In this document: piece after piece, positions 1-64,000 of the stretch
Layout: every line of letters begins with the position of its first letter
How positions within the stretch are numbered: position 1 is the first letter of the stretch
Assembly (NCBI GenBank): GCA_017860345.1
Contig: JAFNAV010000008.1
Span: 119,543-183,542 of the forward strand
Length of the DNA: 64,000 nt
Reading direction: 5' to 3'
From: Bacteroidota bacterium
Lineage (GTDB): Bacteria; Bacteroidota; Bacteroidia; Bacteroidales; Paludibacteraceae
Notes under the pieces: model-generated
Database searches by the model: none
What the model saw: the letters and a program-made list of their open reading frames with translations, nothing else
Told to the model about the DNA's origin: nothing
Position numbers and translations under genes: made by a program

Positions 1-689
1 ACAGCATAGTCATAGGCGTTTACGGCGTTGTTGAAGTCCTGAAGTCCAAAATAAATCTGCCCAAGGTTGAACCATGCTTCCGACATGTACGAGTCGGCAT
101 TCAAAATGCGGTTATACGTTTCAATGGCTTTGTTGGTAAGCGTAAGTTGCTCGTAACAAAAAGCCAGTTCAAAAAGCACATCGGTGTTTTTAGGGTTGAA
201 TATTTCGGCTTTTTTCAGTAGTCTGAGGGCTGTTTCAAAATCGAGCTGGGCAATATAAATAAAACTCAGATCCAGACAAATATTGTCGATATCTTCGGTT
301 TCGCGTTCAAAAATTTCGTAGGTAAACATTCCGGCTTCCTTAATACGCCCCAGTCTGAGTAACGTTTCTATGCGCAGTAGTGTTACTTCGTAATCGCCGG
401 AATCGGCAATGCTTTCAAGTATTCTGAACGCTTTTTGTACATCTCCGGCCACGAGGTATAATTTTGCCCGTTTGGTTTTCAGAGACACACTGGCCGGATG
501 AAGCTGTAGGCCAAATTCAATGGCATTCGAACTGTCTTTGGTACGTCCTTTGCGCAGGTAATAATCTACGATTGACTCAAGTTCTTCAACATCAAAATAG
601 CCTGAACCATTTCCATTAAGAAACTGTTCATAACGTTTGACTATGTCGTCGAACTCATCATCAACTGATTGAGATAGCTTGCGGCTCAT
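1..689 (-). CDS. TPR-repeat protein, C-terminus outside window
   Basis: An open frame on the minus strand starts at an ATG (687-689) and runs off the left edge with no stop, giving about 229 residues. The N-terminus is acidic with no signal peptide (begins MSRKLSQSVDDEFDD), so the protein is probably cytoplasmic. Helical repeats of tetratricopeptide type fill the visible part: pairs with conserved small and aromatic residues such as AWFNLGQIYFGLQDFNNAV near the cut end. TPR proteins of this kind are scaffolds; no catalytic motif is visible and the partner is unknown. A TACTTTTG element (706-713, minus strand) just upstream could be its promoter. Confident as a real gene, not as to function. 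Confidence 0.85.
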   Translation of the reverse strand, partial: MSRKLSQSVDDEFDDIVKRYEQFLNGNGSGYFDVEELESIVDYYLRKGRTKDSSNAIEFGLQLHPASVSLKTKRAKLYLVAGDVQKAFRILESIADSGDYEVTLLRIETLLRLGRIKEAGMFTYEIFERETEDIDNICLDLSFIYIAQLDFETALRLLKKAEIFNPKNTDVLFELAFCYEQLTLTNKAIETYNRILNADSYMSEAWFNLGQIYFGLQDFNNAVNAYDYA

Positions 690-705
690 ATCATTCTCTT
701 TTGTG

Positions 706-713
706 CAAAAGTA
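706..713 (-). promoter_or_regulatory. -7 promoter element of the TPR gene
   Basis: The plus strand reads CAAAAGTA, i.e. TACTTTTG on the minus strand, matching the Bacteroidota -7 consensus TAnnTTTG, 17 nt before the ATG at 689. No clear TTTG lies 19-21 nt further upstream, so support is partial. Confidence 0.4.
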
Positions 714-852
714 ATGTTTTTTAAAGGATTAGAGGTGGGTGAAATAAAAAAGTTTTCAACAATACAGGTTCGTGTCTTTTTAAATGCTGTTTGCAGGCAA
801 AAAATCCATTTAGGAATGGTTTTTGACATACAAAAATGACATATAAAATCAT

Positions 853-860
853 TATCTTTG
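853..860 (+). promoter_or_regulatory. -7 promoter element of the NUDIX gene
   Basis: TATCTTTG is an exact match to the Bacteroidota -7 consensus, 38 nt before the ATG at 899. The nearest upstream TTTG (822-825) is 27 nt away, longer than the usual 19-21. Confidence 0.55.
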
Positions 861-898
861 TGTTTTCAGGGTTTATCAAACGATAAAATATACAAATT

Positions 899-1414
899 AT
901 GCAGTTTTCAACGTTATTTCATTATTGTCCGTGTTGTGGGTCAGATGCTTTTGTTGTTAATAATGAAAAATCAATGAAATGCAATCATTGTGGTTTTGTT
1001 TTTTACATCAATGCGTCGGCGGCTGTAGCTGCATTTATTTGTAACGATAAAGGCGAATTGCTGGTATGCAGGCGGGCCAAAGAGCCGGCAAAGGGTACTT
1101 TGGATTTGCCCGGTGGCTTTGTTGATAACCACGAGTCGGCCGAGGAGGCTCTCAGGCGTGAGTTACGTGAGGAGTTAGGCGCTGAGGTTGTTGATGCTAA
1201 ATACCTGTTCTCTTTGCCTAATACATATATTTACAGCGGGTTATCAATACCCACGTTGGATATTTTTTTTGAGTGCAGTGTAAAAAACTATCAAAACCTG
1301 CAGGCTGCTGATGATGTGGAAAGCATTGCGTTTATGGCTTTGAGCGAGGTTAATTCTGACGATTTTGGGCTTACTTCCGTGCGCGAAGGGGTTAAACGTT
1401 ATACCGGAAGGTAA
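899..1414 (+). CDS. NUDIX hydrolase with N-terminal zinc ribbon
   Basis: This is a 171-residue NUDIX hydrolase. The Nudix box runs from G73 to G94 in the form G-x5-E-x7-RE-L-x-EE-x-G (E79, R87, E88, E91, E92), the set that binds Mg2+ and cleaves nucleoside diphosphates linked to another group. Ahead of it are two CxxC pairs (C10/C13 and C28/C31), a zinc ribbon as in NudC-like and other zinc-ribbon NUDIX proteins. The short single-domain length argues against NudC proper, and the substrate cannot be told from sequence. The ATG at 899 follows a TATCTTTG promoter element. The next gene begins 42 nt after the stop and could share the transcript. Confidence 0.9.
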   Translation: MQFSTLFHYCPCCGSDAFVVNNEKSMKCNHCGFVFYINASAAVAAFICNDKGELLVCRRAKEPAKGTLDLPGGFVDNHESAEEALRRELREELGAEVVDAKYLFSLPNTYIYSGLSIPTLDIFFECSVKNYQNLQAADDVESIAFMALSEVNSDDFGLTSVREGVKRYTGR

Positions 1415-1456
1415 TTTATAGCAGAATAATAAAAATTCATTTTCAAATATATTTTT

Positions 1457-4400
1457 ATGATGAGAAAAAAAATCATACTTGGTTTAACTATCTGTATCCT
1501 CGCGCTACAAGCTGTAGCTCAGGAAACGCTTGTTTATACCCATCAGGATGTACTTTTCAGTCAGGGACGCGAACTTTACAACCAGCGAAAATTTGCTGCT
1601 TCGTACCGCAATTTTGAGGAATTTCTCAAAAAAGCAGATAAGAATAAGGCCGGACAAATACAGGAAGCCGAGTATTATATGGCTGCCAATGCCTATGAGC
1701 TGAGGCAGGACGATGCTGAGAAACTGCTGACCAGCTACCTTGCCAAACATCCGTACACTCCTTTTTACGACAAAGCTACCATGATGCTTGGCCTTCTGAA
1801 ATACGAAGATAAAAAGTATGAGGATGCTTTGAAGTATTTTGACCAGGTAACCGAGTCGCATCTGGGGCAGCGCGACCGTATTGACTACCTTTTTTGCAAG
1901 GGCTATGCCAGTCTCGAAACCAAAAAATGCCAGCAGGCGCTTACCATTTTCAAAGCGCTTAAGGAGATGAATACCCGTTATCAGCTTTCGGCAACGTATT
2001 ATTATGCTTACTCTGAATATACTTTGGGCAACTATCAGGCAGCGCTCCCCGAGTTTTTGAAGATTGAAAATAATGATGAGTATAAGAACATTGTGCCGTA
2101 TTATATTATCCAGATTTATTATTACCAAAAAGACTTTGATAAACTGAATGAACGGGCTGATGCTTTGCTGAAAAACAACCCAACCAACCCCAATAATGGC
2201 GAAATATACCGAATTATGGGCGAAATTTCGTACAGCAAAAAAGATTACGCCAAAACAATTGCTTACCTGAAAGAGTACGAAAAATTATCGCCTCAGGTGC
2301 TTCGCAACGATATGTATCTGCTGGGCTTGTCGTATTATCAGACTAAGGATTATCAAAACGCAGTTACCTACTTGTCGAAAACCACTACCGAATCTGACGA
2401 GATGACCGAAAATGCCTATCTGCATATCGGGAATGCTTATATCCGGCTGAATGATAAAACCAATGCCCGGTTGGCTTACGAAGCTGCTTTGCGTAGCAAT
2501 TTTAATAAAACAGTGCGTGAAGAGGCGCTCTACAATTACGCACTTACAACGTACGAAACGACCACTGCATTTGGAGAGTCAATCACGGCTTTTGAACAAT
2601 TTCTAACCGAATTTCCGGGTTCGAAATATGTAAATGATGCCTATAACTATCTGGCATCGGTGTATATGACTACCAAAAATTATGAGGCAGCATATCAGTC
2701 AATTTTGAAAATTACAAATCCGAACGCCCGTTTGCTCGAAACCAAACAATACCTGCTTTACCAGATAGGAACAGAGGCATTTACTCAGAATAATCTTCCC
2801 AAAGCCATTGAATACTTCTCTCTTTCGTTGCAAAGTTCTTCGATTGGACGATATTCTGCCGAAAGCTATTTCTGGCGTTCAGAGAGTTACTATCGCAGCA
2901 GTCAGCCCGAAAAAAGCATCAGTGATTTGAAGTCGTTTTTTTTGAACTCTTATGCTAAATCGAGTGTCAACTTTAAAACGGCCAATTATTCAATGGCTTA
3001 CGCATACTTCTCGCAAAAAAATTATAACGAAGCGCTAAACTGGTTTCTAAAGTATGTCGAAATGGAAAGCAATAAAAATGCTTTGACATATGCCGACGCT
3101 CTGAACCGTATAGGTGATTGCTACTTCAACGCGCGCAACTTTGATAAAGCTGAACTGTATTACGACAGGGCTGCGTCTTTGAGTCCTAACTCGGGCGATT
3201 ATGCGGCATTTCAGAGTGCTTATGTGGCGGGACTGCAAAAAAACTATACGGCTAAAATAGCCCGACTCGAAAAACTTATTAATACATATCCCAAGTCGGA
3301 ATATATTGACGATGCTTTGTATGAAATGGGGCGTGCTTATGTTTTGCTCGATAACGATGCCCGGGCTATTTCAACCTATCAGCGCCTGCTTAGCCTGCAA
3401 CCCAATAGTACATTGGCCCGCAAGGCTGCGTTGGAAATTGGTATGATTTATTTCAACCAGAATAATTATGATCAGGCTATAGTTGCATACAAGAAGGTGA
3501 TTTCATCCTATCCCGGCAGCGAAGAGTCTTATACGGCTCTCGAAAGCTTAGAGTCGGTGTATATTGAAAAGAACGATGTGCCTGCGTATCTGGCCTATGC
3601 CAAAACGCTTAATATGAAGATAAACGGCAATACGGCTACCCGCGAAGATTCCATCTCGTACATAGCGGCCGAAAAGCAGTATATGAATGCTAACTATACG
3701 CAGGCTGTTTCGGGTTTGCGCTCGTATCTGAACAGTTATTGCTCAGGAGGGCGATTCTGTACCATTGCACAATATTATCTGGCTGATAGCTATTATCGTA
3801 GCAATGATAAAGACAATGCGCTGGCTGCGTACCAGGCTTTGTTACTAATACCGGGTAATCAATACATTCAGGAAGCTACAACGCGCTGTGCCGAAATTAC
3901 TTATGATAAAAAAGATTATAGTTCGTCGTTGCAATATTTCAAACAGTTGCAGTATCTGGCTCAGAACAATGATGAGAAAAATGTATCGCGCCTGGGTATT
4001 CTGCGATGCAGTTATTTCCTGAACGATCATCAGACTACCATCAATATTGCCAACGAAATACTGAACGACTCAAAAACTACAGCCGAACTTAAAGCGGAGG
4101 CCCGTTACAACAGAGCAAAAGCATATATTGCCATGAATCAGCAGGTTAATGCTGTACAGGATTTGAAAGTATTGGCGGCCGATACGCGTACTTCAAACGG
4201 CGCAGAAGCGAAATACTTGTTGGCCGATATTTATTTTCAACAGGGTAAACTTGCTGACACCGAAAACGAGGTGCTCGATTTTGCCAAAAAGAATACTCCG
4301 TTCCAGTTTTGGTTGGCTCGTAGTTTTGTTTTGTTGTCCGATGTATATATCAAGCAAAATAATGATTTTCAGGCAAAACAATATTTGCTGAGTTTACAAA

Positions 4401-4492
4401 AAAACTATACTGTTGCCGATGAAATACAGACTCTTATAACCGATAGACTTAATGCTATTGTAGCGCGCGAAGGTCAGAAAGTAATTAACTGA
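1457..4492 (+). CDS. Large secreted TPR-repeat protein
   Basis: The 1011-residue protein has a cleavable signal peptide (basic start, hydrophobic core, AQ at about residues 21-22), so it is exported to the periplasm or outer membrane. Nearly all the rest is tetratricopeptide-like helical repeats rich in Tyr and Ala, with recurring motifs such as YYLADSYYRSNDKDNALAAY. Some repeats resemble the YbgF/BamD type (YPKSEYIDDALYEMGRAY). An in-frame ATG one codon downstream is an equally good start. The outer-membrane barrel gene follows after 51 nt, so the two are probably one operon and may form an envelope pair, with the TPR protein as periplasmic scaffold. Exact function unknown. Confidence 0.85.
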   Translation: MMRKKIILGLTICILALQAVAQETLVYTHQDVLFSQGRELYNQRKFAASYRNFEEFLKKADKNKAGQIQEAEYYMAANAYELRQDDAEKLLTSYLAKHPYTPFYDKATMMLGLLKYEDKKYEDALKYFDQVTESHLGQRDRIDYLFCKGYASLETKKCQQALTIFKALKEMNTRYQLSATYYYAYSEYTLGNYQAALPEFLKIENNDEYKNIVPYYIIQIYYYQKDFDKLNERADALLKNNPTNPNNGEIYRIMGEISYSKKDYAKTIAYLKEYEKLSPQVLRNDMYLLGLSYYQTKDYQNAVTYLSKTTTESDEMTENAYLHIGNAYIRLNDKTNARLAYEAALRSNFNKTVREEALYNYALTTYETTTAFGESITAFEQFLTEFPGSKYVNDAYNYLASVYMTTKNYEAAYQSILKITNPNARLLETKQYLLYQIGTEAFTQNNLPKAIEYFSLSLQSSSIGRYSAESYFWRSESYYRSSQPEKSISDLKSFFLNSYAKSSVNFKTANYSMAYAYFSQKNYNEALNWFLKYVEMESNKNALTYADALNRIGDCYFNARNFDKAELYYDRAASLSPNSGDYAAFQSAYVAGLQKNYTAKIARLEKLINTYPKSEYIDDALYEMGRAYVLLDNDARAISTYQRLLSLQPNSTLARKAALEIGMIYFNQNNYDQAIVAYKKVISSYPGSEESYTALESLESVYIEKNDVPAYLAYAKTLNMKINGNTATREDSISYIAAEKQYMNANYTQAVSGLRSYLNSYCSGGRFCTIAQYYLADSYYRSNDKDNALAAYQALLLIPGNQYIQEATTRCAEITYDKKDYSSSLQYFKQLQYLAQNNDEKNVSRLGILRCSYFLNDHQTTINIANEILNDSKTTAELKAEARYNRAKAYIAMNQQVNAVQDLKVLAADTRTSNGAEAKYLLADIYFQQGKLADTENEVLDFAKKNTPFQFWLARSFVLLSDVYIKQNNDFQAKQYLLSLQKNYTVADEIQTLITDRLNAIVAREGQKVIN

Positions 4493-4543
4493 CAATAAGT
4501 TTAATGATAGTATAAGCCGAAATTATTTTATAGATTAAGAAAA

Positions 4544-6313
4544 ATGAAAACATCAAAATATATTTTACCCCTGTTTTTAGGAATAAGCATTGCTGCCGGA
4601 GCGCAAACAGTGGATCGCAATGTAACAGTGGAGCGTGAGTACAAACCCGTAATTCAGGATGCAGGCAAAATATCGTCGGTACCTGAGGTAGTTGAACCCA
4701 AAACAGAGAAAGCACCCGCTGCATATACGGGGTTTAATTTGCCTTTGCCGGTTGGGCAGAACATCCATATGCTGGATGCAGCTGAGCTTGAACACAAGGT
4801 GCGAAATAATCCCAATGACGCTTTTCTGAGAGTAGGAGTTGGCAACTATATGAATAATATGCTGGATTTTGCCCTGCCGGTGATTAAAAAAACAGACATG
4901 AGGTTAGATTTGCGTTTAAATCATTTAGCCACTTTCAGCAAAGAGGCTCATTCCAAATCAGATGCTTCTTTATTGTTCGATAAGTATTTCAAAAAACTTA
5001 ATCTTTACTCGGGAATGAGTTTAGGACATGAGTACTTTAAGTATTATGGTGACACATACAATGCAGCAGGCGATGTGGTTGATCTCAAATCGTTGGCTAC
5101 TTCTGATTTGGCAAAATACAAGGAACTTAATCTGGTGAGGGTTAACCGTACAGCGGCTACCGAAACTCTTGGAGACATAGCCGGCAGTCCTGAAAATGAT
5201 GTGTTTTGGAGATTCAATGTTTATGCCGGAGTACGTTCTTTACCATACACTACGGGTACGCAATACCTTGGTGAGTTCCGCTACAAAGCATTTGATTCGC
5301 GAAACGGACTAACCGAGAATTCTTTTCATACCAAAGGTGGCTTCAATGCGCCAAGCGGTAAAAACAGGGTAGGAGTTGATGTCGAACTTCAGAATATGCT
5401 ATATAAATCGGATATTGAGGGAGCTGTAATTAATGTCTGGGATGCTTACTCAGTATTCTCGATGAATCCATTTTATAGTTTTGAGCGCGAAACATGGAAT
5501 GTACGTTTGGGGGTAAAATCCAGTTTTTCGTTTGTTCATGGTCGGCCATTCAACCCCTCGCCCGACATTAGTGCCGAGTGGAAGGCTATTCCCAAATGGT
5601 TTTCGGTGTATGGAGGCATTGGTGGGTCCTATCTGATAAATTCTATGGACGAGATGTTTAATGAAAATCGCTTTATTTTTTCAGATACCCGGGTGAAAGA
5701 TACATATACACCGGTAAGTCTTTATGCCGGAATTAAAGTTAAGCCATTATACAATCTGCTTATCGATGCTTATGTAAATTACAGATATATTGACAATCAG
5801 TATTTTTTTGTAAACAAAGATTATGGATATGACAAAACTTCATCGGCAGTTTTGGCTGCCGATAACGACTCCGTGATTTATACCAATCGTTTTAATGTAA
5901 TTTACAGCGGGGCTTCTTTAGCCCGGGTTGGTGTGCGTATCAACTACAATTTGCTTAGCTCTGTAAATGTACAGTTGAAAGGGGCTTATAATGGCTGGAC
6001 GGTTTACGACACTGAACTTGCCTGGAATAAACCTAAATTTGAAGCCGACTTGTCGGCCGACTGGCGTATAAACCGGAATATCAATCTTACTTCCAATATA
6101 TTTTATCAGGGAGAACGTTTTGCCAAACTTGGCGATATGGCCGTACGTATGAGTCCTAAAGTCGATGTCAACTTTGGGGTTTCGTATTCTTATCTCAACT
6201 GGTTTACGATGTTTGCCAAAGTAAACAACCTGCTGAATAATAAATATCAGGAGTATTACGGCTACAAAGTTCAGGGGCTCAATGTTATGGTTGGTGCGGC
6301 TTTCTCGTTTTGA
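4544..6313 (+). CDS. Outer-membrane beta-barrel protein (TonB-receptor-like)
   Basis: The 589-residue protein has a signal peptide ending near GAQ (residues 19-21). An extended region with Pro-rich stretches follows (VEREYKPVIQDAG, then PKTEKAPAAY). The rest is alternating amphipathic strands with many Tyr and Phe, and the protein ends in an aromatic residue (AAFSF), the usual C-terminal signal for BAM-mediated insertion. Weak resemblance to TonB-dependent receptor barrels is visible near the end (NINLTSNIFYQGERF, then VNNLLNNKYQEYYGYK), but there is no plug domain. It probably functions with the TPR protein encoded 51 nt upstream. Ligand unknown. Confidence 0.8.
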   Translation: MKTSKYILPLFLGISIAAGAQTVDRNVTVEREYKPVIQDAGKISSVPEVVEPKTEKAPAAYTGFNLPLPVGQNIHMLDAAELEHKVRNNPNDAFLRVGVGNYMNNMLDFALPVIKKTDMRLDLRLNHLATFSKEAHSKSDASLLFDKYFKKLNLYSGMSLGHEYFKYYGDTYNAAGDVVDLKSLATSDLAKYKELNLVRVNRTAATETLGDIAGSPENDVFWRFNVYAGVRSLPYTTGTQYLGEFRYKAFDSRNGLTENSFHTKGGFNAPSGKNRVGVDVELQNMLYKSDIEGAVINVWDAYSVFSMNPFYSFERETWNVRLGVKSSFSFVHGRPFNPSPDISAEWKAIPKWFSVYGGIGGSYLINSMDEMFNENRFIFSDTRVKDTYTPVSLYAGIKVKPLYNLLIDAYVNYRYIDNQYFFVNKDYGYDKTSSAVLAADNDSVIYTNRFNVIYSGASLARVGVRINYNLLSSVNVQLKGAYNGWTVYDTELAWNKPKFEADLSADWRINRNINLTSNIFYQGERFAKLGDMAVRMSPKVDVNFGVSYSYLNWFTMFAKVNNLLNNKYQEYYGYKVQGLNVMVGAAFSF

Positions 6314-6328
6314 TAAAGCCCGCCGGTT

Positions 6329-6841
6329 TTACCTGCTGTTTTTTGGTGGATTTGAACAAAGCTCCTGAAGTACGCCGAATACGATAGGACAAGTGTAAGC
6401 ATTCTTAACGGATAGTTTGAATATCTGATAAAATTTTTTGCGGTCGGTGTGCGGATATTCCCGGCAGGCTTTAGGGCGCGATTCGTAAATGGCGCAATAA
6501 TTATCATCGCCTAAAAACGGACAAGGCATGGACTTAAACACCATATCGCCGTCTTCGTCGGTTTTCAGGTAGCGCTCTACGACTTCGGATGTTTTTATTT
6601 TCAATGCTTTACTCATCCTTTCCACATCCTTGTCGGTAATCATGGGGCCTAAAGTCCGGCAGCAGTTGGCACATTGCAGGCAATCAGTTTTTTCGGATAT
6701 TTCATCATGTAGCTGATGGACTGTCAAATCAAGGCTTTCGAGTTTTTTCTTGTTTTTTTGAAAGAAACGATTCCATTCCGGTTCAAATTTTCGTGCTTCG
6801 TCTTTAATTTTTGACAAGTCTAACTGTTGATGTTTCTGCAT
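6329..6841 (-). CDS. YkgJ-family cysteine-cluster protein
   Basis: The chosen start (ATG 6839-6841) gives 170 residues. The open frame extends 57 codons further upstream, but that part is a hydrophobic, low-complexity translation of the intergenic region and overlaps the promoters. The protein has the YkgJ/UPF0153 pattern: C54, C57, C60 and C61 (CLQCANCC), then C107, C116 and C126 (CxFLGDDNYC, RPKAC), expected to bind zinc or an Fe-S cluster. The family's biochemical role is unsettled. A good promoter lies upstream: TACCTTTG at 6865-6872 with TTTG 20 nt before it. The gene converges with the barrel gene ending at 6313. Confidence 0.88.
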   Translation of the reverse strand: MQKHQQLDLSKIKDEARKFEPEWNRFFQKNKKKLESLDLTVHQLHDEISEKTDCLQCANCCRTLGPMITDKDVERMSKALKIKTSEVVERYLKTDEDGDMVFKSMPCPFLGDDNYCAIYESRPKACREYPHTDRKKFYQIFKLSVKNAYTCPIVFGVLQELCSNPPKNSR

Positions 6842-6864
6842 TTTATGAAAATTGAAATAAAAAA

Positions 6865-6896
6865 CAAAGGTAATCAAATGTACTTTTAAAACCAAA
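6865..6896 (-). promoter_or_regulatory. Promoter of the YkgJ-family gene
   Basis: On the minus strand this reads TTTG (complement of 6893-6896), 20 nt, TACCTTTG (complement of 6865-6872), a full match to the Bacteroidota -33/-7 consensus. It lies 24 nt upstream of the ATG at 6841, which supports the short start. It is divergent from the promoter of the next gene. Confidence 0.75.
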
Positions 6897-6922
6897 AGAG
6901 ATATTATTAACACAAAAAAATG

Positions 6923-6930
6923 TATCTTTG
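6923..6930 (+). promoter_or_regulatory. -7 promoter element of the serine palmitoyltransferase gene
   Basis: TATCTTTG followed by CAGCC is an exact -7 match, 30 nt before the ATG at 6961. No clear -33 TTTG at the usual distance. Confidence 0.6.
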
Positions 6931-6960
6931 CAGCCGCTTTATTTACTAAAAAGATAATCA

Positions 6961-8113
6961 ATGAGTCTATTGAGTAATGTGCTGGGACAGTACGATGCGC
7001 CTCAAAAGGCAAAAGAATTAGGAGTTTATCCCTATTTCCGTCCCATCGAATCGGATCAGGACACGGTAGTGTCTATAAACGGTAAGCCAGTGCTTATGTT
7101 TGGTTCGAATAGTTATCTGGGATTAACCAACCACCCCAGACTAAAAGAAGGAGCTATTAAAGCAGTTGAAAAATACGGAACCGGTTGTGCCGGATCGCGT
7201 TTTTTGAACGGAACTCTCGATATTCATATTGAATTAGAGGAACGTTTAGCTAAATTGGTTAACAAGCAAGCTTCGTTGGTTTACGCCACAGGATTTACAG
7301 TTAATTCAGGTGTGGTGCCGTGTATAACCGGTCGCGAAGATTATCTGATCTTTGATGAATTCGATCATGCCTCAATTATTGAAGGCAAGCGTTTATCGTT
7401 TTCCAAGCAGCTTAAATATCGTCATAACGACATGGAAGCTCTGGAGCGCCTTCTTAAGAAATGCGAACCGGATAGATTGAAGGTAATCGTTGTAGACGGT
7501 GTATTCAGTATGGAAGGCGATGTTGCAAAGCTGCCCGAAATAGTTGAATTGTCCAAAAAATATAATGCCTCTATTATGGTTGACGAAGCGCACTCGCTGG
7601 GTGTATTCGGTAAAACCGGAGCTGGTATTTGCGATGGGTACTTTCAGCAAGTCTCTTGGAACCATTGGTGGCTTTATTGCTTCCGACAATAACATTATCA
7701 ACTACCTCAAACATAACTCCAGAACCCTGATATTCAGTGCATCAATTACGCCGGCTTCTACGGGCTGTGTGTTGGCTGCGCTCGATGTAATGGCGGATGA
7801 AACATGGCGCAAAGATGCGCTCTGGGCTAATACTTTCAGAGCTAAAGATGGCTTCCTGAAAGCTGGTTTTGAAATCGGACCTACCGAAACGCCGATTATT
7901 CCACTGTATGTAAGGGATAATACAAAAACCTTTAAGCTGACGCGGATGCTGATGGATGATGGCGTTTTTGTAAATCCGGTCGTATCGCCGGCTGTTCGCT
8001 CCGAAGATTCGCTTATCAGATATTCGTTGATGGCAACACATACTTTCGAGCAAATTGATGAGTCTATAGCTAAAATATCCAAAGCCGCTCGCGAGCTCGG
8101 AATTATTGAATAA
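6961..8113 (+). pseudogene. spt: Serine palmitoyltransferase, frame broken by small deletion
   Basis: Two overlapping frames together make one alpha-oxoamine synthase of the serine palmitoyltransferase type, the PLP enzyme joining serine and an acyl thioester at the first step of sphingolipid synthesis. Frame 1 (6961 to about 7635) carries the substrate region (GSNSYLGL, GTGCAGSRFLNGT) and VDEAHSLGVFG, with the PLP-contacting Asp and His. Frame 2 (about 7634 to 8113) begins at MGTFSKS, whose Lys forms the Schiff base, and runs to the normal C-terminus. At 7633-7638 frame 1 reads ...GICD and frame 2 resumes at MGTFSK. Family members have about 11 residues between these points (form HFGL..VDLI). 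The simplest account is a deletion of about 35 nt with a shared AT. As written no full-length enzyme is made. Promoter and terminator are intact, suggesting recent loss or an assembly error. Confidence 0.85.
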
Positions 8114-8148
8114 TACGAACCACAGTTCGTAAATATCATATTAACAGG

Positions 8149-8195
8149 AGAATAGAACAGTCTGACTAAACAGATGAGTTCTATTCTTTGTTTAT
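8149..8195 (+). terminator. Terminator after the serine palmitoyltransferase gene
   Basis: Perfect 10-bp stem AGAATAGAAC (8149-8158) / GTTCTATTCT (8178-8187) followed by a T-rich tail (TTGTTTATTG). A smaller 7-bp hairpin (TACGAAC/GTTCGTA, 8114-8131) precedes it. Confidence 0.65.
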
Positions 8196-8232
8196 TGTTT
8201 ATACAAGCAATCAAAGAAAAAAATAAATATAA

Positions 8233-9849
<1,617 letters not shown>

Positions 9850-9967
9850 CTTTTTTTTCTACTTGAGCCGATGAATGTTAGTTTGAATGTAATCATTTTT
9901 TAATCTGAAATATGGCATTGAAGTACAATAATTTGCAGTATGTGTGATTACTAATAAATTATTTTAC

Positions 9968-9975
9968 TACATTTG
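9968..9975 (+). promoter_or_regulatory. -7 element that fixes the start of the small membrane protein
   Basis: TACATTTG matches the -7 consensus. It would place the transcript start at about 9980-9985, on top of the upstream in-frame ATG at 9984, leaving the ATG at 10008 as the workable start. Confidence 0.45.
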
Positions 9976-10007
9976 CTCCTGTAATGTTTTTAAAACAACT
10001 AAGAACT

Positions 10008-10226
10008 ATGGGGGAAGAATCGACATTAAAAGATTGTAAAAGCCATCATCACAATCGTCAGGCAACAGCTTCGGGAGGCGCAGTTTATGGATTAGGCATG
10101 ATAGGTGCAGCCATTTACTTTATTTCTCAGGCCACTACTTTTTGGCTTGGAGTACTTGGGTTTCTCAAAGCCCTTGTATGGCCGGCAATTTTGGTTTTTG
10201 AGGCTTTAAGGGCTTTAGGTGCATAG
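10008..10226 (+). CDS. Small conserved membrane protein, 72 aa
   Basis: The frame can open at 9984, but I place the start at 10008 (MGEESTLKD) because a -7 element at 9968-9975 leaves no leader for the upstream ATG. The product has a polar N-terminus rich in His and Lys (KSHHHNRQ) and then one or two hydrophobic segments (YGLGMIGAAIYFI, then FWLGVLGFLKALVWPAILVF), so it is probably an inner-membrane protein. Short proteins with this Gly- and Trp-containing hairpin occur widely in bacteria, but I know of no function. A strong terminator follows immediately. Confidence 0.65.
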   Translation: MGEESTLKDCKSHHHNRQATASGGAVYGLGMIGAAIYFISQATTFWLGVLGFLKALVWPAILVFEALRALGA

Positions 10227-10247
10227 CACAAGTAAAAGCAAAAAAAG

Positions 10248-10290
10248 AAAGTCCGGTAGGAAGTTTTTTCCTGACCGGACTTTTTTTATG
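10248..10290. terminator. Bidirectional terminator between convergent genes
   Basis: Perfect stem AAAGTCCGGT (10248-10257) / ACCGGACTTT (10274-10283) with a 16-nt loop. T-runs follow on the plus strand and, read the other way, also on the minus strand. It separates the small membrane protein gene from the outer-membrane protein gene ending at 10309. Confidence 0.85.
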
Positions 10291-10308
10291 TCAATAAGAC
10301 AGAAGTTA

Positions 10309-10773
10309 CTAAAATTTATAACGAACAGATAAACAAATGCCATCGTATCCGCCATTAAAGCTTGGCAGTACGTAAACTGCCGGGCGGTAATCCAGGGATA
10401 ATTGTAAAGGGATATTGAAATTGTACTCAATACCTACCTGTCCGGCTACACCTAATCCGAAATTAGAATTGTTACTGTCGCCATCATGTATGCCCAATAT
10501 TCCACCCACACCGGCATACCAGTTGAATCCGTCGGCAAGAGCAGATAAATCCCATACCCATTGGTATATCCCGGTAAAGCTTAGTCCCCAGGAATTTATG
10601 CCTAAGTCGGCTTCCAGTCTGTTAGAACTTCCAAGCGGATGTTGGTAAGATACTTCGGCGCCAATGCCGTCAATGCCACCAAATCTGAGACCAATGGCCT
10701 TGCCATCAACCTGTGCACTAATTGTGCTCAAAGTGCTGAAAATAAGCACAAATAATAAAACAAATTTTTTCAT
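10309..10773 (-). CDS. Small outer-membrane beta-barrel protein
   Basis: The 154-residue protein has a clear signal peptide ending in SAQ (residues 19-21). It then alternates polar and hydrophobic residues typical of an 8-stranded barrel, with Gly- and aromatic-rich strands (GLRFGGIDGIGAEVSYQH; FNWYAGVGGILGIHDGD), and ends in Phe (SVRYKF), the BAM recognition pattern. It resembles the many small porin-like barrels of Bacteroidota of unknown role. A TATATTTG element on the minus strand (10818-10825) could be its promoter. Confidence 0.8.
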   Translation of the reverse strand: MKKFVLLFVLIFSTLSTISAQVDGKAIGLRFGGIDGIGAEVSYQHPLGSSNRLEADLGINSWGLSFTGIYQWVWDLSALADGFNWYAGVGGILGIHDGDSNNSNFGLGVAGQVGIEYNFNIPLQLSLDYRPAVYVLPSFNGGYDGICLSVRYKF

Positions 10774-10901
10774 AAAGTAAATAAATAATTGAATAAAAAT
10801 TTTTATAATAAACAGAACAAATATAATATTTTACTTCGCTATATAGTAATATGAACCAGGGCTGTGGCCGGGGCGTGTAGCAGGCATATTCGCTGTCCGC
10901 T

Positions 10902-10971
10902 GCGTCGGTCAAAGTGAATTGAAAAACAGCTAAGCTAAAGCGGGCACTCCCGATTCCTATCGCGTCGGTCA
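10902..10971 (+). repeat. Two copies of a 10-nt direct repeat beside the TA module
   Basis: GCGTCGGTCA occurs at 10902-10911 and again at 10962-10971, exactly 60 nt apart, in a stretch visibly richer in G and C than its surroundings. It lies just beyond the antitoxin gene. Could be a scar of insertion or part of a structured element; no function shown. Confidence 0.4.
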
Positions 10972-11010
10972 GTCTGTGACCATATAGCGTGTTATGGGGT
11001 CGGCATTTGA

Positions 11011-11319
11011 TTAGTACGCGATTCGTTTATCGTTTAGCTCAACATTGAAATTCACTTTTGCGCCCAGAGCTTCAAAAACTTTTAATATTGTGGTAAATCG
11101 TGCGTCTGTTGTACTATTTTCAATCTTCGATATTTGAGCTTTTTTTACGCCAACAATTTCACCTAATTCTTGTTGAGTTAAATGTCTTTCTTGTCTTGCC
11201 TGTTTAATAGCTTGTCCCAAAAGGTCAAGCCTTAGTTCATTCTCAAATTTATCTCTTTCGGGTGTTCCTTTTTTACCAACGTATTTGTCTGTTATTTCGT
11301 CTAAACTATATGTCTTCAT
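11011..11319 (-). CDS. higA: HigA-type antitoxin, XRE-family HTH
   Basis: This is a 102-residue protein with a Cro/C1 helix-turn-helix in the middle (HLTQQELGEIVGVKKAQIS, followed by KIENS). The C-terminal part (ALGAKVNFNVEL) is typical of HigA-like antitoxins. It lies 28 nt downstream of the toxin gene; toxin-first order is characteristic of HigBA modules. It should neutralise the toxin by direct binding and repress the shared promoter. Pairing is inferred from order and family; activity is not shown. Confidence 0.85.
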   Translation of the reverse strand: MKTYSLDEITDKYVGKKGTPERDKFENELRLDLLGQAIKQARQERHLTQQELGEIVGVKKAQISKIENSTTDARFTTILKVFEALGAKVNFNVELNDKRIAY

Positions 11320-11347
11320 CTTTTTTTGTTTTTGTCATTAAAATACT

Positions 11348-11668
11348 TCACTCGTAATTTTTCTGCTTTCTCAATTTCGCTTTTAGGAGTTTTGTCTGTT
11401 TTTTTATTATTATTCCGTGAGTTGAAATGACAACAGTTTCAGTATTTTCTGTTTTGTCCCAAAATGCAAAAAGTCTAAAGTGTGTTCGATTATACAAGGT
11501 TCTAAATTCCCAAATCTCGTCTTGAAGCTTTTTAAAAAGCTCTTTGTCGTTACAACTTCGGGCTTTCCATATGTTGTAGATTATTTTTATTCTTTCTTTT
11601 TCGTCAAGACTTTCTAAAAACCTGTTTGCTTCTTCTAAGAATTTAACACTAAATCTATAGTTGTCCAT
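11348..11668 (-). CDS. higB: HigB/RelE-like toxin (phage Gp49 type)
   Basis: The 106-residue basic protein has the Gp49/HigB pattern of the RelE superfamily: an N-terminal helical part (FLESLDEKERIKIIYNIWKA), then a strand region with LQDEIWEFRTLYNRTHFRLFAFW, then VISTHGIIIKKQTK, the stretch where this group holds its RNase residues. RelE-type toxins cleave mRNA on the ribosome. The first gene of the pair, it has its own promoter (TATATTTG, minus strand, 11695-11702, with a near -33 element 20 nt away). The gene is intact. Confidence 0.85.
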   Translation of the reverse strand: MDNYRFSVKFLEEANRFLESLDEKERIKIIYNIWKARSCNDKELFKKLQDEIWEFRTLYNRTHFRLFAFWDKTENTETVVISTHGIIIKKQTKLLKAKLRKQKNYE

Positions 11669-11694
11669 TTCTTATCGTAATTTTGAATCTTGTG

Positions 11695-11726
11695 CAAATA
11701 TACAAGTTTCTTTTTTAGGAAACAAT
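11695..11726 (-). promoter_or_regulatory. Promoter of the higBA pair
   Basis: On the minus strand: ATTG (one mismatch to the -33 TTTG; complement of 11723-11726), 20 nt, TATATTTG (complement of 11695-11702). It is 27 nt upstream of the toxin ATG, a likely target of antitoxin autorepression. Confidence 0.55.
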
Positions 11727-12386
11727 GTTTGATTTGATTTTTTTTACACTGTTCTATATAACAAAATATAAAGACATTAATAAATCTATCTATATTTTTA
11801 ATTTTCGGATTGTTTGTCCTAATTTAATCTCTACTGCTTCTATAACAAATAAAATGCCAATAATGTTATTCCGTACACCTTGCTTGTTTTGCTTGTTTTG
11901 AAAGTATTGTGCCTGAATTTGTGGATTTTTGTTCGATATATGCTTTGTTATCTTGCTCTAATGATGTATTTGTTTTGTTTTTGTTTTCACTTGTATAGAT
12001 GTACTGTGGTGAAAAATAAATGATTATTGTATCTTTTTTGCGTAATCAAGTTTATGATTGCCGGGTGTAAGTTGTGTATTAATGTGTTTTAATTAGCTGT
12101 CAGGTATTTATGTAAGTTGTTTTTGGGATTAAATTTAAATAAGTAAATAAATAACTTAGATTTATGATGGATGATTGATCTAAGTAAGATGGATATTGTT
12201 ATAAAAAATCAATAATCATGTATTATTGCTCAGAAAATCGGGTAAATACGTTCAATAATCAGAATTATTCATTATTTTTGCACGCTTTTCTCATTTGTAT
12301 CAAATAATCGGGGAAAGTTAGATTGTATAATTTTTTCTATCTTAAGTGTTTTAGATTGTATTTCAATAGATATTTTATTATAAGTA
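11727..12386. other. AT-rich gene-free stretch upstream of the decarboxylase gene
   Basis: About 660 nt without a credible gene. It is T-rich on the plus strand with simple-sequence runs (repeats of TTGTTTTG type near 11880-11990). A small 7-bp hairpin (CAATAAT/ATTATTG, 12210-12228) lies close to a second copy of CAATAATCA at about 12254. A possible -7 element, TATTTTTG (12273-12280), would give the next gene a leader of about 100 nt. I could not recognise a riboswitch or RNA family. Confidence 0.5.
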
Positions 12387-13778
12387 ATGAAAAATAAATA
12401 TAAAGATCTTATTGAGCAAACATTTGAATTTCCGAATGATGAATTCAGTGTAAGTGAGAATGAACTGGAGTGGTGCGGTGTTCCTCTAATGGATATTATC
12501 AAGCAATATGGTACACCCTTACGAGTTGCATATTTGCCTAAAATAGCACAGAATATACAGAAAGCCAGGCGAATGTTTAATGTTGCAATGGCTAAGGTTG
12601 ATTACAATGGGGATTATAACTATTGCTATTGTACAAAGAGTTCGCACTTTTCGTTTGTGATGGAAGAAGTGTTGAAGCAGGGAGTGAATCTGGAAACATC
12701 ATCGGCTTTTGATATAAATATTATGGAGTCGTTGTACGAACAAGGCTTACTTAAACCGGATACTTACGTAATTTGCAATGGATTTAAAAGACCTCAGTAT
12801 GTCGAAAATATCCAAAACCTGATGCGTTTAGGTTTCAATAATGTAATACCGATTCTTGATAATAAATTTGAACTGGATTTGCTTTTGAAAGACTTTGATA
12901 TGAAGTTTAAAGTAGGAATCCGAATTGCTGCCGAAGAAGAACCGAAGTTCGATTTTTATACATCGCGCCTGGGTATACGCTATAACGACATTATACCGTA
13001 TTATATCAAAAGTCTCTCCGAAAATCCTCAGGTAGAGCTTAAAATGCTACATTTCTTTATCAATACCGGAGTTAAAGATACTGCTTATTACTGGAATGAA
13101 TTGAATAAGGCCGTAAACCTTTATTGCGAACTTAAAAAGAGATGTCCGGAGCTTGATAGTTTGAATATTGGTGGAGGGTTTCCTATACAAACTCACTTGG
13201 ATATGTCGTACGATTACGAATATATAGCCGAAGAAATTGTTGCGCAGATAAAGAACATTTGCGATCAATATGGAGTACCGGAGCCACATATTTTCACTGA
13301 GTTTGGTTCGTATACGGTAGGTGAGAGCGGTGCTATGCTGTATTCTATTGTAAATCAAAAAAAACAGAACGACCGTGAGTTGTGGAATATGATTGATAGT
13401 TCTTTTATGACTACCTTACCCGACACCTGGGCTATCAATCAGCGTTTTGTTTTTTTAGCCATCAACAACTGGGATTCGGAATACGAGCGTGTCAATTTGG
13501 GTGGACTAACCTGCGACAGTGAGGACTTTTATAATGCCGAAGTACATTCTAATGCAATTTTTCTGCCCAAAATGCAGGAAGACAGGGAGCAGTATATCGG
13601 TTTTTTTCATACCGGAGCTTATCAGGAGTCGTTGAGCGGTTTTGGGGGTATACAGCATTGCCTGATTCCGGCACCCAAATTAGTAATTATTGATAAAGAC
13701 GAAGATGGTGAATACTTTACCAAGCTTTTTGCTAAAGAACAGAGCTACAAGTCGATGTTGAAAATATTGGGCTACTGA
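12387..13778 (+). CDS. speA: Arginine decarboxylase-like PLP enzyme (fold III)
   Basis: The 463-residue protein belongs to the Orn/DAP/Arg decarboxylase group 2 (alanine-racemase fold). K84 in YCTKSSH is the expected PLP lysine. GGGFPIQ is the glycine-rich loop contacting PLP phosphate. LTCDSED near residue 375 holds the catalytic Cys from the partner subunit; the CDS form is the one seen in biosynthetic arginine decarboxylases, where ornithine and DAP enzymes usually have CDG/CES variants. It would make agmatine and CO2 in the cytoplasm, the first step of polyamine synthesis. It is shorter than E. coli SpeA, a common state in Bacteroidota. No other polyamine gene is adjacent, so the substrate is inferred. 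The start is the first ATG after a long AT-rich leader. Confidence 0.72.
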   Translation: MKNKYKDLIEQTFEFPNDEFSVSENELEWCGVPLMDIIKQYGTPLRVAYLPKIAQNIQKARRMFNVAMAKVDYNGDYNYCYCTKSSHFSFVMEEVLKQGVNLETSSAFDINIMESLYEQGLLKPDTYVICNGFKRPQYVENIQNLMRLGFNNVIPILDNKFELDLLLKDFDMKFKVGIRIAAEEEPKFDFYTSRLGIRYNDIIPYYIKSLSENPQVELKMLHFFINTGVKDTAYYWNELNKAVNLYCELKKRCPELDSLNIGGGFPIQTHLDMSYDYEYIAEEIVAQIKNICDQYGVPEPHIFTEFGSYTVGESGAMLYSIVNQKKQNDRELWNMIDSSFMTTLPDTWAINQRFVFLAINNWDSEYERVNLGGLTCDSEDFYNAEVHSNAIFLPKMQEDREQYIGFFHTGAYQESLSGFGGIQHCLIPAPKLVIIDKDEDGEYFTKLFAKEQSYKSMLKILGY

Positions 13779-13831
13779 TAGCTGTACTATTACAGGTGAA
13801 ATTAAAATTGTGGTACTTGTATTGCGTTTTA

Positions 13832-13885
13832 TTTCAGCTTCTTAGCGTTGCACAACTTGCTTATTTGCAGGTAAAGAAGCTGAAA
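13832..13885. repeat. 12-bp inverted repeat at a convergent gene junction
   Basis: TTTCAGCTTCTT (13832-13843) and AAGAAGCTGAAA (13874-13885) are perfectly complementary with a 30-nt spacer. The right arm lies in the last codons of rsmD. There is no T-tract directly after either arm, so it is only a weak candidate terminator. Confidence 0.5.
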
Positions 13886-14397
13886 TTAACATTGCCATAA
13901 TTCCGATGATCCGAAAAGTTAGGGTGCTGGCTGAAGTCGTTTTTTGATGAATGTTCAAGAACAAACAATCCATCAGGTTTTAGCAGGTTACGACTGAATA
14001 TAAGATCCGGAATTTCAGAAAGTTTGTTTAATTCGTATGGTGGGTCGGCAAATATCAGGTCGAAATGGTGATGGCAAGAGTTAATAAAACGGAAAACGTC
14101 CGTTTTAATAAGGCTGAGATTGTCAATCTTTAATTCAGAGCAAACCTTGCGGATAAAAGCGCATTGCCTGTCGTTTTGTTCTATGGTAACGGTGTTGCTG
14201 CACCCACGCGAAATAAATTCTACACTTATACTTCCGGTTCCTGCAAATAAATCAAGAACTTCAATGTCTTCAAAGTCAATTCTGTTGTTGAGCAGATTGA
14301 AAAGCCCTTCTTTTGCAAAATCGGTTGTGGGGCGAGCTGTGATGTTGCCTGGCGCCGATATTCTGCGTCCTTTGAATTTGCCGCTTATAATTCTCAT
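13861..14397 (-). CDS. rsmD: 16S rRNA (guanine966-N2)-methyltransferase RsmD
   Basis: The 178-residue SAM-dependent methyltransferase has motif I DLFAGTGS (residues 49-56) for SAM and the catalytic motif IV DPPY (118-121), both typical of RsmD, which methylates N2 of G966 in assembled 30S particles. Length and the N-terminal MRIISGKFKGRR, a hallmark of the family, agree. It overlaps the DUF3822 gene upstream by 4 nt (ATGA), so the two are translationally coupled; this pairing is common in Bacteroidota. Confidence 0.93.
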   Translation of the reverse strand: MRIISGKFKGRRISAPGNITARPTTDFAKEGLFNLLNNRIDFEDIEVLDLFAGTGSISVEFISRGCSNTVTIEQNDRQCAFIRKVCSELKIDNLSLIKTDVFRFINSCHHHFDLIFADPPYELNKLSEIPDLIFSRNLLKPDGLFVLEHSSKNDFSQHPNFSDHRNYGNVNFSFFTCK

Positions 14398-15122
14398 GAA
14401 ATTTTTTTTGAAGTAACGGTTTTTATATATTTCTTCAGCACAGAGATGATGGCAGTTTTACTTTTTTCACTCTGAACCTGTATCGGACATTCCTCGGCCG
14501 ATAACTGTAACTGATCATATATTTTCAATACGTAGTATGCAATATCTTCGTTGCTTTCAGTATTGTAGGTATTAATCATCTGTAGAGCGCCGTTTTTAAG
14601 CACTACTGCATCAAAGCAGTTTTTTCTGAGGTTAATATGTACGCTGGTTCCACCGTCCAGTGGCACGGAGTCGTTGATATAAGCCAATACGTGATGTTCT
14701 GTTTCTATGTCCGGCAGTATTTTACCGAATGCAGCATGAACGGCTTCGGGTACAGCATATACTAAAACGGCATTCCAGGCTAAGAGCTTGTTGCTGATTG
14801 TTTTAAAGTTTTTTGGAATGCTGTCTCTAATTCCAAAGATAAATTGAGAAGCCAGCGCATCTGAGTAGAAAGCTTCCGGAATCAAGGCATAGAAATCGGT
14901 TTCTACGATTAACCTTACCGAATTGTATGATAGCTGGAACATTTCTTCGTCCGATAAAAGGTTGAGGAGCTCAAGTTCCGAAATTTCCCAGATATTGGCA
15001 GAAGCGGTTTTGCTCGAACCAAGTGTGTGGCTCGGGTCGTAGGAGGATAAAGAAAATCCATCCGTGGTTACACGGATGGATAAATTCAAAATATTGTTGT
15101 TCGTATTTTCAGAATCAGACAT
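14394..15122 (-). CDS. DUF3822 family protein
   Basis: A 242-residue cytoplasmic protein of the DUF3822 family, recognised by its Bacteroidota distribution and its fixed position just upstream of rsmD, which it overlaps by 4 nt. The sequence suggests an actin/ASKHA-like fold (N-terminal LSIRVTTDGFSLSSYD; later VHINLRKNCFDAVVLKNG), as in proteins related to PilM/FtsA, but no ATP motif can be named with certainty. Function unknown; coupling to rsmD hints at a role tied to ribosome maturation or simple co-expression. The start ATG at 15122 has no competing upstream ATG. Confidence 0.8.
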   Translation of the reverse strand: MSDSENTNNNILNLSIRVTTDGFSLSSYDPSHTLGSSKTASANIWEISELELLNLLSDEEMFQLSYNSVRLIVETDFYALIPEAFYSDALASQFIFGIRDSIPKNFKTISNKLLAWNAVLVYAVPEAVHAAFGKILPDIETEHHVLAYINDSVPLDGGTSVHINLRKNCFDAVVLKNGALQMINTYNTESNEDIAYYVLKIYDQLQLSAEECPIQVQSEKSKTAIISVLKKYIKTVTSKKIS

Positions 15123-15196
15123 CTTATCAGGCGGGTACGTTACGACTTATTATTCAGGTCAACGAATTGCCTTCAAAGCAATCCGGAATCAGGTTT

Positions 15197-15880
15197 TTAT
15201 TCCCAGTTACCGGCATTGTTGTTTGGTTCTTCAATAGAACCAACTTTCAGTCCGGGGAATCTTTCGAGTTTCTTTTGCAAGTCGATAGCGTTAAGCATTT
15301 CCTGATGATTCAGATCATAAAGATAATCTGAATATAGCGTAGAAGCTTCAAACAAAGGAATCTTAATGCCTGTGGCATTTACGTAATCGTTGTTTGTTTT
15401 CAGCACAAATTTTTTGTTTTCCGAAAAAGGTACAATAGCTATTTTGTCAATAGTTTCAGCTGTGTAACGGGTAGGGAAGATGGCTTCGAGCATACTAACA
15501 TAGGCAGTATCACGACGAAAGTTTTCAAGACCGTTTGCAGCAATTTCACTTTTGTTGCCTTTGCGAACTATTCTGGCAGCAGCAGCTTCAGTAAGGCCTG
15601 CTTCGAGTTGTTTGTCCGAAAGAGAACCTTCTTTAACAACGGTTTTCTTTTTTGCGTTTTTTAGGAATTGAATCAGTTCGTCAAAGTTGTCGGTGTATAC
15701 TCCTTTTTGAATTTTGTATTCTAATTCGGCGCTACGGATGTCAATTAAACGCTGGGTGATTTCTTTCTCACGCGCTGCTTTTTGTTCGTCGAATTTAATA
15801 GGAGTGATGATGCTCATAATACAAAAGTACGCAAGCAGACCGATTGAAACTACAAGTAAAATCTTGATTATTGTTTTCAT
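15197..15880 (-). CDS. Conserved membrane-anchored protein of unknown function
   Basis: The 227-residue protein has an N-terminal hydrophobic segment (residues 4-26) that serves as a membrane anchor. A helix-rich stretch follows (ITQRLIDIRSAELEYKIQKG, then YTDNFDELIQFL) that superficially resembles the N-terminal helix and start of the globular part in type IV pilin-like proteins; there is no prepilin peptidase site (no G before F/M with E at +5). It lies upstream of DUF3822-rsmD on the same strand, 74 nt away, so the three may be co-transcribed. A TAAATTTG element (minus strand, 15964-15971) may be the promoter. I do not recognise a function. Confidence 0.75.
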   Translation of the reverse strand: MKTIIKILLVVSIGLLAYFCIMSIITPIKFDEQKAAREKEITQRLIDIRSAELEYKIQKGVYTDNFDELIQFLKNAKKKTVVKEGSLSDKQLEAGLTEAAAARIVRKGNKSEIAANGLENFRRDTAYVSMLEAIFPTRYTAETIDKIAIVPFSENKKFVLKTNNDYVNATGIKIPLFEASTLYSDYLYDLNHQEMLNAIDLQKKLERFPGLKVGSIEEPNNNAGNWE

Positions 15881-16098
15881 GCTGAATATTTTGTTAAACT
15901 TTATGTAAGAATATTATTTTAAGTTTTTGTATTTACAACTTTTAAGCGGTGTTTTTCAGTCTGCAAATTTAGGAAAGAAAATTCAATACTCCATGCCTAT
16001 TTATCTTTTTTTTCTACGTTTTTTACTACTTTGGTAAAATATTATCGGTTAATTTAATTTTTAAGTATAAAATTCGGTCTCGTTTATGATTGTGTTTT

Positions 16099-16106
16099 TA
16101 TCTTTG
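16099..16106 (+). promoter_or_regulatory. -7 promoter element of relA
   Basis: TATCTTTG, exact -7 consensus, 44 nt before the ATG at 16151. No clear -33 element. Confidence 0.55.
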
Positions 16107-16150
16107 TACTCAAAATCTCCGGAATATACATTTATTTGTTTTTTTTTGAT

Positions 16151-18346
16151 ATGTCTAAGTTTAAAAACCCGGTTTCTGTTAGTAAGTACTATCGCGGCCT
16201 TGTAGAAGCGCATCCTACTTTATTTAATTATGAAGAGAGGAAGGAACTTCGCAAGCTGCTTATCACGTTTTATAAGTCCGTTGATGTAAGCAATATCCCA
16301 TTTGGATATTCTGTTATGGATAAAATGAGTGTAACGCATACATTACTTACAGAGATGGGGCTTGGTAAGGCAGCTGTTCTTGGCGTTTTGTTGCAGGAAA
16401 TTGTTTCTCAGGGGGCAATTACGGTGAAGTATATCGATAGCCGTTTTGGCGTTCATGTAGAACCGATAATTCACGGCATCATGCGTGTCAGAGAATTATA
16501 CGAAAAGAAAACCTCTTTGGAAACTGAGAATTTCCGAAAACTGTTTCTGACTTTTGCAGAGGATGTACGCGTAATTCTTATAATTATAGCTGAGCATTTG
16601 CAGATGATGCGTACTTTGGATGCTTATGACTCTGACAATAATATGAATGTGGCGCGCGAAAGCTCGTTCCTATACGCTCCGCTTGCGCATCGTATGGGGC
16701 TTTATGCTGTAAAAACCGAGTTGGAGGATTTGTCCCTCAAATATACTAATCGTGAGATATTCAAAGAAATAGCTACTAAGTTGAACGAAACCAAGCGCTC
16801 GCGCGATTTGTATATTCAGGAGTTTATCACTCCACTTGAGGAAAAACTTCGTGAGCTGGGTTATCAGTTTGAGATTAAGGGGCGTACCAAATCAATACAT
16901 TCTATTTACAACAAGATAAAAAAACAGAATACACCGTTTGAGAATATATATGATTTGTTTGCCATCAGAATTATTTTTGATGTGCCTGCTGAAAAGGAAA
17001 AAGCAGCTTGCTGGCAGGCTTACTCTATTGTGGCCGATATGTATCAGCCCAATCCAAAGCGCCTGCGCGACTGGCTTTCAATCCCTAAATCGAACGGATA
17101 TGAAAGTTTACACACCACTGTGTTGGGTCCGCAAGGTAAGTGGGTAGAGGTGCAGATACGTACGGTACGTATGGATGAAGTGGCTGAAAAGGGTCTGGCT
17201 GCTCACTGGAAGTACAAGGGTATTAAGAGTGAAACCGGGATGGATGAATGGCTTAAGAATATCCGCGAGATATTGGAAAATCCGGAGCTGAATGCTGTTG
17301 ATTTTATGGATGAGTTCAAACTGAACTTATACGATAAGGAGGTTTTTGTGTTTACACCTAACGGCGATTTGCATAAGTTGCCTAAAGGGGCTACTGCGCT
17401 CGACTTTGCTTTTTCTATACATTCGGCTCTGGGCAGCAAGTGTGTGGGCGCAAAAGTAAATGGAAAAAACGTTCCTATAAAATATGTACTAAGCAATGGC
17501 GACCAGGTTGAGGTGTTAACATCGCCTACCCAAAAGCCAAATTTAGCATGGCTCAATGTGGTTACCACTTCGCGTGCCAAAAATAAAATCAGGCAGGCGC
17601 TTAAAGAAATTGAGTACAAAGACGCCGAAATAGGTCGTGAAACAATTGCCCGCCGGTTTAAAAACTGGAAGATAGATTTGGACGATGGACGTATATCCCG
17701 CCTGGCTAAAAAGTTAGGATACAAAACAGTAAGTGACTTTTATCAGGAAATAGCCTCGGAAAAGTTGGAAATTCTGAGTGTGCGCGAGAGTTATCTGGAA
17801 CTTGAGAAACGCGATGCTTCTAATGATCAGCCCGAAATTCGTAGTGCTGAGTCGTTTACGGCCGATAGGTCGCATCATAACGAGCCTCAGGGTAAGGAAG
17901 ATGTGTTGGTGATAGGGCAGGATCTGAAAAATGTAGACTTCAAGCTATCAAAGTGCTGTAACCCTATTTATGGTGATGATGTATTTGGTTTTGTGGCAGT
18001 AAGTGGTGGTATAAAGATACATCGTACCGACTGTCCTAATGCACCGCAAATGATTTCGCGCTTTGGTTACCGTATTGTAAAAGCACGATGGTCAGGAAAA
18101 TCGGTCGGTTCGCAATATCCCATTACGTTGCGCATTGTAGGCCACGACGACATTGGCATTGTTACCAATATCACATCGTTGATATCCAAAGAAAAGAACA
18201 TCTCTTTACGTTCCATATCAATTGATTCAAATGCAGGATTGTTTCAGGGTAACCTCACGGTTATGGTTAGCGATTTGAATGACCTGGAAGGTATTATCAA
18301 GAAAATACAATTTGTAAAAGGGGTCAAAAACGTATCCCGTGCATAG
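16151..18346 (+). CDS. relA: (p)ppGpp synthetase, RelA type with dead hydrolase domain
   Basis: The start is the ATG at 16151 (MSKFKNP, 731 residues); an in-frame TTG at 16136 would only add five residues. Order: pseudo-HD domain (about 30-190), synthetase domain (about 220-350), TGS (FVFTPNGDLHKLPKGATALD), helical and zinc-finger region (KLSKCCNPI, then HRTDCPN) and C-terminal ACT. The synthetase looks active: RLRD before NGYESLHTTV, then EVQIRT and AAHWKYK. The hydrolase centre is lost: the HD pair reads QE (82-83), the ADRLHNMRT motif reads AEHLQMMRT, and the first metal His is missing. It should therefore make (p)ppGpp from ATP and GTP/GDP on stalled ribosomes and not degrade it; another Rel/SpoT gene must supply hydrolysis. 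The stop is 14 nt from the convergent yjjG-like gene. Confidence 0.9.
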   Translation: MSKFKNPVSVSKYYRGLVEAHPTLFNYEERKELRKLLITFYKSVDVSNIPFGYSVMDKMSVTHTLLTEMGLGKAAVLGVLLQEIVSQGAITVKYIDSRFGVHVEPIIHGIMRVRELYEKKTSLETENFRKLFLTFAEDVRVILIIIAEHLQMMRTLDAYDSDNNMNVARESSFLYAPLAHRMGLYAVKTELEDLSLKYTNREIFKEIATKLNETKRSRDLYIQEFITPLEEKLRELGYQFEIKGRTKSIHSIYNKIKKQNTPFENIYDLFAIRIIFDVPAEKEKAACWQAYSIVADMYQPNPKRLRDWLSIPKSNGYESLHTTVLGPQGKWVEVQIRTVRMDEVAEKGLAAHWKYKGIKSETGMDEWLKNIREILENPELNAVDFMDEFKLNLYDKEVFVFTPNGDLHKLPKGATALDFAFSIHSALGSKCVGAKVNGKNVPIKYVLSNGDQVEVLTSPTQKPNLAWLNVVTTSRAKNKIRQALKEIEYKDAEIGRETIARRFKNWKIDLDDGRISRLAKKLGYKTVSDFYQEIASEKLEILSVRESYLELEKRDASNDQPEIRSAESFTADRSHHNEPQGKEDVLVIGQDLKNVDFKLSKCCNPIYGDDVFGFVAVSGGIKIHRTDCPNAPQMISRFGYRIVKARWSGKSVGSQYPITLRIVGHDDIGIVTNITSLISKEKNISLRSISIDSNAGLFQGNLTVMVSDLNDLEGIIKKIQFVKGVKNVSRA

Positions 18347-18360
18347 TTGCCATCTGAAAT

Positions 18361-19053
18361 TTAAAGAATATTCCACACTTCTTTCAGAGAGTTTATCATG
18401 TAGGTACATGTAGGTTTATCTTCGGGCGCTATGGGATGAAGCGGGAAATAAATCTGCCTGATTCCAGCGTTGATAGCACCCATAATATCGGCCGCATAGC
18501 TGTCGCCTATCATAATGGCTTCATCGGTAGTTATATTGTTCAGTTTCAGTGCATATTCAAATATCTGTTTATCGGGCTTCAGCGCGCCGGCAGTCTCCGA
18601 AAGTACTATGTGTTTGAAATAATGCTCAATGTTGCTGCTTCTCATTTTGCGGAACTGAGTTTCGGTAAATCCGTTTGAAATGAGTGTGAGCGGATATTTG
18701 CCATACAGATAATCCAGCAGTTCTTTGGCATGAGGTATCAATGCTTTTTTTGTAGGTAATATATCCAGATACTGAATCCCAATTTCTTCGGCCAGTTTGT
18801 TGTCATCGAGCCCCATTTGAGCCAATGGGTATCTGAAACGTTCGGTCATCAGGTACTCTTTTGTTACTATTCCCTGCCCGTATTGCTCCCAGAGTTCAAT
18901 ATTGCGTTTGGCATAAATTCTGAAAAATTCATCAAAATCGTCGAAGTAATTATTTAAATTTCTGTCGACAAATACATCCTGCAACGATAATCTGGCATTT
19001 TCATGAAAATCCCAGAGGGTATCGTCCAGATCAATAAAAACTGCTTTATACAT
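18361..19053 (-). CDS. YjjG-family HAD hydrolase (nucleotidase-like)
   Basis: The 230-residue haloacid-dehalogenase-superfamily phosphatase has motif I DLDDT (residues 8-12; first Asp the nucleophile), motif II LISNG, the motif III Lys in KPDKQIF, and motif IV GDSYAADI. The helical cap and sequence pattern fit subfamily IA proteins of the YjjG type, which dephosphorylate pyrimidine and non-canonical nucleoside monophosphates. Substrate is inferred from family only. It converges with relA; there is no obvious terminator between them. Confidence 0.87.
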   Translation of the reverse strand: MYKAVFIDLDDTLWDFHENARLSLQDVFVDRNLNNYFDDFDEFFRIYAKRNIELWEQYGQGIVTKEYLMTERFRYPLAQMGLDDNKLAEEIGIQYLDILPTKKALIPHAKELLDYLYGKYPLTLISNGFTETQFRKMRSSNIEHYFKHIVLSETAGALKPDKQIFEYALKLNNITTDEAIMIGDSYAADIMGAINAGIRQIYFPLHPIAPEDKPTCTYMINSLKEVWNIL

Positions 19054-19140
19054 TTTTTGGGGAGTATACGGGTGGATAAGTAAATGGGTGAATGTGCAAA
19101 AAAAATGACCAGACTATTTTATACAATAGTCAACCTAATG

Positions 19141-19181
19141 AGCCCTGAATTAGTTTGACCTAAAAGTCAGGGCTGTTTTTT
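19141..19181 (+). terminator. Plus-oriented terminator-like hairpin
   Basis: AGCCCTGA (19141-19148) pairs perfectly with TCAGGGCT (19167-19174) and is followed by GTTTTTT on the plus strand. Read on the minus strand there is no T-tract. Both flanking genes are on the minus strand, so the nearest plus-strand transcript it could end is that of relA, about 800 nt upstream. Confidence 0.6.
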
Positions 19182-19191
19182 AATAGATGAA

Positions 19192-20061
19192 TTAGTCTAC
19201 CTCAATAACTAAGTATTTACTTATGCTCCAGAATTCTTTCGTGTCGGTTATGAGCAAAACAAAATTACCGTTTTCTTTTTCAAGCGTGTACGACGATTTT
19301 GGATGTGTTGTCAGAATTTTTGCACGGGTAGAATATAGCGGAATTGATTTGGTTTTGCGTGGGTCAATTCGCACAAAATAACTTTTGTTGAAGTCGCCTT
19401 GCAATACTTTTTGCTGGCTGAATAAACCATCGGAAGTAACAATCTTTTGCTCTTTCAGTTCTTTACGTGTTCCAAAAACGTACCAGGCCGTATTGATGGT
19501 TTCCTCCTGTTCGTCAATTTTCGATTGTTTGCTGTGCGATTCTGTTTTCAGTTCTTCAATATCCCGTCCCATGTTATCGACAGTAGAGCCCAGTTCAGCT
19601 ATGAGTGAGTCCTTGGCAGCCAGTTGGCTTTGTAGCAGGGCCACTTTGGCGCTTTCTTCTTCCAGCGCTTTAGTCAGCCGCGATAGCGTTCGTTCCAGTT
19701 CCTCCGATTTAAAAGCACTACGTTTAATCTTTGATTTCAGTCTGGCCAGTTCATCTTTATTCGTCTGAAGCATTTGGTTAAGATATTCCAGATCTTCATT
19801 AATTTTCACCCGGGCATCCACATCCAATTCGCTGCTTTCCGGTTGGGTTGAAAGCACTCCCTGAGTTTCTTTTATTTTTTCAATATTTTGCTCAATCTGG
19901 TTCATCGCCGAGAAATAATCGTCCAGCTCCTGCTGCATTTGACTTTTTGCGCGAAGAAGTGAATCGTTTTGTGCTTTCAGCGCTTTGTAGTCAGATGATT
20001 GCTGTCCGCACGAGAAAAATATCAGTAACGATACAACGATGATTGGGAATAGCGGCTTCAT
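19192..20061 (-). CDS. Coiled-coil lipoprotein of unknown function
   Basis: I start it at 20061 (MKPLFPII) because the signal peptide begins there; the frame opens 21 codons earlier. The 289-residue product has a lipoprotein signal ending FFSC at about residues 15-18, so it is probably lipid-anchored. A long coiled coil follows, from about residue 25 to 190, with heptads such as LKSKIKRSAFKSEELERTL. A C-terminal globular part of about 90 residues begins AWYVFGTRKELKEQKIV and looks beta-rich. It is similar in shape to conserved Bacteroidota lipoproteins of unknown role. A TACATTTG element at 20154-20161 (minus strand) could drive it. Confidence 0.8.
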   Translation of the reverse strand: MKPLFPIIVVSLLIFFSCGQQSSDYKALKAQNDSLLRAKSQMQQELDDYFSAMNQIEQNIEKIKETQGVLSTQPESSELDVDARVKINEDLEYLNQMLQTNKDELARLKSKIKRSAFKSEELERTLSRLTKALEEESAKVALLQSQLAAKDSLIAELGSTVDNMGRDIEELKTESHSKQSKIDEQEETINTAWYVFGTRKELKEQKIVTSDGLFSQQKVLQGDFNKSYFVRIDPRKTKSIPLYSTRAKILTTHPKSSYTLEKENGNFVLLITDTKEFWSISKYLVIEVD

Positions 20062-20153
20062 AATTCTGAGTTTTTTAGGGAGTAACAACGGTAGCAAAGC
20101 AAGTTCTTTTTTAACAAATAACAAATACCTGATTTATCTGATGGATTTTTGTA

Positions 20154-20161
20154 CAAATGTA
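20154..20161 (-). promoter_or_regulatory. -7 promoter element of the coiled-coil lipoprotein gene
   Basis: TACATTTG on the minus strand, with GTTG (one mismatch to the -33 TTTG) 20 nt before it. It abuts the rsmI stop and gives an 86-nt leader. Confidence 0.45.
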
Positions 20162-20164
20162 ATG

Positions 20165-20836
20165 TTATTCTTCTAATCCTGCAACAATTACAACGATTTC
20201 TCCTTTAGGTGGATGTTGATTAAAGTGTTCGATAAGTTCGGTTAATGTTCCTCTTCGTGTTTCTTCGTGTATTTTGGAAATTTCGCGGGCCACAACAGCC
20301 TTTCGCTCAGTTCCGAAAGCTTCGGCAAACTGCGTAAGCGTTTTGATGAGTCTAAAAGGAGATTCATAAAAAATCATGGTTCTGTTTTCGTTTTTCAGGT
20401 TGTTGATCTTGGTTTGACGGCCTTTTTTCTGCGGCAGAAATCCTTCGAAGCAAAATCTGTCATTGGGTAATCCGGATGCTACTAAGGCCGGAACAAATGC
20501 AGTGGCTCCGGGCAGGCATTCTACCTCTATGTCGTTTTCAACACACTGGCGAACAACCAAAAAACCCGGGTCGGAAATGGCTGGTGTACCTGCATCGGAA
20601 ATCAGCGCTACCATCTGCCCGCCTTTAATGCGCTGCACTACCGAGTCTACCGTTTTGTGTTCGTTGAACTTATGGTGCGAGTGCATCGGTGTTTTGATGT
20701 CGAAATGTTTCAATAAAAAACTACTGGTACGGGTGTCTTCGGCCAGTATCAGGTCAGCTTCTTTCAGTATTCTTATTGCTCTGAAAGTCATATCTTCAAG
20801 ATTGCCCACCGGTGTGGGGACAACGTACAATTTCAT
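20165..20836 (-). CDS. rsmI: 16S rRNA (cytidine1402-2'-O)-methyltransferase RsmI
   Basis: The 223-residue protein is a tetrapyrrole-methylase-fold enzyme. It begins YVVPTPVGNLEDMT, the RsmI N-terminal signature, and has LISDAGTPAISDPG and ECLPGATAFVPAL, the SAM-pocket loops of this family, plus a late YESPFRL motif. RsmI 2'-O-methylates C1402 in the decoding centre of 16S rRNA using SAM. Length is close to the catalytic domain alone; the small C-terminal extension of some homologues is absent. It lies among other RNA-modification genes but shares no tight operon with its neighbours. Confidence 0.93.
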   Translation of the reverse strand: MKLYVVPTPVGNLEDMTFRAIRILKEADLILAEDTRTSSFLLKHFDIKTPMHSHHKFNEHKTVDSVVQRIKGGQMVALISDAGTPAISDPGFLVVRQCVENDIEVECLPGATAFVPALVASGLPNDRFCFEGFLPQKKGRQTKINNLKNENRTMIFYESPFRLIKTLTQFAEAFGTERKAVVAREISKIHEETRRGTLTELIEHFNQHPPKGEIVVIVAGLEE

Positions 20837-20931
20837 CTGCTTATAATAGTTGTTTTTTTAGTTATCAGGCGAAACTTACAAAACAAAATTTTGTTGTGCT
20901 CGTTTCATGTATTTATGTACCGTTTTATTAT

Positions 20932-21768
20932 TTAAAGAAATTTTCTTTTTACAATCTGATAAAAGTCACTGGCCACTTCACTATCATCAGCCCATCCGTA
21001 TTTCGAGGATAGGAATGATATGGCTTCCTCGTAAGTTGCAAGTAAGTTCAGGTAATTCAATGTTTTGTTCATGTCTTCGCCATTGCCTTTAAATAGCTCA
21101 CGCTGGAAGCGAAACCGGTCGCCTATACTGATGGCTTGTTTAATATCGCTTACTTTTTTGTTAGCAATAGTTGCGCTCAGGCTATTATCACTTTTATAAA
21201 GCGTTTCGTTGCGCGATGGAGTTGATTGGCCAATTTTTTCGGCAATAGTTGTTTTGCGTAGCTCGTCAGCGTTAGGCTTAACCTCTTCTTTGTCTGTCTG
21301 TTGCGTATTTGATTCGTTAACTTGCAGTTGTGTTTTTACATCCTGAGCTTCTGTTACTTCAGCGGCATCAATCTCCGGCGAAATTTCCACTTCAGCTGCA
21401 ATTTTCTCAAGCTCGTCTGCAATCACAGGACTTGCCTCTACTGTAACCACTTCAGGATTATCAATCTGAACTTCCATAGGAATTTCCTGTATTTCCGGCT
21501 CAGGAATTACAGCGCTTACTGCCTCAGTGCTTGTTGTTAAGCTTATATCAACTTCCGGTTTGGGTGTTTCTTTTATAGCTGTTGTGTCTTTAGCTTCGGC
21601 AAGTTGTTCTATGATAGTTTGAATATCTTCGGTTTTTCTTTTAGCCAGATAAATGATTGCCGACGGATATTCGTTCATTTCCATAAATCCATCAGTAATC
21701 ATATTTAGTTCTTCAATGTTTTTGCGAAGCAGCGTAACCAATAATTTTCTGTTCATATCTTTTTTCAA
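20932..21768 (-). CDS. Conserved protein of unknown function next to tdk
   Basis: This 278-residue protein has three parts. The N-terminal helical stretch is [20 protein letters not shown]. The middle (about residues 65-190) is low-complexity, rich in Glu, Val, Pro and Thr, and likely disordered. The C-terminal block of about 80 residues contains [20 protein letters not shown] and [11 protein letters not shown]. That block recurs in Bacteroidota proteins of unknown role. There is no signal peptide. The start could also be the Met at residue 5. It is divergent from tdk across about 120 nt. I cannot assign a function. Confidence 0.75.
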
Positions 21769-21797
21769 AAAACAATTATTAAAGTGGTATTTTTATT

Positions 21798-21805
21798 TAA
21801 CTTTG
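21798..21805 (+). promoter_or_regulatory. -7 promoter element of tdk
   Basis: TAACTTTG, a consensus match, about 85 nt before the tdk ATG at 21890. It supports the short start, since the longer frame would begin before it. Confidence 0.5.
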
Positions 21806-21889
21806 CGCTTAGGATTTATTCTGGCTGTAAAGTTAGTATTTTTCGGAACATTAAAAATTATAAATAAGACTAAAATTCATAACAATAGC

Positions 21890-22477
21890 ATGATTTATTC
21901 AGAAAAGAACCATCCGATACAGCAAAAACGGGGGAGTATAGAAGTGATATGTGGTTCCATGTTCTCGGGAAAAACAGAGGAGTTAATCAGACGGTTGAAA
22001 CGGGCGCAGTTTGCCCGTCAGCGCGTTGAGATATTTAAACCGAAAATTGACACCCGTTACTCTGATGATGAGGTGGTTTCGCACGACCGCAATGCTATTC
22101 GTTCCACGCCCGTGGAGTCGTCGGGCAGTATTATGCTTATGGCTGGCGAAGTGGATGTTATCGGTATTGATGAAGCTCAGTTTTTTGACGAAGGTCTGGT
22201 TGATGTTTGTACCCAATTGGCCAATCAGGGTATACGGGTAATTATTGCCGGGCTCGATATGGATTTCAGGGGAGTTCCTTTTGGCCCTATGCCGGCACTG
22301 TGCGCGGTGGCCGAAGATGTTTATAAGGTTCATGCCATTTGTGTGCGTTGCGGAGCGTTGGCGTACGTGTCGCACAGGTTGGTCGATAGCGATAAACGGG
22401 TGTTGCTGGGCGAAACTCAGGAATATGAGCCTATTTGTCGGGATTGTTACAATGGGCTCAAACACGACCATAAGTAA
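21890..22477 (+). CDS. tdk: Thymidine kinase (TK1 type)
   Basis: The frame is open from 21653, but the kinase itself starts at the ATG at 21890 (MIYSEKN, 195 residues); the upstream part overlaps the divergent gene and a promoter. P-loop GSMFSGKT (residues 22-29) binds ATP. The Asp-Glu-Ala-Gln motif (GIDEAQFFD) holds the Walker B site. A lasso loop with Cys pairs (CVRCGA and CRDCY) binds structural zinc, as in TK1-type enzymes. It phosphorylates thymidine to dTMP in the salvage pathway. Length matches the bacterial family. Confidence 0.94.
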
Positions 22478-22599
22478 CTGAGAGGCCTGTTGATGTATGG
22501 CAACGTGCCGGATTTGATTAAACCTGGATACAAATCAGGCCGGGAATCAACTTATTTGTTTGTTCATTTGTTTGGATAGTTATATCAAAAAAACATTAT

Positions 22600-23739
22600 A
22601 TGGATACAGTTAAACCTTATACGTTCGACAGGGTAGTCCGAATCATAATCGGTCTGGCTGTGGTGCTGTTAGTTTTTCTTCTTATCAGACGTTTGGAAAC
22701 TGTACTTTTTCCATTTGCGTTGGCATGGCTAATGGCTTATTTACTCCATCCTTTTGTATTGTTTTTTCAGAATAAACTCCGGTTTCGGAATCGTATTCTT
22801 TCGGTAATAACTACCCTGCTGGTTTTTGCCGGAATTGTTACCGGTCTGTTTTTTTTGCTTATTCCTGCAATTAGCGATGAGGTTCAGAAATTATCAGAAA
22901 TTGTATCGTTGTATGTTCAGGGAATAGATGTTGATACGGTTATTCCTGTGGCCTGGCAGAACGAAATTCGGGATTTTCTGTTGCAACTCGATATTCAGTC
23001 GGTGCTGAAAGATGAAAATATGATGCAGGCTCTCAAAAAGATTGCTCCTCAATTGTGGAATGTACTCAATAGTTCGTTAAGTGTTTTGCTTGGACTCACG
23101 ATGGTGGTGGTAGTTGCTATGTATCTGATATTTATACTTATAGATTACGAAAGGATTAATCGGGGATTGTTTAAAATAATTCCGCAAAAATACCGCTCCA
23201 TAGCCAGTGAGGTAATTCATGATCTGGAGTCGGGCATGAATCGTTACTTTCGCGGTCAGGCTCTGATAGCGCTTATCGTTTCCATACTTTTTATGATAGG
23301 TTTTAGCATCACAGGTTTACCACTTGCCATATTGTTCGGGATGCTCATGGGTGTACTCAATATGATTCCGTATCTAAAAACCATTGCCATAATCCCCGGC
23401 TCTTTGCTGGCATTTCTTCAATCGGCCGAAACGGGTCAGAGCTTTTCTTCTGTGTTGTTATGGCTCGTTATCATTTTTGTGGCAGTGCAGTTGGTCGAAG
23501 ATTTGATACTGGTACCCAAAATTATGGGGAAATTTACCGGGCTCAATCCAGCTATCATGCTGCTTTCTTTATCGGTATGGGGTTCGCTTATGGGGATGGT
23601 CGGACTAATTATTGCACTGCCGATGACTACCCTTATCATATCATATTATAAGCGTTTTGTTTTGAAGGAAAACACAAAACCGACTCAGGACGAAAACCCG
23701 GAGTCGGTTGAAGAAGTGGCTGATGTAGCTGAACAATAA
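22600..23739 (+). CDS. AI-2E family transporter (PerM/YdiK-like)
   Basis: The 379-residue inner-membrane protein has about seven or eight hydrophobic segments: a pair near residues 13-50, one at 66-88, then a soluble stretch with QNEIRDFLLQLDIQSVL, and a C-terminal bundle with the conserved IPYLKTIAIIPGSLLAFL region and LVPKIMGKFTGLNP. That arrangement defines the AI-2E exporter/PerM family. Members export autoinducer-2 or act as Na+/H+ antiporters; the substrate here is unknown. The C-terminus is acidic and polar. A 9-bp inverted repeat (AACCGACTC/GAGTCGGTT, 23678-23709) lies inside the last codons and may act as terminator toward the convergent rlmN, 13 nt away. Confidence 0.85.
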   Translation: MDTVKPYTFDRVVRIIIGLAVVLLVFLLIRRLETVLFPFALAWLMAYLLHPFVLFFQNKLRFRNRILSVITTLLVFAGIVTGLFFLLIPAISDEVQKLSEIVSLYVQGIDVDTVIPVAWQNEIRDFLLQLDIQSVLKDENMMQALKKIAPQLWNVLNSSLSVLLGLTMVVVVAMYLIFILIDYERINRGLFKIIPQKYRSIASEVIHDLESGMNRYFRGQALIALIVSILFMIGFSITGLPLAILFGMLMGVLNMIPYLKTIAIIPGSLLAFLQSAETGQSFSSVLLWLVIIFVAVQLVEDLILVPKIMGKFTGLNPAIMLLSLSVWGSLMGMVGLIIALPMTTLIISYYKRFVLKENTKPTQDENPESVEEVADVAEQ

Positions 23740-23752
23740 GCTTTTGCTGCTG

Positions 23753-24781
23753 CTAATCCTGTTTTGCTTTCTGCTTTTCCAGGGTGGATAACATACCGCA
23801 GGCAGCGAATATATCTTCGCCGCGCGACTTGCGAATGGTGGTGGTTATTCCATTCGATGTAAGGTAGTCGCGGAAGAATATCATTTTTTCTTCGTTAGAC
23901 GTTTTTAAATCTACATTTGGTATGGCATGAAACCTGATGAGGTTAACTCTGCAATCGATACCTCTGAGGATGCGCACCATTTCTACTGCGTGGCGCATAG
24001 TGTCGTTCAAACCCTCGAACATAATATATTCAAACGAAACTCTTCGCTGGTGGCTGAAATCGTGTTTTCGCAGCTCTTTCAATACTTCTTCGGCCGGATA
24101 AGCTTTTTGAACAGGCATTAATCTGAGTCGCTCCTCGGCAAAGGGCGAGTGCAGACTAAGAGCAAGGTGGCAGTTGGTGTTTTCCAAAAATATTTTCATT
24201 TTGGGGATAACGCCTATTGTAGATACCGTGATGCGTTTCGGACTCCAGGCATAACCATAGTCGGCCGTAAGAATTTCGAGCGAGCGAAGCAGGTTTGGTA
24301 GATTGTCCATTGGTTCGCCCATGCCCATAAACACAAGATTTGTGAGCTTGTCAGCTTCGTCGATGGAGAGAATCTGGTTCAGAATTTCCGCAGCACTTAG
24401 CTGAGCGCTAAAACCCTGCTTGCCGGTCATGCAAAAAAGGCAATTCATTTTACAACCAACCTGCGACGAAACACAAAGCGTATGCCTGTCGTCTTCGGGT
24501 ATATACACACTTTCGATAAATTGATTGTCGCCGGCGTTGAACAGATATTTTTTTGTTCCGTCAACAGATTCGGCCACCTGTACAGGTTTATTCATGCCCG
24601 TTTCATATTTTTCCGAAAGCAATTGTCTGTTTTTGGCCGATAAATTCGACATATCGGCAATGTTGGCCACCCGCTTACGATAAAGCCAGTCGGCTATTTG
24701 CTTTCCGGTAAAAGCCGGCATTCCCAGCTCCAAAGCTATTTCTTTAAGCTCATCGGCAGTTTTTCCAATCAGGGGAGTCAT
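23753..24781 (-). CDS. rlmN: 23S rRNA (adenine2503-C2)-methyltransferase RlmN
   Basis: I use the ATG at 24781 (MTPLIGKTADEL, 342 residues). The frame is open 27 codons upstream, but that part lies across the terminator of the preceding gene. RlmN is a radical-SAM enzyme that methylates C2 of A2503 in 23S rRNA (and A37 in some tRNAs). The CxxxCxxC cluster is at C110, C114 and C117 (CKMNCLFC). GMGEPMDN is the SAM-binding GGE-like motif, and the catalytic C-terminal Cys is in AACGML near the end. The fit to the family is complete. Confidence 0.94.
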   Translation of the reverse strand: MTPLIGKTADELKEIALELGMPAFTGKQIADWLYRKRVANIADMSNLSAKNRQLLSEKYETGMNKPVQVAESVDGTKKYLFNAGDNQFIESVYIPEDDRHTLCVSSQVGCKMNCLFCMTGKQGFSAQLSAAEILNQILSIDEADKLTNLVFMGMGEPMDNLPNLLRSLEILTADYGYAWSPKRITVSTIGVIPKMKIFLENTNCHLALSLHSPFAEERLRLMPVQKAYPAEEVLKELRKHDFSHQRRVSFEYIMFEGLNDTMRHAVEMVRILRGIDCRVNLIRFHAIPNVDLKTSNEEKMIFFRDYLTSNGITTTIRKSRGEDIFAACGMLSTLEKQKAKQD

Positions 24782-24841
24782 TATTATAAAAAGTTTATGT
24801 GTAATAATTCGGCAATTAACATCTATTATATCATAAAAAGA

Positions 24842-24869
24842 AAACGGAATGAAATTGTTCATTCCGTTT
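24842..24869 (-). terminator. Terminator after the PpiD-like gene
   Basis: Perfect 12-bp stem (AAACGGAATGAA, 24842-24853, with TTCATTCCGTTT, 24858-24869) and a 4-nt loop; on the minus strand it is followed by TCTTTTTATG. It lies between the PpiD-like stop (24896) and the rlmN start. Confidence 0.85.
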
Positions 24870-24895
24870 CTGAAAAATATTGAGAAATATTGTTT

Positions 24896-27010
24896 TTAGA
24901 AGAAATTCAGACGATTATCTGTGATATCTGCTTTTTCGCGTACATTCTGTATTACCATGTATGGCAACGAGTAGCTTAAGCGGGAATTCAACTGCATAAT
25001 CTGCATTTTAGCATCAAACGGAGCAGGATTTACCTGAGGATTTGAGCTTAAAAGTACGTATACACCAGCGTTGCCTTTAACCGGATTGGAAATTTTGTTA
25101 ACTGGTAATACAGATGCTTTACCAATTAAAGCTGGCTCAAATCCGGCACTACCAAACTGGTAAGCAGAGAAATTAACCGCAGTGGCGTTTTTCACATCAG
25201 TTCCAAGGCTTGCAGCCAAACTTTCAAGAGAAGGGTTTTTGCTGATTTGAGCTGTCAGGTTCTTAATCATTTGGTCTGCTTTCTTATCGCGGATAATCAA
25301 CGCTTTAAGCTGATCCGAAACTTTTTCAACCGGGCGATAACCCTTTTTATTGATTTCAGTAATGGTAGCCACCACAAACTGGTTGTTGCAGTCGTATACA
25401 TCCGATACATCACCTTTGTCGTTCTCAAAAGCCCAACGTACTACCTGACGGGAGTTGCCAATATCGGCCACCTTATCGGTAGAAGTCAGTATTTCGTTTG
25501 CGTTATGAACAATATAGCCCTTTTCTTCTGCTTTTTTGCTGAATTTATCACCCGACAATTCGGCAGCAAATTGTTTGGCCTCGTTGTAAATACGGCTTAC
25601 AGTAGTGTTGCTTGTAGTTACTTTAATTTCAAGAATAGCCAGTTTTACTCTGTTGCGGGCAGGAGTTTTTTCAGCAACCTGCATTATCTGAGTTCCCTGT
25701 TCGTTCTTAATTGTAAAAATATCGTTGGCAGGTGTAGCAAATCCTTTGTCCATAATTTCTTTATCCATGCCAGCCATTTCGCGCGAGAGCCAACCTATTT
25801 CGCCTCCGTTGGCAGCAGTTTCCTTAACGGCCGAAAATTTCTGAGCCAGTTCGGCAAATGAAGCACCCGATTTAATGGCTGCAATAATGCTATCGGTTTT
25901 GGTTTCATCCTGTTTTGTTAGGAAAATATGGCGAAGTTTAACCGAGTCGGACTGCATAATACCATTGTCAACAATGCGAGCCATGGTATAAGTGTCGTTA
26001 GCGAACGTAGGACCGGTTATAGCTCCGGGAGCTCCGCTAAATGCAAAGTCTTTCAGGTTTGCCGGCACGTTGCCTGCAGTATAGCCGTTGTTGTTATAAT
26101 GCACATCCGAGTTTGTGTTTACAAAGTCGATAATGTCTTCGGTAGTTTTAAATTCTTCGCTCAACGAGTTCATAGCTGTTTGAGCTTTTTTATAATCTTC
26201 GGCAGACGGTTTTACGGTAAAAACTACATAGTTGATAGAACGATTGTCTTCTTGTTTAAACAATTCTTTCATTTTTTCGTACCGTTCTTTAATTTCGGCT
26301 TTATCAACTTTGAAAGCAGAATCAGGAATGGCGAAATATGGTTGTACCACATAGTTTACGTCTACCGATGTTTTTGAAGCTTCGTAGTTTAGCTTAGCAT
26401 CCAGTTTGTTGGCTGTAATGGCTTTAGACATCAGCGCGCTGTATTTTTCCTGAAGTAAGGAGTTTTTTACCGTGCGTTCCCAGAACAACCAGTATTTTTT
26501 AGCTTGCGCAATTTGTTGACTCATGTCTTCGTTTTCAGGAGTTTGCTCAAGGCTATTGAGAAACTGTACTAAAGCCGGACGACTGAAACGTCCCTCTCTA
26601 TCGGCAAACACGCGGCGTTGCATAATCAAAGGGTGGATGTTGTTACCTATCAACCGGTCTGAAAGTTCTTCTTTACTTACAGCCAAACCTAATTTTTCGG
26701 CTTGTTCGTTGATGAGTTTTTCTGAAACCAAAGTTTCCCATACCGATGTACGCAACTGATTGGTAACTTCTTCACTCAGGTCGTTCATACCATACTCTAT
26801 TTTGTAAACTTCGGTCAACTGGTCAATCAACTCGCTGTATTCATTGATGTTGATTTTTTCGCCTTCGATTACTGCCACCACTTCGCGTGATTTGTTTAAG
26901 TATGTTGATCCCTGAGTAAGGGCATCACCAATAATAAAGGCAAATAATGCAAGCCCGATTACGACTAAAAGCAAAACTCCCTTGCTTCTGATTTTTCCTA
27001 AAATAGCCAT
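24896..27010 (-). CDS. Membrane-anchored periplasmic PPIase (PpiD/SurA-like)
   Basis: The 704-residue protein has one N-terminal transmembrane anchor (residues 11-31, after MAILGKIRSKG). A SurA-like chaperone region follows (YSELIDQLTEVYKIEYGMND onward), then a parvulin-type peptidyl-prolyl isomerase domain near residues 360-450 (LRHIFLTKQDE; GGEIGWLSREM), and a second, less obvious parvulin-like part toward the C-terminus. This is the PpiD layout: inner-membrane bound, facing the periplasm, helping outer-membrane proteins fold as they leave Sec. Length is slightly above E. coli PpiD. It ends at a strong terminator. Confidence 0.88.
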   Translation of the reverse strand: MAILGKIRSKGVLLLVVIGLALFAFIIGDALTQGSTYLNKSREVVAVIEGEKININEYSELIDQLTEVYKIEYGMNDLSEEVTNQLRTSVWETLVSEKLINEQAEKLGLAVSKEELSDRLIGNNIHPLIMQRRVFADREGRFSRPALVQFLNSLEQTPENEDMSQQIAQAKKYWLFWERTVKNSLLQEKYSALMSKAITANKLDAKLNYEASKTSVDVNYVVQPYFAIPDSAFKVDKAEIKERYEKMKELFKQEDNRSINYVVFTVKPSAEDYKKAQTAMNSLSEEFKTTEDIIDFVNTNSDVHYNNNGYTAGNVPANLKDFAFSGAPGAITGPTFANDTYTMARIVDNGIMQSDSVKLRHIFLTKQDETKTDSIIAAIKSGASFAELAQKFSAVKETAANGGEIGWLSREMAGMDKEIMDKGFATPANDIFTIKNEQGTQIMQVAEKTPARNRVKLAILEIKVTTSNTTVSRIYNEAKQFAAELSGDKFSKKAEEKGYIVHNANEILTSTDKVADIGNSRQVVRWAFENDKGDVSDVYDCNNQFVVATITEINKKGYRPVEKVSDQLKALIIRDKKADQMIKNLTAQISKNPSLESLAASLGTDVKNATAVNFSAYQFGSAGFEPALIGKASVLPVNKISNPVKGNAGVYVLLSSNPQVNPAPFDAKMQIMQLNSRLSYSLPYMVIQNVREKADITDNRLNFF

Positions 27011-27127
27011 TTCTTTAAATTAAGATTGTATTTTTTATTTTATTATTTCTTTGCTTTTTTTGAGGGCACGAATATACAAAAAAAACCTGTTAGTTTTATG
27101 CTTTTTTGTCAAATTATGAGAATAACT

Positions 27128-27148
27128 TGATTATCATTCTGATAATCA
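27128..27148. terminator. Inverted repeat after the GldE-like gene
   Basis: 9-bp perfect stem TGATTATCA/TGATAATCA with a 3-nt loop, 32 nt past the stop at 27180. The tract after it on the minus strand is only moderately T-rich. Confidence 0.4.
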
Positions 27149-27179
27149 GTTGATAGTGCGCTTTGTGCCGGTTGAAGCA

Positions 27180-28454
27180 TTAAAAGACCAAATTTTCTTC
27201 AGGTGGAATAACTGTGAGCTTAATTAATTCTATTCTGTTGTTGGTCACTTTCATACATTTAAATATAAATATATCTACTTTTATTTGTTCGTTTAGCTTC
27301 GGGAAATGTTGGTGATAGTACAGTACGAACCCTGCAATTGTCTCATATTCTTCCGATTGCGGTATGTTGAGCCCGAATTTAGTATTGGCAGCTTCTACCG
27401 TAAGTCTGCCGGATAACAGGTATTCATTTTCGCCCGTTTTCTCAGCAGTGTAGTCGCGGTTATCGTGTTCATCTTCAATTTCACCAAAAATCTCCTCAAT
27501 AATATCTTCCAAAGTTACAATGCCAGCGGTGCCACCAAACTCGTCCACAACCACGGCTATGCTCTTCTTTTGCTGCATAAAGAGTTTCATCAGCTTTTGG
27601 GCAGCCATGTTTTCGGGCACTATCGGTATCTGTTTGATATGCTTTTTCCAGTCTTTCTGATGTTCAAACATTTCGGAAGAATGTATATAGCCTATAATAT
27701 TGTCGATATCGTTTTTGTAAATAGGTATTTTAGATAATCCTGTTTCAATAAAAGTTTGCTTCAAAACTTCTACTGTACTTCCGTGTTCCAGTGCAATGAT
27801 TTCGGTACGGGGAACCGAACAGTCGCGTAGTTTAACTTTTGAAAAATCAAGGGCATTCTGAAATATTTTTGCCTCATTTTCCATTTCTCTTTCCGATTCA
27901 TTGTTGTCAAGGCTTTCCTGTATCAGGTAGTTCAGGTCAATGCGCGAAAACACATTTTCGGGAACCGATTGATTGCCTCCCACGCCGGTGAGCCGCATAA
28001 TACGAACCGATAAACGCGTACTGAAAGCCGAGATAGGGTAGAGGATGATGTAAAACAGGAAGAGTACCCAGGAAAAAATACGCATCCAAAGGTTGGGATT
28101 GACTCTGAAAATGGTTTTGGGCAAAAACTCACCTGTAACCAGAAGTATGACTGTGGCAATTATAATCTGTAAAATTATGGATAGTGCATGATTTTCAAGA
28201 GCTTCCAGCCTTGGAAAAAGTACATCGGCCATAAGCAAACCAAAAATCACTAAAGATATATTGCTCCCTACAAGCATGGTGGAGATGTATTGCTGAGGGT
28301 TTCTGTAAAAGATAGATAAAATGCTTGAAGCAAGGTTCTTTTGTTTCTTGTCGAGCTCAAATCTTATTTTGTTGGACGCCACAAAAGCAGTCTCCATCCC
28401 TGAGAAGAAGGCCGAAAATACCAATGACCAGAATATATATACAATATTTTCCAA
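27180..28454 (-). CDS. CNNM/CBS/CorC-domain membrane protein (GldE-like)
   Basis: The 424-residue protein has an N-terminal CNNM (DUF21) membrane domain of about 190 residues with four hydrophobic segments and the family motif FSGMETAFVASNK. Two CBS domains follow (KLRDCSVPRTEIIALE; VVDEFGGTAGIVTLEDIIEE), and then a C-terminal CorC/HlyC domain (YLLSGRLTVEAANTKFGL). This is the layout of HlyC/CorC-type transporters and of GldE, linked to gliding and type IX secretion in some Bacteroidota. No other gliding gene is adjacent, so an Mg2+ or other cation role is equally possible. A TATATTTG element at 28482-28489 (minus strand) is its likely promoter. Confidence 0.87.
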   Translation of the reverse strand: MENIVYIFWSLVFSAFFSGMETAFVASNKIRFELDKKQKNLASSILSIFYRNPQQYISTMLVGSNISLVIFGLLMADVLFPRLEALENHALSIILQIIIATVILLVTGEFLPKTIFRVNPNLWMRIFSWVLFLFYIILYPISAFSTRLSVRIMRLTGVGGNQSVPENVFSRIDLNYLIQESLDNNESEREMENEAKIFQNALDFSKVKLRDCSVPRTEIIALEHGSTVEVLKQTFIETGLSKIPIYKNDIDNIIGYIHSSEMFEHQKDWKKHIKQIPIVPENMAAQKLMKLFMQQKKSIAVVVDEFGGTAGIVTLEDIIEEIFGEIEDEHDNRDYTAEKTGENEYLLSGRLTVEAANTKFGLNIPQSEEYETIAGFVLYYHQHFPKLNEQIKVDIFIFKCMKVTNNRIELIKLTVIPPEENLVF

Positions 28455-28481
28455 AATTTTGACTTGCCAATTAATTTTTTA

Positions 28482-28489
28482 CAAATATA
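28482..28489 (-). promoter_or_regulatory. -7 promoter element of the GldE-like gene
   Basis: CAAATATA on the plus strand is TATATTTG on the minus strand, 27 nt before the ATG at 28454. No good -33 element at the usual spacing. Confidence 0.5.
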
Positions 28490-28686
28490 CAATATCTGAT
28501 TGATTGTATAACTTTTTTGTGAGATTTAGAGCTTTTTTTTCTAAAAAAATCAAACACTTTTTCTATAACTTGCCTCTACGGGCTTTGGCTTATTCTAAAT
28601 CTCTTTTTTTTGTATCTAATAATTATCTTATTCTCAGTAAAATAATAATTATTGAATAAAAGGGGAGGTATTTATTGTTTAGTATA

Positions 28687-28717
28687 TTTGTAAATTCAGA
28701 AAAAAGCAGTATCTTTG
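28687..28717 (+). promoter_or_regulatory. Promoter of the tRNA-Lys pair
   Basis: TTTG (28687-28690), 19 nt, TATCTTTG (28710-28717) followed by CAACC: a full consensus promoter, 20 nt before the first tRNA. Confidence 0.85.
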
Positions 28718-28736
28718 CAACCGCTTTTGAAAAACC

Positions 28737-28809
28737 GATTCAGTAGCTCAGCAGGTAGAGCACATCCCTTTTAAGGATGGGGTCCTGGGTTCGAGCCCCA
28801 GCTGAATCA
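28737..28809 (+). tRNA. tRNA-Lys (TTT), first copy
   Basis: A complete 73-nt cloverleaf. The acceptor stem pairs GATTCAG (28737-28743) with CTGAATC (28802-28808), with discriminator A at 28809. The anticodon stem CATCC/GGATG encloses the loop CTTTTAA, so the anticodon is TTT (28770-28772), lysine. The T-loop TTCGAGC is standard. The 3' CCA is not encoded. A second tRNA-Lys follows after 31 nt. Confidence 0.97.
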
Positions 28810-28840
28810 CTATTATTCAAAGTGAAGATACAAAGTTGAT

Positions 28841-28913
28841 GAGCTAGTAGCTCAGCAGGTAGAGCACATCCCTTTTAAGGATGGGGTCCTGGGTTCGAGC
28901 CCCAGCTGGCTCA
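28841..28913 (+). tRNA. tRNA-Lys (TTT), second copy
   Basis: A 73-nt cloverleaf identical to the first copy in D, anticodon and T arms; only the acceptor stem differs (GAGCTAG, 28841-28847, with CTGGCTC, 28906-28912, one G-U pair, discriminator A at 28913). Anticodon TTT at 28874-28876. CCA is not encoded. Shares promoter and terminator with the first copy. Confidence 0.97.
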
Positions 28914-28916
28914 CGA

Positions 28917-28957
28917 AAAAAACCGCTAATTCAGAAATGATTTAGCGGTTTTTTTAT
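28917..28957. terminator. Bidirectional terminator of the tRNA operon
   Basis: AAACCGCTAA (28920-28929) pairs with TTAGCGGTTT (28942-28951), with a T-run after it on the plus strand and a mirror T-run on the minus strand, ending both the tRNA transcript and the convergent barrel gene. Confidence 0.88.
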
Positions 28958-28983
28958 TTTTTATGAGCAAAAAAAAGAGATTT

Positions 28984-29550
28984 TTACAACCTGATACCCA
29001 CTGTAAGACTTACGGTGCCTCCGTTGTTAATTAAATCTTCAACTTCTTGTGAGTTAATTTTGTTTTGGAACTGATAACGAACGTCGGCAGTAATAAAGCC
29101 AAGCACATAAGCGCCTACACCTATAGTCCATTTGAAGGTGCCTGTAGAGCCTTCGGTAAGCTGTTTGGTGTACGTAGTACCGGCGTCGATATGTGCTGCT
29201 ACAAGCCCTATATCGATAAGTTTAAGACCTACCAGCAGCGGTGCTTTTACGAAGTTTTTACTTGTAGTAGTGGCTTCGGTAGATTCGTCCGAACTTTCTA
29301 CTTTGTACGAGGCATAGTAAAGCTCAGGCTGAATGTACAGGCGTTTGCCAAATTGCACAAAGATACCTGCCTGATAATTTCCCTGAAGTTGGTTAGTCAG
29401 GTCTTCAAAATTTTTTGTTTCGGTGGTGGCATCTAAGCCGAACTTAACCCCGTACCATACTTTTTTTTCACCTGACGAGGAGCTTTCCTGAGCAAAAGTA
29501 GCTCCAAAGATACTGATAAACAGTAATAAAAGATAAACTCTTGTTTTCAT
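28984..29550 (-). CDS. Outer-membrane beta-barrel protein (PorT-like family)
   Basis: The 188-residue protein has a signal peptide ending in FAQ (residues 19-21). A Ser-rich linker follows (ESSSSGEKK), then alternating strands typical of an 8-stranded barrel (VWYGVKFGLDAT; YQAGIFVQFGKRLYIQPELYY; FKWTIGVGAYVLGFITADVRY). It ends VGIRL. This pattern is that of the PorT/outer-membrane barrel domain family common in Bacteroidota, with no known specific function. It has a good promoter at 29630-29662 and ends at the shared terminator downstream of the tRNA genes. Confidence 0.82.
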   Translation of the reverse strand: MKTRVYLLLLFISIFGATFAQESSSSGEKKVWYGVKFGLDATTETKNFEDLTNQLQGNYQAGIFVQFGKRLYIQPELYYASYKVESSDESTEATTTSKNFVKAPLLVGLKLIDIGLVAAHIDAGTTYTKQLTEGSTGTFKWTIGVGAYVLGFITADVRYQFQNKINSQEVEDLINNGGTVSLTVGIRL

Positions 29551-29629
29551 AAGACTTTCTTGAATAAAATTTATGTAGAATTAAAAAACAAAAAACATTC
29601 AGACTTAATTTTTTTGCAAAAGCAATATG

Positions 29630-29662
29630 CAAAGATATATATATTCTGTAAAAAAAAACAAA
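29630..29662 (-). promoter_or_regulatory. Promoter of the outer-membrane barrel gene
   Basis: On the minus strand: TTTG (complement of 29659-29662), 21 nt, TATCTTTG (complement of 29630-29637). Full consensus; leader of about 75 nt to the ATG at 29550. Confidence 0.75.
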
Positions 29663-29809
29663 ATTAGCTTTTTTTTAATTAATTCATGAGAAAAGTAAAT
29701 AGTTGACTCATAGTTTTTTTTACAAGCCTATATACATAACGATTAGGAATAGGAATAAATTGTGTTCTGGTGTGTCAAACGCAAATTGCTTAAACTGAGA
29801 GAAACAGAA

Positions 29810-29866
29810 AGAGGATATCTGAAAAATCTGATAAACAAACTTTTCAGGCATCCTCTTCGTCTTTTT
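29810..29866. terminator. Long hairpin downstream of yqeY, possible bidirectional terminator
   Basis: AGAGGAT (29810-29816) with ATCCTCT (29850-29856) and CTGAAAA (29819-29825) with TTTTCAG (29841-29847), separated by a 2-nt internal mismatch. The plus strand continues CGTCTTTTTT; the minus strand continues TTCTGTTTCTC. The rest of the gap 29663-29926 shows no gene. Confidence 0.6.
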
Positions 29867-29926
29867 TAGTTGCTTGTGGTTAAGCTTATTTTATAAAGTA
29901 AAAAGAAATTTGTCGTTAAACAAAGT

Positions 29927-30382
29927 CTATTTATTGAGCAAAGCTTTTACTTTTTCAGAGATTAACCGTCCCTCTGTTTTGCCGGCGAGTTGTTTGCTGG
30001 CTACTCCCATTACTTTACCCAAATCTTGCGGGCCAGTGGCACCCACTTGAGCAATTATTGCCGCTACGGCTGTTTCCAGTTCAGCATCAGTCATCTGGGC
30101 AGGCAGATAGCGTTCAATAACTGCTGCCTCGGCCAGTTCGTTCTCGGCCAGCTCCTGACGGTTCTGTTCCTGATATATTACCGCAGTTTCCTTGCGTTGT
30201 TTTGCCATTTTCTGCAGAATTTTTACTGCTGCTTCGTCGGCCAGATTGCCATCGCCACCTTTGGCAGTTTTGGCTTCAAGAAATTCTTTTTTTATGCCGC
30301 GCAAAGTTTCGAGTGTAACCTTATCGCGGGCCAACATGGCTGTTTTTATGTCAGCGCTTATTTGGTCGAATAGTTCATTCAT
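29927..30382 (-). CDS. yqeY: GatB/YqeY domain protein
   Basis: This 151-residue protein of the YqeY family is made of helical bundles like the tail domain of the GatB amidotransferase subunit. The N-terminal part has FDQISADIKTAMLARDKVTL, followed by LRGIKKE, a family hallmark. The C-terminal part ends with DLGKVMGVASKQLAGKTEGR. It probably binds tRNA or assists amidotransferase-like reactions, but the cellular role is unsettled. It lies 25 nt downstream of ftsZ on the same strand and is likely read as the last gene of the division operon. Confidence 0.9.
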   Translation of the reverse strand: MNELFDQISADIKTAMLARDKVTLETLRGIKKEFLEAKTAKGGDGNLADEAAVKILQKMAKQRKETAVIYQEQNRQELAENELAEAAVIERYLPAQMTDAELETAVAAIIAQVGATGPQDLGKVMGVASKQLAGKTEGRLISEKVKALLNK

Positions 30383-30407
30383 AATATCTTAAGTTTTTAT
30401 AGAATTT

Positions 30408-31712
30408 TTATTGAAGTTTTCTTTTCCATGCGGGGATGTTTTCCACAGCTTTAAGTGTATCCTCATTGTCTAAATCGTCGAGCGAAATTACGGGCATATT
30501 ATCTTCAGGCTTAACAGTTTCTGTTTTAATATTTTTGCCATAGTATTTGTCCATAGCCTTCTGAATTTCAACGTCTTTTTCAGGGTCATTAGCTGATTTG
30601 GCCGGCTCATGTACAGGTGCTGGTGGCGGAGTTTGCTCCGGCGCCACGGTTTGAATTTTAGGCTGTGCCATGGCTTGTTGTTTCTGGAAACTTTTGTTTT
30701 CTTTGACAGCATTAACAGGCATTCCCGGAATATCACTTACATCGTATCCGGTAGCAATAATGGTAATTTTTACGCTGTCGCCAAGGGAATCATCGAAAGT
30801 AGCTCCCCAGATTACCTGAACATTGTCGCCAACTTTGCTCATAAAGTCATGTATTTGCTGCACCTCTTCCATTTTAATCTGGTTGGTGGTTGAGCAATAG
30901 AGGCTTAATAGTACTTTGCCAGCGCCGCTTACATCGTTGGTGTTGAGGAGCGGTGAGTTCAGAGCGTCTTCAATGGCCTTGGTGATTCGGTTTTCGCCCG
31001 AAGCATATCCGGTATTCATAATAGCCACATTACCATCTTTCATGATGCTGTACACATCGGCAAAGTCAGTATTAATATACCCCGGAACAGTAATGATTTC
31101 GGCAATACCTTTAGCCGCATTGCTCAATACATCATCGGCTTTGGCAAATGCGTTTGAAAGTTCAAGATCCGGATAAATTTCTTTCAGTTTTTCGTTGTTT
31201 ATCACCAGAATGGCGTCTACATGCTCGCTCAATGCAGCTACACCTTCGAGGGCCTGGCGTATTTTCAGATTTCCTTCAAAAGCAAATGGAATGGTTACGA
31301 TACCCACTGTGAGAATGCCCAATTCGTGAGCAGCCTGAGCTACTACCGGCGACGCTCCGGTACCGGTACCTCCACCCATGCCGGCGGTTATGAATACCAT
31401 TTTTGTGTTATCGTGCAGGATGTTCTGAATTTTTTCAATGGATTCTTCGGCTGCCTGACGCGCAACAGTAGGATTGCCACCTGCGCCAAGTCCTGCGGTA
31501 GTGTCTAATCCCAACTGAATTTTTGTTGGTACTGGTGATTTTATAAGTGCTTGATTATCTGTGTTGCATACTACAAACGATACGTCAGTGATGCCCTGAC
31601 GGTACATGTGGTTGACAGCGTTTCCGCCACCACCACCCACGCCGATGACTTTAATGATAGAAGTATTGACTATAGGTAAGTCCAAAGGCAAACTGTCATC
31701 TAAATATCCCAT
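30408..31712 (-). CDS. ftsZ: Cell division protein FtsZ
   Basis: The 434-residue tubulin homologue forms the Z-ring. The GTP-binding signature GGGTGTG is at residues 113-119. An N-terminal VIGVGGGGGNAVNHM motif and the synergy-loop region are present. The GTPase core ends near residue 330, followed by a variable, Pro-, Gln- and Glu-rich linker of about 90 residues and a short conserved tail (NIPAWKRKLQ), which binds FtsA. It follows ftsA by 34 nt. Length and order are normal for Bacteroidota. Confidence 0.97.
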   Translation of the reverse strand: MGYLDDSLPLDLPIVNTSIIKVIGVGGGGGNAVNHMYRQGITDVSFVVCNTDNQALIKSPVPTKIQLGLDTTAGLGAGGNPTVARQAAEESIEKIQNILHDNTKMVFITAGMGGGTGTGASPVVAQAAHELGILTVGIVTIPFAFEGNLKIRQALEGVAALSEHVDAILVINNEKLKEIYPDLELSNAFAKADDVLSNAAKGIAEIITVPGYINTDFADVYSIMKDGNVAIMNTGYASGENRITKAIEDALNSPLLNTNDVSGAGKVLLSLYCSTTNQIKMEEVQQIHDFMSKVGDNVQVIWGATFDDSLGDSVKITIIATGYDVSDIPGMPVNAVKENKSFQKQQAMAQPKIQTVAPEQTPPPAPVHEPAKSANDPEKDVEIQKAMDKYYGKNIKTETVKPEDNMPVISLDDLDNEDTLKAVENIPAWKRKLQ

Positions 31713-31746
31713 ACTATATGTTTTTTTTAATTATTTAATCCTGTGG

Positions 31747-33048
31747 TTATTTTTGTTTCTGATCATTCTTGTTTTTGTCTTCCTGCATATCAGTGTCGTC
31801 CGAAAAAAAATTTAAAATGCGAATCGAAACTTTTTCTTTAAGGCTACGAGGTAGTTTCGGTTTATCTTTTTGTTTAACTACGGGTGGCTCTTTCGTTTCA
31901 TTTTCTTTGCGGTATTCTTTGGTCAGTTTTATGGTACCAATAATCTGGGCAAAAGCCGGGTCGAGAAACTGATCGTTCGTGTCGTTAGTCAGTGCATCGG
32001 CATGATTCGATATTTGAACGTTCATGCCTGTTCTTTGGTAGATAAATTCATCGATATTATTCAGCTTGGCGGCTCCACCTGTAAGTATGATTCCTGCTTT
32101 AAGCGGCAGGGGGTAATTGTCGATAGTTTCGAGTATGGGCAGCAGTATTTCTTCGAGTCGGGCTTCGATAATTTTAGCCAGAAAGGCTGTAGAAATCTTT
32201 ACCGGCAGACTATCCGGATCAACATTTTGCACCTGAATAAGTACCGGCTCGGTTACAGAGCTTTCAAGAGCCGAGCCTTTTACCCGTTTCAGCTTCTCAG
32301 CATCGGCCTGACTAATTCCCAGTTCCTGAATATCGAGTGTGATGTTTTTGCCACCGAGTGGTATAAGCAGCATTTGCTGTAAAGCTCCGTTTTGATAGAT
32401 AGATAAAGTTGTAGTGGAAGCGCCAAGACTAATGAGGGCACATCCGTCATCCTTATCTTCTTCGCTTAATACCACTGCCGACAAGCATTCGGAAGAAACC
32501 GGGCTGTATTCCAGTCTGATACCTGTGCGGTCGAAACAGCTGGCAATTTTATCGGAAATAAGTTTATTGCCGTAGATTACCGAATAATGGCCGGTAATCT
32601 GTACGCCGTTTTTGCCTACCGGCTCGTCCATTTTTATTCCGTCAAGTTCGTAACTCAATGGTATGGTGTCAAACACATTGATATCTTGTCGCTTAACTTT
32701 TCCGATGCATTCTTCCAACATGTCGGATATAAGCTCTTCGGATACTACTTTGGCAGCACCTACAAACCGGTTTACCGACACATGTACATGTTTCATGCCT
32801 TTGGCACCAATACTGATGGCTACCTGATCAATGTCGTTGATTTTTGCGCTGTTTTGCAATAGCTTGATAAGTTCGTTTACCTTAAAGGCGGCGCCCGATA
32901 CCTGTTCCACAATTCCGTGCTTTACATCGTCCGAAATTTTAGGTTCGTAGGCAAGAACCCTTATTTTATCGTTGCTGTCTATTTCGGCTGCCATAGCCGA
33001 AATATGAGAAGTTCCGAAATCAATGGCTATATATTTATTTGATATCAT
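31747..33048 (-). CDS. ftsA: Cell division protein FtsA
   Basis: The 433-residue actin-like ATPase tethers FtsZ to the membrane. The phosphate-1 loop is AIDFGTSHISAM near the start; later nucleotide-site motifs are CALISLGASTTTLSIYQNG and GIILTGGAAKLNNIDEF. The C-terminal tail (LPRSLKEKVSIRILNFF) is basic and amphipathic, the expected membrane-targeting helix, followed by a charged end. Its start overlaps the ftsQ stop by 4 nt (ATGA), indicating translational coupling. Confidence 0.95.
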   Translation of the reverse strand: MISNKYIAIDFGTSHISAMAAEIDSNDKIRVLAYEPKISDDVKHGIVEQVSGAAFKVNELIKLLQNSAKINDIDQVAISIGAKGMKHVHVSVNRFVGAAKVVSEELISDMLEECIGKVKRQDINVFDTIPLSYELDGIKMDEPVGKNGVQITGHYSVIYGNKLISDKIASCFDRTGIRLEYSPVSSECLSAVVLSEEDKDDGCALISLGASTTTLSIYQNGALQQMLLIPLGGKNITLDIQELGISQADAEKLKRVKGSALESSVTEPVLIQVQNVDPDSLPVKISTAFLAKIIEARLEEILLPILETIDNYPLPLKAGIILTGGAAKLNNIDEFIYQRTGMNVQISNHADALTNDTNDQFLDPAFAQIIGTIKLTKEYRKENETKEPPVVKQKDKPKLPRSLKEKVSIRILNFFSDDTDMQEDKNKNDQKQK

Positions 33049-33854
33049 AATTCTTTAGTTAAATTACTGTCGTTTTTCTGAACTATGTCAACTATAGATT
33101 CGGTTGAAGCGTTGCTTTTACGGGTACACACGATTTGATTTTCGTACTGAAGGTCAATTTTTGCATACCGGTTCCATCCTGTTGTGTTAAAGCCTTCTTT
33201 GTATAATTTCAGCAAATTGCTCAGTTTCTTCTGATAGTTAACAGTATTGCCCAGATATATAATTGCATCGCCAACCCGTGGAACAAGTTCAATGGTTTGG
33301 TCGGGGCGTACGTATATTTGTTCTATCTGGGCATTCCAGAATTGATCTGTTTCAAGATAGCTTACAAAATCGAACAGCACTCCGGTAGCCATTGTTTTGG
33401 TCACCGACCCGGAAACAACAGGAACATAAGCCGCATAGCTTAACGAAACAGGCAGCAACTTACGGTCGTTGTCGATGTAATAGTTTTCGAACCCGGCAAT
33501 CATGAATTTTGGGGTGCGCTGCGTAATTTCCAGTTTTACAGTTCCGTAAGTTGTTTTATAACATTCAGCCCTTTTGATCATCGGGTTTTTGTGTAATACA
33601 TCCTCAATCTTCTCAGTGCGTATTGATTTGTATTTTTTACCCATAGGGTTGAGGTCTTCTGTTTCCAGAATTTTGGCTATTTCAGCTTGCGAAATTAAAG
33701 TTATCTTATCCTGATCGGTCAGTATTATCTCTAAATTGTTGCAAACAATGTCTTTATCATCCTGCGAAAACTTTATTACAGCAAATATAATATATCCCAG
33801 TACCAGAATTACTCCCAGACTGATAAAAATATATCCTGTTTTTGAAATTTTCAT
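33045..33854 (-). CDS. ftsQ: Cell division protein FtsQ/DivIB
   Basis: The 269-residue bitopic protein has a short cytoplasmic start, one transmembrane segment (about residues 8-29) and a periplasmic region with a POTRA-like part (DQDKITLISQAEIAKILET; KNPMIKRAECYKT) and the FtsQ beta domain. Identity also rests on its place between murC and ftsA, which is diagnostic. FtsQ links early and late divisome proteins. It overlaps ftsA by 4 nt. Sequence conservation is low, as is normal for this protein. Confidence 0.85.
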   Translation of the reverse strand: MKISKTGYIFISLGVILVLGYIIFAVIKFSQDDKDIVCNNLEIILTDQDKITLISQAEIAKILETEDLNPMGKKYKSIRTEKIEDVLHKNPMIKRAECYKTTYGTVKLEITQRTPKFMIAGFENYYIDNDRKLLPVSLSYAAYVPVVSGSVTKTMATGVLFDFVSYLETDQFWNAQIEQIYVRPDQTIELVPRVGDAIIYLGNTVNYQKKLSNLLKLYKEGFNTTGWNRYAKIDLQYENQIVCTRKSNASTESIVDIVQKNDSNLTKEL

Positions 33855-33883
33855 TTTTAATAAAGAATTTGTAAATACATTAA

Positions 33884-35254
33884 TTAACCTAATTTGAGCT
33901 GACTCTTAATCTGTGGCACTAATTTATCAATGTCGCCTGCCCCGAATGTAACTAAAATTTCGGGCTTTTTGGTTTGGAGCAATTCCAGTAAATTTTCTTT
34001 ATGACAAAGCGTTTTTTGCGATATGGTAATGTCATTAAATATCAGTTCGGAAGTTACTCCTTCGATGGGTAGTTCACGCGCCGGATAAATATCGAGCAGA
34101 ATTACCTCATCGAGCAACGACAGCGCTTCAGCAAATTCAGCCGCAAAATCTCTTGTACGCGTGTACAGGTGCGGTTGGAAAATACCGGTAACTTTTCGTC
34201 CGTCATACAACTCGCGGATGGAGCGTATGCTGGCTTTGAGTTCGCTGGGGTGATGGGCGTAGTCGTCCATGTAAATCACCTTGTCCGATTTGTAAACCAC
34301 ATTGAATCTTCGGTATATTCCTGAAAATGAAGATATACCTACGCGTAGCTCTTCGGCAGTTACACCATTGAGCCATGCCAAAGCCATGGCAGCCACACTG
34401 TTTTCGATATTGATACGAACGGGCACTCCCAATCGTACATCAGCTATCCTGTCGGTAGGTGTAACAAAGTCAAATCTGATTTCGCCATTTCCTACCTTGA
34501 TATTTTCGGCTCTGAAATCGCCACCCTCATCCATTGAATAGGTATAAAGTTTTACTCCTTTTTGCAATCTTGGAGTGATGTTTATCCCTTTGCGCATAAT
34601 AAGCACGCCTCCCGGACGGATAAGCGAAGTAAAGTGCTCAAAACTTTCGCGAAAAGCCTCAGCCGTATGGTAAATGTCCAGATGATCGGCATCGGCGGCT
34701 GTAATAACGGCCATGTATGGCGAAAGATGATGGAACGAGCGGTCGTATTCATCGGCTTCAATAACTACCAGATTACTCGTTTTTGACAACAGTAAATTGG
34801 TGTTGTAATTGTTGGCAATGCCTCCCAAAAAGGCACTGCATGTTACCTGCGACTGGTAAAGCAAATGCGCTGTTATGGTTGAGGTTGTCGTTTTTCCGTG
34901 AGTACCGGCAATACAAATTCCCTTGCTTTGTTGTGTAATATCGCCTAACACCTGAGCTCTTTTTTGTATTGCGAAATTATTGCTTTCAAAATACCTCAGT
35001 TGTGGGTGATCCTGCGGAATGGCCGGTGTAAGCACAACCAATGTAGTCAACGGATCGGTAAACTCAACAGGAATATGGTTCACTTCTTCATTAAAAATAA
35101 TCTTAATGCCTTCGGACTGCAAATCGCTGGTAAGTTTCGATTCGCTACGGTCGTATCCAGCCACCTGAAACCCTTTAGTGTTAAAGTACCTCGCGAGTGC
35201 ACTCATGCCAATCCCGCCTATTCCTAAAAAATAGTATTTGTTAATCTTGTTCAT
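33884..35254 (-). CDS. murC: UDP-N-acetylmuramate--L-alanine ligase MurC
   Basis: The start used is the ATG at 35254 (MNKINKYYFLGIGGIGMS, 456 residues), because the dinucleotide-type GxGGxGMS motif begins right after it; the frame opens 13 codons earlier. MurC adds L-Ala to UDP-MurNAc using ATP. GTHGKTTTS is the ATP loop, VIEADEYDRSF the catalytic Mur-ligase region, and YAHHPSELKASI the C-terminal domain motif. It is cytoplasmic and follows murG in the dcw cluster. Length is normal. Confidence 0.96.
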   Translation of the reverse strand: MNKINKYYFLGIGGIGMSALARYFNTKGFQVAGYDRSESKLTSDLQSEGIKIIFNEEVNHIPVEFTDPLTTLVVLTPAIPQDHPQLRYFESNNFAIQKRAQVLGDITQQSKGICIAGTHGKTTTSTITAHLLYQSQVTCSAFLGGIANNYNTNLLLSKTSNLVVIEADEYDRSFHHLSPYMAVITAADADHLDIYHTAEAFRESFEHFTSLIRPGGVLIMRKGINITPRLQKGVKLYTYSMDEGGDFRAENIKVGNGEIRFDFVTPTDRIADVRLGVPVRINIENSVAAMALAWLNGVTAEELRVGISSFSGIYRRFNVVYKSDKVIYMDDYAHHPSELKASIRSIRELYDGRKVTGIFQPHLYTRTRDFAAEFAEALSLLDEVILLDIYPARELPIEGVTSELIFNDITISQKTLCHKENLLELLQTKKPEILVTFGAGDIDKLVPQIKSQLKLG

Positions 35255-35315
35255 ATCAGATAATTCTTCAGACAGATATTGAAAACCTCTCAAAGGTTAT
35301 ATATTGAATAATTTT

Positions 35316-36419
35316 TTATCGAAATAATTTAGCGACTTCATCTGCTATTCTTTCAGCTGAGTTTTTCTCGGCCAGCTTAAGAATATTTACCGACAATTTA
35401 CTTAGTTCAGTGTCACTTATTATTAGTTTTATAGCTTCGGGAATAAGGTTGTTTTTGGCTTCGGCATCTTTAATCATTATGGCAGCATCATGCTTAACAA
35501 GTGCCAGCGCATTTTGTGTTTGATGATCTTCGGCCACGTTGGGCGATGGTACCAGAATTACGGGTTTACCAAGCAGACACAATTCTGAGATGGAACTTGC
35601 TCCTGCACGAGAGATAACCAGGTCGGCAATAGCATAAGCATAATCCATACGCGAAACAAAATCGGTTACGATTAGTTTGTCCGATTCATAGGGTTGAGCC
35701 GCTTTCAGGGCATCTGCTATATAAAATTTGCCTGTCTGCCATATTACCTGAATGTTGCTCGCTGCAAGTGTTTCCAAATGAGCAATTACACTTTGGTTGA
35801 TGGTACGGGCGCCAAGGCTTCCACCAATGATAAGTAAGGTCTTTAACTCAGGTTTCAGACCAAAAAACTCATAAGCTTCGGCAGCTTTGGCTGTTACGTT
35901 GAACAGATCCTGCCTAACCGGATTTCCGGTTTTTACAATTTTTTGGGCCGGAAAAAACCTATCCATATTGTCGTAAGCCACGCAAATTTTTTGGGCTTTC
36001 TTAGCCAGTAACTTATTGGTAACACCTGCGTAAGAGTTTTGTTCCTGTATAAGGGTAGGTACACCTTGCGAAGCAGCTGCTCTCAAAAGTGGCCCGCTGG
36101 CATATCCGCCTACTCCAATGGCTACATCCGGTTTAAAGCTACGAACGATTTGTTGGGCACGAATCATGCTTTTTAATAAATTGTAAAGCACTTTTACGTT
36201 GCGCAACATATTTTTGCGATCGAAACCACTTACCGGTAATCCCACAATTTTGTATCCGGCAGCAGGTACGCGTTCCATTTCCATGCGGCCTAAAGCACCT
36301 ACAAACAGAATTTCGGAGTCGGGGTAGCGTTTTTTCAAAGCATTGGCTATACTAACAGCCGGGAATATATGTCCTCCCGTTCCGCCACCGCTCACTATTA
36401 TTTTGTATTTGTTACTCAT
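35316..36419 (-). CDS. murG: UDP-GlcNAc transferase MurG
   Basis: This 367-residue GT-B glycosyltransferase transfers GlcNAc from UDP-GlcNAc to lipid I to form lipid II at the inner face of the membrane. N-terminal GGGTGGHIFPA is the lipid/phosphate loop. IGVGGYASGP and TLIQEQNSYAG are family motifs. The C-terminal ISRAGASSISELCLLGKPVIL region binds the donor nucleotide. It lies 18 nt after ftsW and 61 nt before the murC start used here. Length matches the family. Confidence 0.96.
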   Translation of the reverse strand: MSNKYKIIVSGGGTGGHIFPAVSIANALKKRYPDSEILFVGALGRMEMERVPAAGYKIVGLPVSGFDRKNMLRNVKVLYNLLKSMIRAQQIVRSFKPDVAIGVGGYASGPLLRAAASQGVPTLIQEQNSYAGVTNKLLAKKAQKICVAYDNMDRFFPAQKIVKTGNPVRQDLFNVTAKAAEAYEFFGLKPELKTLLIIGGSLGARTINQSVIAHLETLAASNIQVIWQTGKFYIADALKAAQPYESDKLIVTDFVSRMDYAYAIADLVISRAGASSISELCLLGKPVILVPSPNVAEDHQTQNALALVKHDAAIMIKDAEAKNNLIPEAIKLIISDTELSKLSVNILKLAEKNSAERIADEVAKLFR

Positions 36420-36437
36420 TTTTTTATAAATAACTAA

Positions 36438-37676
36438 TTATATCTCTTCCAGATTTACCACCGGCATATCATCTTCCGGTTTTCCATCCATATCGTTGTT
36501 GCCTTTCTCGTCTTCTTTTTTTATCTGGCGGGTTATACCCAGTATAATGCCAAAATAAATACAGGTGATAAGGATAGACGTACCACCACGACTAATAAGC
36601 GGTAGTGGCTGTCCGGTTACAGGTCCCAGACTTGTAGCTACCGACATGCTAACAAATGCCTGAATCACAATCATTAACGACAGGCCTATAACCAGTACTG
36701 CCGGAAAAACAGTAGGGCTTTGAGTTGCAATACGCCCGGCTCTGAAAAGCAAAATCAGATAAAGCAAAATTACAAAAATACCTCCTAACATTCCCATTTC
36801 TTCCACAATAATAGCATAAATAAAATCGGAATAAGCCTGAGGCAGGTAATCCCGCTCAACGCTATTGCCCGGCATTACGCCAAAAATTCCTCCCCGCGCT
36901 ATGGCTATCCTTCCGTGTTGTACCTGTCGGTTATCGTCGGTTATTACGTATTTGTCGGCATCATTACCTTTATCATTTGTAAATCTGTCGATACGTGCCA
37001 CCCAGGTGTAAGCACGGTCGAATGCGTCAGGCATTTTATCCTGCGGAATGGCTTTGACCGCACCAAAGCCCAGCAGCAATGCCAAAACCAGCGCGCCTAC
37101 TATGATTCCAAGCCTTTTTAGCGAAACCTGACCTATAAACATCATGATAAAAACTACGGCAAACAATATGGCTGCTGTAGAAAAGTTTTCAAGAAGTATA
37201 AGCGGGCAAATTATTGCCAGCATGGCTATGGTGTACCAAAAGTACTGTTTTTCATCGGTTTGTTTGTTCTTTATTCTCGAAATAAAATCGGCAGCAACAA
37301 TAATGACCGATAGTTTAGCAAGCTCAGAGGGTTGAAATTGTACCCCCCCAATGACTAACCAGCGGGAGGCATCGTTCTCAGTAGTACCCCGAAACAGCAC
37401 CAGAATGAGCATGAAAAATGAAACTATCAGGCCTAAATATGAAAATAGCCGGATAAACCTGTATGGTATAAGGTGTACACCTATGGCTATAAGTGCTCCG
37501 CCTGCCAAAAAACCTACATGCCTTAGCATAGGCGCTGTGTGGTTGGCGGCTTTATAGGCTAATGTACTGGAGGCGCTGTACATTTCGATAACCGAAACTA
37601 CACAGAGCATAATAAAAACTATCCACAAGGTGGCATCGCCTCTGAGATATTTTTTTAATAAGTTATCCATATTCAA
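36438..37676 (-). CDS. ftsW: Peptidoglycan glycosyltransferase FtsW
   Basis: This SEDS-family membrane protein of 412 residues has about ten transmembrane segments. Recognisable SEDS motifs include RWLVIGGVQFQPSELAKLS and, near the C-terminus, GPVTGQPLPLISRGGTSIL. FtsW polymerises lipid II into glycan strands at the septum together with the class B PBP FtsI, encoded upstream in this cluster. A polar C-terminal tail rich in Asp, Glu and Lys follows the last segment. The Met at residue 3 is an alternative start. Confidence 0.95.
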   Translation of the reverse strand: MNMDNLLKKYLRGDATLWIVFIMLCVVSVIEMYSASSTLAYKAANHTAPMLRHVGFLAGGALIAIGVHLIPYRFIRLFSYLGLIVSFFMLILVLFRGTTENDASRWLVIGGVQFQPSELAKLSVIIVAADFISRIKNKQTDEKQYFWYTIAMLAIICPLILLENFSTAAILFAVVFIMMFIGQVSLKRLGIIVGALVLALLLGFGAVKAIPQDKMPDAFDRAYTWVARIDRFTNDKGNDADKYVITDDNRQVQHGRIAIARGGIFGVMPGNSVERDYLPQAYSDFIYAIIVEEMGMLGGIFVILLYLILLFRAGRIATQSPTVFPAVLVIGLSLMIVIQAFVSMSVATSLGPVTGQPLPLISRGGTSILITCIYFGIILGITRQIKKEDEKGNNDMDGKPEDDMPVVNLEEI

Positions 37677-37751
37677 TTCCGGTGTTTAATAATAGCAATG
37701 TTTTTTTTAGTATCTGTAAACAAATGATTTTGTGTCGGGGGTGAAGCGTTA

Positions 37752-39086
37752 TTACAGATTTCTCACGCAACTTTTAAACTGACGCCCGCGGTCTTCGTAG
37801 TTTTTAAACAAGTCGAAACTTGCACAGCAGGGTGATAGCAATACGGTGTCGCCCGGATGCGCAGCTTTGTATGCTTCATTTACAGCATCTTCCATAGATT
37901 GTACATCAATAATGACTTTATTTTTATTGCCAAAAAATTGATGAAGCGGGCTGTTGTTCAACCCCATAAAAATAAGCGTAGTCACTTTTTCGTTTACAAG
38001 GTCTTCTATTTCAGAGTAATCATTGCCTTTATCGGTTCCACCAAGTATAAGTACAGTTGGTGTTTTCATGCTCTGCAAGGCGTACCAGCACGAGTTTACA
38101 TTGGTAGCTTTGGAGTCGTTAATGTAACGTACATCGCGCACAGTGGCCACATATTCCAGTCTGTGTTCTACACCCTGAAAATCTTTGAGAGATTCGCGGA
38201 TTGTTTCTTTTTTTACCTCAATGATAGAAGCGGCCAGTCCGGCTGCCATCGAGTTGTATGTGTTGTGTAGTCCTTGAAGTGATAATTCTGTTGCAGGCAT
38301 AGTAAGTACAGTTTTAAGGGTTTTGATAATTAATTCATTGTTTTCTAAAAAGGCTTTTGTTTTCTCCGAGCGTTCGGTCGAAAACGGATACAGGGTCGAC
38401 TGAATATTGCGTTTGGCCAGCTCCGCTTTGATAACCGGGTCGTTTTCCCAGAAAATAAAGGCATCATCGCCGGTTTGGTTTTGAGTAATACGGAATTTTG
38501 AGTCGACATAATTCTGAAAATTATATTCGTACCGATCCAAGTGGTCTGGGGTAATATTCAACAGTATGGCAATATCAGCCTTAAATTCGGTCATTCCATC
38601 TAATTGAAAACTACTAAGTTCCACCACATAATAATCATACTTTTCGGTGGCTACCTGCAAGGCCAGACTATTCCCTACATTCCCGGCTAACCCGGCATTG
38701 AATCCGGCTTGCTTGAGTATGTGGTAAATAAGCATGGTAGTGGTGGTTTTACCATTGCTACCGGTAATGCAAATCATTTTTGCGGTGGTGTATCGTCCTG
38801 CAAATTCTATTTCAGAAACAACCGGAGTTCCCAGTTCATGCAGTTTTTTTATAATGGGTGCCTTGTCAGGTATACCGGGGCTTTTTATTATCTCATCGGC
38901 ATTCAGAATTTTTTCTTCGGAATGCTGTTTTTCTTCCCAGTCGATGCCGTAACCGTTCAGCATGTCTTTGTATTGAGGTTTTATTTCGGATAAATCAGAA
39001 ACAAAAACATCAAAACCTTTTTGTTTTGCCAGAACAGCTGCTCCGGCTCCACTTTCGCCTCCACCTAAAATTACGATTCTTTTCAT
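37752..39086 (-). CDS. murD: UDP-MurNAc-L-Ala--D-glutamate ligase MurD
   Basis: The 444-residue ligase adds D-Glu to UDP-MurNAc-L-Ala. It has the N-terminal nucleotide-binding motif ILGGGESGAGAAVLA, the ATP loop GSNGKTTTT, the central ELSSFQLDG motif characteristic of MurD, and the C-terminal YINDSKATN and LLSPCCASFDLFKNYEDRG, which position the substrate. It is cytoplasmic, between mraY and ftsW in the dcw order. Spacing of 75 nt to ftsW and 89 nt from mraY leaves room for internal promoters, but none is obvious. Confidence 0.96.
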   Translation of the reverse strand: MKRIVILGGGESGAGAAVLAKQKGFDVFVSDLSEIKPQYKDMLNGYGIDWEEKQHSEEKILNADEIIKSPGIPDKAPIIKKLHELGTPVVSEIEFAGRYTTAKMICITGSNGKTTTTMLIYHILKQAGFNAGLAGNVGNSLALQVATEKYDYYVVELSSFQLDGMTEFKADIAILLNITPDHLDRYEYNFQNYVDSKFRITQNQTGDDAFIFWENDPVIKAELAKRNIQSTLYPFSTERSEKTKAFLENNELIIKTLKTVLTMPATELSLQGLHNTYNSMAAGLAASIIEVKKETIRESLKDFQGVEHRLEYVATVRDVRYINDSKATNVNSCWYALQSMKTPTVLILGGTDKGNDYSEIEDLVNEKVTTLIFMGLNNSPLHQFFGNKNKVIIDVQSMEDAVNEAYKAAHPGDTVLLSPCCASFDLFKNYEDRGRQFKSCVRNL

Positions 39087-39175
39087 ATTTAATATATACT
39101 GATTTGTCTGAATGTTAATCTGTTGTGCGTTTCAATGTGAGCAGATGAACAAACAGCATTAAGCGATAATTTCTT

Positions 39176-40444
39176 TTATCTGATTTTCAGAGTTATGATT
39201 GTGATAGCTGCCAGAATAATCCCGATTATCCAAAAACGAATTACAATTTTTGATTCAGGTAATGGCTGTATCGGGTGTTGCCATTTGGCTTCAATACCTG
39301 CATTTCCCGGTTTCTGAAAATGGTGGTGAAGCGGCGCCATTTTGAATATTCTCCGGCCTTCGCCATATCTTTTTTTAGTGTATTTAAAATAACTCACCTG
39401 AAGTACTACCGAGAGATTTTCGACAATAAAAACTCCGCACAAAATAGGTATAAGCAATTCCTTGTGAATGGCAATAGCAAATACCGAGATAATACCACCC
39501 AGCGTAAGACTGCCGGTGTCGCCCATAAACACCTGTGCCGGAAAGGCATTGTACCACAGAAAACCGATGGTGGCGCCGATGAAGGCGCCGGCAAAAACGA
39601 GTAATTCGCCTGTGCCGGGTATGTACATGATATTCAGATAACCGGCATAGTTTACGTTGCCCGATACATAAGCCAGAATGCCGAGAGTTACCCCCATGAT
39701 AGCCGAGCTGCCTGTTGCCAATCCATCTAAACCATCGGTAAGGTTAGCGCCGTTGGAAATGGCCGTAACAATAAAAATGGCCACTACCACAAAAAGTATC
39801 CATCCATATTTCTGAGCATTTTCACCAGCCCATTTAAAGGCATCGGCATAGTCCAGATTGTTGTTTTTGAAAAACGGGATGGTGGTTTTGGTCGATTTTG
39901 TATCTTTACTGCCATACATCACGTTTTCTACCCTCTGGGTGTCTTTGTCCTTAATTTCAATATTTTCACGAATCACTATGTTGGGACTCAGATACATAGT
40001 CATACCAATAATCAGTCCAAGACCTACCTGCCCTACAATTTTGAATTTACCGCTGAGCCCTTCTTTGTTTTTGCGGAATACCTTGATATAGTCATCCAGA
40101 AAACCAATGAGTCCTAACCATATGGTGGTGATTATCATTAGTATTGTGTAAATATTATTCAGGGCTGCAAGCAATAAAGTGGGAATGAGTATGGCAAGTA
40201 TAATGATAACTCCACCCATGGTAGGAGTACCTTTTTTGCTCATTTGCCCTTCCAGACCCAAATTGCGGATAGTTTCGCCAATCTGTTTCTTCTGCAGATA
40301 GTTAATGATACGGCGCCCCAGCAAAGTCGAAACCAGCAACGCCAGAATAAAAGCCAGCCCCGCACGGAACGAAATGTAATTGAACATACCGGCACCCGGA
40401 AAGTCAAATGCTTTATCTAAGTAGGAGAACAGGTGGTATAACAT
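39176..40444 (-). CDS. mraY: Phospho-MurNAc-pentapeptide transferase MraY
   Basis: The 422-residue inner-membrane enzyme joins UDP-MurNAc-pentapeptide to undecaprenyl phosphate, giving lipid I. Family motifs: [29 protein letters not shown] (the catalytic Asp pair), [12 protein letters not shown], and the C-terminal [14 protein letters not shown], whose His residues line the active site. About ten hydrophobic segments are visible. It is longer than E. coli MraY because of an inserted loop around residues 160-200 ([18 protein letters not shown] region), a feature of Bacteroidota homologues. Confidence 0.96.
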
Positions 40445-40483
40445 ATCTTTTTATATTTTCTGGTTAATATCTTTTTTTTGTTT

Positions 40484-41947
40484 TTAGTTCAAACCCGGTA
40501 TTGCAAAGCATTTCCGTACCTCCTCACGGTCGTCGAAATGGTGCTTTATGCCCTGAACTATCTGATAATCTTCGTGCCCTTTGCCGGCTACCAGTACTAC
40601 ATCGCCCGGTTGGGCAATGGCGCAGGCTGTTTTAATGGCTTCGCGGCGGTCCACAATGGCCAGACTTTTGGTTTTCTGACTCATATCTAATCCGGCCAGC
40701 ATGTCGTTCAGTATCTCTTGCGGCTCTTCAAAACGCGGATTGTCCGATGTTAATATGGCTTTCCAGCTACCCTCAACGGCTTCGCGCGCCATCATCGGGC
40801 GTTTTCCTTTGTCGCGGTTTCCTCCGCAACCCACCACTGTAATTAATCTTCCGTTGCCTTGTAGTATTTGGTTTATCGTAGAAATAACATTGTTCAACGC
40901 ATCGGGGGTGTGCGCATAATCTACTATGGCAGTGTATCCCTGAGGTGCCCGCAGGGTCTCGAAACGTCCCGATACCGAATGCAACGAACTGATAATGCGC
41001 AACACTTCCAGTTCATTTTGCCCGAGCAATACGGCAGCTCCGAATACAGCGCTCAGATTGCTTGCGTTAAATTTTCCTATGAACGATACATTCACTTCGC
41101 GTTCGTTCATATCCAGCAGCATTCCTTCAAAACTGTGTTCCAATATCTTGGTTTTAAAATCGGCCATGCCGCGGAGCGAATAAGTGAATTTGCCCGCCTT
41201 AGTATTCTGAAGCATTACCATGCCGTTTTTATCGTCAGCATTGGTCAGCGCAAAAGCCTCGTTGGTTAAGTCGTCGAAAAAGCGTTTTTTAGCTTTCAGG
41301 TAATTTTCAAAAGTCTGGTGGTAGTCAATGTGGTCTCTGGTGATATTGGTGAAAATTGCTCCATCAAAATCGAGCCCCGCAATGCGTCTCTGATCAATGG
41401 AATGCGAACTCACTTCCATAAACGCATATTTGCATCCGGCAGCCACCATGCGCGCCAGCAATTCGTTGAGGGCGAGTGCATCAGGCGTAGTGTGTGTGGC
41501 CTCTATCGCCTCTTTGTCAATATAATTTACTACAGTGGATAGCAGTCCGGTTTTGAAACCCAGTTCGCCGAACAGCTTGTACAGCAGCGTTGCAATCGTT
41601 GTTTTCCCGTTGGTTCCGGTTACGCCCACCAAAGTCAGCTTATCAGACGGAAAACCGTAAAATGCCGACGCCATTTGTCCCAAAGCTTCAGCGCTATCTT
41701 CTACTTGTATATAGCTCACTCCTTCAGTTTTTGAGTCGGGCATGCTTTCGCATACGATGGCTTTAGCTCCCTGTGTAATAGCCATTTCTATATAGTCGTG
41801 TCCATCGGTAGCAGTACCTCGTGTGGCTACAAACACCGATTTTTCGGTCACTTTTCGTGAGTCGAACTGAATATCGCTTACTACGGTATCAACATCGCCC
41901 GATACGCTTTTGAGTAATATGTTTTGGAGTAAATCGCTTAAAATCAT
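40484..41947 (-). CDS. murE: UDP-MurNAc-tripeptide synthetase MurE, meso-DAP type
   Basis: I choose the ATG at 41947 (MILSDLLQN, 487 residues). A start nine codons upstream overlaps ftsI, and family members begin where I place it. MurE adds the third stem-peptide residue. The ATP loop is GTNGKTTIA. The motif DNPRFEEP carries the DNPR signature that binds meso-diaminopimelate, so this cell wall should have DAP and not lysine. [11 protein letters not shown] and [12 protein letters not shown] are other family motifs. Cytoplasmic; length is normal. Confidence 0.95.
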
Positions 41948-41966
41948 GTCTGTATATGTGTTAGCT

Positions 41967-44102
41967 TTATTCAAGATTAATTTTGATAACCTGTCCTCTG
42001 CGGGGAGTTTCGCCCGGATTTATATTTTGCGAAACTACTTTTCCTCTACCGCTGATTTGCACTTTTATTCCCATTCGCCCTAAAAGGTAAATAGCATCTT
42101 TAGCTCCCATGCCTTTCAGGTCGGGGATGCTGTGCTTGCTCAGAGGCATCGATTCGGTTCTCAGTATTTTATGCTCGGCAAAAGTTTTTACCCAGTCGGT
42201 AGTCTGACCGGCGCTACTGAGATCAAGTCCGTTAAGTACTGATTTAATAGCCTGATAATTTCCTGCTTTTACGATAGGGAAATACGAACTTGTTTCGGTA
42301 GTATCAGTATTTAAAAAATCTGGTTTCAGGCTCGATTTCAAAGCCATGGTTTGCTCGGCAATGCTTTTGAAAACTGCACCGGCCATCAATCCGCCCGATG
42401 GATAACCGTTTTTAGGCTCACGTATCACCACAATACAGGTGTATTGCGGGTTGTCGGCCGGGAAGTATCCGCAAAACGAAACCTGATGGGTTTTACCACC
42501 GGCTTTGTAGCCCTGCGTTCCCTTGGATATTTGCGCGGTGCCGGTTTTGCCCGCTATGCGTACAAAGTCTGAGTGTACGTTATGCGCAGTTCCTTTTTTA
42601 CCTTCAATTACACCCAGCAGAGTTTCTTTGATAATGCTAAGTGTGGATGGTCTGCATATCGATTCGCGTATGGTTTCCGTGGTAAAGCTTTTGATAATTT
42701 CGCCGTTTTTGGTGATTGCTTTTACAAAGAAGGGGCGAATAAACTTACCATTGTTAGCAATGGCATTGTAGTAAGCCAGTGTGTAAATAGGTGGTATTTC
42801 GGTTTCGTATCCTATCGACATCCAGGGTAATGTAGTTTTCGACCAGTATTTTGCTTTATCTTTCGGGTGTTTTATCTGAGGAGCAGCGGCACCGGGTATC
42901 TCTATATTCAACTTTTCGTTGAGCCCCATGCTGTATAATTTTTCTACAAATTTGGATGGATTATTGCCATAGGCAGCTTCAACGGCTTTTGAGACACCAA
43001 TATTGGATGAACCATGAATAGCCTCAGCCAGCGTAATGTCTCCGAATCCACCATGATTTTCGTTGTGATCTACCATAAACGAGCCGTAAAAGTTATAGCG
43101 ACCTGTGCCGGTATGTACAATGTCGGTGATATGTGCTTTTCCGTCGTCGAGCAAAGCCATTACTGAGAAAGTTTTAAATGTAGATCCCGGTTCAACCTGA
43201 TCGGATACAGCGCCATTCCGGTTTTCAGAATAAGTGCCATCGGCATTTTTCTGCATATTTACAATGGCTTTTACTTCGCCGCTTTGTACTTCCATCAGTA
43301 TGGCATATCCGGTTGATGCGTCAAAGGATTTCAGACTGTCTACCAATGCTTTTTCTGCAAGGTCTTGTAAATCAAGGTCAATTGTGGTCACAAGATCCAG
43401 TCCGTTGATGGGTTCTACCTGTATGGTTTCTTCCCATCGGTTGGCCACTTTCTGTCGTACCGAAACACCGGGAGTACCCAGCAGTTCCTGATTAAAAAAA
43501 AGTTCCAGTCCGTTCTTACCTCCCTTGGATTCGTCGGCATAAATATCGCCAATAGTACGCGAGGCCAACGAGCCAAAAGGCTTAACCCTTCGCAACCACT
43601 CTTTGGTTATCAGGCCGCTCTTGTTGCGTCCCATACGGAAAAGCGGCATTCGGCGCACCTCTTTCAGTTGCGAGTAACTTATTCTTTGAGGAAAAAGTTG
43701 TAACTCTCCATCGCCCTGCCTGTAGGCTCTTTTCAGCATGGATTTATATTCAGCCTTGCTTTTGTTGCGGAAAAATCCTGATAAGCGATTGGCCAGTGAG
43801 TCTACATTTTCGTAAAACAGTTCTCCTTCGTTAGCATGAAGTGCAGGTACCCGGGTATCCATATAAATGTAGTAGGTGGGGATAGAGCTGGCCATCAGTC
43901 TGCCATCGCAGGCGTAGATGTTTCCCCGGTTTGGTCTTACTCTGATGTCGGATTTTTTGTTTTTTGAAGCAAGAGCCAGCCATTCATCCTTTTCAACAAA
44001 CTGTAGCACTACGATACGATATACCACCAGCAGGAAAAGGAATAGTATTGTGAAATATACTATCCCGAATCTGAATACTATGCTGTTGCGTTTATCTGCC
44101 AT
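41967..44102 (-). CDS. ftsI: Class B penicillin-binding protein FtsI with PASTA domain
   Basis: The 711-residue divisome transpeptidase has one N-terminal membrane anchor (residues 11-31), a pedestal region ([16 protein letters not shown]) and the transpeptidase domain with all three motifs: PGSTFKTFS (SxxK, catalytic Ser), SSN in HGSSNIGVS, and KTG in [10 protein letters not shown] single PASTA domain ends the protein ([20 protein letters not shown]). It crosslinks septal peptidoglycan with FtsW. It lies 25 nt after ftsL, and its stop is 19 nt before the murE start used here. Confidence 0.95.
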
Positions 44103-44127
44103 ACCTTCAATAGCTTGTTGCCGTTAT

Positions 44128-44550
44128 TTATTGTTTATCTGAGTTTGCGTTGTTTTCTTTTTTAGTATTTTCATCCGGAGTTTCAATAATTACCGGTGGT
44201 TTTATTGATTCTACGAGCGGTATATTCTTTTCTTTAATTAATTTTTGAATATTGGATTGTCGGCTTATTTGCATCAGTTGTGCCGATATGGTTAGCGACT
44301 CGTACTTTACATCCTGTATTTTTTTCTTCAGCTCTATGGTTTTCAATGCTTGTGTTTCGCAATAGTAGCGGTTATCTACATATATAAAAGCCAATATCGC
44401 CAGCATAATCAGGAGTCCGTATTGTTTCTGAAAAAATTTCTTAGTCAGAAAATCTCCATTGATAAAGCTGCGGAGCGTACTCGATTTAATATCCGAGAAA
44501 TCTTCGTTGCCTTTTATGGCTGTTATTAATTTTTTAAACCACTCTTTCAT
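44128..44550 (-). CDS. ftsL: FtsL-like divisome protein
   Basis: From the ATG at 44550 (MKEWFKKL) the product is 140 residues; the frame also opens 10 codons upstream. It has a cytoplasmic stretch of about 45 residues, one transmembrane segment (about residues 46-60, LLIMLAILAFIYV), then a periplasmic coiled coil (TQALKTIELKKKIQDVKYES) and a polar tail rich in Asn, Asp and Lys. Position between rsmH and ftsI plus this topology identify an FtsL-type protein, which joins FtsQ and a partner to recruit FtsW-FtsI. Sequence identity to FtsL is low, as usual. Confidence 0.82.
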   Translation of the reverse strand: MKEWFKKLITAIKGNEDFSDIKSSTLRSFINGDFLTKKFFQKQYGLLIMLAILAFIYVDNRYYCETQALKTIELKKKIQDVKYESLTISAQLMQISRQSNIQKLIKEKNIPLVESIKPPVIIETPDENTKKENNANSDKQ

Positions 44551-44627
44551 GGGTAAATAATTGTTTTTTAGTTGCCACATGGAACTCGCATTCTGATAGC
44601 TTTCGGGATACTCGTTTCATTTTGGGT

Positions 44628-45545
44628 TCAGCTTTTTGGTATTAATTCTGCTACACGGAGTTTTGCGCTACGTGCTCTTGGGTTTTGCTCTACCTCTTCG
44701 TCGGAGGCTACTACTACTTTATTATTTACAAGTTTCAAAGGCGAAATAATATTGCCAAAAAAATCCTTTTCAATTTTTCCTTCGATATTACCGCTTTTGA
44801 AAAAATTTTTTACCAATCTGTCTTCGAGCGAGTGGTACGTAAGTACCGCTATTCTTCCGCCGGGGTTCAGTACATTTGTGCTTTGTATGAGTAATTCCCG
44901 TAGCACATCCATTTCCTTATTTGTTTCAATGCGCAAAGCCTGAAACACCCTGGCCATATCTTTTTTCTCTTTCTCTCTGCCAAAAAACGGTTTCAATATC
45001 CCGATGAACTGAAAAATCCGGTCGATAGGTTCTTTGGTCCTGCTTTGAACAATGGTGCGGGCTATTTTGCGTGAGTTGTGAAGTTCTCCGTACAGATAAA
45101 AAATATCGGCCAGAGCCTCTTCGCTATATGTGTTCAGTATGGTAGCTGCGGTAAGTTTAGATGCTTTGTTCATTCGCATGTCCAGAGCGCCATCAAATCT
45201 GAAAGAAAATCCCCGTTCAGCTTCGTCGAAATGATGCGACGAAACGCCCAGATCGGCCAATATGCCGTCTACGTGAGATATTCCATGATATTTGAGGAAA
45301 TTTTTCAGATACCTGAAGTTGCTTCGAACAAAAGTGAATCTTTCGTCGTCCATAATATTTTTCAGGGCGTCTTCGTCCTGGTCGAAACCCAACAGGCGGC
45401 CTTTGTTGCTCAGGTGTTTGAGTATTTCTCTGGAATGCCCGCCACCCCCAAAAGTAACATCCACGTAAATGCCGTCGGGTCTGATGTTCAGGCCTTCGAT
45501 GGTTTCGTGTAAAAGTGCGGGGATATGGTAAGCAGGTTCAGTCAT
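44628..45545 (-). CDS. rsmH: 16S rRNA (cytosine1402-N4)-methyltransferase RsmH
   Basis: The 305-residue SAM enzyme methylates N4 of C1402. N-terminal YHIPALLHETIEGLNI and the SAM motif VDVTFGGGGHSREIL are signatures of the family, with LADLGVSSHHFDEAERGFSFR and AVLTYHSLEDRLVK further on. It pairs biochemically with RsmI, encoded at 20165-20836, which modifies the same nucleotide on the ribose. It is second in the cluster after mraZ and about 77 nt before ftsL. Length is normal. Confidence 0.95.
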   Translation of the reverse strand: MTEPAYHIPALLHETIEGLNIRPDGIYVDVTFGGGGHSREILKHLSNKGRLLGFDQDEDALKNIMDDERFTFVRSNFRYLKNFLKYHGISHVDGILADLGVSSHHFDEAERGFSFRFDGALDMRMNKASKLTAATILNTYSEEALADIFYLYGELHNSRKIARTIVQSRTKEPIDRIFQFIGILKPFFGREKEKKDMARVFQALRIETNKEMDVLRELLIQSTNVLNPGGRIAVLTYHSLEDRLVKNFFKSGNIEGKIEKDFFGNIISPLKLVNNKVVVASDEEVEQNPRARSAKLRVAELIPKS

Positions 45546-45589
45546 GCGGTTGTTTTTTTGATAAAAAATTATTTAAAAGCTGGTGGTGT

Positions 45590-46042
45590 CTATTTTCCTG
45601 ACATTCGTTGTTTGAGTATTTTGGCAAATTCTTCGTTGGGTAGCAGAGCTTTTTCGTACCGCTCTTTGTTCCATATTGAAAAGCGGTCGATCATTCCTAC
45701 GAATAACACCTCCTGATTTTCAATACCAATAGATTGCAAATGCTTTTTGGAGATTAGCACGCGTCCCTGACTGTCTAAATCCAGAAATTCAGCTAAGGAA
45801 GTGAACTGAGTCAGAATCATCTGATCTGTAGTATCCCAGAGGTCTAATGTCGATTTCATGAGATTTACTGTGTTTTCCCAAATGCTTTGAGGATACAGTA
45901 TCAGGCAGTCTTTTTCCAGGTCATGTCTCATCACAATTCTTTCTCTTTCCGCTTCGGGAAGGATTTTGCGGTAAGTCGACGGGATGAAGATTCGTCCCTT
46001 TACATCGGCTTTTGCGTCGTATTTTCCTAAGAATGTTGACAT
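45590..46042 (-). CDS. mraZ: Division/cell-wall cluster regulator MraZ
   Basis: The 150-residue protein has two tandem MraZ (SpoVT-AbrB-like) domains. The first is FLGKYDAKADVKGRIFIPSTYR with the DxKGR motif; the second is FLDLDSQGRVLISKKHLQSIG with the DxxGR variant. MraZ forms ring oligomers that bind direct repeats upstream of its own gene and repress the dcw operon in E. coli. It begins the cluster here. Repeats of the E. coli type (TGGGN) are not obvious upstream, though plus-strand CTCCCC at 46106-46111 may deserve a check. Confidence 0.93.
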   Translation of the reverse strand: MSTFLGKYDAKADVKGRIFIPSTYRKILPEAERERIVMRHDLEKDCLILYPQSIWENTVNLMKSTLDLWDTTDQMILTQFTSLAEFLDLDSQGRVLISKKHLQSIGIENQEVLFVGMIDRFSIWNKERYEKALLPNEEFAKILKQRMSGK

Positions 46043-46403
46043 GAGTTAAATGGGTATAGTTTTGCAACGGTAAAATTATAAAAAGATTTTCTAAATTCAC
46101 CACATCTCCCCACAAAAATTTATAAACAGCTAATTGTTGATAAATATAGTTAAATTATATTAGATATAAACAATTTATAAACAGGTTAATTTGGTTTTAA
46201 AAATTGACTATTTTACTGATTTACTTTTATTTATAAATATTTTAAATTTAAAAACAATAAAAGTGTGGTAAAGTGGGGGTTCAAAATTAATTTTTTAAAT
46301 TATTTTTTTGAAAAATTCGCAATAATCTTCTCGAAAATGAAAGAAATAGGCTGTACGGGCTTTTTTTGTATTTTTGTATCATAAAAAAATAACTGAACAT
46401 GCG
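46043..46403. other. AT-rich intergenic region: dcw promoter side
   Basis: 361 nt between divergent mraZ and the acyltransferase gene, very rich in A and T, with repeated TTTATAAACA-like words near 46120-46190. On the minus strand TACCGTTG followed by CAAAA (complement of 46065-46072) resembles a -7 element and could drive mraZ. I see no DnaA-box cluster or gene. Confidence 0.45.
46369..46376 (+). promoter_or_regulatory. -7 promoter element of the acyltransferase gene
   Basis: TATTTTTG, consensus -7, 28 nt before the ATG at 46404. It overlaps the TTG that would be an upstream start, favouring the ATG. Confidence 0.5.
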
Positions 46404-47219
46404 ATGGAAAAACAGCAAGTGATAAAAATAGATGTAGCCGCAGTAGTGAAGGAAAGAGCTCCGGGTAAAAAAGTGCCTGCTTTTTTGGTGAATTACCTCA
46501 GGAGGATAGTGCATGAGGAGGAGTTTAACGGGTTTTTCAGCAAAAATCCCGGCATTAAGAATCTCGAATTTATTGAAGCTGCATTGAAATTTCTGAGAAT
46601 ATCCACCAGTGTTGAAGGATTGGAGAATTTGCCTCCCAAAGGAGGTAAATATATTTTTGCCGGAAATCATCCTCTGGGTGGAATGGACGGAATTACAACA
46701 GGTTATCTGATTGGGAAAGAGTATGATGGTAAGGTGCGTTTCTTTTCCAACGATTTGTTAGAAAATCTGCATCCTCTGAAAGAGATGTTTATTCCCGTAA
46801 ATAAAGTGGGTCGTCAGGGTAAGGACCATGCTGAAAAAATGAAGGAGTTTTACGAATCCGACAATCAATTGCTTACATATCCTGCCGGCATGTGTTCGCG
46901 CAAGTTGAAAGGCAAAATCTGCGATTTGGAATGGAAAAAGAATTTTATCAGCAAGGCTGTTCAGTATGAGCGCGATGTGGTGCCGGTTTACTTTGAAGGC
47001 CGAAACTCAAACTTCTTTTATAATCTGGCCAATCTCAGAAAATTCTTGGGAATTAAATTCAATATTGAAATGATGTATTTGGCCGATGAAATGTTTAAAC
47101 AGCGGGGTAATCATTTTAAAATAAAAATTGGTAAGCCTATACCCTGGCAAACTTTTGATAAATCGAAATCGCAAACAGAATGGGCTCAGTGGGTAAAGGA
47201 TATTGTTTATAGCCTGTAA
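46404..47219 (+). CDS. PlsC-like lysophospholipid/lipid O-acyltransferase
   Basis: I use the ATG at 46404 (MEKQQVIK, 271 residues); the upstream TTG lies in the promoter element. The domain is PlsC-type: NHPLGGMDG at about residue 88 is the His-Asp motif, but with five residues between His and Asp instead of the canonical four. FIPVNKVGRQGKD is the second block; YPAGMCSRK is a third, where PlsC enzymes have EGTRS; VVPVYFEGRNS a fourth. This NHPLGG subgroup is common in Bacteroidota and may acylate amino-lipids such as glycine lipids, or lysophospholipids; the substrate is not determined. It has its own promoter and a strong terminator, so it is monocistronic. Confidence 0.82.
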   Translation: MEKQQVIKIDVAAVVKERAPGKKVPAFLVNYLRRIVHEEEFNGFFSKNPGIKNLEFIEAALKFLRISTSVEGLENLPPKGGKYIFAGNHPLGGMDGITTGYLIGKEYDGKVRFFSNDLLENLHPLKEMFIPVNKVGRQGKDHAEKMKEFYESDNQLLTYPAGMCSRKLKGKICDLEWKKNFISKAVQYERDVVPVYFEGRNSNFFYNLANLRKFLGIKFNIEMMYLADEMFKQRGNHFKIKIGKPIPWQTFDKSKSQTEWAQWVKDIVYSL

Positions 47220-47257
47220 TAGTATTGGTAATAAGGCTATTGGTTTTGTAAAATAAT

Positions 47258-47325
47258 AAAGGCCAACTCTGATTTTTAAGTAATTGTAAATTACCCGAAA
47301 TCAGAGTTGGCCTTTTCTTATTTAG
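47258..47325. terminator. Strong bidirectional terminator
   Basis: Stem AAAGGCCAACTCTGATTT (47258-47275) pairs perfectly with AAATCAGAGTTGGCCTTT (47298-47315), 18 bp, with T-rich tails in both directions. It separates the convergent acyltransferase and dsbD genes. Confidence 0.92.
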
Positions 47326-47327
47326 TT

Positions 47328-49376
47328 TTATTTTTTGGCAAAAGCATCCAGTCCGCTTTCGAGGAACTTGATGTATTCTGCCGGATTGTAATTAGCGCCC
47401 TGCGGTTTCACCAGCATATTGCCTTCGGTATCGAGCAGTACGTAGAATGGTTGCGAGTTAGCATTGTAGCGCGAAGCCTGAAAGTCGCTCCATTTATTGC
47501 CAATAGATTTTACCTTTTTCCCGCTGAACTTGGATACATATTGCTCATCGGCTGGCAAATCTGTTTTGTCATCCACATAAAGCTGAATCAGCACAAACTC
47601 ATTGCTTAATATGCTCAGCACATCTTTTGTTGACCATACGTCGGCTTCCATTTTACGACAGTTGACGCACGCATGCCCTGTAAAATCGATTATAACAGGT
47701 TTGTTTACTTTTTTGGCATAGGCCAGCCCTTCTTCGTAATCGAAAAATGCGTTCAGATTTAGCGGTGCATGGAAAATATCGCTGTATTTATGCGCCTTTT
47801 GGTGCTCAGTTCCCGCACTTCCGGTATTATTGCCCAGGCTGGCAGTGTACAGGTCAAAATCCTGCGTTTGCTGAGGGGGCAGGAAAGCTGCTATTGAGCG
47901 TAATGGTGCGCCCCATAAACCCGGAATCATATAAATGGTGAACGATATAACTACTACGGCCGACATCAGTCTGAATACCGAAAGACCTTTAAACTCCGAA
48001 TCGTGTGGAAATTTGATTTTTCCCAGCAGATACATGCCTAATAGTCCGAAGATGGTAATCCAGAGCACAAGGTAAACTTCGCGGTCGAACCAGTTCCAGT
48101 GATAAGCCAGGTCAACGTTGGACAGAAATTTGAGTGCCAGCGCCAGTTCTAAAAATCCGAGCGTAACTTTGATGCTGTTGAGCCATCCTCCCGATTTAGG
48201 CATCTTGTTGAGCCAGGTTGGAAACATGGCAAACAGCGTAAATGGGATAGAAAGCGCCAGAGCAAACCCGAACATACCTACAGCCGGGCCGAGATATTGT
48301 CCCATAGTAGCTGCCTCAACAAGCAAAGTTCCTATAATAGGTCCGGTACACGAGAAAGATACCAGGGCGAGCGTGGCAGCCATAAAAAAGATACCCAGAA
48401 GGCCTCCTTTGTTGGATTGTTCGTCGGACTTGTTAACCCATTTCGATGGGAGTGTGATTTCGAAAGCACCCAGAAATGAAGCGGCAAATACCACTAAAAG
48501 AAGGAAAAACAAGAAGTTGAAAATTCCGTTGGTCGATAGACTGTTGAGAGCGTCGGCACCAAAAATAATGCTTACCAGCAGTCCGATAACCACGTATATA
48601 ACAATGATGGAGCCTGCATAAATAAGCGCTTTGCCCACTCCACCGCCTTTGGATGACGATTTGGTGAAATAGCTTACGGTAAATGGTAGCATGGGAAAGA
48701 TACAGGGCATCAGGAATGCAGCCAGTCCGCCAAGAAAACCGGCCAGAAAGATGGCCCAGAGCGACATGGAGCTACTTGTAGGGGTAGTCGGTTGTTGTAC
48801 TCCGGTTTTTAGCGTGTCGGTTTGTATGGTAGCAATGCGGGCCGTGTCTTTGTCGGTTGGCGTCGTGGTTTTGGCGCTTTTATCATCAATAGTTTGTGCC
48901 GGTGTAGCGTTGCCTGTTACTTTATCGTTTTTTACATTGATTTTAAAAGAAACTTCATCGGGAGGCAGGCACTGTTCGTCGTTACAAACCATAAATTCTA
49001 CGCTACCCGTTACTGTAGTTGCCGGTTTTTTGAGTTTTATTTTTTGGGTAAAAACCACCTTGCCAGAGAAGTAGCTTACGTCAACTCCAAATTCTTTTTG
49101 GAAAACTTTGACAAGGTGACCCGATTCTTTTGTTTTGCCGATTAAATCGTAATCGGCCGATTTTTCAAAAGTAAAACTTGTAGGCACAGGGCCTCCGTCG
49201 TTGGTGAATTGCGAGTAAATATGCCATCCGCTTTCGGCATTGGCGATAAATGTAAGTTCAGCTTCAGTGTCGCTGATGTTGCGACTGCCGAAGCTCCATT
49301 TTACAGGGTTTTCAATTTGCGAATAAGTTAAAGCGCAAACAAGCAAAAAAAGAATGGATAAAAAATTTCTTTTCAT
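47328..49376 (-). CDS. dsbD: Thiol:disulfide interchange protein DsbD
   Basis: This 682-residue protein has all three DsbD modules. Signal peptide ending TYSQ; N-terminal DsbD-alpha domain (about 25-150) with the Cys pair CNDEQC; after a Thr-rich linker, a CcdA-like membrane domain of eight segments with one Cys in AFLMPCIFPMLP and the other in VSFSCTGPIIG; C-terminal thioredoxin domain with CVNC at 570-573. It moves electrons from cytoplasmic thioredoxin to periplasmic reductases. It starts 22 nt after the CyuA-like gene. The same strand carries two TlpA-type proteins that would need such electrons. Confidence 0.92.
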   Translation of the reverse strand: MKRNFLSILFLLVCALTYSQIENPVKWSFGSRNISDTEAELTFIANAESGWHIYSQFTNDGGPVPTSFTFEKSADYDLIGKTKESGHLVKVFQKEFGVDVSYFSGKVVFTQKIKLKKPATTVTGSVEFMVCNDEQCLPPDEVSFKINVKNDKVTGNATPAQTIDDKSAKTTTPTDKDTARIATIQTDTLKTGVQQPTTPTSSSMSLWAIFLAGFLGGLAAFLMPCIFPMLPFTVSYFTKSSSKGGGVGKALIYAGSIIVIYVVIGLLVSIIFGADALNSLSTNGIFNFLFFLLLVVFAASFLGAFEITLPSKWVNKSDEQSNKGGLLGIFFMAATLALVSFSCTGPIIGTLLVEAATMGQYLGPAVGMFGFALALSIPFTLFAMFPTWLNKMPKSGGWLNSIKVTLGFLELALALKFLSNVDLAYHWNWFDREVYLVLWITIFGLLGMYLLGKIKFPHDSEFKGLSVFRLMSAVVVISFTIYMIPGLWGAPLRSIAAFLPPQQTQDFDLYTASLGNNTGSAGTEHQKAHKYSDIFHAPLNLNAFFDYEEGLAYAKKVNKPVIIDFTGHACVNCRKMEADVWSTKDVLSILSNEFVLIQLYVDDKTDLPADEQYVSKFSGKKVKSIGNKWSDFQASRYNANSQPFYVLLDTEGNMLVKPQGANYNPAEYIKFLESGLDAFAKK

Positions 49377-49398
49377 AAAAAATGCTCTGAATGTTATA

Positions 49399-50670
49399 CT
49401 ATTTATGTGTCATTATTTCCAAAATCATTCTGTCGGTTTCGCTCATGCCGTCGCGTCCTATCATGGTGAGGTTCATTATGGTTTTATCCACATCCTCGTC
49501 GGTAATGCCTTCCACAGCGGTTACCACCTTGTTTTCGATGGCCATAAGAGCCGACAGTGTGGCGGTAGAAACGCCGTTTGAAACTTTCAGTGCGCAACTG
49601 GGCTTAGCGCCATCGCATATCATACCGGTGATATTCCCAATCATGTTTTTTACAGCATAAGCTATTTGTTCGCGACTGCCTCCCATCAGGTAGGTAATGC
49701 CACAAGCCGATCCTGTAGCAGCAACTACTGCCCCGCATAGCCCTGATAGCCGTCCCAGACTCTGTTTGATATAAATGGTCATCAGGTGACTCAGGGTAAG
49801 CGCTCTAACCAACTCTTCCTCCGATTTTTTGTGCTCTTCGGCAAATACCGAAACCGGTAGCGTTGCTGCAATTCCCTGATTACCACTGCCCGAATTGCTC
49901 ATTACCGGAAACATGGCGCCTGCCATACGCGCATCGCAGGCAGCAGCTGTTACCGAAAGCATACGGGTGAATACATTATCGCCCATCATGCCTTTGGCCA
50001 AAGTCAGCGAAACACTGTGTCCGTATTTACCCTTCATCGATTCCGAAGCTGCGGCCTTATTCAGTTCGCTCGATTCTTTGATGAAAAGAATTTCTTCAAC
50101 CGGACTTTCCAGGGCAAAATCGCACACTTTATTGAAGTTAAGGTTAATCGTATCTTCGTTGTTTTTGGTTGTGTTTTCATCTTCAATGTGTAGCAATGTG
50201 CTGTCATTCAGCTGTATGTGCGAAAACCGAGCATGTTCTTTACTTATCACAACCCTTGCCGTATTATTTCCATTGCGTACAACAACTTCGATATAAAGCT
50301 TTTCTGCAATTTCGTCTTTAAGATGTACGGCAATAATTTTCTTGTCAATCATGGCCTTTCCTTGTTCTATAAGTTCAGGATTTACATCTTTCAGCACTTC
50401 TAAGCCATATTCCGATTTTCCGGCAATAGCTCCCATGGCTATAGCTATGGGCAATCCCACCATACCTGTGCCGGGAATGCCTACTCCCATTGCGTTTTTG
50501 AGCATATTGGCACTTAACCATACTTCGATAGTCTCGGGGCAGGCGTTGAGTGTTTCTTTAGCTTTGGCCACCGCCAGTGCTACGGCTACCGGTTCTGTGC
50601 AGCCAATGGCTGGTTTTACCTCACGTTTAAGCAGTTCAACAATATTATCACGTTCTTGTTTGTTCAGCAT
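49399..50670 (-). CDS. cyuA: L-cysteine desulfidase / UPF0597 family (CyuA-like)
   Basis: The 423-residue cytoplasmic enzyme is of the UPF0597/serine-dehydratase-alpha group. The N-terminal GCTEPVAVALAVAKAK carries C24. Further cysteines lie in CDARMAGAMFPVMSNSGSGN, GLCGAVVAATGSACGITY and MICDGAKPSCALKVS, the set expected to hold a 4Fe-4S cluster that binds substrate. Relatives (CyuA/YhaM, archaeal cysteine desulfidase) split L-cysteine into pyruvate, ammonia and sulfide. L-serine cannot be excluded. It sits 22 nt before dsbD and 147 nt after a TlpA-type gene, a thiol-themed setting that supports cysteine. Confidence 0.85.
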   Translation of the reverse strand: MLNKQERDNIVELLKREVKPAIGCTEPVAVALAVAKAKETLNACPETIEVWLSANMLKNAMGVGIPGTGMVGLPIAIAMGAIAGKSEYGLEVLKDVNPELIEQGKAMIDKKIIAVHLKDEIAEKLYIEVVVRNGNNTARVVISKEHARFSHIQLNDSTLLHIEDENTTKNNEDTINLNFNKVCDFALESPVEEILFIKESSELNKAAASESMKGKYGHSVSLTLAKGMMGDNVFTRMLSVTAAACDARMAGAMFPVMSNSGSGNQGIAATLPVSVFAEEHKKSEEELVRALTLSHLMTIYIKQSLGRLSGLCGAVVAATGSACGITYLMGGSREQIAYAVKNMIGNITGMICDGAKPSCALKVSNGVSTATLSALMAIENKVVTAVEGITDEDVDKTIMNLTMIGRDGMSETDRMILEIMTHK

Positions 50671-50743
50671 GCTTGATTTTATTATTTTTAAGAGATGCCT
50701 TTTGATAGTGTATGCAAAAAAGCACTTTTTTTATAATTTAAAC

Positions 50744-50787
50744 CGGTAATCTTAATATATAAATCAAGATTACCGATTTGCATTTTT
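50744..50787. terminator. Terminator between tlpA-type gene and cyuA
   Basis: CGGTAATCTT (50744-50753) pairs with AAGATTACCG (50766-50775). The T-run (TTTTTTT) is on the plus-strand side. On the minus strand the stem is followed by GTTTAAATT, a weaker tail; it lies 43 nt past the stop at 50818. Confidence 0.6.
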
Positions 50788-50817
50788 TTGATAAGAAAAA
50801 TAATCTCCGTGAATATT

Positions 50818-51951
50818 TTATTTGATAAGTTCAGCAAGTTTCTTTTCCAGATCTTCGCCTCTTAAATTTCTTGCTACAATTTTACCATTAGGGTCAATCA
50901 GGAAGTTTTGCGGAATGCTTCTTACCATATAAAGCTTACCTACTTCATTGTCCCAGCCTTTCAGATCCGAAACCTGTGTCCAGGTCAGTTGGTCGTCGGC
51001 AATGGCTTTTATCCAGGCATCTTTTTGTTTTTCAGCGTCTAACGAAACTCCGAGTATCGTAAAGTTCTTGTCTTTATATTGATTAAAAGCCTTCACTACA
51101 TTCGGATTTTCTCTGCGACATGGTCCGCACCACGAAGCCCAGAAATCAATCAGAACATATTTTCCTTTGAAATCAGATAATTTTACCATTTTACCCTGAA
51201 CGTCGGTCTGTGCAAAATCGGGAGCTATGGCACCGATGGCGATTTTCTTGTTTTTATTCAGTTCGGCAGCAAAGGCAACGCCGCTTTCCGAATTTTGAAC
51301 AGATTGCGACAGTCCATTAAACAGAGGTTCTATCACTTGTACATCAACCGGTCCCGAACCAATCAGCGACTTAATGACATCTAACGAAATGATACTGTTT
51401 GGATTAGTTTTGATGAATTCGGTCTGAATCTTATTAATTTCAGCAAGTGCCGCCTCATACTTTTTATCAATTTCGGCTTCAAAAGCTTCCGATTGCTGCT
51501 TTTCTTTAGAGGCCGTTCTGTATTCGGTCAAAACGGCCGTTAAAGCGGAGTTAGCCGGTTTCAGGCTACTTTTCAATGTTTTGTATTCATTGTTGATAGC
51601 TGTTCCGGTAATGCTTGCATCTTCGATAGAATCTTGAGCTGCAACCACTGTTTTGCCTTCTACAAGATAAAAATCCGTATAATCTACATTTCTTGATGTT
51701 CGAATCGTTTGTAAACCAACGCCTTTCTTGTCAAATAGCAAGTTTGCTTTTCTGGGTTCGGATATTTTTCCTTTAAACTCGAATACTCCATTTTTCAGGG
51801 TAGCCGAATCCGTAAGATTACGTCCGCTGAGCAGGTAAACTTTAGCAGGGGCATTGTAATTTCCAATTTTTCCGGAAATTGTGTATAACCCTTCTTGCGC
51901 AAAAATTGATAGTGGAATTAATAATCCAATAAATAAAACATTTCTTTTCAT
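50818..51951 (-). CDS. TlpA-family disulfide reductase with DUF4369
   Basis: The 377-residue secreted protein has a signal peptide ending IFAQ (residues 16-19). An N-terminal DUF4369-like beta domain follows (YTISGKIGNYNAPAKVYLLSG; SEPRKANLLFD), then a helical linker, and a C-terminal TlpA/thioredoxin domain starting at APDFAQTDVQGK with WCGPC (CGPC at 275-278) and the cis-Pro in RSIPQNFLID. It would reduce periplasmic disulfides, drawing electrons from the DsbD encoded two genes on. A TACATTTG element (minus strand, 52079-52086) may start it. Confidence 0.9.
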   Translation of the reverse strand: MKRNVLFIGLLIPLSIFAQEGLYTISGKIGNYNAPAKVYLLSGRNLTDSATLKNGVFEFKGKISEPRKANLLFDKKGVGLQTIRTSRNVDYTDFYLVEGKTVVAAQDSIEDASITGTAINNEYKTLKSSLKPANSALTAVLTEYRTASKEKQQSEAFEAEIDKKYEAALAEINKIQTEFIKTNPNSIISLDVIKSLIGSGPVDVQVIEPLFNGLSQSVQNSESGVAFAAELNKNKKIAIGAIAPDFAQTDVQGKMVKLSDFKGKYVLIDFWASWCGPCRRENPNVVKAFNQYKDKNFTILGVSLDAEKQKDAWIKAIADDQLTWTQVSDLKGWDNEVGKLYMVRSIPQNFLIDPNGKIVARNLRGEDLEKKLAELIK

Positions 51952-52078
51952 AAAAATAACAGTATTGATAATAGCTAAAAATGTAATTATAAATAATTTA
52001 AAAAAGATAACCCGGGGAGATTACTCAAATATGCATTAAAAAAGCATTCATTTTTCATCTCACAGGTATCTTATTGTA

Positions 52079-52086
52079 CAAATGTA
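52079..52086 (-). promoter_or_regulatory. -7 promoter element of the DUF4369/TlpA gene
   Basis: CAAATGTA on the plus strand is TACATTTG on the minus strand, about 128 nt before the ATG at 51951. No matching -33. Confidence 0.4.
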
Positions 52087-52188
52087 TAAATAATTACTGA
52101 GAATGCACTTTATTGGCTGAGTTTAAAAATCATAAATTACTACAAAAAGGACATCTAAGAGATTAGCATTATTCAAATTAATAGTTTT

Positions 52189-52359
52189 TTATTTCACTGA
52201 TTCGATCATAATATTCATCTCCTCAAGTAGTTTATTTTGATCGGTTTCGGCGCCACTTATCTTGTAACGGATGTTGCCGTTTTTGTCGATCACCACTTTG
52301 GTGGGAATGGACTGTATACTAAAATCGCCCCGACTCATAAGGTTTTTGCTCTTCAACTA
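52189..52359 (-). pseudogene. C-terminal remnant of a TlpA-family gene
   Basis: On the minus strand a frame of about 57 codons ends at TAA (52189-52191) and encodes SIPTKVVIDKNGNIRY and, at the end, MNIMIESVK. The tail of the intact tlpA-type gene at 54353-56404 reads SIPTKIVIDRNGNIRY and INAMIESVK, so this is the last fragment of a close paralogue, beginning shortly before the cis-Pro of the thioredoxin fold. Two stops (TAG TAG, complement of 52360-52365) close the frame upstream, and no CxxC motif is present; upstream DNA to 52436 shows no further similarity I can see. Not expected to give a working product. Confidence 0.85.
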
Positions 52360-52436
52360 CTATAGTTGCTATGGATAGGCAAACCTTTACGGGTCAAACC
52401 ACAACACGATATGGTCATGTATGTGATTACTTCCGA

Positions 52437-54344
52437 CTAATTTTTTTTCAACCACTCCTTAAACTTGCGTACGCCATCCATCCAGACCTCGCACATTACC
52501 CTACCTTTAGGCAGGCGGCGAAGGCTGTATTCAAACGTGCCGTTTTTGATGTTTGCATATTCGTGCCGCTCTACTTCCTTTTCGTTTACCAATATGCGGA
52601 CTTCGATTTTGCTCCATTTGTTTGAAAACAGGTTTAGCTTGACCACATCGTCGGTAAGCCGCGGATAGAGTAGGACGGCATAGTTGCCCTTAATGGTGTC
52701 GGTTGCATACGTGGCATCCGCTACAAAAGCCAGTTTCTCGCCACTGCCGCAATCGCTTGTGAAAGCGTGTATCAGGTTTCCTTTCAGGTCGAGCAACCGC
52801 AGGTATCCGGCTCCATTTTGGGGTTCTGCCCAAAACTCAAGGCCGTCGCCGGCGCTGTCGGTCAGGCAAATTTCGTATTTGCCCTCCCGGAGGTGTATCG
52901 TGTCCTGATAAAGCGTTGCCGGTTTCAACTCATCGGGATGTTTTATAAACACCGTATCGGAGGTGTTGACCACAAAAAGCGTATTGTCTTTGGGGCGGTT
53001 GTTGGTTAAAAAGGCAACCACAAAGTCCTTTGGCATTTTGGTAGGCGCTGTAAATATAGATGTCAAGCTGTTGTCGCCTGTCCATTCGTCGTTTTTGCCG
53101 TTGGGCTTGGTAAGCACGGCGGTAAACCGGTTGACGCCCTGTTTAAAATCAACTTCTCCGGGCAACACTATATCTGCCGTAGCATTAAATTTCAATTCGC
53201 CCGTCCAATGATATGTTTTCATGGCAAACCCCTCCGTTCCGTAGCTTATGGTTGCCGAGCGAAGGATGGCAGAGCCGAGATTGCGAATCACTACCCGCGG
53301 ATAGAAACAGGCCGGATTGAGCCGCCCGAACTGCTGTTCGTCGGATGGTACCCTTATTTTTTCCAGTCGGGCATCCGCTTTTTTCAACGGGGCGGAGTAT
53401 TGGAACAGATAGGCCGATATATCTTCTTCGGCTTCCGCCTTTCCGGTGGCATTATAAGGTTCCATCTCCAGAGCTACCGAATGTTCGCCTTCCGACACTT
53501 CGGCATCTATCAGATCGGGGGATTGTAAATCGCCGGGACACCAGTTTCCTCTTTTGTACGCCCACGTCCCGCCCTGCGGGTACAGGGGGTTTTCTCCGCA
53601 ATTTTTCCACAAATCACGTCTGTCTACCTCCTTGCCGTCAATAGCAAGCGTTCTCCATCGTTTACAAAACTCGCTGCATCCGCGTTTTTCATCCATTCCG
53701 TGTCCGGTTTGCTGAATGCGTATGCGGCTGATTGTCTTCCCCGCGGGCGAGATATAGCTGACCGGCAAAACGACGGTTTGGATAGGATGCGCCGGGTCGC
53801 CATACTTAAAGTTGGCATTCCATAAGGGGACAATGCCCAACGGGTTGGCCGCCGGAGGCCCTTCCACACAGTCGAACGAGAGGGTCAACGCCCACCCGAC
53901 CGATGCGGGTTCGAAGCCCGTATGTACATATACCATCTCCACACTATCGCGCAGGAACGGAGCAAAATCGCTGACGTCGGCCTGCCACTTCCAACTCCAC
54001 CCCTTGCCGAACATATTGCCGTAAGGGGTAAGCATAAACCCCAGCGTGTAATTGAGCGTTTTGCCCGATTTACCACCCACCTTACGGAGTATGATGCGGT
54101 CAGAATAGTCCCAGTGAGCCGTCGGCAGACTGTCGGGGCTACCGAGGGTAAGGTTCAGCGTGATTTGCCGTATCGGCGTTTTGGCGGATGGGAACACCCC
54201 CCAAGCCGGATACTCTTTAGTTCCAACCGCCGGATTGGTTACTACAGTGGTGCGGTTATGCGTAACCACCTCCCTTATCTTAGCCCGCTGAGCAAACAGG
54301 GTTGGTGAAATAGCTAACAAAAAGAATAAGATACTCTTCCTCAT
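52437..54344 (-). CDS. PNGase F-like secreted amidase
   Basis: The 635-residue protein has a signal peptide ending LFAQ (residues 16-19). Its first 330 residues match the two domains of peptide-N-glycosidase F, which cleaves N-glycans from asparagine. D79 (in AHWDYSD) aligns with catalytic D60 of Elizabethkingia PNGase F, and E225 (in GCSEFC) with E206 (in GCAEWC). Cys pairs C223/C227 and C249/C269, the latter in RGNWCPG, match two of its three disulfides. The third pair is absent, and the place of E118 is taken by Thr or His (near residue 141). Residues after about 335 form extra beta-rich domains not in classic PNGase F. It starts 8 nt after the tlpA-type gene. The DNA looks richer in G and C than that of neighbouring genes. 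Confidence 0.82.
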   Translation of the reverse strand: MRKSILFFLLAISPTLFAQRAKIREVVTHNRTTVVTNPAVGTKEYPAWGVFPSAKTPIRQITLNLTLGSPDSLPTAHWDYSDRIILRKVGGKSGKTLNYTLGFMLTPYGNMFGKGWSWKWQADVSDFAPFLRDSVEMVYVHTGFEPASVGWALTLSFDCVEGPPAANPLGIVPLWNANFKYGDPAHPIQTVVLPVSYISPAGKTISRIRIQQTGHGMDEKRGCSEFCKRWRTLAIDGKEVDRRDLWKNCGENPLYPQGGTWAYKRGNWCPGDLQSPDLIDAEVSEGEHSVALEMEPYNATGKAEAEEDISAYLFQYSAPLKKADARLEKIRVPSDEQQFGRLNPACFYPRVVIRNLGSAILRSATISYGTEGFAMKTYHWTGELKFNATADIVLPGEVDFKQGVNRFTAVLTKPNGKNDEWTGDNSLTSIFTAPTKMPKDFVVAFLTNNRPKDNTLFVVNTSDTVFIKHPDELKPATLYQDTIHLREGKYEICLTDSAGDGLEFWAEPQNGAGYLRLLDLKGNLIHAFTSDCGSGEKLAFVADATYATDTIKGNYAVLLYPRLTDDVVKLNLFSNKWSKIEVRILVNEKEVERHEYANIKNGTFEYSLRRLPKGRVMCEVWMDGVRKFKEWLKKN

Positions 54345-54352
54345 TTGTTTTG

Positions 54353-56404
54353 TTATTTTACTGATTCGATCATCGCGTTTATTTCGTCGATGAGCTTGCC
54401 TTCTTCAAGTACAGCACCTACGGCAATGTAACGGATATTCCCGTTTCTGTCGATCACTATTTTTGTGGGGATGCTGCTCACCTTCAAACCGGCGGATACT
54501 TTACTGCCGGTGTCGAACAATACGTGGAACGGATAGTCGTTTTTAGTGATGAACTCTTTAACGGCTGCTTTGTTCTCATCCACTGTTTTGAACCGCTCGA
54601 AGGTGTCAACAAAGAGAAACACCACATCGGGATTGTTTTGGAAAAGAGTTTGTAATTTTTTCATGCCGGGAAAGCTCATCTTGCAGGGTACGCACCAGGT
54701 TGCCCAAAAGTCGAGAATCACCGTTTTTCCTTTGAAGTCGGCCAAACTTACGGTTTTTCCTTCCAAGTCGGTGAGCGTGAATGGCGGTGCGGGTTCGTTG
54801 ATTTGCCGTGCCAATACCGATGCTTTTACTTCGTTGAGGTTCGATTGTTTCAGACCGCCGAGATAAGTGTCGAAACCGACCTCTGAGCCTTTTTCTTTGG
54901 TATAAATCCGCTGGAGGGTAGTTACCAACGACTGATTCCAGTAGCCTTCGATCACCAAGTTTTCTAACTCCTTTTTCAGCTTTTGTTCGGGCAACTGGCT
55001 CTCGGCCAATGATACGTACAACTCCCTAATATCAGGTGTGTAGTAAAAATCGTTCGGCAAGGTAGCAAGACACTCCTTAGCTTTGGCTATGTAGCTAAAA
55101 GCCTTAGCTTTGTCATTTTGCGTGTCGCACAACTGGGCAAGTTTCCAGCAGATGTATATTCGTCCGGTTTGGATTTGTTCCAATTTGGAATCCCGATCCA
55201 AAAAATCGTCCCATACGCCATACGAGGGAGCTTTGCCCGATTTTATCTTCTCATATTGCTCACCAAAATAGGCCAGATACTCCTCTGCCTCGCTTTCGGC
55301 TAAAGGTAAGTCCTTCTTCGATTCGGTCAGCATGGAAAAATGAGCGTGAACCAACACACTGGTAAACAACAGGTTTTGCTTGTCGAAATTGAGTTTTTTG
55401 GCAAAGGTTTTGTATTGTTCCTTTGTACCTCGTTTCATCACATCGTCCAAATAGTAGAAACGGGCATTAAAAGGTAAACCCATACTGAAAGTAAATTTTA
55501 GCTTATCGTTGTCGGACAAAGCGTCAAACATGGTCGATAATTTTTCAAGCAGGAAGTATTTCTTATCCAAATCATTCTCCTTATTGTATTCAGAAATTGC
55601 TTTAACCATCACAAACAACGGAGCTATTCCATCGAATTTGGCATTTCGTTCTTTCAAAAAGTATTGGCTCAATTCCTTAAGCTGTATGGTAGTCGCCCAT
55701 TGGCTCAACAGATAATAATCGGTTGATGTGAGGCTGTCTTTTTTTACGATTTTATTGATCTGCTCTTTGGCAATCGGCTCAATATCTTTCAATTCATTGT
55801 CAGAAAAAGTTGCCTTAAAATAAACTACAAAATCCATCTCCGCTTCGGGATTAATTTCCAAATCTTTGAGATAATAGTTGCGGGCCAATCTAAAATTTGC
55901 AAAACCGTAGTTACGCGCCCCGAAAGACAGATAAAGACCGATGTAGAAATTTGCCTTTGGCAACACGTTTCCCTGCTTGTCATAGAGCGGAACTACATAC
56001 CCCAAACTGTCGTTGGAGTCGAATTTCCCCCGTTTCAGCACGAATTTATCACCGATTCTTTTGGTTTTCAGTTGCCCGGCGGTGAAGTTAAACGCCAACG
56101 CCTTGGTCTGTTCGTCCACCGGGACAACGCCCTGATAGAGATTGCCTTTTTTGGTGAGCTTCACCTCTTTTATCTTTTTGGAGCTTTGCGACAGCAATTC
56201 CTGAACGGTATATTCGCCAAACAGATATACGGTGCATTTTATCGTATCCCGAACCGAAAACACGTTGGAATTGGGGGTATAGCTGAATTGCAACGGTTGG
56301 CCGGGCGTCGGTTTTTCGGATTGCAGTTGTAAACGACCGCTTTGAGCAAACAAAGCCATCGAAGCAGTAAGTAAAAAGACAGAAAACAGTATTTTGCGTA
56401 CCAT
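54353..56404 (-). CDS. Long TlpA-type thioredoxin-domain protein
   Basis: The 683-residue protein has a signal peptide ending LFAQ (18-21). A beta-rich N-terminal region follows (about 25-190; LQLQSEKPTPGQPLQFSYTP), then a long helical, TPR-like middle (about 190-520), and a C-terminal TlpA/thioredoxin domain with WCVPC (CVPC at 571-574) and cis-Pro in SSIPTKIVID. It is likely periplasmic or outer-membrane associated and a disulfide reductase or isomerase. It is followed by the PNGase F-like gene after 8 nt, so they form an operon; a 173-bp repeat-like element separates it from susD. A truncated paralogue lies at 52189-52359. Proteins of this layout often accompany SusCD pairs in Bacteroidota. 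Confidence 0.87.
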   Translation of the reverse strand: MVRKILFSVFLLTASMALFAQSGRLQLQSEKPTPGQPLQFSYTPNSNVFSVRDTIKCTVYLFGEYTVQELLSQSSKKIKEVKLTKKGNLYQGVVPVDEQTKALAFNFTAGQLKTKRIGDKFVLKRGKFDSNDSLGYVVPLYDKQGNVLPKANFYIGLYLSFGARNYGFANFRLARNYYLKDLEINPEAEMDFVVYFKATFSDNELKDIEPIAKEQINKIVKKDSLTSTDYYLLSQWATTIQLKELSQYFLKERNAKFDGIAPLFVMVKAISEYNKENDLDKKYFLLEKLSTMFDALSDNDKLKFTFSMGLPFNARFYYLDDVMKRGTKEQYKTFAKKLNFDKQNLLFTSVLVHAHFSMLTESKKDLPLAESEAEEYLAYFGEQYEKIKSGKAPSYGVWDDFLDRDSKLEQIQTGRIYICWKLAQLCDTQNDKAKAFSYIAKAKECLATLPNDFYYTPDIRELYVSLAESQLPEQKLKKELENLVIEGYWNQSLVTTLQRIYTKEKGSEVGFDTYLGGLKQSNLNEVKASVLARQINEPAPPFTLTDLEGKTVSLADFKGKTVILDFWATWCVPCKMSFPGMKKLQTLFQNNPDVVFLFVDTFERFKTVDENKAAVKEFITKNDYPFHVLFDTGSKVSAGLKVSSIPTKIVIDRNGNIRYIAVGAVLEEGKLIDEINAMIESVK

Positions 56405-56433
56405 AGTGATTGTGTGATTTTAAGAATGAGTAA

Positions 56434-56606
56434 ACAGGGAAGAGGCTGTATCAAAAGCACGCAAATGACGCGATTAGTACAAATTTGCGCAAATTATTTG
56501 TTTGAATAGATTTATATCATATTGTTATTCAATAAAATAACATTAGCATATATTAGCATTTGTGCATTTTGCGTTCAAAAATACTTTTGAGACAACTTCT
56601 TCCTGT
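56434..56606. mobile_element. MITE-like element with imperfect 25-bp inverted ends
   Basis: Left end 56434-56459 (contains GGAAGAGGCTGTATCAAAAG, 56438-56457) and right end 56582-56606 are inverted copies: 21 of 25 positions agree with one extra base in the left. Core GAGGCTGTNTCAAAAG resembles the ends of some transposase families (IS1182-like, from memory). The inside has no gene but holds a 14-nt palindrome AATTTGCGCAAATT (56482-56495). No clear target duplication could be seen. Confidence 0.6.
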
Positions 56607-56621
56607 TCTTAATATAACCAA

Positions 56622-58166
56622 TTAATAGCCCGGATTTTGGATCAGGTTTGGATTAAGCTGTATTTGGGTCAATGGGATAGGCAACAATGCCTTGTAGCTT
56701 GCCCAGCCGGTTTTATAGCTTATTTTTTTCATCACTGCATCGGCGGTACCCCAGCGGCAAAGATCCAACCAACGTTTGCCTTCGCAAGAAAGCTCCAGCG
56801 AACGTTCGGTTTGCACCAATTGCAAAGCCTGGTCTTTGGTGTAAGTACCGCTATATGGAGTGGCGGTAGCACGGTTTCGCACCACATTAATATCGGCAAT
56901 GGCATCGGCGGTATTGCCCTGCTGTGCACGGGCTTCGGCACGGATAAGGTACACCTCTGCCAAACGCATAAATATGCTGGTTTGCGAAATAGGCGCCGCT
57001 GTCGGCGATACCAATAGGGAATAAGCAAGACCATAGCGATACTTCTTAATCTGGTGTTTGGTCCATGTACCCAATTGTGGATACCATTTCGCAAGACGAG
57101 GATCGGTGCCATACACATTTGCCAAACTATCGGTAATATGCCAATCCCTTGATGCTAACATATTGCTAAGATATCCGGCATACAGATTTAATGTAGTAGC
57201 ATACCCTGAATAACCCTTAATGGGAGTTGTAGATTCTGCAATAGAAATAATTGCCTCCTTGCTACCGGTATCAAAAATGGCCTGCAAATCGCTAACCAAC
57301 GAAAAACCGCCGTTGTTGATAACATCGGTAGCCGCCGCTTCGGCTTTTGCCCACTCGCCCATAGCCAGATACATATAGGAGAGATAAGCCTCGGCTTGGT
57401 ATTTGGAGGTGTAATAGATGGTATTGTCGGGCGCTACAGCGGGCAATAAGGAGACAGCCTGCTCCATATCTTTCACGGCTTGTGCCTGTACGGTAGCCTT
57501 AGGTGTGCGTGCCATATTCTTGCTCACAGCCAAGTCGGTGGTAAGTACCAAGGGCACATCGCCAAACAGCAGTGAATGTTCAAAATATACCTGCCCCCTG
57601 AAAAAATATGCCTGCCCCAAGAAGGTGTTGCGTTGGGTGGCGGTTATAGCGGCGGTAGCGGTAGGCAATTTTTCTATCAACCCATTGGCTATACTTGCCA
57701 CGGTATAGTTATTAGCCCAAAAATTGGTAATGGGTTTAAAAACATTAAGATCAGAGGAAGTATAGCCTGCATATACATAATCACCCGCCTCTTGTGCTGC
57801 CGTCATTCCGCTTTGTCGCACTTCATCCGATAAAGTTTCCAAATATTTTATCGGGGTACCTTGTGCACCTCCGTAACCACCAGCTCCATTACCCCAAGAA
57901 TTATACATGTTGTTAATTACCATCTGTATAGCGCCTGCATCGGCATATACCGTTTCGTCGGTGGCCGCCGCGTAGGGTTTGGGTTTATCTAAAAAGGCAT
58001 CGTCGCAGGAGTTCAGCAAAACAATTGCAAGCAAACTCACGAACATAATCTTTGTTGCCTTTAATGCTGTTATTATTCCCAAAAATTCTTTTTTTAGAGA
58101 TTTTGTAGTATAGAACATGCTGATGTCAATCCTATTACTATTTTGATTATTATTGAATCGTTTCAT
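56622..58166 (-). CDS. SusD/RagB family outer-membrane lipoprotein
   Basis: The 514-residue protein is the nutrient-binding lipoprotein partner of SusC. The lipobox LLNSC lies at about residue 54, unusually far in, so the true start may be the Met at residue 17 (MFYTTKSL, 58118) or near it. Mature sequence begins DDAFLDKPKPYAAATDETVYA, typical of SusD. TPR-like helices follow, and the C-terminal SusD region has MRLAEVYLIRAEARAQQGN, CEGKRWLDLCRWG and ALLPIPLTQIQLNPNLIQNPGY, all family hallmarks. It is 27 nt from susC and is co-transcribed. Ligand unknown; the neighbouring PNGase F-like enzyme suggests glycopeptide or N-glycan. Confidence 0.93.
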   Translation of the reverse strand: MKRFNNNQNSNRIDISMFYTTKSLKKEFLGIITALKATKIMFVSLLAIVLLNSCDDAFLDKPKPYAAATDETVYADAGAIQMVINNMYNSWGNGAGGYGGAQGTPIKYLETLSDEVRQSGMTAAQEAGDYVYAGYTSSDLNVFKPITNFWANNYTVASIANGLIEKLPTATAAITATQRNTFLGQAYFFRGQVYFEHSLLFGDVPLVLTTDLAVSKNMARTPKATVQAQAVKDMEQAVSLLPAVAPDNTIYYTSKYQAEAYLSYMYLAMGEWAKAEAAATDVINNGGFSLVSDLQAIFDTGSKEAIISIAESTTPIKGYSGYATTLNLYAGYLSNMLASRDWHITDSLANVYGTDPRLAKWYPQLGTWTKHQIKKYRYGLAYSLLVSPTAAPISQTSIFMRLAEVYLIRAEARAQQGNTADAIADINVVRNRATATPYSGTYTKDQALQLVQTERSLELSCEGKRWLDLCRWGTADAVMKKISYKTGWASYKALLPIPLTQIQLNPNLIQNPGY

Positions 58167-58193
58167 AATGTATATTGTTTTTTAATGGATTGA

Positions 58194-61100
58194 TTAAAAT
58201 TTAACCGTAACACCGGCAACAAACGTACGCAACAGCCCAAGTCCGTTGGCATCTTCCCGTTCCGGATCTTTGCCCAAATCGTTGCCCGGCGTAACATAGA
58301 AGAGGTTTTGCCCTCGCAGGTAGATGCTGGCACTCTGTCCTCCTATGGTGGATATCCATTTTGTAGGCAATGCGTAAGACAAGGCAATATTCTGCATTTT
58401 AAAGTAAAACCCTGTACGCAAGGTATTGCCATAATAGTAAGCAGCAGCATCACTTGATTTTGGGTTAGGGTTTAACGGATATAAAATCGGATAGTCGGCA
58501 ATATCGCCCGCTTTCTGCCAATATTTGCCCAATAATATGGCAGGCATATTATTGGCTGAACCAGGATACACCGTATAATTCAACGCATTGGTCATCATTT
58601 TTTTTGCAAAAGAGATTGAAAAATCCAAGGTAAAGCCCTTATAAGATAATGAATTATTAATTCCACCAAAAACGGAAGGCATTTTACTACCGAGTATTTG
58701 GTCATTAGTAAGACCGTCTAACGATGCCTGTTCGACTCCGGTTTTAGGGTTAATCCACAGGGCATGTCCGGTGGCCGGGTCGATGCGGCTAAACAGATAA
58801 CCTGTAAAGTTGTTCAACGATTTGCCGTCGCGGCTATCGGTGGGGTTGTGCAGGGTGTTTTTCTGGAAGGTGATGTTGAAAGCCGTTCTCCAACTGAAAT
58901 CCTTGGTTTTCACGTTCGTTGAGTTGATCTCTATTTCCAATCCCTTGTTGTCCACCTTGCCATCGAAATTTTGCATAATACTTGTCGAACCTGTCTGCGA
59001 AGGAAGAGTTACGCTCATCAACAAATCGGTGGTGCGGTTGTAAAATACGGCAACCGAGGTAGATAATCGTTCGTTAAGGAAGGAGTTTTCCAAAGCTATT
59101 TCGCTCTTGTAAGTAGTTTCCCACTTGATTGCCGAATTAGGCAACGTAGCGGTAATACCTGCATAAGTGTTATAAGAACTTGCCACATTATAAAGTTTGG
59201 AATATATAAAATCGCCTATTTTATCATTACCCGTAACGCCGTAGCTACCTCGCAATTTGCCATAGCTTAACCATGGTAGCGCATTTTTAATAAATGGCTC
59301 GTTGCTGAACATCCAGGCAGCCCCTACAGCGCCGAATTGCCCCCAACGGTTGCTGGGACCGAATTTTGATGAGCCATCACCACGGTAAGTAAGGTTGAGA
59401 ATGTATTTATTGTCCCAATTGGCGTTGACACGACCAAACCAGGAACGTACGTTGTACTGCCCGCTGTAATTACCAATCCCCCTTGTTGAAGCCGTACTAT
59501 AGGCATTGATATAGGCTTCGGTTAGGTAGTCAGTAGCACTCACCGATAGCCCTTTGCTGGTGGTGGTGTACCAGGTAGTACCCGCCAAGACATCAATTTT
59601 GGCTTTGCTGATTGTCGTAGTGTAGGTAAGTTGCGGTTCTATGTTAAAGCTGGTAAAGATGCTGTACCCTTCGTTTGCAGTCGGTTTTGATGTACTAAAA
59701 GGAGAATAAGAGATAACATACTTTCTGCTAACATCGTTTACGTTAAGGTAGTCGGTAGATACAGCTAATTTAGCTGTCAATCCTTTATAGAGCAAATAAC
59801 TAAAATCGCCGCTTACCGAATAGTTAACCGTTTTGGTGTAAGTGGGCGATTTAGCTATCGCATATAAGTTACTATACTTCTGAGTTGCAGTTCCCCAATA
59901 GTAACTGCCATCGGCATTGTACATAGGGAAGTTAGGCGGAAGCTGATAAATAGCGGCAGAGGTACTGCCAAGCGATCCTGTGGCGGGGTGGTATTCTCCA
60001 TTCACAAAACTGAAATTAAGCGATGCCCTGAATTTATTGTTTTCGGAAGTATGGTTGAGGTTCAACTTACCCGATATCTTCTTGTCGTAGGGGTTGGAAA
60101 AATAAGTATCGTGCGTTATATTATACCCAAGAGAAGCAAGATACGATAAATTTTTGTTTCCACCGGTAAGCGTACCGTTTATGTTGCTGATACTACCGTT
60201 GCCATTGTTGAGCAATTTAGGATAGTTATAGTCCTTGGTCTGACTCCATACAAGCAAGTCGGCAACATCATTAGGATCGGGTGTTAAACCGTTAACGGTG
60301 TATGCCTCATGACGAAGAGTCAAATATTGTTGCAAATTGAGAAACTTTGCTTTCACTGGATTATTGAACCCTGTACTGGCATTAACGGTGAAGGAGGTTT
60401 TACCCATTTCTGCTCTTTTGGTAGTGACCAATACTACACCGTTGGCTCCACGCGAACCGTAAATAGCCGTAGCATCGGCATCTTTCAACACATCAATGCT
60501 TACGATGTCGTCTTGGTTGAGGTACGAAAGCGCCGAATGCGAGCCGGTTGAAGATAACCCTTGATTGCCGATATCGGTGGCATCGGTAATAAATACGCCA
60601 TCTACCACATAGAGTGGCGAATTGCCGGAGTTGATGGAGTTTTGCCCCCGCACGTAAATGCGTGGCGATGCGCCAATACCACCGGAATTTTGGTCAATCA
60701 TCACCCCCGACAGCTTTCCTTGCATGGATTGCAGAATGTTGGTTGATGTGGGCTGTACAGTTATCTGCTCTGCTTTTATCGTAGCCACTCCACTGGTTTT
60801 CAGGCGGCGGGTGGTGGTGCCGTAGCCAATTACCTGCACTTCGTCGAGCACATTAACGTTTTCGCTTAACGTAACGTTTAGGGTTTGGGTATTTGCTATT
60901 TTGATTAATTTTTTTTCTAACCCTATAAATGAAAAAGCCACTACATCATCCTTGGGTACTTGTATGGAGTAATTTCCGTTGTAGTCGGTTATGGTGGCTG
61001 CTTTGGAGCTTTGCGAAATAACGGTAACGCCGGCCAGAGGAGTTCCTTCTTTATCTGTAACCTTACCCGAGGCTGTTACCGACGATTTTTCGGACGTGGG

Positions 61101-61505
61101 TTTACTGCTTTTATCCTGTTTTTTTATTATCAGGATGTTGTCGCCTTTTATTTCGTAAGTCAGGTTGGTGTTGGCCAGTATTAAATTCAGCGTGCTTTCA
61201 ATACTTCTTTCACCTTTTTCAACAGATATATGACTATAGGGCGAAACCAGATCTACGGTATACGATATGCGCATCGTAGTTTGCTTATCCAATGCCTTGA
61301 GAGTCTGGTCGAGCGACTGATTTTTGCTTTCAAAACTGACTTTTGTTCCGCTTGATTGGGCTGTAAGCGACTGAACATTTATTATCATGGCCATAGTTAC
61401 AATCAGAGATATACTCAGAAGCAGTTTATGCTTTTTAATTCTGAATAAATTATAACTAAACCGTAAAGAATTTAAGAAAAACTGAGACGTACATTTCTTT
61501 TTCAT
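58194..61505 (-). CDS. SusC/RagA TonB-dependent transporter with STN domain
   Basis: This 1103-residue outer-membrane transporter has a long basic N-terminus and a signal peptide ending TAQ (about residue 50). An STN (secretin/TonB short N-terminal) domain at about 55-135 (VSFESKNQSLDQTLKALDKQ) talks to an anti-sigma factor. A carboxypeptidase-regulatory-like domain follows (VTASGKVTDKEGTPLAGVTV), then the plug (LQSMQGKLSGVMIDQNSGG; PLYVVDGVFI; GSRGANGVVLVTTK) and a 22-strand barrel ending in Phe (VAGVTVKF). The STN domain plus adjacent FecR and ECF sigma genes indicate ligand-triggered transcription. The leader carries a possible antisense RNA (61517-61600). Confidence 0.95.
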   Translation of the reverse strand: MKKKCTSQFFLNSLRFSYNLFRIKKHKLLLSISLIVTMAMIINVQSLTAQSSGTKVSFESKNQSLDQTLKALDKQTTMRISYTVDLVSPYSHISVEKGERSIESTLNLILANTNLTYEIKGDNILIIKKQDKSSKPTSEKSSVTASGKVTDKEGTPLAGVTVISQSSKAATITDYNGNYSIQVPKDDVVAFSFIGLEKKLIKIANTQTLNVTLSENVNVLDEVQVIGYGTTTRRLKTSGVATIKAEQITVQPTSTNILQSMQGKLSGVMIDQNSGGIGASPRIYVRGQNSINSGNSPLYVVDGVFITDATDIGNQGLSSTGSHSALSYLNQDDIVSIDVLKDADATAIYGSRGANGVVLVTTKRAEMGKTSFTVNASTGFNNPVKAKFLNLQQYLTLRHEAYTVNGLTPDPNDVADLLVWSQTKDYNYPKLLNNGNGSISNINGTLTGGNKNLSYLASLGYNITHDTYFSNPYDKKISGKLNLNHTSENNKFRASLNFSFVNGEYHPATGSLGSTSAAIYQLPPNFPMYNADGSYYWGTATQKYSNLYAIAKSPTYTKTVNYSVSGDFSYLLYKGLTAKLAVSTDYLNVNDVSRKYVISYSPFSTSKPTANEGYSIFTSFNIEPQLTYTTTISKAKIDVLAGTTWYTTTSKGLSVSATDYLTEAYINAYSTASTRGIGNYSGQYNVRSWFGRVNANWDNKYILNLTYRGDGSSKFGPSNRWGQFGAVGAAWMFSNEPFIKNALPWLSYGKLRGSYGVTGNDKIGDFIYSKLYNVASSYNTYAGITATLPNSAIKWETTYKSEIALENSFLNERLSTSVAVFYNRTTDLLMSVTLPSQTGSTSIMQNFDGKVDNKGLEIEINSTNVKTKDFSWRTAFNITFQKNTLHNPTDSRDGKSLNNFTGYLFSRIDPATGHALWINPKTGVEQASLDGLTNDQILGSKMPSVFGGINNSLSYKGFTLDFSISFAKKMMTNALNYTVYPGSANNMPAILLGKYWQKAGDIADYPILYPLNPNPKSSDAAAYYYGNTLRTGFYFKMQNIALSYALPTKWISTIGGQSASIYLRGQNLFYVTPGNDLGKDPEREDANGLGLLRTFVAGVTVKF

Positions 61506-61512
61506 ATCTTTG
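61505..61512 (+). promoter_or_regulatory. -7 element of a putative antisense RNA to susC leader
   Basis: TATCTTTG followed by TACTG on the plus strand is an exact -7 consensus, overlapping the susC start codon on the other strand. No TTTG at the usual -33 spacing. A terminator follows 74 nt later. Confidence 0.55.
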
Positions 61513-61516
61513 TACT

Positions 61517-61600
61517 GGGTTTTTTATATGTGAATACTAAACTCAACCTTCGTTTAATCCCCCTTAAAGCTTTTGACCGGGCAAAGGGGGATTTTTTTTG
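61517..61600 (+). ncRNA. Putative antisense sRNA opposite the susC leader
   Basis: A region of about 84 nt on the plus strand lies between a TATCTTTG element (61505-61512) and a hairpin with T-tract: AATCCCCCTT (61556-61565) pairs perfectly with AAGGGGGATT (61584-61593), followed by TTTTTTG. Read on the minus strand the same stem has no T-tract, so it does not look like a terminator for fecR. The RNA would be fully complementary to the leader of susC. In Bacteroides fragilis, similar cis-antisense sRNAs (DonS type) between anti-sigma and susC genes repress PULs. Ends are estimates. Confidence 0.55.
61556..61599 (+). terminator. Plus-strand intrinsic terminator in the fecR-susC gap
   Basis: 10-bp GC-rich stem (61556-61565 with 61584-61593), 18-nt loop, then a run of T. 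Orientation fits the plus strand only. Confidence 0.75.
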
Positions 61601-61722
61601 TGTCGTCCAAGGTTACTTTATCCGACATTTTTTTTGTTTCATCTGTTCATCATTTTTTTTATTTTAATTTTTGAATTGTAATATTTTTTCAGTTTCGTTA
61701 TTGGGAGGCAACTTTCTTTACA

Positions 61723-62739
61723 TTATTCTGCTTCGTCCAAGATTTTTATTTGCCCGTTTTCCGATTTAAACTGGCAGTCGGTAATGATGGTACATAAAAC
61801 CTGTAGTACGGTATTTAAATCATCTGTACCATTGAACGAGCTTACAATTTCCGTCTGAGCTATTCTGTCGCTTTGTATGGTTATGTCTACTCCATACCTG
61901 TTGCTTATGATTTTGGATATTTCTTTCATGGTAAGGTGATCAAAAGTTAAATCGGATGCAATCCATGTTTCGGCCGGGCTTTCACTCTCTTCAATCTGCG
62001 CATGTAAATTTTTATCCGTAACTGTAGGCAGATGAATGGATTCGTTTTTCTCCAGGATACCCATCAACTCAGAATCGCATTCAACTTTCACTTTTCCGCG
62101 GGTTACCGATACTACTATTTCTGTTTGTTCGGGCCAGGCGCTGATGTTGAATGCGGTTCCTAAAACCGTGGTTTTGGCATGCCCCGAATAAATTATAAAT
62201 GGTTTTTCTTTGTTATGAGCAATGTCGAAATACGCTTCGCCTGTGAGCGTTACCTCTCTGAGCTTTTGGTTGAACTGTTCTGATACTTGTATGGTACTTC
62301 CGGCTTTCAAAATCACGAGGCTTCCATCAGGAAGCTTTATATTACGGTTGAATGTAGTAGCCGTGTCGATGGCAGTTACAATTGCCTTTGCTACGAAAGC
62401 CGGAGCTTGCTTGTTGTAAATGTGCAGAAACAAAGCCGAAGCCAGTATTGTTATCAGCGATGCAGCAACCGCTATCGCTTGCCGGTATTTTCTTGTCATC
62501 GGCATTGTCCGGTTCTTGTTGTTCGGCTTTTTACCCAGTATCGATTCCAGTTTTTTCTTTTTTTCTTTGCCGGATAAATGAAAATCAGGTTCATAATCAT
62601 TAAACAGGCTCTGCAGCAGCTTTTGTAGTTCGGCGTCGTCAGTTTTCTGAATCAATTCAGCCAGTTCAATTTTCTCAGAAAAATTTAAATTTCCCGAGGC
62701 TTGTTTGGCAAGTAGTTCGGCTATTTTGTTAGTTTTCAT
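61723..62739 (-). CDS. FecR-family anti-sigma factor
   Basis: The 338-residue inner-membrane protein has a cytoplasmic N-terminal part of about 80 residues (KIAELLAKQASGNLNFSEKI), one transmembrane segment (about residues 87-107, AVAASLITILASALFLHI), then the periplasmic FecR domain (LPDGSLVILKAGSTIQV; EVTLTGEAYFDIAHNKEKPF) and a C-terminal DUF4974 region resembling an STN-like fold (FDHLTMKEISKIISNRYGV). It would hold the ECF sigma factor inactive until the SusC STN domain signals that ligand is bound. It lies between the sigma gene (370 nt upstream) and susC. Confidence 0.94.
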   Translation of the reverse strand: MKTNKIAELLAKQASGNLNFSEKIELAELIQKTDDAELQKLLQSLFNDYEPDFHLSGKEKKKKLESILGKKPNNKNRTMPMTRKYRQAIAVAASLITILASALFLHIYNKQAPAFVAKAIVTAIDTATTFNRNIKLPDGSLVILKAGSTIQVSEQFNQKLREVTLTGEAYFDIAHNKEKPFIIYSGHAKTTVLGTAFNISAWPEQTEIVVSVTRGKVKVECDSELMGILEKNESIHLPTVTDKNLHAQIEESESPAETWIASDLTFDHLTMKEISKIISNRYGVDITIQSDRIAQTEIVSSFNGTDDLNTVLQVLCTIITDCQFKSENGQIKILDEAE

Positions 62740-63109
62740 CAGTGTTTATTTTTTTAATAATAGATGAATCATATATAATATATTGCATTTGGGCTGTTTT
62801 TTACCAATAAATGGGTTTGTAATAATATACACGTATAAGAAATACAAATATCCAGCTGTAATCCCAAAAAAAAGTATTTTTTTTGATTTTTGAAATTGGA
62901 ATGAATTGATTTTGTATATCAAAATAAGTTTTTATGTTCCCTTTTGTCAAGGTACAATACATCCGTTGTGACGCGGATACTGACCCCGATAGAAAAAAAT
63001 AAGTTGAAAATAAAAACCTGAACAGGTGTAAGGGAAAGTGTGATGATGGGCTTGAATATTTATGTATATCAGCATATTACTGCTTTAAAACGTATAATAT
63101 CCGGTGAGC
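62740..63109. other. Gene-free gap between sigma and fecR genes
   Basis: 370 nt without a supported gene. AT-rich near 62745-62930, more mixed at 62940-63000. I could not identify a consensus promoter or terminator; an ECF-type promoter for fecR could lie here but its consensus is unknown to me. Confidence 0.4.
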
Positions 63110-63727
63110 TTACATATTGGTAGTAGTAATGATAAGCAGTATTAAAAGGTCATGATACCTGAGATGGATATATTTTTGGATGTTGGACATGGCCAGTTTC
63201 ATATGGCTTTGAATGGTGGACACCGATAGATTAAGTTGTCTGGCAATTTCGTCCTGCCTGATACCTTCAATTTTATACAGGGTGTATACTTTTTTTTGTT
63301 GTACAGGTAGTTTTTCTACGGCTTCGTCTAAAATTTCCTGCAGTTCTACCTGCACCATTAGTTCCAGTGGATTATCGGAATGTTGCTGCGAGTTTTTTAC
63401 AGCAATATCGGGTTGTATTGCAGGTATAAGCACTTCTTTGGCCTGACGTCTTAGTTCGTCGATAGCGCTGTTTTGAGCCATTTTAAAAAGTAAGGCATAG
63501 GCATTTTCAAAGTCATAAATTTCATCTCTGTTTTGCCAAATCTTTAAAAAAACATCTTGAGTAATGTCTTCGGCTTTAGCTTTTGAGCGCGTAATTTTGA
63601 GTAAGAAGCCATAAAGTTTGTCGTAGTACAGATAAAAAAAACGGGCAAAAGCAGCTTCATCTCCTGCACCGATACGATGAAGGAGTTGTGTGTTGTTTGT
63701 CTTGCTTGTACTGCTTTTTTCTTGCAT
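63110..63727 (-). CDS. ECF-type RNA polymerase sigma factor
   Basis: The 205-residue sigma-70 family protein is of the extracytoplasmic-function group expanded in Bacteroidota. Region 2 carries YYDKLYGFLLKITRSKAKAEDITQDVFLKIW, given here in two parts: YYDKLYGFLLKIT and AEDITQDVFLKIW (the -10 recognition helix). Region 4 has KVYTLYKIEGIRQDEIARQL and the HTH LSVSTIQSHMKLAM. It should direct RNA polymerase to the susCD promoter when released by the adjacent FecR. A TACATTTG element (minus strand, 63757-63764) is a possible promoter for this gene itself. Confidence 0.94.
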   Translation of the reverse strand: MQEKSSTSKTNNTQLLHRIGAGDEAAFARFFYLYYDKLYGFLLKITRSKAKAEDITQDVFLKIWQNRDEIYDFENAYALLFKMAQNSAIDELRRQAKEVLIPAIQPDIAVKNSQQHSDNPLELMVQVELQEILDEAVEKLPVQQKKVYTLYKIEGIRQDEIARQLNLSVSTIQSHMKLAMSNIQKYIHLRYHDLLILLIITTTNM

Positions 63728-63756
63728 TTTTCCTGTTTAAGAGCTTTTGTAAGGTG

Positions 63757-63764
63757 CAAATGTA
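63757..63764 (-). promoter_or_regulatory. -7 promoter element of the ECF sigma gene
   Basis: CAAATGTA on the plus strand is TACATTTG on the minus strand, 29 nt before the ATG at 63727. The nearest CAAA (63778-63781) is only 13 nt further, shorter than usual. Confidence 0.45.
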
Positions 63765-63939
63765 TAAATAAAAACGCCAAATCAGTACTTTTGGTTCAGT
63801 TTTTCTGTTGGTGTAGGTGTGTTTGCACAAATTTATACAGATGTACCGGCCAATGTTTTCAGCTTTTGCGTACTTTTTTCTCCATCAGCCTATTATTTTA
63901 GTATGATTATCCGCATAAAGACCAAACGATATTTCTAAT

Positions 63940-63983
63940 GGGGCTTTGCCCCAAACCCCAGTTACTCCCGATAGCTATCGGGA
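63940..63983. repeat. Two short palindromic structures at the window edge
   Basis: Hairpin GGGGC-TTT-GCCCC (63940-63952) and a perfect 18-nt palindrome TCCCGATAGCTATCGGGA (63966-63983), close together in a gene-free stretch that continues past the window. They could be a repetitive intergenic element or the edge of an insertion; the window ends too soon to tell. Confidence 0.5.
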
Positions 63984-64000
63984 TGTCTTGACACAAAAAA

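Follow-up and report, generated by a model that had tools for sequence, protein, structure and literature searches.

A predicted DonS-type antisense RNA with its promoter box over the start codon of an anti-sigma-linked susC gene

The plus strand at 61505-61599 probably makes an antisense RNA of ~83 nt that pairs with nearly the whole leader of a susC-type transporter gene and lowers its expression, as reported for DonS; we put the probability of this reading, which is based on sequence comparison, at roughly 78%. The window, the whole 64,000-nucleotide stretch of Bacteroidota DNA analysed here, carries on its minus strand an ECF sigma factor gene followed by fecR, a 217-nt gap, susC, susD, and genes for redox and other proteins (Table 1). 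The sigma/anti-sigma pair lies directly upstream of susC and would presumably control it. A first-pass annotation, made from the letters of the window, had proposed a DonS-type cis-antisense RNA in the gap. Comparison with other loci favors that proposal through a conserved unit, compensatory changes in its stem, and recurrence of the unit between fecR and susC.

Table 1 Features of the predicted antisense unit and its locus in the window.
Feature	Position	Strand	Basis
ECF sigma factor (TIGR02985)	63110..63727	-	family profile match
FecR-type anti-sigma factor	61723..62739	-	ORF and domain match
Possible ECF-sigma promoter of susC, TGTCGG-N16-CGACA	61601..61627	-	inferred from motif
Predicted antisense RNA, ~83 nt	61517..61599	+	start inferred from box placement, end from T-run
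Eight-T run, end of predicted RNA	61592..61599	+	sequence
Terminator hairpin with 3-nt bulge (61566-61568) and inner stem GCTT 61569-61572 / GGGC 61579-61582	61556..61593	+	
Outer stem AATCCCCCTT / AAGGGGGATT, 10 bp, 5 of them G-C	61556-61565 / 61584-61593	+	
TATCTTTG, sigma-A type -7 box of predicted antisense promoter	61505..61512	+	exact match
susC start codon ATG, context CAAAGATATG	61503..61505	-	sequence; frame test 70/71
susC-type TonB-dependent transporter (TIGR04056), target of predicted antisense RNA	58194..61505	-	ORF and profile matches
susD-type lipoprotein	56622..58166	-	ORF and domain match
Thioredoxin/AhpC-TSA-like protein of the locus	54353..56404	-	domain match
PNGase F C-terminal domain protein (PF09113, 47 bits)	52437..54344	-	Pfam
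Redoxin with DUF4369	50818..51951	-	domain match

The exact plus-strand -7 element noted by the first-pass annotation, TATCTTTG, is present as described. It had been placed between fecR and susC and lies mostly in that gap, but its first T (61505) is the complement of the A in the susC ATG, so the box overlaps the gene by one base and is not wholly intergenic. A passage of PMC9723704 puts the TAnnTTTG box of F. psychrophilum at -12 to -5, a placement that sets the start of the RNA at 61517 and its length at 83 nt. This agrees with the size of about 80 nt antisense to the leader that had been proposed, and the placement of box and terminator fits. The hairpin, said to follow 75-90 nt after the box, ends 81 nt past it and starts at 44 nt, so the earlier distance holds for the end of the stem and not for its start; the 10 bp and the T-run stand, with half of the pairs being G-C in a stem that had been called GC-rich. 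The predicted fold consists of a weak 5′ hairpin and the terminator, with its bulge and inner GCUU/(G)GGC stem, and is better than the folds of 196 of 200 shuffled sequences (z -2.28). A simple terminator scan restricted to loops of 3-8 nt did not list the 61556-61593 hairpin. In an Rfam search of the window only two tRNAs reached the gathering score, and the best match at 61400-61750 (E 0.22) fell far under the cut-off. The hairpin sits between fecR and susC and could on that account be the fecR terminator or a genomic repeat, an explanation to which we give almost no weight: read in the minus direction, the stem leads into AAACGAAGG, which has no T-run, and this bears out the argument made earlier against a fecR terminator. 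A repeat origin was rejected, with one copy of the element found in the genome and a sole other match at E<0.1 that covers 29 bases inside an ORF.

Among 60 related genomes, a FecR close to that of the window was found only in G016, in three tandem modules (40-42%), and in G026 (45%); a further locus, L073 in G063, was identified by pattern search. The G016 loci (L044, L045) comprise three sigma-FecR-SusC modules, each with its own antisense unit. At the site equivalent to that of the window box, all three modules and G063 carry CATATCTTTG, and in all four a hairpin with a T-run lies at equal distance from the box despite leaders that differ in length and sequence. The SusC proteins of these loci are at most 39% identical to the window SusC over the compared region. 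Promoter and hairpin, whose loss in close relatives had been raised as a sign against the RNA, are thus retained in the three G016 loci and in G063 but not intact in G026, which has a related FecR, a box with one letter changed (TATCTTTA), and a damaged stem; we count this locus against the antisense reading. Within the genus, 3 of 48 genomes contain the exact pattern, at five places in total, each of them a FecR-susC gap. A collection of 84,980 species yielded seven records of it, and L073 was the only one at a FecR-susC gap; the six other records stand in unrelated contexts, look like chance, and were set aside.

With the window left out, a covariance model built from the G016 and G063 units alone scores the window unit at 47 bits, with E 3.2e-6 in a search of 109 kb; in the whole genome, too, this unit is its best match (E 9.2e-5). 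In an alignment of six units, pairing holds for 97.1% of cells, and 5 of the 12 pairs have changed on both sides, compared with a shuffled mean of 1.3 and 0-2 in slid versions of the alignment; these are the compensatory changes that the first-pass annotation had suggested looking for in related susC loci. The alignment behind these counts was itself fitted to the structure, and 29 of 500 shuffles did as well on one of the five pairing measures, that of further pair types; both points count against the antisense reading. The row L045:14311-14392 of alignment A6, just past the end of an unrelated gene, was removed and the count redone. An inner U.G pair, which would be A.C on the opposite strand, is retained in five of the six units.

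Weaker matches of the model within the genus were inspected at 12 loci, most of which made no sense, and two fell on a mobile-element-like gene with a similar layout. Under strict filters, 295 genomes of the order gave one other match at E<=0.02, opposite a FecR-susC gap in G152, a genome of another family. When covariance model R1 was run on five chosen loci of other orders it matched one, L285, at the homologous place (33.2 bits, E 2.4e-4 in 17 kb). L285 has the GCUU...GGGC inner stem and a -7 box one base short, and the FecR beside it scores higher than any other outside the order (38% identity).

As a separate observation, the inner-stem GCUU and GGC (window 61569-61582; alignment A7) are kept in sequence across the genus except in G026, and also in L285. 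They are perhaps kept beyond the needs of pairing, and may be read by a protein or a partner RNA.

These comparisons bear on the view that a spurious antisense promoter and a chance hairpin, neither with any function, happen to coincide here. The box is frequent by itself (TATCTTTG occurs 9 times in the window against 3.5 expected, and the looser TAnnTTTG 89 times against 75), and random promoters may cause part of the antisense transcription in these bacteria, according to a section of PMC7366714. A match by a model blind to the window, the covariation of the stem, and the exact position of the box at many loci make such a coincidence very unlikely.

The relation between box and start codon was surveyed in the order as the motif CAAAnnTATG at the susC start, which corresponds to an antisense TAnnTTTG whose first T is opposite the A of ATG. 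This start-codon rule held in 70 of 159 FecR-susC pairs, a fraction that is not a rate for the order because G152 was chosen for its model match and six further genomes for their many FecR genes or for kinship (G016). The 159 are the distinct usable pairs from 244 FecR frames, and loci from other searches (L002-L006, L069-L072, L074, L075, and L077-L103) were left out. By genome, the rule was found in 26/31 pairs of G304, 23/37 of G152, 8/11 of G111, 3/3 of G016, 1/1 of G063, 2/9 of G042, 2/16 of G106, 1/8 of G213, 1/6 of the window genome, 0/1 of G026, and 3/36 of the others. Elsewhere the motif is rare, standing at 1 of 408 other ORF starts and at 100 of the 23,629 ATGs that the loci contain, a count that takes in the 70 susC starts; at the background rate, the 365 in-frame ATGs tried at the 159 genes would give at most ~1.5 chance matches.

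The rule travels with the terminator. An antisense hairpin with a T-run, counted if it ended 45-150 nt upstream of the ATG, accompanies 62 of the 70 pairs with the rule versus 14 of the 89 without it (Fisher p 2.8e-21), and a box with one letter changed is present in 7 of those 14 versus 6 of the 75 pairs with neither feature. The RNAs predicted from the 62 units measure 67-141 nt, 50 of them within the published range of 78-128 nt. On the SusC tree, well-supported independent pairs favored the rule-terminator link by 6.6 to 1.4 of 12, which is not significant (median p 0.125) and is counted against the antisense reading. The rule itself is clustered on that tree, with at least 12 changes on well-supported branches and 32 on the best tree against a shuffled mean of 51.7; clustered yet often changed, it is either old and often lost or was gained repeatedly. 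A -33 element (TTTG) was not seen and is not enriched in the class, which we also count against the antisense reading. A loop U-turn motif occurs in 29 of the 62 antisense loops against 21.7 expected (p 0.0125) and in 18 on the mRNA side against 18.3; it was one of several things tried and is not used as support.

Of 71 occurrences of the motif in the three frames around the starts, 70 lie in the SusC frame, and over the N-terminal extension the other two frames hold stops in 69/70 and 59/70 cases. Because of this bias and these stops, the CAAAnnTATG codon is very likely the true start. The extension, of ~20-25 codons, precedes the signal peptide and would accommodate the remainder of the antisense promoter. 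The hydrophobic core of SusC was seen to start at residue 23 (median) with the rule versus 13 without it (window 61505-61425), a difference with a Mann-Whitney p of 9e-11, uncorrected for kinship.

A sense-strand motif was also observed in these leaders. In 32 of the 62 units, with ~1.3 expected from shuffles, CCTATG (in 31 instances extended to GCCTATG) has its end 21-45 nt upstream of the hairpin foot; the 32 units belong to G304 (13), G152 (12), and G111 (7) and fall in loci L104-L134 and L154-L260. Of the 8 units that have the rule and lack a terminator, 7 carry the motif, as do 7 of the 75 pairs lacking both features; it is absent in the window. It may be a promoter element or a leader feature.

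The survey also weighs on a different role for the hairpin. It could act in the susC mRNA, as a 5′ stabilizer or an attenuator, with TATCTTTG a by-product of CAAAnnTATG as a preferred translation start context. The possible ECF promoter would place the hairpin at the 5′ extremity of that mRNA, the sense strand is also able to fold it, and A-rich starts are favored in the phylum in the account given in part of PMC7366714. The sense fold (z -1.25), however, is equalled by 23 of 200 shuffles. A stricter hairpin search that demanded no tail found 28 hairpins in the 70 pairs with the rule, of which 23 have the T-run on the antisense side only, 5 on neither, and none on the sense side. Together with the retained U.G pair, the rarity of CAAAnnTATG at other ORF starts, and its co-occurrence with an antisense terminator, this makes a purely sense-strand role unlikely.

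The 61601-61627 motif is possibly the ECF promoter of susC, with the mRNA starting at the hairpin foot; TGTCGG-N14..19-CGACA has this single match in the window (0.08 expected), and 6 of 100 shuffles contain one. The same boxes are present in G016 L044 and missing from G063 and the remaining two G016 loci, another point counted against the antisense reading; those loci may answer to other sigma factors. In the proposed mechanism, the housekeeping sigma factor would make the antisense RNA constantly. Without inducer, basal susC mRNA would be paired along its leader, from the 5′ end up to ~12 nt short of the AUG, and the duplex would block ribosome loading and expose the mRNA to decay, which we regard as the likeliest mode. 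Once the anti-sigma factor releases the ECF sigma factor, susC mRNA would start near the hairpin foot and outnumber the antisense RNA. The predicted RNA does not reach the AUG itself, and this too counts against the antisense reading.

Collisions of the facing polymerases may contribute to repression, and transcriptional interference is the main rival to the RNA-duplex mode: the RNA would be made and hardly act, while a polymerase that sits on the start codon or initiates there blocks or hits the susC polymerase. Such an arrangement would suit an antisense promoter that lies exactly over the start codon, faces a possible sense promoter ~90 nt off, and is fixed in position while loops and stems vary between loci. 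Interference alone calls for no terminator, yet 62 of the 70 units retain one, with predicted RNAs of 67-141 nt, and DonS is described in a passage of PMC11697453 as repressing its PUL by a mechanism that the passage gives as unknown. We consider interference alone doubtful, though less so than the other alternatives, and retain pairing of the RNA with the leader as the preferred mode.

Outside the order, the rule was present in 6 of 37 pairs, all six with a terminator; among the other 31, ten have a terminator, and five of these ten carry a box with one letter changed. This survey also took in L301, a pair of the order with neither feature, and two genomes of a single genus supplied some of its loci. 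Similarity of FecR guided the choice of 17 named loci from Bacteroides, Parabacteroides, Phocaeicola, and Prevotella, and no rate follows from them; rule and terminator occur together in three of them (B. finegoldii L268 and L279, and P. distasonis L284), P. distasonis L270 is one letter off the rule, and in the remaining 13 the rule is absent or no susC is next. In L268 (B. finegoldii NZ_OY725958.1; 3393 and 3462) the annotated SusC start lies 69 nt inside, at the second Met, downstream of the CAAAnnTATG codon, and the rule may therefore go unnoticed where annotated starts are relied on.

The first-pass annotation had also tied the locus to N-glycan use through a PNGase F-like gene. That gene has the C-terminal domain PF09113 but no other PNGase F domain; its product has no further Pfam domain and no NCBIfam match, and PF09113 was all that the window offered when examined as a host or mucosal glycan locus. 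Two of the three G016 modules, examined over their full length, are of the peptidase/redoxin type, with M16 peptidases, redoxins, one alpha/beta hydrolase (S9/S15 kind), and no PNGase domain, pointing to a probable uptake of peptides rather than glycans. The N-glycan link is not upheld by these contents. As far as gene content can tell, the antisense unit follows the anti-sigma/SusC lineage and not N-glycan use.

On balance we favor, with moderate confidence, a wider statement: across the class Bacteroidia, the start codon of an anti-sigma-linked SusC also serves as an antisense promoter, the ATG lies within the -7 box of a built-in repressor RNA, and sequence by itself suffices to recognize the class of such RNAs, well outside Bacteroides and also at loci other than those for glycans. 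If the start-codon reading is true, the start of the transporter and the start of its repressor share letters and cannot drift apart. A fixed anatomy, with the box over the start codon and the terminator 75-150 nt upstream, would allow prediction from sequence in many members of the class and would tie DonS-type RNAs to anti-sigma control, not to glycans. DonS-type RNAs are known from Bacteroides expression data, and the start-codon rule is the more interesting part of this work. The portions of the literature on PUL antisense RNAs consulted here contain no statement of the rule, which may be unreported so far; Cao et al. 2016, reportedly the founding paper on DonS and the PUL-associated cis-antisense RNAs of Bacteroides, may contain one.

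Partial accounts in the literature describe a family to which the window unit can be compared. DonS is placed among cis-antisense RNAs of 78-128 nt divergent to susC homologues, with ten more RNAs of DonS orientation in B. thetaiotaomicron and a TAnnTTTG primary-sigma promoter given for 52% of the cis-antisense RNAs of that species, in the sections concerned of PMC7366714. The B. thetaiotaomicron count was raised to 32 in a passage of PMC10994844 that reports negative or positive correlation of their expression with the PUL, and the positive cases count against a repressor reading. Fifteen such loci are cited for B. fragilis in part of PMC9723704, and the class of PUL antisense RNAs is merely cited in the relevant lines of PMC5635687.

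Like the DonS family, the window unit is a divergent cis-antisense element that overlaps a susC homologue at its 5′ region, in a locus with an ECF sigma/anti-sigma pair, and it has a sigma-A type promoter, a predicted length within the family range, and an intrinsic terminator. It differs in its host, which belongs to another genus of the order and has the unit at one of the six FecR-susC pairs surveyed in its genome, in having two G016 sister loci that resemble peptide and not glycan loci, and in its terminator, which is interrupted by a bulge of 3 nt and whose inner stem, GCUU/(G)GGC, is conserved. A similar layout is seen at L077:1501-1589 (G019) and L080:1501-1582 (G025), where a box (TACTTTTG; CATACTTTTG) lies over a start codon and a GC hairpin and T-run follow 80-90 nt on. 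Unlike that of the window unit, their target is a small protein, next to which the locus has neither FecR nor SusC, and we take its gene to be mobile-element-like. The plasmid copy-number antisense RNAs of the ColE1/R1 type are fully complementary to their targets and folded, and their loops can meet loop to loop; the target in the window would instead be the leader of a transporter mRNA, with no plasmid replication involved. By anatomy, and not by comparison with the DonS sequence, there is good support for regarding the window unit as a likely RNA of the DonS kind outside Bacteroides.
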